NCBI GenBank assembly: GCA_022385805.1
Contig: MU277751.1
Coordinates: 65,827-107,155 of the forward strand
Origin: Pilatotrama ljubarskyi
Lineage: Eukaryota; Basidiomycota; Agaricomycetes; Polyporales; Polyporaceae
Direction: 5' to 3'
DNA length: 41,329 nucleotides
Shown: piece after piece, positions 1-41,329 of the stretch
Position numbering within the stretch: position 1 is the stretch's first letter
Layout: the number at the start of each line of letters is the position of its first letter
Notes under the pieces: model-generated
The model's input: only the letters and a program-made list of their open reading frames with translations
Databases searched by the model: none
What the model was told of the DNA's origin: nothing
Position numbers and translations under genes: made by a program

Positions 1-125
1 GAGAGACGCTGAGGGCAGCTGAGTAAGCCGGCCATGGGGTATATCCAATCTAGATCCTGTTTTCAATCGCCGACTCGATCATGGTGGAGTTGACAGTTTA
101 CAGACGAGCGCCCGTCTGAAAAGCC

Positions 126-163
126 TTAGGCCCCGTTCGGCAGCGCAGGGAAGACAAGGATTA
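126..163 (+). repeat. Left Harbinger TIR with TTA target duplication
   Basis: TTA at 126-128 is followed by the 35-bp inverted repeat at 129-163, which starts GGCCCCGTTCGGCAGCGCAG. It matches the right end without mismatch. Confidence 0.95.
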
Positions 164-359
164 TGTGCCAAAATGCTAGTCCGCAGAGAGACCGCAGAGA
201 GACCGCATCGGCCCCAATCCTCACCGACGGAGCGGAACCTTGGAGCGGGGACTAGCCATTAGGCGCTGTGACCTGGGGCGCCGATGTCACACATGGCATC
301 ATCGTATGTAGCAAGCCACCTCCACGTCCGCGTCCGAGTATGTCATCTGGTCGATAACA

Positions 360-367
360 TATATATA
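360..367 (+). promoter_or_regulatory. TATA box of the Myb/SANT-like gene
   Basis: TATATATA lies about 105 bp before the ATG at 471, inside the transposon. It is a plausible core promoter for the DNA-binding protein gene. Confidence 0.5.
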
Positions 368-470
368 CTGTGCAACGGCCCCGTCCTGCCCTGTTCTCGA
401 CAAACAGCAACACTCCTGCTCAACTGTGTACTCTGCTCTTGTTCTCTTGCTGAGAACACTGTTCACTGAT

Positions 471-1476
471 ATGGCTCAGCGCGCTCGATACTCCTCGCAC
501 GATGACCGTACCCTCGTCGACACCCTCGCATCCCAAGCAATGCTCGGAAACCAGTCCGAGAACGGCTTCAAGAACGTCGCATATGTCGCGGCTGCGACTG
601 CACTAGAGGGCAGTGAGGAGGAATCCGGAGAGAGAGCGAAGACATCACAGAGCTGCAAGGACCGATTTCTTACGGTGCGTCCCTGGGTTCTGTATCAAGG
701 CTATGCATTGCTAATGATTGTATCAGCTCAAGAGAGAGTATTTCGTCGTGAAGAAACTCCGTGAACAGTCTGGGTTTGGCTGGAATGAAGACGAACATCT
801 CGTTACCGCTCCAGATGGCGTCTGGGAGAAATATCTCGAGGTATGTATTGGTGGGTCAAATTTCGTCGTCCAGACACATACCGATTCTCGGTAGGCCCAT
901 CCTGCAGCCAGGAAGTGGAAGAAGACCCCATTCACCCTATACGATGAGATGGCTGCACTCGTCGATGGGACTAGCGCCACCGGAGAGGGCGCATTCAATC
1001 CTGGACGCGAAACCCAAGATGATGACACAGATATCTCAAGTTCAGTAAGTCCTCGTCATTCAACCCTATTACAAGATGCTCACAATATGCAGCCGTCTCC
1101 GCCCCCTCCCCCCTGCACCCCACGGCGTAAGCGTGCCGCATCGCCATCTAGTGCTGCGGCTCATCGGGCTCGCAAGCACAATGGCAAGCTGACGGCTGCT
1201 GATACCGTGGGTGAGCTTGTTCGCGCTGTTGGTGGCATCAAGGATGCGCTTGCTGAGCCATCTGAGATGCTCCTTGCACCATCTCTGAAGCGGCGCAAGG
1301 ATGCCATTGTGGCACTCACGGGGGACACGGCTATTGCGCTCACCCCACGTCGCAAGATCAAGCTTATCCGGTGTTTCCGCAAGGAAACTTCCATTGCGGA
1401 CACATACCTTGCGCTTGCAGACGATGATGTACTGCGTGCAGGCTTCCTCGAGGAGGAGCTGTCTGAGTTAGCATAG
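471..1476 (+). CDS. Harbinger-associated Myb/SANT-like DNA-binding protein
   Basis: This is the accessory protein of Harbinger elements, thought to bind the element ends and help bring the transposase to DNA in the nucleus. Exons are 471-674, 727-840, 895-1044 and 1093-1476; the last intron (GTAAGT...ATGCAG) is 48 bp and in frame, so it could also be retained. The spliced protein is 283 residues. The N-terminal half carries the Myb/SANT-like pattern: an opening helix near 'DDRTLVDTLASQ', then 'SQSCKDRF', 'FGWNEDEHLVTAPDGVWEKY' and 'RKWKKTPFTLYDEM'. A Pro-rich linker and a basic patch 'PRRKRAASP' (possible nuclear signal) lead to a helical C-terminus. The gene ends 64 bp from the 3' end of the convergent transposase. 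ATG 471 is the first in-frame start after the TATA box. Confidence 0.85.
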
Positions 1477-1540
1477 ATTATCACTTTGTACCCAGTTATT
1501 CAAAATTGCGTAATATATTTTGATTAAGAGTACGTCAAGA

Positions 1541-3025
1541 TCAGGTGTCCTCATCGTGAGCCGTGTAAGCTACATAATCGTGCCACATTTGTTGTGCTAT
1601 CTGCTCCCGCCTAGCATCGGCTCGATCCTTCTCCACCTGACTGATATGCCCCCCCAGCCGACCTGCCATCTCTGCAAGTAGATCCTCGTCAGGGACCTCC
1701 AGATCAATCTCGACCTCAATACCCTCCACCGTGCGAAAACGCGCCTGATTAGGCTCTTGTGTGCACATCCGGGAAGAGTCTGAAGACGAGCGGATGAAGT
1801 TGAAGAGTGCAGCCATAGCGCAAACAAGCTTTGCTTGTGTTCGCTCGCTATATTCAGGGCAGAGAGTCACAAGTGGAAACTCCCGCTTCGAGATCCCCAA
1901 GATTCGTTCCGCAATATTGCGGGCAGTTGCATGCCGAAGATTATATAGCTCCTTGTAATTCTGTGGGCTGCAAGTTGATAGCACCACAAGATTAGTTTCA
2001 CTGCTATGCCAGAGAATTGCTGTACATACCGCTGTGAGCCCATTGCCCACTCTTTCAGATGATATCGCACACCTCGAAAGGGTACCATCAGACTGTCACA
2101 TGACGGGAACCCAGCGTCAGCCAGATAGTACCGCCCTTCAGGGATGCACAGATCAGACCATCGTGCATCATCCCAAAGTCGGCCATCGGCAGCACTTCCC
2201 TCCCAACCTGCAAGAACGTACGAGAACCGCATATCAAATGTTGCACAGATAAGGACATTTTGAGTGAGATAACCTATGAGATATGTCAGTAAAGAAGTGC
2301 AATATATAGTCAATTGAGCCTAAGCATACCTTTGCGTGAGCGATAACGTGCATGCATGTCTGCGCTGAAGTGAGCCTCGTAAAGAGAGCCGTCAACCGTG
2401 GAACGAACGTCTGCGAAGTACGGGTACAGTTTCGCATTCTCGCGAATCTCGCGCGGGCACTCGTCGGGTGGAAGGCGGACATGTCTTTTATAGAACGAGC
2501 TAGCTACGATAGCGTTCAGGACTTGGTGAAAGTTCCTGGTACGTCCCGTGATTTGGTCAGATTCGGCCCGGCTAGTTATAGTAGATCGATCCTCAAAACA
2601 TACCGACTGATTGTATCGGCGCTATGCTGCCATCTATTTTTGAGAGGGCGGATTGTGATCCCTGTTCGCGCTTGGTAGAGGAAAGTCGCGAGCTTCTCAG
2701 CCGCTGTCACGGAGCGCGTATCCCGCAGCCCACCAAATTGAACCAATTCGGCGAGTAGCTCCCAGAATACCGGTTGGGACATCCCCAGGACGTCGTAGAA
2801 TGACTGTTGATGTCCTTGAATGAGTTCCTCGAGGTACAAGCGGCCGGTAAGGATGGAGGTATGCTGCGGTTCGCGGAAGAGAAATGGGCCAAGTATCCGC
2901 AATGTTCCGATCGAGACGAGGAAGATCGCAAGGGCGCCCAGAGCGCGCCTATGTCGTTGCTTGCGCAGGTCTTTGCGGTGTTGTTGAATGAGTGCAGAGA
3001 CAGAGGAGGCCATTTTGTCAGACAC
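1541..3025 (-). CDS. PIF/Harbinger DDE transposase (HARBI1-like nuclease)
   Basis: This is the DDE-superfamily endonuclease that cuts and joins the transposon. Exons on the minus strand are 3025-2604, 2535-2330, 2273-2030 and 1967-1541. All introns are 56-68 bp with GTATGT/GTATGC donors, and the phases join cleanly into 432 residues. The putative catalytic acidic residues are D189 ('TVDGSLYEAHF'), D262 ('YYLADAGF') and E311 ('ARNIAERILG'); the 48-residue D-E spacing fits the family. The N-terminal region with 'RLYLEELIQGH' and 'DTISRNFHQVLNAI' matches the helix-turn-helix-like part of HARBI1 proteins. No stop or frameshift is present, so it could encode an active enzyme. The exon 1-2 acceptor was set at 2536 because it restores the 'ISRNFHQVLN' pattern; an alternative acceptor lies about 15 bp upstream. 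Confidence 0.92.
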
Positions 3026-3211
3026 GGTGCGAGATGTTCGAGTCTACCAGTAAATGTGCCAAACTCTGTCACAATGGACGTGACCGTATGCTGTGAGCGT
3101 TCGGTGACAGCGTTGTATCGCTCTCAGATCTACTCTGCGCGATAATCCTTGGCTGCTCCACAGTGAGATGATCCACTCCATTTCCGACCTTGTACTCTGC
3201 GCTACCTAGTC

Positions 3212-3249
3212 TAATCCTTGTCTTCCCTGCGCTGCCGAACGGGGCCTTA
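3212..3249 (-). repeat. Right Harbinger TIR with TTA target duplication
   Basis: This is the reverse complement of 129-163 over all 35 bases, followed by TTA at 3247-3249. The next bases inward differ (tgtgcc on the left, gactag on the right, both read inward), so the repeat ends sharply at 35 bp. Confidence 0.95.
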
Positions 3250-3626
3250 CGGGAAGTCATCCAGTAGTAAATGGTGCATGCCAGTGTTCTCCTTCCAACG
3301 CATCCACATTGCGTGCACAAGGGTATCGATGTCGTTTCTGGCTCCAGGCCGCTTAGGGATCCCCATTGTTAAAGACATCCCCTGTGTAGTATAATAACGG
3401 GGGAGGTCCATGGTGGCCGAGCTGCAGAGCTTGAGGAGAAAGTGTTAGAAAGATCGAGTTTGAGCTTCGTCAGGTAGGCGCCCGTGAGGTCATCACGTAC
3501 AGTCACGGAACGCGCGCCGTCTTCCCGATTTGGGGACACTCACCAAGCTCGACCGTGCGGGAGAACAGAACAGGCGGCGTGCTCTTGCCAAAAAGCGGAA
3601 CGCATTCTCACTCCAGGCGGCCGCAT
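3247..3626 (-). CDS. Possible small gene ending exactly at the transposon target site
   Basis: The function is not recognised. The minus strand shows a convincing intron (3543-3422): donor GTGAGT, a CTAAC branch-like motif and acceptor CTGCAG. The longest reading across it uses ATG at 3626, exon 1 at 3626-3544 and exon 2 at 3421-3247, giving 85 residues. The second exon contains 'MGIPKRPGARNDIDTLVHAM' and 'WMRWKENTGMHHLLLDDF'. Its TAA stop coincides with the TTA target duplication, so Harbinger sits directly after the stop codon. Two other frames through exon 2 end sooner. It is divergent from the nitroreductase gene. It could instead be the remnant of a longer gene or a 5' UTR. Confidence 0.3.
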
Positions 3627-3806
3627 TATTCAGCTCGCTGTGCCGGCCCATGACACTGCGCTGATCCAACGTTCTCGCGCACTCCAGACGCCCGAAAACC
3701 CGTCCTCAGCCCGCCCTTTTCTACAGCCAGGAACGCAAGATGTCGCGTAGCACCGATAACGTCTTCTACCAGAACGATGATGCGTCTCCCATCGATTGTC
3801 TCCACA

Positions 3807-3812
3807 TATAAG
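3807..3812 (+). promoter_or_regulatory. TATA box of the nitroreductase gene
   Basis: TATAAG within 'ccacatataaggccc' lies 135 bp before ATG 3942 but downstream of an in-frame ATG at 3777. Its position argues that transcription starts after 3777 and that 3942 is the real start. Confidence 0.5.
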
Positions 3813-3941
3813 GCCCTCCCCCGCCCCTCCCTCGGCCTGCTAAGATCATCCACACGCCCCGCACTTCTCTCGCACTTCCGCTCTCGAACTTCTTCCTCAG
3901 CCACCACTTCTTCTCCGGTACACATCCAGCACCGAACGAAC

Positions 3942-4680
3942 ATGTCTGGCTCTGCTGCCTTCTTCGACGCGGTCAAGAACCGTCGCACCTACTACGCCAT
4001 CACCTCCGAGTCGACCATCCCCGACTCCAAGATTGAGGAGATCGTCGCGACCGCGGTCAAGCACGCGCCCTCCTCCTTCAACAGCCAGAGCAGCCGCGTA
4101 TGTACCTCCGTAATGGTACTCATCCAAGCTTGCAACTCACGTACTATCCTCTAGGCTGTCCTTCTCCTGGGCGAGGAGCACAAGAAGCTCTGGGATATCA
4201 CCCTGAACGTGCTCAAAGAGATCGTCCCTGCCGAGCAGTTCCCCGCCACCGAAGCCAAAATCAAGGGCTTCGCCGCCGGCCACGGCACCGTCCTCTTCTT
4301 CGAGGACCAGACCGCCGTCAAGGACCTCCAGACCAAATTCCCTCTCTACCAGGACCGCTTCCCCACCTGGTCCGAGCACGCTAGCGTAAGTAACCCCCTC
4401 TCGCCTACCTCACCCTCACCCGAATCGGCCCTGACACGGAATCGATATACAGGCCATCCTGCAGTACATCGTCTGGACGGCGCTCGAGGCAGAGGGCCTC
4501 GGCGCCAGCCTGCAGCACTACAACCCGCTCATCACCGCGCAGGTCCTCTCGACGTGGAAGCTCCCGACGACTTGGGTGCTCGTCGCCCAGATGCCGTTCG
4601 GCAAGCCGGCCGCCCCTGCCGGCGACAAGTCCTTTGCTCCCATCGAGGGCGAGCGGTTCCTCGTTTTCGGCAAGCAGTAG
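3942..4680 (+). CDS. Nitroreductase-family oxidoreductase (Frm2/Hbn1-like)
   Basis: It is an FMN-dependent NAD(P)H oxidoreductase of the fungal Frm2/Hbn1 type, a family linked to lipid signalling and redox stress. Exons are 3942-4097, 4155-4385 and 4453-4680, all in phase 0, giving 204 residues, the usual family length. Family marks are 'FFDAVKNRRTYYAITSES' at the N-terminus (FMN-binding Arg pair), 'HAPSSFNSQSSRAVLLLG', 'GTVLFFED', 'QYIVWTALEAEGLGASLQHY' and the C-terminal 'WVLVAQMPFGKP'. ATG 3942 was chosen because the TATA box lies between it and the upstream ATG 3777. That extension would add 55 residues rich in Arg and Ser resembling a mitochondrial presequence. The protein is most likely cytosolic or nuclear if started at 3942. 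Confidence 0.9.
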
Positions 4681-5409
4681 ATTTCGTACTATAGAGTTTG
4701 GCGTAGAGAAGGCGCGTAATGTATAGTAGTGCTGTAATACAACGGACTCGGGCTCTCACAAGGGGGGAAATGGCTGCGACGATGCAAGGGCGTGTGTCAT
4801 TTACCGAAACACAGCAGGTACGATGGAAGCCACACCCATGAAGATCGTGCGCTGTACCACCGTTTGTTCTTGGTCTGTTCCCACCCCGACTTCCAAAACC
4901 TCGCCATGATACATTGACTGGCAAGATGATTTTCTCTTTGCTTTGAAGCGATTGGCCCGTCTCATCTCACGCCGCCCGACAATGCGAGGATATCGGACGT
5001 TTCCTCCGCAACTGTTGTAGCGTACGCCACAGCGGTAGTGATAGTGGTATACGTACACTTACACGGGTACTGTCGATTACTACAAAAACACTCTAATCCG
5101 GGAGTCTGTCATCAATGGATGCATCGTTTCTTAAGTTGTCCAAAAGAGGTGCGCGACGACGACACTGCCACAGCAGCGGGGACGATCAACCTTGACGTCC
5201 TCGATAGAAGTTCTCGCCACTTTCCCAAGCTACTACCACAGCGGTACGGCCAGCGCGCCGTATGAAGCGAGTCCCACCGTGATTAGCCTCAACTAAAGTT
5301 TGTGTCCCAAAACTCTTTGCGATATTCTTTGACTTACCGGAACGCCGTTCAGCTGCAGTGTTCTCAAGTGAAGCCTGACAAGCTCTAAGCCCGAGTAGGT
5401 TTCTCCGCC
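4681..5409. other. Intergenic, no gene seen
   Basis: This is the 3' region of the nitroreductase and the promoter of the following F-box gene. Only short open frames without splice support occur. No repeat or RNA gene was recognised. Confidence 0.6.
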
Positions 5410-7189
5410 ATGCCTGCTTCGAAACGCGCCCCAGTTTTGGACGATATTGTGGCTGAGGAAATGGCTCGTGCAATGGAACGAGATGCTAGCCTTTACGAGG
5501 TCGCAAGCTCATCCGCCTCTGAGCATGTTCCTGTAAGTACGCCTGATAGCGCCCGTTGTTAACTGCGTAGTGCTGAGCTACATGTATTCTGAACGGCTAC
5601 AGAATTCGCCAGATACGCTGGGGCCCACCATTACACAGTTACCGCAGGAAATTCTGCTATACATTTTCAGAGCAACAGTACCTCCCGCCCACCAGCATGA
5701 TCCCTCGGTCATACACGGCCCAAGCGGCGCTTGGATGACTGGGCTGCGCACTCGGAAGGCGCTCGTAACAGTCTGCAGGACCTTCTTCGGGCCTGCCATG
5801 GAGGTGCTCTACGAAGACATCGTCCTCCGACGGATGGGTCAAATTCCTGCTTTGGCGCGGACGCTCGATCCTGCCAGGACGCCCTCAGCGAAGGACGTGG
5901 CTGTCCTCATCCGCAGCATCCGTATGGACTCCTGCGTGGTATGGACCCCTTTCGCAGACGTCATAAAGGAGGACCTCCAGCTGATCATGCGCCGCTGTAC
6001 GGCGCTGAGGGCGTTCTCCTTCCATCCACACGCGAACTTCACCCATCGTGTAGAGCCAGAGGACGAAACGTACGATGCGTTCAACCCGGCCTGGCTTTTC
6101 ACGTCAAACCCCAAGAGTGCGCTCGTATCTTCCGGATTACTATACTCCCCTCTTGAGCACGGCTTGTCTACCCTGGACCTCGTCATCGACCTCTTGGAAG
6201 AAGACGACTTCATGGCTTTCCATGCTCTCCTCGCATCATCACCACGCCTATCAAAGCTGAAGATCAAGCTCACCGACCTGTGCGCGAACGAGCCACCCGA
6301 CCTCGGTCCCACCCGCCAGCTCCAAGGGCTCAAAGACCTGTACTACCACGCCCCTTCGCAGGAGAACTGGTTCCTCGACTACATCTGCCACGCCTGGTCA
6401 CTGCCTCAGCTACAAGCGCTCACCATCATCGAGCCGGGCGAACTGCGCGTCGACCTCCTCCTGCGCGAGCACGGTGCCAACCTCACGTACCTCCACTGGC
6501 GGAACGAGCACCTCGATTTCGAGCAGTCCTACGCGTTCGACCGGCTCGCGAGCTACTGTCCGCAGCTCGAGCACCTCGTCTTCCAGCGCTACACGACCGT
6601 CCTCCCCGTCATCCGCTCCCCCACGCTCCGCTTCCTCGACTTCTGGGCGTCGTACGAGGCACCGCCGCCCCAGGAAGTCTTCTTGGGAGCGACCTCCCCA
6701 GGGAGCGAGATGCCGCGCCTCGAGCGCGTCCGCGTCCTCGCCGGCCCCCCGCTCCACTTCGCGCTGTACCCGCCCACGGTCGACTGGCCGCGCATCTGCC
6801 ACCCGCTCGGCGTGGACGGCCAGCGCCACCTCATCTGGCGGTTCCCCGCGATGCGCGTCGTGCAGACGTCGTGGGGCGTCTTCTTCGAGGACGCGCCGTT
6901 CTTCTACAGCCACGACCTGCTGAACGTCGTCGCGCCCGGACCGGACATGGAACCTGGCGGGCCGTACGAGGAGCAGGAGGAGGAAGATGGGGGGGAGGAC
7001 CGGACGTCTGCGGCGTCCGAGTCTGACGACTCCTTGGAATGGGACGATGGGTCAGGGAAGGACGACGATATCGCGACGCTGCTCAGCGGAGCTCCTGCTC
7101 GGCCAGGTGGGACGGCCCCGGTGGACCGCGAAACGATGTTGCAAATGGTCGAGGACAGTCTCAACAGACCCTCTTCGCCGGACGCGTAA
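5410..7189 (+). CDS. F-box domain protein with acidic tail
   Basis: It is a probable substrate-recognition subunit of an SCF ubiquitin ligase. Exon 1 is 5410-5532 and exon 2 is 5603-7189 (phase-0 junction, GTAAGT donor), giving 569 residues. The F-box-like segment follows the junction: 'TQLPQEILLYIFRAT', then 'RKALVTVCRTFFGPAMEVLY', the Leu-Pro-x-Glu-Ile-Leu and Leu-x-x-Val-Cys pattern seen in basidiomycete F-box proteins. The middle has irregular leucine-rich, LRR-like segments such as 'LSKLKIKLTDL' and 'LRFLDFWASYE'. The C-terminus after about residue 485 is Glu/Asp-rich and probably disordered. ATG 5410 stands in a good context (gccATGc). The target is unknown; such genes form large, fast-changing families. 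Confidence 0.8.
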
Positions 7190-9166
7190 CGGAAAGTGAG
7201 GCTGTTCCATTAGGTTGTTGTCTCGCTGATAGGTGTTCGTCACATCACCGTGCTTTGTTCCTCTGGACTAGGTTTCTAATCTTTGCGCTATTCAGGGATT
7301 GGATTCCACGCATGCCCCTTGTACGATATCCCGAGTGTTCGCATGTATATGACGGGTTTCGCCAGCGTCGTGTCATCTCTATCTGAGCATTCCTCTCTCA
7401 AGTGCCGGTCTCCCCTCTGGCATGAAGACGTGCATGCCTCCCGCCTCGGCGGATCCTACAAGCCGGGTAACGACAGCGACGCTATCTCGCACAGCGATTG
7501 TTCACTCGGAATGGCAGCCGTACTCTGAACACGACGTCGACTCTGCTTCGTCTCACACGACTCTGGTACTCATGCACACCGCATTCCCTGATTCCACGTT
7601 CCTATGATTATCTATACGTACTGGTACATTTTTCCACGAGAACCGCCCACCACAGAAACGAAGGAGAGAAGAAAATGGAAGAAGAAAGCAGAGACAGAGA
7701 CAGACATCCGAGAAAGATGGGAGCAGCAGTAGCACAACGTAAGGTAGTGAAGACGATATTGAGAGATAGGTAAGTAGGTGGATGGATCATATGTACGGCA
7801 GCGCAACGGCATCGACGGGGGGACTGAGCAGCTAGGTAACGATGATCGTCGTTCGCGACTAGCAAGCGGAAGGAAGAGGTGACCGTGAAACGCGCAAAAT
7901 AAGTGCTGCACGCAAGGTGCCGAGAAACACGCACGCGGGAAAAGGACAGTAGCTGTGAATTTGTACCCGTACAGTAAAACTGGGCTTATATGTACAACGC
8001 CAATGCCGAATGCCGCCGCCGCCCACCGCCCTGCGTGATGTGCCAGCTCTACTCGGGCTGCCGCGGACGGCGACGCGAAACGAGAGGGAGAAGGAGAAGG
8101 GAGGGGGTGGAGAATAAGATAGTGATGGAGTGGGAAGATGAAGCGGAAAATGGGGAGAGTCACCTGCGTGGTGACCGGCGTAGGAGACACTGAGAGGGAA
8201 GTGTCTATGGGAAGTATGGCAAGAAGGGGAAAAGAGGCAGGGACGAGTTGGGTTTGTTGGTCCAAGCGGCGGGGAGGCAAGGTCTCGCGAGGGTCAAGGG
8301 CGTCTCAGGAGGGGTAGGATGGGAGTGCTCCGCGAGCGATCTGACCCGTGCGCGAAGTCGCCCATTCTTCGTCCTAGCGGACGCGTGACAGATCGACTGC
8401 GACGTCGCCTGAACAGTAGCCGACGGATCGACCATGCCTCCGAAGTACGTCCATGCGAGCGGAGCAGCAGCAAACCGTCCGGATCGGCGTCCGGCCTCCC
8501 CGGGGCTAGGAGGCAGTGTCGATGCGAGGCTGACCACGGGGGGGGATCACGGATTCGGAGACGCAAGGTCCGACACCACTCGCATGTAGTGGGCAGCACG
8601 AGCCGTCAGACGGGGGCGTCATGATCGCAAGCTCGGGCACAGGGCGACCTTGGCGGATATGACGCATGAGGTAATGGGTGTGGGAGGGGATATCGATGCA
8701 AGGGATGAGGCGACAACATACAAAAAGCGACAGACGACGAGATCATAGGATGGAAGGAGCTGGACAGACAGAAGGTCGTGGAGGGTTGATGCCGGATGGT
8801 GATGCCGATGCGAGCGGAGAAGGACAGACGTGACGGAGACGTGGGCGTGGCGTGCATGATGGGTTACAGACAGACAGACAGGCAGACAGACGGACGGACG
8901 GATGGACGGAGTGCAGAAGTGCAGACCGAGGCGGATAGTCGTGAACGAGTGGGATGCAAATGTAGATGCGACGGTGAGGGCGGCGATCAGGGCGACGCAG
9001 CAAATGTATGTCGATGAGGACGCTACCCGAAACGCGCAGCCAATGTCAGCACAGCTTCACAACTTCTCACGCCAAACGCAGTCTACTCACCAGTATAGTG
9101 GCAGAAGAGAACCACAGGTCCTCGCCTCCCCGGAAGACCCGAGCGATACGTGGCGAGAAGGGGAGG
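7190..9166. other. 2-kb gene-free convergent region, purine-rich on the + strand
   Basis: It lies between the 3' ends of the F-box gene (+) and the G-alpha gene (-). Long stretches are G/A-rich on + (7655-7740, 8070-8165, 8205-8250), hence C/T-rich on the G-alpha sense strand. Open frames here, including a 222-codon one on minus (8280-7612), are explained by the composition, since stop codons need purines. The stretch may be a long G-alpha 3' UTR. Confidence 0.5.
8866..8912 (+). repeat. Tetranucleotide repeats ACAG/GACG
   Basis: This is an imperfect microsatellite. ACAG units (8866-8890) pass directly into GACG/GATG units (8889-8912). Confidence 0.75.
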
Positions 9167-10676
9167 CTAGAGGATGCCTGAGTCCTTGAGCGCGTTCTGC
9201 AATATGGTCTCCTTCACCGCGGCGAACACTAATCGTATATTCGACGTATCCGTCGCCTGCGTTAGACTGCAACCCTTGGTCAGGCCCACGTCCCCACAGA
9301 CAGAGAGCGACAGACTTACTGTGGATATACACTCAACCGCGCACGATTCGCCTGCATGAACCGCCACAGGATGTACTTTGCCGCCTTGTTGATGTCCGGC
9401 CCGCCCGTATATTCGGGGAAGTACCGCTCGAGCGGTACCTTCGGCAGCTTGCTCTTGAACACGTCGATCTTGTTCAGGAACAGGATGATCGACGTCCGGA
9501 GGAACCACCGCGAATTGATCACGCTCTCAAACAGGATGAGCGACTCTTGCATCCGTTTCTGCACGCGCCCCGGTTCGTCAGCTACCATACAGAATTGTAG
9601 CACAGAGAAGGAGAAGACGCACCTGATTCCGGTCTTCGAGAAGCACCTGGTCGTACTCGCTCAACGCCGTGCAGAAGATGATGCTCGTCACACTCTCGAA
9701 ACAGTGTATCCACTTCTTCCGCTCCGACCGCTGCCCGCCCACGTCGAACATGTGTATTCTGCGGACCCAAACTGCGTCAGACGTCTCCGCTGCCCGATGC
9801 GTATGCTGTTGTGGGACTCACGATAGTGGGCCTAACGAGAACCGCGTTTCCGAGATCCCTCTACTTGTCGCTCGTGCTCTTAGCACGTCGGTCTCGGTGG
9901 GGACGTAATTAGGCGTTCCTATTCGTAGCGCCTCGGTGAAGAAACTGCGGGACAGAGTTCAGTACGTTGTACACAAAGGGTCTGCTGCGAGGTCGGTCTC
10001 TTTGTGCATCTCGACCGGCCCCACAAGGCACGACGGCCCTCGGCATGAAAGGAAATGCCTCTGGAAGAGTCTGGCAGAACGCTCCGGACATGCCGCACCA
10101 TCAGTGCGCCCGATATGGCCGCGAACACAGCCCATGGTGGCGTCGGTCGGCGGGAGGTGCGCGAGCAACGATACAAAGACGAGCAGAAAGGGGACAAAGA
10201 CGGGATACTCACTAGCTCGCGCTGTCCATCAGATAGAACTCGCTGCTGTGGTCCATGATGGTGGGGATGATGGGGTCTTTCCAGAGGTCGTATATCGCGC
10301 GCGCCATCTCTTCCGAGAAGTAGAAGGTCGGCGCGGGGCTGACGACGTAGTCGAGGATCTTCTCGGTGCGGGCGCGGTTGGCGGGGTCGGCGCAGTCCAT
10401 GCCGAGCTTGCGCATGGCGAGGATGATGTGGTGCGCGGAGTCGAGGAGGTTCTTGTAAATGGTGGTGCGGTACTGCATGCGCTCCTCGGGCGTGTACCCG
10501 TTCTGGTGGATGATCTTCATCTGCTTGACGATGGTGCTCTTGCCGGACTCGCCAGAGCCCAGGAGGAGGATCTTGCACTCCTTCTTGAGCTTGCGCGAGT
10601 CCTCCTCGATCTGCTTATCTATCTCCTGCGAGCGCTGTTGCGCCTCGCGGTCCTGGGTGGACACGCAGTTGCCCAT
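9167..10676 (-). CDS. Heterotrimeric G-protein alpha subunit
   Basis: It is a GTP-binding signal transducer at the plasma membrane, coupled to seven-helix receptors such as pheromone or nutrient receptors. Exons are 10676-10213, 9944-9822, 9758-9623, 9558-9320 and 9266-9167; the phases close to exactly 353 residues, the typical size. MGNC at the start offers myristoylation (Gly2) and palmitoylation (Cys4). G1 is GSGESGKST (40-48), G3 is DVGGQ with Gln205, G4 is NKID and G5 is TQATDT. The C-terminus ends KDSGIL; Ser at position -4 replaces the pertussis-toxin Cys, as in the Gpa3/GNA-3-like group. Switch I reads [10 protein letters not shown] where most G-alphas have R-x-K-T-T-G-I: Arg179 is kept, the Mg-binding Thr is Ser182 and the next Thr is Arg183. 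Intron 1 (268 bp) is unusually long for this window. Confidence 0.95.
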
Positions 10677-12467
10677 CGCTGTTTGGGCCCTGGGCCAGTA
10701 GAAGGGCCGGAGTCCGTCGCCGGGGGGAGGGGGAAGTCGTCAGGGGAAAGCGACTTTGTAGTCTTTGAGAGAAAGAGTTGGACGAGCGCGGGTTTCGAGG
10801 CTGACTGAGATCTCGGCCTGAGAAACGCGTGTAGGGCGTCCGCTGCACGAAGAGGTGCTCGAGGGGACTGTGTAGGACGACGAGGGGGAGGGGGGCGTCG
10901 TGAGAGGGCGTCGGGAGGGCGTGGGCGGGGGAAGGAGGAGGGAGACAGGGCAGACGGTCGCTGGCTGGCGTCGGCTCGCCCAATCCGTCTGCTTTGTTCG
11001 ACGTCTGCCCATCATCGCACCCTGTCACGCTCCCTTCTCCTCGCCGGAGACGTGACGATCCCCGGCGGAGGCGGACAAGCGGCACCTTACCGGGACTGAA
11101 GCACTCGGCCCGAGACTCTCAGCCCACCACCGAGATGACCGCCGGCTGCCCTGTCACACGTCACACACCTTCCCTCTCAGGGAAGTCGGCGCCTAGTCAC
11201 GCCCGTGCGTGTGCTCAGGCTCATCTCCTCGCCGGCTCGGTCCCGTCAACCGTCCATGCGCTGCACAGTTCCCTGACGCGTGCACGCTCAGCACGCCAGC
11301 TCACAGCACGCATCGCCCTAGTAAACGCGAGCACCACGGGCCCTCTACAGGACCTCATGCTCCCGACACCCTCACATCATATGTGCATCGGTGGTGGAGA
11401 ATTCCAGGGCCCGGTCGCCTCCAGATTCCCAATTAATCCGGTCACGCAGTTAAATGGCGCAGCCACCATCGTAATTAATCCTGCCCGATCTCGATGGCCA
11501 TCACCGCCTACCTCATGCCGGCCGCGGCACGGCCCGTCCACTCTATCTCAAGATGGGCAAGCCGCAGGCCCTGCCCGATCGGGCGTGCGGTTCTCACCTC
11601 GTTCCAGCCGCTCGGTGAATTGCCGGCTCTTCCCCGCCTGCGTTCATTCTGCCACCCATACAGTGCTTGCTACTGAACGTCGAACCCCTGCGTCTGGCCA
11701 AGGTCTGGGCTTGCGTACCAGCATGTAGGATTGCGAGAGCGCCGAGGCAAATAAGAATGAAGAATTCCGACGTTCAGGAGATGTATGCGCCACGCTCCGC
11801 TTCGCGCGAGCCTCGCTGCGGCGACCACATGCGCTCGCCCCGCGAGCAAGGGCAAGCCTCGATCGACCGCACGCCACTCTGCCACCGACTCGTCCTTATA
11901 CCAGCCCGATCTCTCCTACGCAGCTTCACGACACAGCCCGGGTGGCGTTCAGCCTGATCTCCCGGTGGGGGGAGTTGGCACACAGGGTTGTCGTGGTCGT
12001 TACATCGCAGTGTCCAAGAGCACACCCGGGCGTGCGCGACGTCGGCGGGCTCTGCGGAGGTGACACTCTCGGCTATAGGCAGGCCTTGGCGGATGATATG
12101 GTGGTGAACACTCGCTTGAGTCGCCGGGAACGTGTAGCCGGCGGGATGTTGCTTAGAGGATGACCGAGCACGGTCTCCTAACGCACGCGCCTACGCGGGC
12201 ACGTCAACAGTGCTGCATTCGATCAGCGAGCTTGTAGGATGATTACATGACTGACCTTGACGGCGGATATAGGAGGATGCCTATACCCTGCAATGTCTCC
12301 TCTCTCGCGATGTTGCATTACGCTCGACGCGGGGGTCGTAGAGCTGGGTATGTCGCTTTGGCACTTCTCGTCGCGAAGAACAGACAATTGGAAGTCAATC
12401 TAAGCTCACCTCACCACGCCGACACATACACACGGCATGAGCTTTCGAATTCGGCGGATGAGAGCGC
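10677..12467. other. G-alpha upstream region, no further gene seen
   Basis: The part next to the G-alpha start (10690-11050) is C/T-rich on the minus strand, as in many fungal promoters and 5' UTRs. The rest, up to the 3' end of the dihydrouridine synthase, holds only unsupported open frames, such as a 244-codon one at 10994-11728 (+) without recognisable motifs. Confidence 0.5.
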
Positions 12468-13836
12468 TCACGGGAGAGTCTTCTCTGTCGCGAAACCCTC
12501 CTCCAGCCCCTCTCCTATTAGTATCTCACCACCCGCCCCTCCTTTCGCCCTTTGCCATCGCTCCTCTTCGTCGGCCGAATCCTCATCCTCCTCGCTGCCA
12601 TCCGCATCGAGCGGCTCGAGCCCGCGCCACCGCTGCACTTTCACCCGTAACAGCCTCTCGATATCCTCGATCGACTCGCACCGCCCGAGCGTCGCACGGA
12701 ACTTGTTGTACCACGGTCTCCGCCCGCTGTGAATCACCGGGTAAGTCGTCCTGGCATGCGGCGCGCGTCGAAGAGAATCCGAGACACGCACCATTGGTGG
12801 TCGACAAAGTGTCGTACGTGCGTCTGGATCGTCTGAATCGTCGCCGTCCCGGGGTGCTCTCGACAGATATCGAGGTACTCGAGCGAGATCCTCACCGGGT
12901 CCGGGGTGATGCTCGCAAACAAACTGCCGCCCCAGTCAAAGTCAAACCTTGCCGCCACCGCAATCAGCGCCAATGCCATCGCAGCACTCACCAAGGGTTC
13001 GCGAGCAACGTTTCCCCGACCATAATTCCGTCCGCGCCCGTCTCCCGACGATTCTGCACGACGTCCTCCCACGTCCTGACGTTCCCGTTGCTCACCACCG
13101 GAATCCGCACGCGTTCCTTCAGCGTGCGCACCTGTGCCAGGTCCGCTGCGCCCTGCCGGCGTCGGCGCGCGGAGACATGCCGCGCGTGCAGGGTGAGCCA
13201 GGACGCGCCGGCGCCCTCGAGGAGGGCCCCGAGCGTGGGCGTGAGGGAGATGTTTTGGCAGAGCCGGAGTTTGCAGGAGACGGGCACGGGGAGCGTGTGC
13301 GAGAGGGCGGAGACTGCCAAGTAACGTGGTGGGCGATGTTCAGCTTATGGAGAAATGGCGGGAGTTGAGATATATGTGTACCGATACTCTCTACGAGCGG
13401 CCAGTCCTTCTTGTCGAGGAGGTACCCGCCGTAGTGGCCCTCCCTCGCGGCATCCTGGGGGCAGCCGAGGTTCAGATCTACACAACTTCGCACAAGCGGT
13501 CAGTCTCTTCCTCCCAGATATATTCGCTCCACAGCACGCACCTATCGCATCGGCCTTGTCCACCACCGTTTTCGCAGCACGGACGACCGTCTCCGGATCG
13601 TTGCCGCACAGCTGCACCACGACCGGCGTGTCCGGCGCATCATGCAGGCCTCTCCTGTGGAACTCGAGGTACTCCTCGTCGTTCAGGAGACGCTCGGGGA
13701 GCAGCATCTGCGTGTAGACGAGGGAGGTGTCGTAGCGGCGGACGAGGATGCGGAACGGTAGGTCGCTCTGGTTGACCATCGGTGCTGCTATCGTGGAGAG
13801 GTCGAACGGAAGATTCGAGTGAGACATCTTGAACAT
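12468..13836 (-). CDS. DUS1: tRNA-dihydrouridine synthase, Dus1 type
   Basis: It is an FMN/NADPH enzyme that reduces uridine to dihydrouridine in the tRNA D-loop (positions 16/17 for Dus1). Exons are 13836-13542, 13477-13388, 13313-12992, 12923-12792 and 12726-12468, with phases closing to 365 residues. Motifs in order: 'AAPMVNQSDLPFR' (FMN site), 'VVQLCGNDPE', 'DLNLGCPQDAAREGHYGG' with the catalytic Cys, 'VSCKLRL', 'WLTLHAR', 'PVVSNGNV' and 'GADGIMVGETLLANP'. The C-terminus is short and acidic, so it lacks the longer tail of some fungal Dus1 proteins. ATG 13836 (MFKMSHS) was chosen; ATG 13827 is equally possible. A frame open up to 14007 could add a Ser-rich presequence but runs through the GA repeat. 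Confidence 0.92.
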
Positions 13837-13922
13837 GGACGCGGATACGCGCGGTGGCCTCGCACTCGTAGCGTATGCGCTAAACCCAGTCGACGGTGAG
13901 AGCCAAGTGAGAGCTGCTAGGC

Positions 13923-13944
13923 GAGAGAGAGAGAGAGAGAGAGA
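13923..13944 (+). repeat. (GA)11 microsatellite
   Basis: Eleven GA units, read as a CT tract on the Dus1 sense strand 87 bp before its ATG. It may act as a pyrimidine-rich promoter element. Confidence 0.85.
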
Positions 13945-14379
13945 AAAACAGTTTCGGCCAACGGAGTTGATGCGGGCGCTACCCCGGAGAGCGCCGCTCG
14001 TCAACATCGGATCAACCGCGAGTCCTACTTAGAGGACCCCACGTACAGCGTACACTTCGCCCAGGGGCGCCTGGGGCACACGCATCTAGGAAGAACCACA
14101 GCAATTCACACATTGTCAGGTTTACGAGGTCCCAGTACAGCAGCATGCATGGTAATCTAGTGCAGCGAGATCTACTTTCCCCCGGCGATATTGATCATGC
14201 CTTTGCGCCTGCCCCGCCAGCAGTACTCCCTCTCCTGGCACCGGACTGAGGCCAGCTAACCTAAGCAGCACCTAGGATAGACTGCCCGATCCTGCCGGAG
14301 GAACTATAGGGCTAGTATGTCTATACTAGTACCGGCGCATTTTGCACGGATGCCGTCAGCTCGAGTTATGCTAACCGGC

Positions 14380-14386
14380 TATAAAC
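14380..14386 (+). promoter_or_regulatory. TATA box near the second F-box gene
   Basis: TATAAAC lies only 24 bp before ATG 14411 and 104 bp before ATG 14490. The short distance makes 14411 doubtful as the translated start. Confidence 0.45.
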
Positions 14387-14410
14387 CCCCGGTACTACAG
14401 GAACCGCGCG

Positions 14411-16129
14411 ATGCATCGTACCCTATCCAACGCAGATGTGCTCTCACATCTCTTCATGACGATGGTTTTGAAGATTGAGGACATGGACGATGTCGTTCGC
14501 ACAGCGACTGGAGCTGGAGGCGGAGCTGAAGTTGACACTCCTCCGTTGCGCCCTCGTCTGCGGCGCGTTCTGCGATCCTGCACTCGGAGCACTATGGTGG
14601 AGGCTCGACAATTTGGTCCCACTGTTGCGACTGTTGTCCTGCTTTGTATCTACCAAGATCAAGCGGAAGGGTCCTTCAAGGTCGGGAGACCATCCCGAGG
14701 ACGATACGTTGTATGTGAGTTCTCCGATCCCGGTTCAAGGTAGTGCATTCTGGAAATCTCAAGGCTGACCGACCTCTCCACAGCTCTTCAAAGGCGAGCT
14801 ATCCCCCGAAGACTGGGCGAGATTCCATGAATGTGCGCGACGCGTGCGCGTCCTGGATCACCCGAAGCTGGCGTCAGTCACGCCCCATATCGTCTCACAG
14901 CTCTCGAAGTGGAACGGCGGAGCACCCCTGCTTCCTGGGCTCAAGGAGCTCACATGGCTTCCAGCATCTGCAAGTGACATCTCTGCCCTTTCGCTCGGGA
15001 CAGACAGCCTCGAAGCGCTGCTTATAGTGTTGGACTGCGTCGCACTCCCGGACGAACTCGCGTGGATACCACGACGCGAGAAGATGGAGGTCCTTCGCGA
15101 CCCTACGACGCGCACTGCTGGGGACAAAACATCGAGAAAATGCTCGCGACCTATGCCGAATACACGCCACAGCTCAAGACGCTCCAGCTTGTCACTTCGG
15201 TGCATCCGCTGTGCCTCGCCCCAGTTACGCGGTTCACCCATTTGACGACTCTTCACCTCCGAGACACCCCCGTCGACGCGCAATTCACTCGAGAACTCGC
15301 CGTGAACCTGAAGGTCGCGGAGAGCCTTGTTGTGAACTTGCTCCTCATCCCGCAGGAGCCCAATGCACCGCTCGTCGGTTTTCGCCATCTGTTGACCCTA
15401 GAGGTTACAGGACTGGTGGCAGACCTCACGCGCCTCTTCATGATGCTGAATCCTTTGCACGAGCTCAGAGCACTCACCCTCATCTTCCCCAACGGCATTC
15501 CCGAGCTTACAGAGACCTACCGGCGCCCACTCGAAGTCCTTCGAGAGCGCGGCCACGCGCCTGCGCTCGCATATAGCACACTTGATATTTCCACGCGATG
15601 GAACACACGCGAGACGGTCGCGCAGCTGTTCCAGCCTCTCCTCAGCGTGCCCACACTCGAACACGTCGCGCTTTGTGCTGGGCGAAGCGGATACCAAGTC
15701 ACCGAAGGCGACCTAGAGTGGATGGCGCGCGCATGGCCGAAGCTCCGGGAACTCGCGCTCATGTGGAATGCGAGAGCGGGCGGGACGACTCCTTCTGTGC
15801 GCGCCTTGGCGCATTTCGCTCAGCACTGCCCAGATCTGCGGTCCCTCATCCTCAGCCACATCGACACGAACGCAGCACTGCCCCCCGAACCGTACCAGGT
15901 GAGGCCCCACGGGCTGCTCCACTTGTTCACGTCCGATTCTTACCTCGTGAAAAATCCCATAGCTATTGGAAAGTATGTGTCCACCCTGTTCCCGAAGATA
16001 CTGGTGGCGGTCCCGGATCCGCAACCGTCTGGATGGGATCAAGTGTTATACATGGCGGATGCGTGGCGGGCCGCTCGGGCTAAGAGGGCTAAGCAGCTGC
16101 AGGCCGAGAGAGCGGCGAAAGGCACCTAG
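14411..16129 (+). CDS. F-box/LRR-like protein, frame interrupted twice
   Basis: It is a probable SCF adaptor, with 'LRCALVCGAFCDPALGALWW' and 'LDNLVPLLRLL' after a start like those of other basidiomycete F-box proteins (MHRTLSNADVLSHLF at 14411). A clear intron at 14715-14783 (GTGAGT...CCACAG) leads to 'LSPEDWARFHECARRVRVL' and then LRR-like repeats to the TAG at 16127. The frame changes twice. Between about 14470 and 14530 it shifts by one, which a 40-bp intron 14492-14531 with a weak GTCGTT donor would solve, or a start at 14490. Near 15090-15135 it shifts again, which a 47-bp intron with a GTCCTT donor or a one-base gap after 'VLRDP' would explain. Both donors are poor, so it could be a pseudogene. 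It is divergent from Dus1. Confidence 0.6.
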
Positions 16130-16538
16130 CTTCATGCACCTTGTGTTCTGCGCAGAGCACGGGTCGGTTTTGTGTTGGGCGAACTCGGAAGCAAATGCAC
16201 TTTATGAAGTACACCCACGACTGAGTGCTAGTATGTCCCACTTGGAGGAAAGGCTTCTCGAGCAGAATATGAGAAGGTTCTCATCAATTATGGTCCGCCA
16301 TCAGTACCAGGGAGGATGGGCTACTACATCGTCCCAGGATGAGTTGGGAGCAATAGGGTTCAAATACAGTAAGGTTGAAGCCAATAGCCCTGAAACCTAA
16401 CAGGGACAAATAAAAGTGTCGTCCGGTCCGGTGGGACGCCGACGGAGTAGCCGATCACGACGGTGGCGGGAGGAATTGAGCACTTTCTCTTACGACCCCA
16501 ATGTCATTTTCCTGAACACCGCTTGCCTTCGCACCACC
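16130..16538. other. Intergenic between F-box gene and thioesterase
   Basis: A short head-to-tail spacer. A GGTTCAAATAC string at 16357-16367 resembles a pol III B box, but no tRNA fold surrounds it. Confidence 0.5.
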
Positions 16539-17574
16539 ATGTCCTTCAACATGTTCAGTCGTCAGCTCACCGGCGCGGCGCGGCGCAGGACGGCTTCGAC
16601 AGCGCGATGGTCGTCCACGTCGACACCGACGTCAAGCACGCCGTCGACTTTCCGCAGGAACCTCAGACTGCTGGCGGGTGCGAGCACCATTGCAACGGTT
16701 TCGTACTATCTTGGTGCCTTATATCCCCCGGAGTTCGCGCATCTACTCTCTCCGCGAACAGCACCAGCACCTCTGCACCCCGATGACCCCGCAGCCCTGG
16801 CCCACATCGCTGAGCTCGAGGAGGAACTTCAGCGTCTGCCGGTGCTCCAAGCACATCGTTCTCGGGAAGACAGAGACGAGTGGTATGAGACGCGTCCATA
16901 TCTCAACCTGCCGGAGGAGCGCCGGGTAAACAGTCTGACGGCGGGTACGCTGAAGGGACCAGGGAAGCTAGCCATCCCTCCTCTCGTCCGGTCACGTCAC
17001 GACGCGACGGAGAACTGGATATTCATTCATGTTGGCCGCGCGCTGTGTGGACACGAGGGCGTCATCCATGGTGGTTTGCTTGCGACGCTCCTGGATGAGA
17101 GTCTTGCACGCGTGGTACGTGATACCCTGTCGCTTTCGCGCACTGTGGTGCTAACTGATGCCATTCTAGGCGCTGCTCAACCTCCCCGAGAAAGTCGGCG
17201 TGACCGCGAATCTGAACATCAATTACAAGGCTCCGACGCGTGCAGACCAGTTCATCGTCATAAAGGTGAAGCTGGACGAAGCGCAAGGCCGCAAGGCGCG
17301 CGTGTCCGGGACCGTCGAGGATATGGCCGGGAACGTCCTTGTGGAGGCGAAGTACGTACATCCACAGTATGTACAAATAAAGGCTGACATCGCACTCCTT
17401 AGTGCACTCTTCATCCAACCGCGCTATGCTAAGTTGTTGAACTCCACGGCGGTACGGCACATGCTTGGCGAGCCCTCCCACTCTAAGGAGCCGATCACAC
17501 CTGGCACGGTCGCCCCTGTTCCTGTTAAGCTCCCTGGCGGCGCACAGACCTTGGTGGACAGCAAGAACCCGTAG
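16539..17574 (+). CDS. Hot-dog fold thioesterase with mitochondrial-type N-terminus
   Basis: It is a PaaI/4HBT-superfamily acyl-CoA thioesterase-like protein. Exons are 16539-17114, 17170-17351 and 17403-17574 (the second intron is 51 bp and in frame), giving 309 residues. The N-terminus is rich in Arg, Ser and Thr without acidic residues, followed by a hydrophobic segment 'LRLLAGASTIATVSYYLGAL'. This suggests mitochondrial import and inner-membrane anchoring. The hot-dog signature is 'GHEGVIHGGLLATLLDESLA' with the conserved His-Gly-Gly and the catalytic-type Asp/Glu, followed by 'VTANLNINYKAPTRADQF' and 'ALFIQPRYAK'. ATG 16539 stands in a Kozak-like context (caccATGtc); the longer open frame upstream has only a GTG codon. 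The substrate is unknown. Confidence 0.88.
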
Positions 17575-18328
17575 ACAGCAGGATATATGTATCTGACTCA
17601 TACCAGTATGTGGACCGTCGCTTCACCCCGTCGCAGGCTATCCCTCGCTTACTCCCCTCCAGAACGCATCCATGACGTACCATGTCGCGGATAGGGAATG
17701 ATACACATGTTGTACATGGCCCATTCAACGACTAGAGTTTGCGCAGCCTTTCAAGCAGTGACAGTGTGCCTGGCGCTCCTCGGTGCGAAGAACAACACCT
17801 GCGTGTAATATGGCGACCCTCAAGCGCGATTACATGGGCTCGACGGCCTAAGGCAGAGACGTGTAATGCCTCATCGAGCGCTAAGCCCATAGCTTCGCGC
17901 TTCTGAGAAGCCAGATACCCCATCGATTGTGAGTGCCGTGTGACCAGACGAAGCGAATTCCGCGGCGCCCTCGTCAAAATGCGAGAAGAGAAGGTGTGGA
18001 TAAGGTCTCCGAGGGCACGAGCATCGTTGCCGCGCGGATGATCTTTCACGGGTCCAGGAAGAACGCTTTGCGGGCGCGCCAGGGCGCATGACCGTCTTCG
18101 TACGTGCTCCATGACGCTGTCCGCTCGCTAGAAGACCTAAATGTATGTCTAGGGCCGCTGTCGGCGGTCTATCGGTCTCTGCAGAACAACCCTGGACTAA
18201 TGGGTGAGGCATGAGACGCGCGGCTGTACCATTATCTTGTTACCATGCTCCCATGCGGAGCCGTTGGTTATCTACTTAAAGAACCATGTCCGGGCGGACA
18301 GACTGAAGGACTCCAGCAAGTCCCCGAC
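17575..18328. other. Intergenic, no gene seen
   Basis: This is the 3' end of the thioesterase and the promoter of the methyltransferase. Minus-strand open frames at 18112-17732 and 18212-17871 overlap in different frames and have no motif. Confidence 0.55.
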
Positions 18329-20332
18329 ATGAGTTTCGCCTCCCTCCGCGCTTTACACGCCACCATTGGTCATGCAATCGACGACCTCGAGCGCGTCTAC
18401 CGCGAGCGCTCTCAATCCGAGTCCCTTGACTTCCCCCGCCTTGAAGACACCTACTATGCTAATGCTCCTCACTCCGCGGAAGAGGAGCTTGCACAGCAGC
18501 TGAATAACGATCCCGCTGTGTCCCTCGCGTCCAAACGCATTGTTGCCGCGTGCGGTCAGCTCAGCGCTACCGTCAACAAGCCTTGGTATGGCCTCATGGA
18601 GGCCATTCAAGCCGTATGACCCACGCTTGTCAAACATGCTATCGACTGACGTTAGACATAGGGACAACTCTCCGCAGCGATCCGTTTCATAGAGGCCGCT
18701 CACATACCGGAGATCCTGCGAGAAGCTGGTCCTCAAGGATTGCACGTCAAGGATATCCAACGATCTGTAACGGAACTGCGTCCCAAGAATGCGCTTCCTG
18801 ACCCGGCCATATTCACTCCTCCCAGACTGGGTATTCATTCACCGTAGCCTTAACCTGATAGTGTAAAACTGACGAAGATGCGAAAGGGCATGTGCTGAGA
18901 CTGCTCGCCACATCGCACTGGCTGCAGGAGGTCGCGCCGGACGTGTTCGCGAATAACAGACGATCATCGTATATCGACTCTGGCAAGACTCTGGAACAAC
19001 TGCGCAACATGTGAGCTTGGACAAGGCTCTTTGCTTGTATCGCGCTCACGTTTCACATAGACCTAGCAAGAAGTACCTTGACACGGATGGCGTAGCGGCC
19101 TTCGTCGGCGTTGCGTGAGTTGACACCCTTATATCAGCGATACCCCAGGCTGACGTTCTGTGGTTGCAAGAGGAGACGAAGCCTTCAAGTTCATGGCATA
19201 CATGACCGAATGGCTCTTGCCAGACACTCGGACGGGCAGCCTCATTGTCGACGCGAAGGGTGGATTCGATCGTGATGGGAACGGGCAGGCTGAAACACAG
19301 GAATCTGCCGCAAAGAAGGAGAGTGCCATCGTCCAGTACACCGCTCCTTTCAATCTCGCCTTCGACACGAAGCTCGGCTTCTTCCCCTGGCTCGAGCTTC
19401 CGGAGAACCGTAGCAGGCTGGAGCGCTTTGGCCATGCGATGACCGGAACGCGCCAGTGGGAAACGAAGGAGGGCATTCTCTTCGGTCAGTTGTCTAGTTG
19501 TTGCTCACTGAGCATTCTCCCTGACCATGGAGATGACACAGGCTTCCCGTGGGCGGAGCTTCCGCCTGATTCTGTGCTTGTCGACGTGGGTGGAGGGATC
19601 GGCTCGACGTCTCTGACGGTCGCGCAGGCCCATCCCTACATCAAAGTGGTCGTGGAGGACCGGCCGCAGGTGGTCGAGGTCGCACCGACAGTGAGTGCCA
19701 TACGACTTCGCTGCATGATTGCAAGGGAGCGCCCTGACGTCGCTCAACTTCATAGTCTTGGGGTCCCAACTACGCCCCGCTGTTCGAGTCTGGACGCATG
19801 ACTTTCCGCGCCCGGGATCTGTTCGCGCCATGGGAGCCCCTTGCGTCTGGGAAGGCTCCTGATGTATTCCTGATCCGGCTCGTCCTGCATGACTGGCAGG
19901 ATGAGGACTCTCGCAAGTGCGTACATTCGCTCCGAGGGTCAGGTATTAGCTGCTGAACTCGTCTTTTACAGCATTCTGCGTCAGCTCCGATCTGCGGCTG
20001 GACCGAACACCAAGCTCCTCATCGGCGACATGCTCCTCCCGTACGCGTGCGACAGCGAAGACGCCTTCGTTAGGGAAGACTCGCCGCTCCTCCCTAATCT
20101 CGGCGTGGCGAACATCCACGGCTATCTCATTGACATCATGGTACGTCCTTGTCTTCCTGTGGAACGCTAGATTGCCCAAAGAGTCGCGCGGCAGATGATG
20201 GGTATGTTCGGTGCCAAGGAGCGCACGGTAAACGAGATGTCCGAGCTGGCCCTTTCGGCTGGGTGGAAGATTCAAACGATCAGGCGCTCGCCCGGGTCGT
20301 TGTGGGCATATACCACAGCAGTTCCTGTGTGA
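18329..20332 (+). CDS. SAM-dependent O-methyltransferase (COMT-like)
   Basis: It is a cytosolic small-molecule O-methyltransferase of the plant COMT / fungal sterigmatocystin-OMT type. Exons are 18329-18613, 18662-18830, 18878-19010, 19061-19114, 19171-19484, 19542-19690, 19756-19916, 19972-20140 and 20195-20332, about 523 residues. The exon 2/3 boundary is uncertain. The N-terminal dimerisation region has 'HVLRLLATSHWLQEVAPDVF'. The SAM motif is 'VLVDVGGGIGSTSLTVAQ'. The catalytic His-Asp motif is 'IRLVLHDWQDEDSRKILRQL'. It closes with 'GMFGAKERTVNEMSELA' and 'SAGWKIQ'. The other phases agree. The nearest metabolic neighbour is the FAD monooxygenase at 24.9 kb, so a shared pathway is conceivable but unproven. 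Confidence 0.9.
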
Positions 20333-20423
20333 GGCGAGTGGATGCCGCCTAGACGTCCATTGTGTAGGAGGAGGAAGCATGTTCAGATGAAGCCCAGTGT
20401 GAGAATGAATCTCGACACGCTGT

Positions 20424-20729
20424 ATGATTAGGCTGTCTAGAGAACTTTTGTCGTGGCCCACAGTGTTCTCGCGTGACTGGTCCGAGGTTCATTTCATGGT
20501 TCAACAACGCAGCTCATACAAGGTTTCTGACTCTGTTGGGATGTTCATGTGCGAGGTACGTGCATTGCTCTGGCCTGATGTCCGTTTCCTGACTTCGCCT
20601 GCCCGACAGGAGTATGCGTCGAGTGAACCTATACCATCAGTGCTACCGTTCGGGAAGATTGACAGTTCAAAGCTCCTCAAATTGCAGGAACGGCAGAGCC
20701 ACCGTTGTTATGTCGTGTCGCTTATTTGA
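20424..20729 (+). CDS. Hypothetical small protein, 83 residues
   Basis: Not recognised. ATG 20424 opens a frame to TGA 20729 that contains a good in-frame intron at 20556-20609 (GTACGT donor, CTGAC branch-like motif, CGACAG acceptor). Spliced, it gives 83 residues containing 'SVLPFGKIDSSKLLKLQE'. It lies 91 bp after the methyltransferase stop, so it may instead be part of that transcript's 3' UTR. Confidence 0.3.
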   Translation: MIRLSRELLSWPTVFSRDWSEVHFMVQQRSSYKVSDSVGMFMCEVRALLWPDVRFLTSPARQEYASSEPIPSVLPFGKIDSSKLLKLQERQSHRCYVVSLI

Positions 20730-21028
20730 GTATTCACGGACATGGCAAGTCTTGATCGTGGCAACTCATGCTGACATTCAATCCCATCCTGAGGCTGCCA
20801 CACTGCGACAAACGCCTATCTAAGCGTCGCGTTGAGCGGTCGCCGTATTATGCTGCATAGGTCGTGGTTGTCAGGGATGCGCTCAATATCGCCATGCACT
20901 GCCTGAAAGTTTGGGGCATTCATGCGAATGGGACAAATACACATGGATCGATACAAACATAAAGAATACATACTCTTTCGGGGTCAACTACTTCTCCACC
21001 GTAACGCAAGTTTCATTACGCCTTCGCT
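20730..21028. other. Intergenic, no gene seen
   Basis: This AT-richer spacer contains the 3' end of the minus-strand Thr-rich gene. No feature was recognised. Confidence 0.5.
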
Positions 21029-21683
21029 CTACGCAGCGGTTTGAACCGCGCGTATGCCGCGGCCATTACGATTGACCGTCGTCTCGCCGACCGTGCTGGT
21101 CCGGGTCACGGTTGCGGTATCAGTGTCGGTCGTGAAGCTTGTCGTGGTGATCGTGCGGGTCGACGTGTCCGTCTCGGTCGTGCGCAGCGTCGACGTGCGC
21201 GTTATCGTGCTCGTGCTCGTCGTCGTCGTCGTCGAGCGCGCGGTGCTCGTGCGGGTCAAAGTCACCGTAGCCGTGTCGGTGGAAGTCGACGTCGTGGTGC
21301 GCGTCGCCGTCGCGGTGTCGGTCTCGGTGTTCGTGACGGTGATGGTGAGAGAAATCGTGATCGGATCGCGCTTGACGAGCCCGTGCGGATGCCCGATGTC
21401 GTCGCGCCGGCGGTCGGGCGTGGCGGTGACCGTTTCCCTGTCGGTAATGGTGAAGGTGACCGTCGGCGAGTAGGTCTCAGTCACCGTCGAGACAGTGGAG
21501 CAGGGCGAGGCGGCATTGGCATAGCCGGGGTTGGAGGGGTATCCTGGGTACCCGAAGCCCGGATACTCTGCATAGATGCGTTAGACATGGAGAGGAGTGA
21601 TAGTAAGCCGGCTTACCCTGTGCTTGCACACCGACGCAAAGGGAGGCGAATGCGGCGATGACAGCGAACTTGATGGAAGGCAT
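21029..21683 (-). CDS. Secreted Thr-rich protein A with dibasic processing site
   Basis: The function is unknown. Exon 1 is 21683-21617 and exon 2 is 21567-21029 (201 residues); the intron falls just after the signal peptide (MPSIKFAVIAAFASLCVG). After a Tyr/Gly/Pro-rich segment and a single Cys, the order is 'TETYSPTVTFTIT', a basic linker ending Lys88-Arg89, then about 110 residues in which nearly every second residue is Thr ('TDTATATRTTTSTSTDTATV'). Lys-Arg after the signal peptide is a standard Kex2 site, so a Thr-rich chain may be released. The alternating Thr-x pattern suggests beta structure or heavy O-mannosylation. It is homologous in order, Cys and dibasic site to the divergent gene at 23280. 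Valine-rich frames on the + strand are shadows of its Thr codons. Confidence 0.8.
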
Positions 21684-21767
21684 GTCGCTGGATGTAAGGG
21701 TGGGTGCAGAGCAGATAGGCTGGGTCGGGTGTGCGTTTGATGAGGTGTAAGAAGAGGATTGTCGCAG

Positions 21768-21775
21768 CTTATATA
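21768..21775 (-). promoter_or_regulatory. TATA box of Thr-rich gene A
   Basis: TATATAAG on the minus strand, 85 bp before ATG 21683. Confidence 0.6.
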
Positions 21776-23172
21776 CCGGTAGGCTTCCCCCGTGCGGATG
21801 GTGTCAAGCGGACGCACGACCGAAGCACGCGCCTGAGAGTGGTGACGCATGAAAGACACTTGCTCTCAAGTCGAAGGCCCCTCTGCTGCAGACGACGTCG
21901 CCGTCATCGCTGGAGCAGCGCGCCCTCCACTTCGTCGTTCGATCTCTCCCGCGGCCAGAGCAAGCGTCTTCCGTGCCGAGAGACGTGGTCCAGACTACAG
22001 GTGAGTTGGACGTCGGATGCTGAGGCGAAGACAGACCTACCCGTCCCGCGACACACCGACAGAATCCGTGCTCGACCTGACAGCGGCTGCGGCAGCTCTG
22101 TCGAGCCCTGAGCAGATCATCGTTACGGTGAGCTCAGCAAACAGAATGGCGGATCAAGGTGCTTACCGAGCATGGTTAGGACCGTCGCCGCCTTTGGACG
22201 AGAGGGCGCTGGCGGAAAGAAAAAGGCGGGAGTCCTTAGGCAGGCCAAGGGATCGTCGTCGATGTTGTGATTTGTACGGCTCCGCTTGCATCGGCCCCGA
22301 CGGAAGCGCTTCATCTGCGTCCGTCTGCCTCCGCTGTGCAGATTGCTCGCAGCTAGGCAGCTTGATACCTAGGAAAGTGAACACAGCGGGACGATTGGAG
22401 TCCAAACCGTAGGCTTGGTTCCTGAGTCGTCCGACGATCGATCGGAATGTGAGCAAGACAAGCAATGACGCGTGCGGCCGGGTCGAATCGAAACGGATCG
22501 CATGGAGTGGTAGCGAGGGGTCCATGTTGACGCTTGATGAGAGGAGCTTTAGGAGGCATGCGGGCGACATGGACGCAAAGTTCAGATGCAATGTTAAAAA
22601 TATGTGACGCAATGGCACCCCAGGCGCATATTCTCCATCCGCTGGACGACTAGTACCAGTCCAGAAGCACGTAACGCTGTCAAGTCGCGGGACCTCTCAC
22701 AGGAACCTGTCAAATGGCGGATGCAGATGTTCCTCAGCAAGGACGCGTCATCGTGATATAGCGCTGCAGACAAAAATCTGTGAACATCATTACATCCCGA
22801 CGTCGCCAAGACATACGCACCTTGACATGTTCCGCACATGATACCTCCCGTTGCGGACGGTTCGCGCTGATCATGAACATGGAAGTCTTGACATTGCCTT
22901 GACAGGCGGCATCGCGGATGGACGTCTGGCCTCAGCATCGGCAGTGGTACGTACGCCGATCCTAAGCATCATCGGGGTCTAGACACGTTCCTGGGAGCGC
23001 AAGCTCAGCCGGCGCGCTTGTCATCGGAGGCGGCGGGTAGCGGGTCGGGCGTTCACGAGAGCGCGAGGCGGGACTTGTCCGCTCGATGACGCTCATCGCC
23101 TGCGAAGTCAGTCGTTACTCTGCGGATTGGACATGGCCAGTGTGAAGGCGCGGCCGCGTGAGTCGCTGGGGG

Positions 23173-23178
23173 TATAAG
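23173..23178 (+). promoter_or_regulatory. TATA box of Thr-rich gene B
   Basis: TATAAG in 'gggggtataagaac', 107 bp before ATG 23280. The spacing is close to that of gene A. Confidence 0.6.
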
Positions 23179-23279
23179 AACAAGGAGGAATCCGCTCTGA
23201 GATCTCACCACCGCGCTTCCTCTCTCATACTCGCCTACGCCTCTCATCACTGAGCGAACGCATCGACCATCTCGACACC

Positions 23280-23904
23280 ATGGTTCACATGAAGTTCGCG
23301 CCAATCTTCGCGCTTGCGCTTGTTGCCTGCGTCGGCGCCGTGGCTGACAGTGAGTTCGCATATTCGAGAGTTCGACGCCGAACTCACCTTGCTTGCAGAC
23401 GCGCCTGTAGCACGCCAGGATTCGTGCGACGTCGAACGCACCGAGACGGTCACGTCGTACGATCCGACGTTCGCCCTCGACACCACAACTGTCACCGTTA
23501 CCGAGACAGCCAACGCGCGCGCTTTCTATCATCGCGGGGGGGATCACCGCGACAACGTTAACAAGAAGCGTGAGGTGACCATCACCCTGACGTTCACGGA
23601 CACCCAGACGAGGACTGCGACCACGACTACGACCACCACTCAGACGGTGCCCGTGACGGTGACGCGTACGAGCACGTCTACGTCTACTTCCACGACGACG
23701 TCTACTATCACGGCCACGACCGTGCGGCGGACGACGGAGACTCCGACGGTGACGAGCACTCGGACCATCACGTCGACCGAGACGGACACGGACACCGAGA
23801 CTGGCACCCGCACGGTGACCAGCACGACCACCGAGTTTACCACCGTCACTGTACCGACGTACACCTTCGACCCCCGCACTACCGCGACCCGCCAGAGGGG
23901 CTGA
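23280..23904 (+). CDS. Secreted Thr-rich protein B with dibasic processing site
   Basis: The function is unknown; it is a paralogue of the protein at 21029-21683. Exons are 23280-23349 and 23399-23904 (191 residues), with the intron at the same place, right after the signal peptide (MVHMKFAPIFALALVACVG). A single Cys precedes 'RTETVTSYDPTFALDTTTVT', then a His/Arg/Asp-rich linker ends in Lys-Lys-Arg at 79-81. After it comes 'EVTITLTFTDTQTRTATTTT', which lines up with 'DPITISLTITVTNTETDTAT' of protein A. The Thr-rich chain runs on to 'PTYTFDPRTT' and a basic end. No GPI signal or second Cys is seen, so free secretion or wall linkage by glycans is more likely than membrane anchoring. Confidence 0.8.
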
Positions 23905-24885
23905 GCGGAGGTTCAAGTTTGCACTACCCCTTGCGACGAAGAGTTGATTATATGTTAGCCAGTAGTTGAAAGGAACAGACTTGCCTCACTGTAACATATC
24001 ACTTTGTAAATTTATGGTACTACGATCAATCCTCCTTGTATAGTAGTTGTCGGGAGAGTGAGCAGGTCAAAAACCTCCAATGCCGAACAGATGACGAACG
24101 GTTCTATAACCTTTGAAGTAAGGAAGGCCTGAGAGTAAAAAGTGCCTTCTACAGTTGGGTTGCTTGATTACGTCATACAATACCATACACTCGCACCTTC
24201 TTACTACTCAGTCAACCCCTCGGGCAACCCTCGGGTATCCACTGCGCCTTCGCTCGTTACCGCACCCTCTGTGACTATTCATATGGATCCTGATTTTTCT
24301 AAGCCGCAATCAGTGTTGGTCGTCGGTAACTTCTTGTGCAGAACCCCTTCGAAATTTACCCCAAATAAGGCTGGGCCGGGGCAGGTACGGCCGTTCTTGT
24401 GACCTCCCAGAACGGGTCGCTCGTCTGCGGCCTCCGTGATCAGTCACTCCACCCGCTCATTCGCCCTTGGCATGACCACCCGGACCTCTCATTCGCAGCA
24501 TCCCCGCCGCGAGTCATACCGAGGAAGGACTGGTGAGTCTTCTTACGTCCGCTACAATAATAGTCACGACTAATCTGTACCGATTTTCACAGACTCTGCG
24601 CGCTGTGCCCGCGAAAGGGAACTCTGATACCGGCGCGGTGGAGGCGTCCCCATGACTTCCCACGTCCGCGGCTTCGCGAAGGAGTTAGGTTTGGCCCGCC
24701 TTAGTTTGGCGACGCGACGCAGCATAGGTCATGAGGGTCGCGGTGGACGTGGGATGATGGGTTATTCCGTTCTTGCACCTGAGTGTGAAGATTGCGATCG
24801 CAGCAGGGCACAGCTATGGGGTGTATATGGGGTACGCTGTCGTTGCTGACAGCTAACGTTATCTGGCCCCAGTCTCTTCATCACC
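23905..24885. other. Upstream region of the monooxygenase with two intron-like segments
   Basis: Two intron-like segments occur: 24533-24592 (GTGAGT, CTAAT branch-like motif, TTTTCACAG) and 24832-24872 (GTACGC, GCTAAC, CCCCAG), the latter ending 13 bp before ATG 24886. They look like 5' UTR introns of the monooxygenase. Open frames at 24142-24402 and 24652-24849 have no motif. Confidence 0.45.
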
Positions 24886-27563
24886 ATGCCAGGCGGCAGT
24901 ATCTCTCGCGTATCCGAGCCCAACGCTGGCTCTGAGCCTGCCCCCTATAGCTTGGGCGATTTCTGCATCGACGAGTACAAGCCTATAAAGGTCATCGTCA
25001 TTGGTGCAGGCTTCAGTGGTATCACTGCAGGCGTCAGGTCCGTCGACCCGGCCACCTCTTTGTGCCTGCCCATTGATGCCCATTTTTGCAGGTTCCCTCA
25101 GAAGATACCCGGCGTCGAGCTAACGATCTACGAGAAGAGCGCAGGAGTCGGTGGTACATGGTTCAACAACAAGTACCCGTAGGTGTCCTTCAGAATGCAT
25201 GCACTCAGCGGTTGCTGACTATCACCCCCAGAGGGCTAGCGTGCGACATTCCAGCACACTGCGTACGTACCAACTTCGGATTATCGCGAGAACTGCACTC
25301 ATGACGGCACTCCAGTATCAGCTTACGTTTGAGGAGAAGGTAGGGTGGCGTCAGAGCGGGAAGGGCCTGGTCCGCTCATCACTGCCACGTCCACAGAGAG
25401 ACTGGTCCGCATTCTACGCGCCAGGCCCCGAGATTCGGCAATACCTCGAAAACGTCGCCGAGAAGTACAAGCTCATGCGCTACATCAAGCTCCAGCACGA
25501 AGTCGTGCACGCGCAATACGACGAGCCCGCGGGCAAGTGGCGTCTCCGCGTTCGCCGGCCGAACCCCGACTCTGGCGTCCTCGAGGAGATCGAGGACAGC
25601 GCGGACGTGCTCGTCACGGCCATCGGGTCGCTGAGCCGCTGGAGGTGGCCGAACATCGAGGGCCTGCACGACTTCAAGGGCGAGCTGCACCATAGCGCGG
25701 GGTTCGACCCGAACGAGAACACGTGGCAGGAGGTCGCCGAGGCGTGGAAGGATAAAAAGGTCGGCGTAATCGGTGTAGTACGTCCCTTGCTGTGATGTGC
25801 GGCGGCTGCACGGCTGAACGGTTGAGGCAGGGCTCGAGCGCCCTGCAGCTCGTCCCGGCTCTGCAGCCGCGGGTGCAGAAGCTCGTGAACTACGTCAGGG
25901 GCAAGACCTGGCTCGCCGTGCCCTTTGCGAGCAATTCGTTTGCAGAGCTACTGGGCCGCGACCCTAAGAGCGCCGAGGACTGTGAGTGCATGTGGTTTTG
26001 CTTCGCGTCCGCAGCCTGAGCTAACATAAGTGATTAGACAAGTTCACCCCGGAGGAGCTCGAGCGCTTCAAGAACGATCCTGAGTTCTACAAGAACTTCA
26101 GGTTCACCCTCGAGACTGATATCAACGTACGGCTCTTGCTTCCCTCATCGTCAACGCTAATCCCCACTAACTGGACATGCACAGAGCCTGCACTCATCGA
26201 CACTGCGCGGATCGCCGATGCAAATGCAAGCCCGAGAAGCCTTCCGGGAGAATATGGTCAAGAAGCTCGCGAGGAAGCCCTGGATAGCAGAGAAACGTAC
26301 GCATTAGGGCACCTCCGTACTTGCCCCTTCTTCTCGCACGCTCACCGTGGCTCCCGCCGCCCTGGATATGCACAGTGATCCCTGACTTCCCCGTCGCGTG
26401 TCGCCGGCTCACCCCCGGGCCCGGTTATCTGGAAGCGCTGTGCGAAGACAACGTGAGTAATCCTGCGTGGGAGACGCTTGCCGCTGTGGGCTTACGGTTG
26501 AACCCGCGCGGGGGCTTCCCTTCTAGGTTGACTTTGTGTCCACGCACATCAAACGCATTACGGAGAAGGGCATTGAGACCGTCGATGGTCAGCATCAGGA
26601 CCTCGACGTTATTTTCTGCGCGACGGGTACGTACACTCTCCTAAGCATGACGGTAGAGCTCATCCAATGACCTTGCATTCTACGTAGGCTACGACACGTC
26701 CTTCCAGCTGCCGTTCAAGATCATCGGCCGCGACGGCCTCGACATCAACGACAAATGGAAGCCGCACCCGGTCTCGTACCTCTCCGTCGCCGTCGACGGG
26801 TTCCCGAACATGTTCATGTCGCTGGGCCCGAACTCGGGCGTCGGCTCCGGCTCGCTCCTCGCTCTGATCGAGTACCAGATCATGTACGCGGTGCAGGCAA
26901 CGGCGAAGCTGCAGCGCGAGCGATACAAGAGCATCGAGGTCAAGCCGGAGGCGCTGCGGGACTTTGACCAGTATGTGGATGTGCGTGCATGCGTTTCTCA
27001 CTCGTTACACGGGAGAGGATACTGACTGGCTTCCCGGACAGGCTTACTTCCCTAAGGTAAACAGGGCGGTACGACTGAGATTCAAAGGTGGCTGACGCGT
27101 TGCGATAGTCGGTGTACAGCGAGAAATGCCGTTCATGGTACAAGATGGGCCAGGAGGAAGGTAGAGTCGTCGGACTCTGGCCAGGTCAGAATCTGCGCAA
27201 ACCGCTTCTCACGTTATCTGCTTACCACATCTTCTGTAGGATCTACCCTCCACGCTCTCAAGGCGCTCACCCATCCTCGATGGGAGGACTACAACTACGA
27301 GCTCGCGGACCCAGTCCAGAACCGGATGTACTGGCTTGGTGACGGCCAGACTCATAACGAGAAGACGCTCACCGGAGACAGTGCGTCTCTCATGCCTCTT
27401 TGATAGGAGCTTTTGAAACGTATTCTAACCCGACTCTACAGGGGCTTGGTACTTGCACGAGCCATACCTCGATGTACCTCCAGGTAGGTTCAGCTTTGAC
27501 GCAGCGGCCACTGTCAGAAAGACGTCCTGACGTTTCTGTCCATCTGCAGTTCCGGCGGATTGA
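24886..27563 (+). CDS. FAD monooxygenase, Baeyer-Villiger-like, with C-terminal frameshift
   Basis: It is a flavin monooxygenase inserting oxygen into ketones or similar small molecules. Sixteen exons: 24886-25037, 25092-25178, 25232-25262, 25316-25339, 25397-25777, 25831-25981, 26038-26126, 26185-26296, 26376-26452, 26527-26626, 26688-26980, 27042-27056, 27109-27184, 27240-27382, 27442-27483 and 27550-27563. Domains: FAD Rossmann 'VIVIGAGFSGI' (near residue 40), 'GVGGTWFNNKYPGLACDIPA', 'RDWSAFYAPGPEIRQYLE', the BVMO-like fingerprint 'FKGELHHSAGF' (Phe where Trp is usual), the NADPH Rossmann 'VGVIGVGSSALQLVP' and 'ATGYDTSFQLPFKIIG'. In exon 14, after 'GDGQTHNE', two extra bases (GA in GAGAGA, about 27359-27364) shift the frame. 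The expected continuation 'KTLTGDRAWYLHEPYLDV' and its splice phases appear two bases out. About 30 C-terminal residues are affected. Confidence 0.88.
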
Positions 27564-28588
27564 GTAGCCATATGGGCATTTCGGTGGGACGAACCCACTT
27601 GGCATATTTCCTGTGTATAGGAGCGGAGCCTGTAGTGATAGACAGTTGTATTCTAGTGTAACGACTACGTCCCAGCTTGCTGCATTCACTTCAAGCATGA
27701 TCGCGACTGCGCAGTCTGCATCAGTAGCCATCACGAGCGTACATGATATGAAGCCAACTTCACGATGGTTTCGACTTGTCGCCCGCTGGAGTCTACTCGT
27801 CGCCTTGCTTGTCTGATAAGATAAGATCCCGCAGTGCGAGCTGAGGCGAGAGAAGCGCCCATTCTCCTCCGTCTCTTGTCCCCGTTCGTCATGTCGCTCT
27901 CAGCTCCAACGAGCCTTGTATGCACGAACGGTTGTCCTAGCGATGCTCCGTCGTTTCTGGTCACCAAAGCAGCCCATGCTGGTGAATGAAGCTGGTGAAG
28001 ACCTTCAGGCGCAAAAAACGTTCATTTCAGGGTCGTGTCTGACGTGCTGGGCACGACTTCCCGCATGAGCAGTGCAGTGACGTTTGGTGTCACTTAGCTG
28101 GGGCACCGCTAGCCTCCTATTGCGTATCTTTGCGAAACCGCCTATTATCCGAGTGGATCACAGAACGCCCGCAACGCGAAGATGGTGAGTTGAGCGCAAG
28201 ACGTCTCCGCTGACGCCTCTTGGCTTTTTTGTTAGATGTAATTCGCGTGAGCGTCTGAGACGAGGGTGTGCATCGCAACGCTCCACCCATCGCTCGCGCA
28301 ATCAAGCGACTCCGCTCCTGCCAGCGCTCGCCGCCCCGAGGGCACGCTTCGCCGTTGCCCGTCTGTGCTCTGGTGTGCGGATGTGCTATTCGGGCGTCCG
28401 TCTGCACAGCTCCGCAGCACCGTTCGCCATTCGGGTGTGCAGGCGAAGGCACCCCATTACCATGCCCGCCACAGCCCGCTGCATATATACCCGTCTCGCG
28501 GACTTCAGAAAGGGCAATCGTCCTCCTCACACCCATCCTCCCACCCACCGCAGTCCGTGCACTCTCCTCATCCGCTCCGTCGTCCGAA
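27564..28588. other. Intergenic, no gene seen
   Basis: A 1-kb upstream region of the GPI-protein gene. A 200-codon minus frame (28719-28117) crosses that gene's exon 1 and has no motif, so it is a compositional shadow. Confidence 0.5.
28483..28489 (+). promoter_or_regulatory. TATA box of the GPI-protein gene
   Basis: ATATATA in 'gctgcatatatacccg', about 105 bp before ATG 28589. Confidence 0.6.
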
Positions 28589-29206
28589 ATGTTTGCGAAC
28601 ACCAAGCTCGTCGCTCTCTCCCTCATTCTCGCCTGCGCGGGCGTTCTTGCTCTGCCCCAGGTCGACACCGCGACCGACACCCTTGCGCCAACCGGTGAGT
28701 GATTCTCCGCAACGCCCAACGTGCCCTCTCACTCAGGTCTACCTTCAGGCGCAGCCGTAGGCTCTAGCGTCGCAGATACCGGCGTACCCACTGGCACCGG
28801 TGTGGCATCGAGCGTCGGGACGGAGATCACGGTCGGCACCGACGTTACCGCCCCAACAGACTCTACCGACTCCCTCCTCACCGCTACCGACACCGTGGGC
28901 GGCGCATCCTCAGCCGTCCCCAGCGCACCCGTATCCAGCGCACCCGCCGCCGGTGCCTCGTCCATCGCTGTCGGCGATCCGAGCAGCTCTGCGCCCGTCG
29001 CCTCGCGTCCGCTCTCGAGCGCGGCCGGCGCGTCGACGCGCCTTGCGACGTCGGGCAGCGCGTCCGCGTCGGGCTCGGGCGCGTCTGCGTCGAGCACCAA
29101 CTTCAACGCCGCGGTCTCGCTCCGGCCGCTTGAGTTCGGCCCGGCGGGTGCGGCGGCGGGCGTCGCGCTCGTCGGCGTCCTCGCGGGGGCCGGGCTCGTG
29201 CTCTGA
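28589..29206 (+). CDS. GPI-anchored Ser/Ala/Thr-rich cell-surface protein
   Basis: It is a probable structural or stalk protein of the cell wall or outer plasma membrane. Exons are 28589-28694 and 28749-29206 (187 residues). Signal peptide 'MFANTKLVALSLILACAGVL' with cleavage near Ala-Leu-Pro. The mature chain is low-complexity Ser, Ala, Thr, Gly and Val with few charges, suited to O-mannosylation. The C-terminus has a small-residue region ('SSTNFNAAVS') and an uncharged hydrophobic tail ending 'GVALVGVLAGAGLVL', a classic GPI attachment signal. There is no Cys after the signal peptide and no enzyme motif. GC-rich codon use is stronger than in neighbours because of the Ala/Gly content. Confidence 0.8.
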
Positions 29207-29809
29207 GGGCCTGACCCCTGGATCGTGGACCTCTACATTGCTATCACCATGACTATGATTGTGCTGGACGCTTGCGACGGACTCCCTAGAATAATTCATC
29301 GTCGCCATTTAGTACTGCCATCACTACCACTACCATCATTACAGACTTGTTGTGCACCACGGCGCGGGTGTGTGTAGGAGGGTGGACATCTCCTGGTCTC
29401 GCAGTGCGCGGAGCCTGTGAGTACGCGTAATACAGTACATTGTTTGCATGCTAACCCACGTCGTGTGCAGTCGCCCGGTAGATGCGACGAACGCGTCGCG
29501 CGTGAGCGGTATAGACATGGGTCTAAGAGTGTCGCCGTTCGATATCCAAAGGGGTACGGTGCATACAGTTGTTCACTTGTGACATATGAGCTCGTGCATG
29601 ATGTGTACCTTGCCAATCCATTACGACGCCATAATCGCGTCGAGTAAGGGTACCCATGTCAGAGTACGCCAATCTGTATGGATCATGCTGGTATACAAGC
29701 AACTTACAGCTTTGGAAGAAGAGCTGGCCAATGCAGCGCGGTGCCGTTGTCTGTACGGTATACGTACTACCACTATTAGCGCTCGGACATACCATATTTG
29801 CGCCAGCGC
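29207..29809. other. Intergenic, no gene seen
   Basis: 3' region of the GPI-protein gene, with short overlapping frames only. Confidence 0.5.
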
Positions 29810-30373
29810 TCATCCCCATTCCGGACATATCGGAGAACGTTGTGTACAGCTCCCGGGCCCGCTGGCGACCTTCGTATCTTGCACATTGCCAAGCTGTTCC
29901 TTACACCCTACCCCCGCAAAGCCCGCGGGAGCATTGAAGTGCGGATAACACGCAGCTGTTTGCGCAGTCGTGATACCAGAATCCAGAATCGGGCACCGCA
30001 TGTCTTGATTTGACAGCTCGCAGTCCCCGCGGCCGTACATGGGATCCCAGCAGTTGCGAGTGCGGTACCGATACAGACATGCGCAACCACTGGTAGGTCA
30101 ATATTTAAATGCTGACTCGTCAGAACCAGGAATGCTGCTTTGTTTCCAGCCTGAGTCACGGTAAGTGTTGTACCTATCTGCACCTGGACCACCTGCGACT
30201 TCAGAAACCTGAATTGTCTTGGCAGCTTAGCAGTACCGATCAGACACCTGCATGGCACAAACAGGCTGTGCAGCGCCGGTGACTGGCAGCCGCCACAGAG
30301 AGCGGAAAAAAATCCCTGCGGCGACGTACTGGTGGTTGGCCTTGTCCGACCGGCTAGCCGATAGACGACACAT
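29810..30373 (-). CDS. Possible Cys-rich small protein
   Basis: Not recognised; a tentative model. Exon 3 (30089-29810) reads 92 residues with nine Cys, including 'NCWDPMYGRGDCELSNQDMR', 'QTAACYPHF', 'GVGCKEQ' and 'SCTQRSPICPEWG', about three times the Cys density expected by chance. Going upstream, an AG at 30090, exon 2 (30208-30174, 'VSEVAGGPGADS') and exon 1 (30373-30248, from ATG) join in phase to 146 residues. The two introns (84 and 39 bp) have weak donors (GTACAA, GTGTCT), and no signal peptide is visible at this start. A competing open frame of 208 codons covers 30534-29908 on the same strand. The locus could be a real small Cys-rich gene, a decayed one, or chance. Confidence 0.28.
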
Positions 30374-30894
30374 CGTCGCCCGGGAGCGACTGCGGGACAT
30401 CTGTGGATGCCTGTGTCCTGCCGAAAGCGCAGTATAGCGCAGTCACGGTGTCGGTTGGGCGCCGCCCAGAGAACGTCTGGGATGTGCCTATGGCGAGCGA
30501 GAGACCAGGGTGCATTCTCGATACATATGTGCACGTCTTCGACGAGTGGATAGCCCGCGGGGCGCGATGAAGAGTCGTGGATAGTGGAGGACGGTGTTCA
30601 AGAGATCGCCTTAGGAGATGCTTGAGGAGTCAGTACAGTCCCGCAGAGATCTATTAGGTCTGAGGTGTGTCTGCGGTCTCACGCCTGCATGCATACTGGC
30701 TATAGCTTCAGCTCCCCATCAAATTCTCGCAGCGGGTTGGCAAATAGCCCAGCCCGTCCCCTTGTGTTGCTCAGCTACTGCCTGCCGTTAGGAGCACCTA
30801 TAAAGAGTGCCACAGATCGTGGCTGGACCAGCATCATTCTCGAATCTCGCCTCCCGTCGCTTTTTCCAGCGTTCGCCTCCTCTTTGATTCCCTG
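30374..30894. other. Upstream region of the RTA1-like gene
   Basis: No gene recognised beyond the TATA box at 30799. A 76-codon frame overlapping the region has no motif. Confidence 0.5.
30799..30805 (+). promoter_or_regulatory. TATA box of the RTA1-like gene
   Basis: TATAAAG lies 90 bp before ATG 30895. Confidence 0.6.
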
Positions 30895-32346
30895 ATGAGC
30901 TCAGACCGTGAGCCGCCATACTTGGCAGAATGGCTACGGTAGAACTCATCGCGTATCTGTTCTCTAGGCACCCTCAGCGACCATGATGCATCCGGCCATC
31001 TCACGTCGCCCTTCTACGGCTACCTCCCGACGGGCTGGGTTAACGACCTCTTCCTGAGTCTCTTCGTGATCAGCACCGGTGAGTACTACAGACGATATCA
31101 GTCTACACTTGCACCTAACGTCCTCTACGCTTAGTGCTACATTTCGGGCAGGCTATCCGTACCCGCACTTGGTGGCTACTCCCCACCGTCGTGCTGGCGG
31201 GTTCTGGCGAGATCATCGGATGGGTCGGCAGGACCATGTCGCACTATGAGCCGCTGGATCACAACGCATACCTCATTCAGTACGTTCTATTCTATGACTG
31301 GGATGGGAAAGCGCATATAAGACCTCATCGCTCGCCTTCAGGACGGTGACATTGATAGTGTCTCCGACCCCATTGATTGGCGCACTCTTCATCACTTTCG
31401 GCCGGATGTCCGCGCGACTAGGCCAACAGTATAGCCGTGTTAGCCCTGGTCTCTGTGAGTCGTTCGTCGATATGCTCTCTGACGAATGAGCTGATGACCA
31501 AGGATATAGACTCCAGGATATTCTTTACGGCTGTGTGTATCTGTCCTAGAAGCCCACGTAGCGTCTTCCTGACAATGAGCAGGACTTTGTCGCGTTGCTT
31601 ATTCAATCAGTGGGCGGCGGTCTGGCTGCGACTGCTGATACGGTTGATGTGAGCAAGCTGGTTGGTGCCTCCGTGCGATCATCCCGGACGGTGTCCTCAT
31701 TTGTTGTGACATTGTTTCTAGGGCAGTAACATTATGCTTGGAGGGATAGTCTTCCAGCTAGGTACGCAATCTCCCTGAAAACATAGCCCGTAACACGACC
31801 GCTGACTCTGATACCCTCTCACCGTCCAGTGTCCCTGTCTGTCTTTTGTGTCCTCATGGGAGAGTATCTCTTCCGCCGCATGCAAGACAAGCCGCCGCGG
31901 CCATCCGTCGTCAACGTCTCGCCCACCGACAACGTCACGCTTGGTTCTCCGGAAGCGTCACCTATACCCAAGCCACTGATGTATCTGGCGATCGCGCTCT
32001 GTGTCGAATCCGCGTGTCTTTACATTCGGTGAGATGTCTGCCGGACATTCGGTTCTTATTCTTCGTAGCTTACGCGCCAACTTCCTCCAGTGCTATTTAC
32101 CGGACGGTCGAACTGGCAGACGGCTGGGACGGCCAAGTCATCCAGACGCAATACTTGTTCGGTGCGTCGTATGTCTTCCGCACGATGCGTCTCAGCCGTT
32201 ACTGATGCAACGTCTGGATAGTCATATTCGACGGCGTGATGGTGTTCACGACGATGGCGCTCATCAACGTGTTCCATCCAGGGCGGCTCTTGAAGTCAGA
32301 GATCATGAGCGGAGCCATTCCTCTCGCATCAAAACTCTCCGTGTAG
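30895..32346 (+). CDS. RTA1-like seven-helix membrane protein
   Basis: It belongs to the fungal RTA1 / lipid-translocating exporter family (Rta1, Rsb1), integral membrane proteins tied to sphingoid-base or toxic-compound resistance. Ten exons: 30895-30907, 30968-31078, 31135-31279, 31342-31454, 31510-31532, 31583-31648, 31722-31761, 31830-32028, 32091-32161 and 32222-32346, closing to 301 residues. Family marks: 'FYGYLPTGWVNDLFLSLFV', 'RTRTWWLLPTVVLAGSGEII', 'GWVGRTMSHYEPLDHNAYLI', 'LIQSVGGGLAATADT', 'IMLGGIVFQL', 'YRTVELADGW' and 'GVMVFTTMALINVFHPGRLL'. The 13-nt first exon and 23-nt exon 5 are very small; exon 1 is the least certain. No family-critical segment is missing. Confidence 0.9.
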
Positions 32347-34014
32347 GATCCGAAGGCCGGGGGTTACTCATAGAAGAAGGGGGGGATTGTTAACAGGACG
32401 AGGAGAGCGGCGTGATTGGGCAGGCGGTGCAGCGAGTCCGATGTGGGACAGTCTCGCAGTGCTATGGACACTTCCAGTATAATCGAACGGGTTTGTGTAT
32501 GCATGATTAGAGGTGTGTATTCCAGGACCGACAGCCTCTTGCGCTGACTCGCTTGGAAACAGAACATATCCCCTCAGAGGCTGGCCTTCCTGAATCGGTG
32601 GTTGTTCGACAGGTGTACGACAGTTTGAGACTCGGCTTGGAGGTCACACAGCCGATGCCTATCGTATGCTTCCGCGGTGCGATTTCGAAGGCAGAATGGC
32701 GCTTGATAGTATGCATTTGTGGGAGGTACGACGGTCAATAACAGGTCTGTAACATATGCACAAACGACTGCGCGCTTGCTGCAATACTCCGAGCACCAGC
32801 GCCTGTTGCACTCGCGTCTTCCCCTCGTCATCAACCGCGGATCTGTGACTCTCTCCTGCGATGTCTTGTTGTTCTGCGACTCTGCGTACTGAGCCCATAC
32901 ACGACCCCTGGTCATTTAATGCGGACTTTCTGAACACAGGGTGCTCCTACCTTTACAGTTCAAAGCTCTCGATTGCCCGATCCCCTGCCAGAATGCAGTC
33001 TAACGCCGCAGCTTCCCGATCGGCATGCCGAACTCGATCCTGCAGCGCTCTCAGGTCAGGTGTACCGCTGCCTCTATCCATGGGCTGGGCCTTTCGACAT
33101 TGGCCCCGATAGCTTCGGAGTTCAAGTTGAAGTTGAAAGCCCCATGGGCAGATCATGCGATTGGTCGAAAATTTCCGGGGCTCGCCAACCGCGACATACA
33201 CATCAAGAGCACACGAATACTGCGCAGCTAAGCCTGTTGTAAGGTCCGGGATTCTGCGCAGTGTGGAGGGCATTTGACTGTCCGCAAAGCGTTGGGACGT
33301 CCGGTGGCCATGCATCTGTGCTTCTATCAATCGAGAGGCCTCGGCATGGAAGTGAGTGGGCTGGAGCGCTCCGTTCCAAGAGTCGCGATCGCCTAGATCG
33401 GGGGCATGCGCTGTGAGTGTCGTATTTCTACTGGCTGTGTTATCGTCTTGGAAGCATATCTGAGGATATCATACATGTTCTGAGCCTCCGCAAACAGTGC
33501 TGCGTGCCCTATTCGCAATTATGAGCTGGAGTCTCGACCGCCGGCTACTATTCACACCCGGCGCTTACAGTCAGTAGTCGAGCGCCAGTTCTAGACCGTC
33601 CCCTCCGTAAGCGCCTGTGGGATCTCGTTCCGCCATAAAGTTACCGCGAAGGGGCATCCCCACAAGCAGCCACCTCGCACATTGCCCGCGACAGCTGAGC
33701 ACTCTCCCCTGTCTCCGCGTCTTCCGCTCAAGTACATATCAAATAATCCGTGTACTAGCTGCGGAAATTTCAAGGGCGTGATCGAGCACGGCGGCGGGCA
33801 TACTTGTACGAACCGCGATCGGGAATCCAACGCTTCGAGTCTCGCCCACACCCGCCTCTATCCCTGCGAGCGCACTCTCTCCAAACTACCCATCCGGCTA
33901 CTCTCGGTTCTGCTTTCTTGCTTTCTCGACGCAAGCGGGACGCCGCCATAGACTCTGCGGCGCAGGTGTCTGTCCCTTATCGAGCTCTGGTCTCTCTCCA
34001 CCCGGTCACTCAGT
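32347..34014. other. 1.7-kb intergenic, nothing assigned
   Basis: Open frames on both strands near 32950-33330 overlap one another and show no family motif or consistent splice pattern. The C/T-rich part next to 34015 is probably the promoter and 5' UTR of the RhoGAP gene. Confidence 0.45.
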
Positions 34015-36686
34015 ATGTTCTCGTCCGCGCATTCGTCATATCCGCGCACGGATGCGCGTCATCCGCCCACATCGCCTCTGCCTCTGCCTCTTGACCGTTC
34101 TGAAGGATACCCACCCCAAGGTGCTGGCACGTCTTGGTCCCCGGCGTCTGGCTCCGCTCTCCGCCCAGCCCATCCAGATACCCCCTGTCCAGCCAGATCC
34201 GGACAGCAGATCAGCCATCCTTCTCCCGCCCACTCCTTTGCTCTTGAGCGCACGCCCTCTTGCTTGTCTGCCCCCTCGACGCCCCGCAGTACCAGCACCG
34301 GTACCAGCAGACTCCGAGCCCTCCGACATCAAGACCAGCTGCGTTCCTCCGGCGTGGCAGCACGCCGTGCGCACCAGCGCGATAGGTCTGCTTCAGCCAT
34401 GTCAGCCTCTCTGCCCTCGGTCGCTCCCCTGCCTTCCCTGCCATCTCTGGCGCAATCGAAGCTCACTGCGCTGCCTCTCGTCGACATGGAGCACGACCGT
34501 CTCGCGCGCGCATGCGGACAGGGGCCCTTTCTGCAGTTCACCGACCCCTTCTCTACCTCCCGACCTCAGGGGTCGCTAGCCAACGATCCCCACGCGTGGA
34601 AACGTTCGACAGGCGAGGAGCTGTCTCATTCGGACGACCTGGTGCTCGACGTCTCGTTCGCACTGAGCTGGGGGCTACGGCCCCGCGCGACGTCCGTGCG
34701 AGTGCCCCAGCGCCGCTCTGCTCGCCTACCGTCGCGCCCGCGATCCGCCTCGCAGCCGGCCAGCATCCCGGTCTTCGCGCCATCTAGCCCGCGTCCGGTG
34801 TTGCGCTCCTTGAGAGACGCACTAGACCTGCAGGGCATGCAGCTAGAAGACTGCCTGGACGTTCAGTCGGTCTTCGAACGCTGGGACGCGCCGTCCGATC
34901 GCGCAGGCCTGGGCCGGGGCGAGGCCGCGCATCACGGTATGTCTGTTCCTGTATATGAACTCCGCGTATGATGGGGAGTATTAAGTGTTGGTTTTTTTTG
35001 GTTGGTCAACAAGCGTTCGGTTCGCCTGTGGGTATGGCAGTCAAGTGTGCGTCGATGTCGACTGTGCTGGGCGGCTACCAGCATCAGATCCCGTGGGTCG
35101 TGTACGCCTGCGTTGAAGAGCTAAATCGCACAGGTACGCATTTTCAACGTTGGCTCCACTGAATCAACCTGATTATCGCGCGAAAGGCATCTACCAACCT
35201 GGCTTGTTTCGCGCAGTGCCGAATCGCATACGCCTCGGGAGGCTGGTAGAGGCGTTCGACGTGTGCTTCGACGCGTGCACCGCCCCGTCTGCCATCGAGG
35301 AACTCTGTCCGAGGATGGCGCCGACACAGTCCACTACGCGCGCATCGCTCCGCAAGGAGTCGATGGCAGACATCTGTGCGCTTTTGAAGAAATACCTGGA
35401 CCTCCTCCCTGAGCCGCTCTTAGACGCCAATCTCACATCCGCGCTCCACTTGCTTTGCGTCCAGCCTTCCATTGCCAGCGAGAGCGAAGCAGCGGATGAT
35501 TGCGACGGCGGCTACTTCGCGTCGCGCTCGCGCGCCCGCTCTGTCCCGGCTCTCGCCTCACATTCTGAAGCTACATACGGCATTCCCTTTGACATGCCTA
35601 TGACGCCTAGCGAGCACCGTGACGCGCGCGCTATGCTCGAAGCACCTCAGGTTCTGTATGCCCAGCACCTCCTGCGTCTCGCGCCGCCCGCCTCCCTCGG
35701 GCTCCTCGCGTACCTCCTCGGATTCTTCACCCAGCTCCCGCTGTGCCCGGACAACGGGATGGACTTCACGGATGTCGCGCGGATGTTCGGGCGTGTGCTC
35801 GTCGGCGGCCAGGGTGTAGACGTGCAAGTCATGCGCGAGTGCGTACTCTGGCTCCTCGAGCGGTGGGCGCGCGTCTCCGACGGGCTGTTCGACCTCGCGG
35901 CCGGCTCGGAGGACGACGCACACGCGGAAAGCGCGCCAGCGTCTACGTACAGGTCGACGTTCGCGGCGATTCCGGCGTACTCCTCCCCGCCGTCGGGCTC
36001 GAGTGCGACTACTCCGCGACACGCGCGCCATCTCAGCGCGAACGAAAGCGGGACGGGCTCGCTGCGCCTCCAGATGCCGTACGATCCGGGGCTGCGCGAA
36101 CGCGCGGCGCGGCCGCACTCGACGTCGGGGTATTCTGACGGCTCGTCCGTGACCTCCGCGAGTCTTGAGACGGACGAGTTGTCTTCTCCGGTCTTCGCAT
36201 CTCCGGATCCCGACGGTATAAAGCACGCCATGAGCTTCGAAGTCGCGCAGCTTCCTGTGAGAGCTTTCGACCCGTTCGACCGCCCGACGCCCATAGTGCC
36301 CAGCCTCGCGCTAGGTGAGCATTCTCTCGATACTCTCGCATGGCCACATTTCCGCAGAGGCTGACGCTTCTTCAGTCGACAGGGAGTACGTATCCTGCCC
36401 GCCCTCACCCAGGCGCTACTTCTCGTATACGCAGCTCGAAGATGCGCAGGCGGACTCGGCGTTCCCTTCACCCCCGAGCTCTGTGCGCTCGCTCGAGCTC
36501 GAGAGCTCGTGGGCAGGCTTCTTGAGTCGAGGCTCGGCCTCTCCCCTGGGCTCCATGGAGCAGCCGTATCTTGGGGGGCTGTCACCCTCTCGCTCTCCCG
36601 GTGCCTGGTCTGAAGGTTTCCGGAGTCCAGCCGCGCCGCAGCAGCCTGCTCCCCGTACCTCGGCCACACAGGAGACCGAACAATGA
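34015..36686 (+). CDS. RhoGAP domain protein with Ser/Pro-rich flanks
   Basis: It is a GTPase-activating protein for Rho-type GTPases, acting in polarity and actin control. Exons are 34015-34936, 35014-35133, 35187-36314 and 36358-36686, closing to 832 residues. The first 300 residues are Ser/Pro/Arg-rich and probably disordered. The RhoGAP domain starts at 'IPWVVYACVEELNRTGIYQ' and 'GLFRAVPNRIRLGRLVEAFD' (the candidate arginine finger is in Gly-Leu-Phe-Arg; Ser-Gly after it is replaced). It goes on with 'ALLKKYLDLLPEPLLDANLT', then, after an insertion of about 60 residues, 'LLAYLLGFFTQLPL' and 'MDFTDVARMFGRVLVGG'. The C-terminus is again Ser-rich with 'FDPFDRPTPIVPSLAL'. The start at 34015 is the first ATG; shorter N-termini such as 34399 (MSASLPS) are possible. 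Confidence 0.85.
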
Positions 36687-38072
36687 GAGCGGTGCCGCAG
36701 TCATATACAAGCGCCGCACCGGCCCTTCTGCCGCTCGTCTCCGACACATACCGTATCTGCCCCCCCCGCCGTCTGCCCTGCCTCTAGACTTGCCCTCACA
36801 TCTATCCGTCGTTCTCTTTGTCGATTCCGCATTCAGCTCGTTCGTCCGACCCGCTTTCGTTCCATATCGCACACATGTATCCGTAGTACAAGTTACAATA
36901 GCTTCCAGGGTATAGTGGGTCCATCGTTTACCTGCGGTCTGCACACATGCACGATTTGGTATCAAGCATGGCATACGAATTCTGCGTAGTGGGCCTGCGC
37001 TGCTGCATGGTAATACTAAGTCTCAAAGCGGCGCGTGCAGCAGCGATAGGCGATCGCGACGTCAAATCCTAAGTCCGATGCTTGTTCCTTGACTGCGTCC
37101 GGCTCAGCACTTAGCGTATGCCTGCATTTGCATACTTTACACTGAGATGTTACGCTCCGTGGCCTTGCCCTGACCCCAGCCACGGATATCGTACAAAAAT
37201 TGCTGATCCCATCCATTCAGTGGGGCTACTTACACCCTTGGAGTATGTAGCGGGCATCGGAGTTGACAGGTCGCAATACAGAGATGCTTTGAGATGAACC
37301 GTATCCACGAACGCCGTACCAGCGTCAGGAACTTGGAGCAGGGACATATTGTATATCGCGGTGCCGATACTGAATCATGCGGTATGCCGTCCTGAGACCG
37401 TGCCCTGTGTGTCCAGGTGGAGAATGTTGCGACCCACCTGTACCCTTTGCGGGTTCGACATGTCGCTCCATGAGCCTGTCAGCTCATCCCCAGCCCGTCA
37501 GGCCGGTGGAATCCAGTCGCATTCACGAACGTTTCATCGCACTGAACGCTATCATCGTGACGTACTGGAGCTCTCCCAAGTATAACACTCAAATCGCCTA
37601 CATAAGCCTCGTGTTCCTTCCGCTCACACATCGCAGCAGTGAAGCCTCACTGGACCTTCCGCCTCTCCGACCAGTGACTCACCAGCACCGCCTTACTCTT
37701 GGAAACCTCTCCAGGCGACTTCACTAGGAGATCCGGATTTGTCGTGAGGGATTTCTTGAGCTCACTCCTCGTTGAAACCAGTGCTGAGAGTCTCTTATCT
37801 GTTGTCGCGATGTATAGCGCCTCTAGTCAATAGTTGCTGAGGACATACCCGAAATGCTGCGACCGCCCACAACCTCCAGCCATGAACTCGCAAGCCCGCT
37901 CATGTCCGAAGTGAGTCCGGCTTGTATCCTGTCGAATGTGTGCGATCATATGCATGGTCTCGTTGATCGAAGAGGACGTACTGTGACAAAAGACCGTTGG
38001 CTGACTCTTGGCCTGTGACAGGAGGACATATACCCGGCCGACGCGCAGGTCCAGCCCTTCAGCATCTAAAAC
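36687..38072. other. 1.4-kb intergenic with coding-like fragments on the minus strand
   Basis: On the minus strand, 37380-37210 reads 'IGTAIYNMSLLQVPDAGTAF' and 'VDTVHLKASLYCDLSTPM' before a GTAAGT donor, and 37600-37480 reads 'DDSVQCDETFVNATGFHRPD'. No full gene can be assembled, so these may be remnants or chance. Confidence 0.3.
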
Positions 38073-39167
38073 ATGGACTCCAGTTCGAACTATGTCCCTC
38101 ATGCACAAGCTCGAGACTCACTAGCGGACCTGGTTTCCACCCCAGGCACAGCAGCCGCCGGCAGCTCCTACACCGCCTCGCCGGAGCCGACTTTGTCTGA
38201 TTCGAGTTGGACGGCGACATCATCCCTGCACCACATCTCAAGATCTCCCAGAGGCGTGTCCTCCACGATCTCGCATGTGGCTGTGACACAGCCAAGATAC
38301 TCGTACTCTGTTCCGAGGGCCACAGGCCTCATCATCGGACTCTGCGTCAGGCTCGGCGTCGGTGCCATCATCGTGACGGCTATAGTCTTTCGTCGCAGTT
38401 CTCCCGTCAAGAGAACGAAGAGTACCTTGTCGCTGAGCCTTCATGACCTGGAAGCACTACCCGCAGCTCAGGAATCAGCAGACGCGCTGATAGGGACGCT
38501 GGCTTTCACCGCGATCGGCGTCTGCCTAGTTACGCCTCAGCCCTGCACGTCCCCGTCTTCCTGGCTGGAGATCCGCCGCCCTCGAACGTCCTTGGACCCT
38601 CCATCGCCGCCGCCGCTGATGCTGCTGGTTTACCCCCCGGCGCCTCGAACACGCCGATGCAAGCGGAGTCCCGTGCGCCCCGCGGTAGACGGGGGGCAAC
38701 AGCACGGCGAGGACGCTCCATCGCTCATCAGTAGTGCCGCGGCCACGCACGGGCTACTGACAGAGGACATCGCCGATGCAGGCAGACCTACACTGGTGCG
38801 GACGGGCGGCGCACGCAACAGGACAGACGAACCGGTCGCTCTTTCGCCGTCTGTCAACGGGCTCGAAGTGCCGTATGAGTCTCCTGCGGAGACGGAAAAC
38901 CTCGTCCAGCATGGTTCTGGCGTCGCCCGGCCCAGAAGGGCCACCGCGGGCCTCGTCACAACGGGAGAGTTGGAGCCAGCGCCATCGAGCAAGAGCAGAA
39001 GCCGGCAGAGGCAGGTATTGGCCGTCGAAGAGCCGGAGACAGGACCAGAGAGAGGATCGCCTCGAAGGAGGTTTGTGACGATGCCCATGCAGGCGGACGA
39101 CGGTGGTGACGGCGGGGAGCGCGATGAACCGCCTCCGTATGGACTTCCTCGGCACAGTGAGCTGTAA
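38073..39167 (+). CDS. Single-pass membrane protein with Ser/Thr stalk and PPPY tail
   Basis: Function unknown; of the stalked membrane-protein kind common in agaricomycetes. A single open exon gives 364 residues. A Ser/Thr-rich segment (1-80, 'TPGTAAAGSSYTASPEPTLS') precedes one hydrophobic helix 'GLIIGLCVRLGVGAIIVTAI' with a basic stop-transfer (FRRSSPVKRTK). The cytoplasmic tail is long and disordered and ends near 'DEPPPYGLPRHSEL', a WW-domain-type PPxY motif. No signal peptide is present at this ATG, so a 5' exon may be missing. Between about 38490 and 38720 another frame ('SYASALHVPVFLAGDPPPSN') looks at least as coding-like, so a small intron or frameshift cannot be excluded. Confidence 0.55.
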   Translation: MDSSSNYVPHAQARDSLADLVSTPGTAAAGSSYTASPEPTLSDSSWTATSSLHHISRSPRGVSSTISHVAVTQPRYSYSVPRATGLIIGLCVRLGVGAIIVTAIVFRRSSPVKRTKSTLSLSLHDLEALPAAQESADALIGTLAFTAIGVCLVTPQPCTSPSSWLEIRRPRTSLDPPSPPPLMLLVYPPAPRTRRCKRSPVRPAVDGGQQHGEDAPSLISSAAATHGLLTEDIADAGRPTLVRTGGARNRTDEPVALSPSVNGLEVPYESPAETENLVQHGSGVARPRRATAGLVTTGELEPAPSSKSRSRQRQVLAVEEPETGPERGSPRRRFVTMPMQADDGGDGGERDEPPPYGLPRHSEL

Positions 39168-39340
39168 CAATGGTCTCCCCTTCACAAACTTCATCCTATT
39201 CCGTTCGTATGAAATTGACATAGGCCAACACTCCCAGCGCCGAGTCTGGAACGACATCAGACTTGTGCCAACCTGTCAGGCTGTAGTCGACTATTCTGGC
39301 GTTCATCACAAACCTACTTATCTCGGCGTTCGTCTCACAT

Positions 39341-39824
39341 CAGTACTTCTGCAAAAGTCTGAGAGGGTCTGACACAGACCTCTCAGACCACTCAGACTGG
39401 GTTTCAGACATATTCAGACACATCAGACGGTCAGAGCTCAGAGGTGGTCGGATGGCCGTTCAGACATGATGAGCTTCTGTGTTTTGCGACTCAAACTTCT
39501 TCGTGTGTATCACTGACTCATCCTATGTACCTTCACTATGTATTACACAGCTATGTGATGTGTAACTAAACTGCTATCACTTCGTATTGTCCCCAAGTTG
39601 ACACCTCCTGGATGAGCCTTTCTATGCTATTGGCAGCACAATTCTTGTTCTAAAGAGCTTGTAATTAGTCATGAGGTTTGTCCTACATATTTACAACATA
39701 CTTGACACCAAAAGACCCGATGAAAGGCTCCTGGGAAGCAGCAGAAGCAGGGCAGACAGGTCTGAAGGGTCTGAGTGAGAAAAGCTCAGACGTGCCAGAC
39801 GCTCAGAGATTTGCAAAAGTACTG
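39341..39824. mobile_element. MITE-like non-autonomous DNA transposon with CAGAC subterminal repeats
   Basis: The ends are imperfect inverted repeats: CAGTACTTCTGCAAAAGTCT on the left, CAGTACTTTTGCAAATCTCT on the reverse-complemented right, with TCTGAG continuing on both (20 of 23 bases equal). Inside each end, CTCAGAC/GTCTGAG-type hexamers are clustered (39358-39465 and 39753-39808), around an AT-richer core without an open frame. The outer CAT is also shared, so the exact border may be 39338-39827. No clean target duplication is visible; the 8-mers TCTCACAT and ATGCAGAT are only loosely alike. TIRs starting CAG plus subterminal repeats suggest a hAT-type MITE. Confidence 0.7.
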
Positions 39825-39838
39825 ATGCAGATACTGAG

Positions 39839-39846
39839 TATATATT
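39839..39846 (+). promoter_or_regulatory. TATA box just outside the MITE
   Basis: TATATATT starts 14 bp beyond the right end of the MITE and about 60 bp before ATG 39900. Confidence 0.5.
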
Positions 39847-39899
39847 TACCTACTACGAAACACGGCCGGAATCTTGCTGCTGAGCCCCACAAACCGCCC

Positions 39900-41329
39900 A
39901 TGAAGTACGCTGCTAGGACTGCTCTTTCCGCGGCTCTCGTCGCTGTCGCCAGTGGTGTGGCTGCCCAGCTCAACGTCACCTTCCCCGGAGGCCAAGATAT
40001 GTACTGGGGTCCGTGCTGACCACTTACATGCGTATCCAAGTCCGACTGCTGATCTTCTGAATCCGTCTCGCGCTCCACATTCTGAATGAACAGTCGCCGG
40101 ATCCGAAAATGTGCTTTCTTGGACTTGCAAAACCTCACCCTACAAGTATTTCTCCATCCTGTATGTACTGTCTAGCTTGTCCTGTTCTGGAGGATCATCT
40201 ATGATGAGTGACGAACGGCCTTTGATACTGAAGACATCTTTCGAGATTCTTCAACATCGCAAATCCTCCCTTGCTGTTGGCCGCAAACCAGAGCAACCTG
40301 CAGTGCACCCTCGTTGTCGATTTAAGGGATTTGGTCGAGCTCTCCGTTCACCTCCTCAATAATGTCCTCATATTCATGGACTCGTCAAATTCCAGTGTGA
40401 GTTGTGCTCAACCCCCAGACGTGTACAGCAGTCTTCCCCGCTTGATGCGTTTCTCGCTAGAGGGACGGCCTTTTCATTAAGGCTATAGAGGCTTGCGCTT
40501 GACGCTCACTGGCATGAGACTGACCGCTCCTCGGTTCACAGGTCTACACGCAGTCGCAGTCCTTCGAGCTCCAGAACGTCGGGGCCGCCTACCCCAGCTC
40601 ACCCATCGCGACAAGCGTGCCATCTGGCGTCTCCACCGTCCGAGTAGCAGGAACCTCCACAAGGGACGTTCCCTGGGGTTCAGCGGCGACATCGTCCCCT
40701 TCATCCTCAGGATCGTCCGTTTCTCCTGTCACAAGCTCTTCAACAACGAGTCCACCCAACGCTCAGACCGGTGTCACGTCCCCCCGTCAGAGCGGCCCGT
40801 CGGCAGCAGTCATCATCGCGTTCTCAGTGGTCCTTCCCGTCATCGGAATCGCAGCCATCCTCGTACTCTGCAAATATCACAAGCGGCGGCGCACAGCCAG
40901 ACTCGGTCCAGTCCTGTTCTTGGACGATGACATGTCTGGTCAGGAAGACTCGTGCGACATGACAGCCCGGGAGGAGGATGCCAGAGTGCATGCGCGGACG
41001 AATCGCAAAGACAGTCCTGGGAATTCTGCGCAGTGGATCCCCGTCCCTGCGCTAGGGAACCAGGCGATCCTCACGGCGACTGCGTTGGGGTCTTCGATCA
41101 CGCCGTATATTATCAACACTGATGCCGCCGGACGGCGCGACGCACATGCGCGGGAGGACCACGGCGCTCCGTCGCTGTACAGCAGTGCCGATGCCACCTG
41201 CGGGCTTGCCACAGAAGGCTCACTCAATTCTTTATTTTATCGCTCATTTTATTTCCCACGGAGTCCTGCAATGACGCAATGGACCAGTTTCTTGCCAGAG
41301 AAATTCCGCCCTCTTCCCACCGACCAGGT
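39900..41329 (+). CDS. Secreted-type single-pass membrane protein, 3' end outside the window
   Basis: Function unknown; a basidiomycete surface protein resembling the Ser/Thr-rich Kre9/Knh-like ectodomain group. Exons are 39900-40008, 40094-40160, 40246-40396 and 40542 to beyond the window end. Signal peptide 'MKYAARTALSAALVAVASGV' is followed by 'LNVTFPGGQDMYWVAGSENV' and 'LSWTCKTSPYKYFSILFFNI', the usual N-terminal pattern, then 'VYTQSQSFELQNVGAAYPSS'. A Ser/Thr/Pro stalk leads to one helix 'AAVIIAFSVVLPVIGIAAIL' and a basic cytoplasmic start (KYHKRRR). The tail is open to the last base. It is similar in plan to the protein at 38073. The MITE lies immediately upstream of its promoter. Confidence 0.75.

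What the first reader, a model, noticed from the sequence alone, without database searches (positions are those of the whole stretch)
21029..23904. Divergent pair of secreted Thr-repeat proteins with conserved dibasic cleavage site
Both genes share an intron right after the signal peptide, one Cys, a Tyr-x-Pro-Thr segment, a His/Arg linker ending in Lys-Arg, and the start of the mature part (DPITISLTITVTNT versus EVTITLTFTDTQTR), then a chain in which Thr occupies nearly every second position. I know no named family with this layout. By analogy with Kex2-processed fungal repeat proteins such as Ustilago Rep1 repellents, they could form beta-rich surface fibres or a glycosylated coat. Two TATA promoters at similar distance suggest co-expression.
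Basis: partly seen in the sequence, partly recalled or inferred. Interest (0 to 1): 0.75.

Follow-up and report, generated by a model that had tools for sequence, protein, structure and literature searches.

The report
Paired secreted threonine-lattice proteins, bracket fungi
Two neighbouring fungal genes encode related small secreted proteins in which threonine sits at almost every second position over about 90 residues, a layout kept at nearly fixed length in related bracket fungi and probably exposed by cutting off a front piece during secretion; their job is unknown.

Summary
The gene pair is real. Gene A (minus, 201 aa) and gene B (plus, 191 aa) are divergent, each with a signal peptide, a 49-nt phase-1 intron after it, one Cys, a basic site and a Thr-rich C-terminal domain (112 and 110 aa) in which 43 of 50 and 43 of 55 Thr share one alternation phase. 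Protein searches, limited to scored candidates, found a small family without a Pfam match in Trametes and Lenzites, plus two weaker polypore matches. Across seven A-type proteins the domain is 109-114 aa; 29 of 47 lattice columns are all Thr (14.7 expected) and exceptions cluster. So it is a constrained domain, not neutral low complexity or a tandem repeat. The 'conserved dibasic site' fails: 5 of 12 readable members, A and B included, are dibasic; the other 7 have Arg with Leu or Val at P4, resembling the published expanded Kex2 motif LxxR. Membership of Kex2-processed repeat proteins (Rep1 type) is not met. Best reading: Kex2-matured, probably O-mannosylated, beta-rich extracellular proteins. 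Function (coat, fibre, ice or surface binding) is inferred; both AlphaFold2 models are low-confidence.

The parts
21617..21683 (-). Gene A exon 1: signal peptide MPSIKFAVIAAFASLCVGVQA plus Q and first base of codon 23
   Evidence: signal peptide judged by eye
21568..21616 (-). Gene A intron, 49 nt, GTAAGC...GCAG, phase 1
   Evidence: junction supported by relative P0001
21029..21567 (-). Gene A exon 2, to the stop codon
   Evidence: relative P0001 is 59% identical over 100% of the query
21500..21502 (-). Gene A Cys45, the only Cys after the signal peptide; column invariant in 5 aligned A-type proteins
21404..21412 (-). Gene A upstream tribasic site RRR (RKR in P0001, P0002, P0003)
21368..21373 (-). 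Gene A KR of the putative Kex2-type site LVKR (P4 aliphatic, P1 Arg)
   Evidence: motif from PMC8528282
21032..21367 (-). Gene A Thr-lattice domain, 112 aa
21770..21775 (-). TATATA upstream of gene A
   Evidence: L001:1271-1276
23173..23178 (+). TATAAG upstream of gene B
   Evidence: read
23280..23349 (+). Gene B exon 1: signal peptide MVHMKFAPIFALALVACVGAVA plus D and first base of codon 24
   Evidence: signal peptide judged by eye
23350..23398 (+). Gene B intron, 49 nt, GTGAGT...GCAG, phase 1
23399..23904 (+). Gene B exon 2, including the stop codon
   Evidence: B-type relatives P0005, P0006, P0007
23425..23427 (+). Gene B Cys33, the only Cys after the signal peptide
23563..23571 (+). Gene B putative Kex2 site KKR
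23572..23901 (+). Gene B Thr-lattice domain, 110 aa

Best explanation
A and B are diverged paralogues of a small secreted family of Trametes-clade polypores. Shown by sequence: a pro-protein layout (signal peptide, pro-segment with one Cys, Arg-ending site) followed by a domain of about 110 residues and nearly fixed length, in which Thr is held at one alternation phase. Inferred: a Golgi kexin removes the pro-segment late in secretion, recognising KR or, where P2 is not basic, an aliphatic residue at P4 plus Arg at P1. The released chain is extended and beta-rich, with one Thr face that is either a ladder of O-mannose acceptors or a sheet-packing face, and it is deposited as a structural coat or matrix component on the hyphal surface. 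The pro-segment would keep the Thr face soluble until then.
For: Same intron phase and length. Relatives at E 2.0e-52 to 1.4e-7. Domain length 109-114 aa in 7 A-type and 105-113 aa in 3 B-type proteins, counted from sites that I picked. Mean pairwise identity at lattice columns 0.84 vs 0.42 off-phase in A-type, 0.85 vs 0.35 in B-type; 29 of 47 A-type lattice columns free of exceptions vs 14.7 expected, exceptions concentrated at columns 34, 44, 58, 62, 78 and 94; 35 of 46 vs 29.4 in B-type. A-B off-phase similarity P=0.0025, the floor for 400 shuffles. Leu or Val at P4 in 7 of 7 members without a basic P2, in line with the P4 preference and expanded motif in PMC8528282. Long predicted strands (low confidence).
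Against: No structure: mean pLDDT 53.9 and 57.4, pTM 0.30 and 0.35. No expression, secretome or glycosylation data. No GPI-like tail by eye, so wall attachment is unexplained. Arg at P1 is partly by construction, since I chose the site in each relative by eye; 5 of the 7 non-dibasic sites have Ala and 1 has Val at P2, neither of which is among the five alternative P2 residues listed in PMC8528282 (only P0004's Glu is), and 4 of 7 have Val rather than Leu at P4. The polypore relatives P0015 and P0023 have such a site but no lattice (phase share 0.53 and 0.59). Thr lattices occur in apparently unrelated proteins: 11 of 17 other rows have at least 30 of 40 in-phase Thr in their best 80 residues (a sample biased by the query). 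14 of 21 A-type by B-type pairs do not reach P 0.05 off-phase. The shuffles ignore shared ancestry. B's mature chain has an internal RR at 133-134 that a kexin might also cut.
Confidence: 0.45

Rival explanations
1. Disordered mucin-like spacer: the Thr alternation only provides dense O-mannosylation, with no fold and no assembly.
For: Thr 45-50% of the mature chain; charged residues scattered in the off phase; low model confidence; similar lattices recur in apparently unrelated proteins.
Against: Nearly fixed length, fixed exception columns and strict phase in relatives; a mucin needs neither phase nor register.
Confidence: 0.25
2. Ice-binding or water-ordering protein: the one-sided Thr array acts like the TxT or TxTxTxT faces of insect antifreeze proteins.
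For: Thr phase conserved; TxT and TxTxTxT are reported motifs of hyperactive insect antifreeze proteins (PMC8038014, passages).
Against: No PDB sequence match at E<=1 with the profile; with single sequences up to E 10 only avidin chains and one AaBglC chain for A and a plastid ribosomal protein for B; no convincing coil period; charged off-phase residues.
Confidence: 0.07
3. Secreted effector-like or signalling protein of the Kex2-processed pro-domain (K2PP) layout, acting on competitors or other organisms; in A-type proteins the HPH-containing linker between two basic sites could itself be the released peptide.
For: K2PP-like layout; an upstream basic site plus the [LV]xxR site flank a linker of 10-13 residues with HPH in A, P0001, P0002, P0008 and P0015.
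Against: No Pfam match above cut-off; linker without HPH in P0003 and P0004, and not recognisable in B-type proteins.
Confidence: 0.13
4. Recent low-complexity expansion without selected function.
For: Simple composition; hexanucleotide-like coding pattern.
Against: Only short or weak tandem arrays, mixed Thr codons, lattice kept across species while off-phase residues diverge, splice signals in place.
Confidence: 0.05

Closest known systems
Kex2-processed pro-domain (K2PP) secreted proteins (PMC8528282, passages)
   Same: Signal peptide, N-terminal pro-segment, site ending in Arg with KR/RR or LxxR, in the first half of the protein
   Different: Described for plant-pathogen effectors; here a Thr-lattice chain in polypores, with Ala or Val at P2 in most non-dibasic members, and processing not shown
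Kex2-processed repeat proteins including Ustilago Rep1 (PMC6339444 and PMC7329392, passages)
   Same: Secreted, Kex2-type site, possible role at the hyphal surface
   Different: No repeats separated by Kex2 sites; a single domain after one or two sites
Insect TxT antifreeze proteins (RiAFP, inchworm AFP; PMC8038014, passages)
   Same: Thr at every second position in stretches
   Different: Continuous lattice of about 90 residues rather than short stretches (recalled); no sequence match; pro-segment; charged off-phase residues
Ser/Thr-rich fungal adhesins (Als, Flo; PMC6023273, passages)
   Same: High Ser/Thr content, dibasic motifs and Ile/Val/Thr-rich beta-prone segments are listed features there
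   Different: No GPI-type tail, no ligand-binding head domain, much smaller

Membership tests
Kex2-processed repeat proteins (KEPs) | Signal peptide | tested here: met
   Hydrophobic N-termini of both proteins, by eye only; no predictor was run
Kex2-processed repeat proteins (KEPs) | Internal repeats with Kex2 sites between them (survey cut-off three; PMC6339444, passages) | tested here: not met
   One domain after the site; dibasic pairs only at 75, 76, 88 (A) and 79, 80, 133 (B); no strong tandem array
K2PP layout | Pro-segment in the first half ending in KR/RR or LxxR | tested here: met
   A LVKR, B NKKR. In relatives with sites picked by eye: KR or RR in P0006, P0007, P0009; LxxR in P0001, P0015, P0023; VxxR, a looser form, in P0002, P0003, P0004, P0008
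K2PP layout | Cleavage by Kex2 in vitro or in vivo | not testable with these tools
   Needs the protein
TxT antifreeze proteins | Sequence relation to solved antifreeze proteins | tested here: not met
   no antifreeze chain listed
TxT antifreeze proteins | Regular solenoid coil period | tested here: inconclusive
   Off-phase lags 16 and 18: P 0.34 and 0.05 in A-type, 0.19 and 0.38 in B-type. Lowest of 76 uncorrected tests: A-type off-phase lag 12 P 0.006, A-type lattice lags 10 and 16 P 0.003 and 0.009
TxT antifreeze proteins | Ice binding | not testable with these tools
   Needs the protein
Pfam New_glue (PF21827) | Score above gathering cut-off | tested here: not met
   B 18.7 vs cut-off 31, A none; none of 10 relatives scanned
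GPI-anchored adhesins | C-terminal hydrophobic GPI signal | tested here: not met
   Tails NRNGRGIRAVQTAA and DPRTTATRQRG are polar, by eye

The most novel reading that the evidence does not exclude
A polypore-specific fold or assembly: a pro-peptide-gated, fixed-length chain whose single Thr face spans three or more long strands and, once cut free, self-assembles or orders water or glycans on the hyphal surface, with the divergent A and B paralogues as two components of one structure.
Probability: 0.15. Interest if true: 0.7.

Novelty: new variant of a known kind. Interest (0 to 1): 0.42.

Why it matters
The family is unnamed in the libraries searched, and its main feature, a Thr array kept at one alternation phase and nearly fixed length across species, is a simple testable design for a one-faced beta chain. 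If it assembles or binds ice or surfaces, it would be a new class of fungal surface material with a built-in protease switch. If it is only a mucin-like coat, it is an ordinary lineage-specific secreted protein.

Tried and rejected
Chance or neutral low complexity: disfavoured. A 16-residue coil period, suggested by eye in gene A, was not clearly supported in the family (off-phase lag 16 P 0.34 in A-type; lattice lag 16 P 0.009, uncorrected; B-type neither). A shared set of lattice breaks between A- and B-types is suggestive only: register -9 gives Pearson 0.39 and Spearman P 0.095, the best of seven registers tried, while the direct A-B off-phase register is -7. Further copies in the own genome: only weak matches outside the pair. 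L004 (E 0.043) has stops and looks spurious; L008-L011 have E 0.05 to 1.9 and were not read. P0004 found only gene A; P0015 and P0023 found nothing, which the tool says shows nothing by itself. Promoter repeats: short two-copy matches only. Plasmid collection: no match, as expected for a fungus. Structure-library (fold) searches were not run because both models are below useful confidence. Literature: no paper in the held library names any of six locus tags. The listings (0 to 3 papers each) showed no title or abstract about this layout; of their papers I read passages of PMC6023273 only.

Rows left out of counts: P0005 (N-terminus apparently mispredicted) and P0015 and P0023 (no lattice) were left out of the lattice counts; P0005 was left out of the cleavage-site table. 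Of 27 rows, 10 are polypore proteins that I count as family; of the other 17 I read 10 and scored all 17 for alternation. Searches scored only the 7979 and 7984 candidates sharing most words, so further relatives may exist.

Full report
What is there. Gene A lies on the minus strand (exon 1 21683-21617, intron 21616-21568, exon 2 21567-21029) and gene B on the plus strand (exon 1 23280-23349, intron 23350-23398, exon 2 23399-23904). Both introns are 49 nt and interrupt a codon after its first base, directly after the signal peptide. I set the junctions by eye; P0001 reads through A's junction. The window lies in an unnamed 33.1-Mb genome of 173 contigs. The best relatives are Trametes and Lenzites, so a polypore of the Trametes clade is likely; the species was not determined.

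Family. Protein searches gave P0001 (T. gibbosa, 59% identity over 100% of A, E 2.0e-52), P0002 (T. cingulata), P0003 (Lenzites betulinus) and P0004 (T. gibbosa) for A, and P0005 (T. versicolor), P0006 (T. cingulata) and P0007 (T. cinnabarina) for B. An alignment search added P0008 (T. sanguinea), P0009 (T. versicolor) and the weaker polypore matches P0015 (Polyporus arcularius, 1.9e-5) and P0023 (Cerioporus squamosus, 1.1e-3). Searches scored only the candidates sharing most words, so the list is not complete. The other 17 of 27 rows are other Thr-rich proteins; of the 10 that I read, one is named as a Pochonia and one as a Thermomicrobiales protein, and the rest, without organism names, look prokaryotic to me. 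P0002 and P0006 have the same longest-contig length (1,283,877), as do P0001 and P0004 (707,223). That is consistent with linkage, but order and distance could not be checked.

The lattice. In A, 43 of 50 Thr, and in B, 43 of 55 Thr of the putative mature chain share one phase. The longest uninterrupted alternating Thr runs are 18 and 17, against shuffle means of 5.2 and 6.0. Mature lengths, counted from the sites that I picked, are 112, 113, 112, 111, 111, 109 and 114 in A-type and 110, 113 and 105 in B-type proteins. In a MAFFT alignment of seven A-type proteins, 32 Thr columns are invariant, 30 of them in one phase. With fixed ungapped registers, lattice columns are 84% and off-phase columns 42% identical in A-type (21 pairs), 85% and 35% in B-type (3 pairs). 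A-type has 29 of 47 exception-free columns against 14.7 expected (sd 2.1), B-type 35 of 46 against 29.4 (sd 1.2); the printed share of 5000 shuffles reaching either is 0.0000. The shuffles ignore relatedness, so these are not formal probabilities. Exceptions gather at columns 34, 44, 58, 62, 78 and 94 in A-type, which suggests turns or bulges at set places. No convincing coil period emerged: of 76 uncorrected tests the lowest P values were 0.003, 0.006 and 0.009, at lags 10, 12 and 16 in A-type only. Thr codons are mixed (A: 28 ACG, 18 ACC, 3 ACT, 1 ACA). The alternation itself is not unique: 11 of the 17 other rows have at least 30 of 40 in-phase Thr in their best 80 residues.

A and B as paralogues. 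With the Thr phase held and off-phase residues shuffled, A and B resemble each other at P=0.0025, the floor of the test, at a register shifted by 7. Of 21 A-type by B-type pairs, 4 reach that floor, 7 reach P 0.05 and 14 do not (uncorrected). Within the A-type, A against P0008 is also marginal (P 0.055). The same gene structure and the Cys and Tyr-x-Pro-Thr of the pro-segment support common origin.

Cleavage site. I picked the site in each relative by eye as the last Arg-ending site before the Thr domain, so Arg at P1 is partly by construction. Of 12 readable proteins (A and B included), P2 is Lys or Arg in 5 (A, B, P0006, P0007, P0009). The other 7 have Ala (5), Val (1) or Glu (1) at P2 and Leu (3) or Val (4) at P4. 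[quoted passage not shown] So Ala at P2 is tolerated at best. In A-type proteins an upstream basic site (RRR in A, RKR in P0001, P0002 and P0003, KRR in P0008) precedes it, so two cuts could free a short linker; this holds HPH in A, P0001, P0002, P0008 and also P0015.

Structure. AlphaFold2 with 10 and 9 sequences drew three long strands (A 6-31, 35-60, 66-88; B 5-26, 30-51, 59-74) at mean pLDDT 53.9 and 57.4 and pTM 0.30 and 0.35. This is too weak to claim a fold. PDB sequence searches gave nothing at E<=1 with the profile; with single sequences up to E 10 they gave 15 avidin chains (best E 0.14) and one AaBglC chain for A, and a plastid ribosomal protein (E 1.3) for B.

Known families. KEPs are defined by internal repeats with Kex2 sites between them, at least three in one survey (PMC6339444, passages), which is not met. 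In Coprinopsis, knock-outs of kex genes, but not of kep genes, had growth and fruiting defects, which the authors ascribe to impaired processing of other proteins (PMC9769878, abstract and passages); proteins like these would be candidates for such substrates (inference). Insect antifreeze TxT motifs (PMC8038014, passages) are a functional lead only.

Neighbourhood. A methyltransferase-type reading frame (PF00891) lies at 19154-19801, and sub-cutoff NAD-binding and FMO-like matches at 24850-25792. Nothing links them to the pair.

Verdict. A real, unnamed, apparently lineage-restricted family of probably Kex2-matured secreted Thr-lattice proteins. The layout class is known, the domain is not. 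Function is inferred.

Noticed in passing
19154-19801 and 24850-25792 (+): Reading frames with an O-methyltransferase match (PF00891) and sub-cutoff NAD-binding/FMO-like matches flank the pair; possibly part of a metabolic gene group.
   Followed up: no
21374-21403 (-) and P0001, P0002, P0008, P0015: A short linker with His-Pro-His between an upstream basic site and the [LV]xxR site, kept even in P0015, which lacks the Thr lattice; could be a released peptide or a pH-sensing pro-segment.
   Followed up: partly
21005-21658 (+) and 23056-23985 (-): Long open frames of 218 and 310 aa antisense to genes A and B; the one opposite gene A has no Pfam match, the one opposite B was not scanned. Probably a by-product of the Thr codon pattern.
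   Followed up: partly
P0012, P0013, P0014, P0016, P0018, P0022: Apparently unrelated proteins carry long TxTxT stretches too, so the alternation seems to recur independently.
   Followed up: partly
35117-36361 (+) and 3654-4151 (+): RhoGAP (PF00620) and nitroreductase (PF00881) matches above cut-off in the window.
   Followed up: no
C-termini of A, P0001, P0002, P0008, P0009: A short shared tail, Arg-Ala-[Leu/Val]-x-Thr-[Ala/Gly], which might mark a C-terminal trimming site (seen).
   Followed up: no
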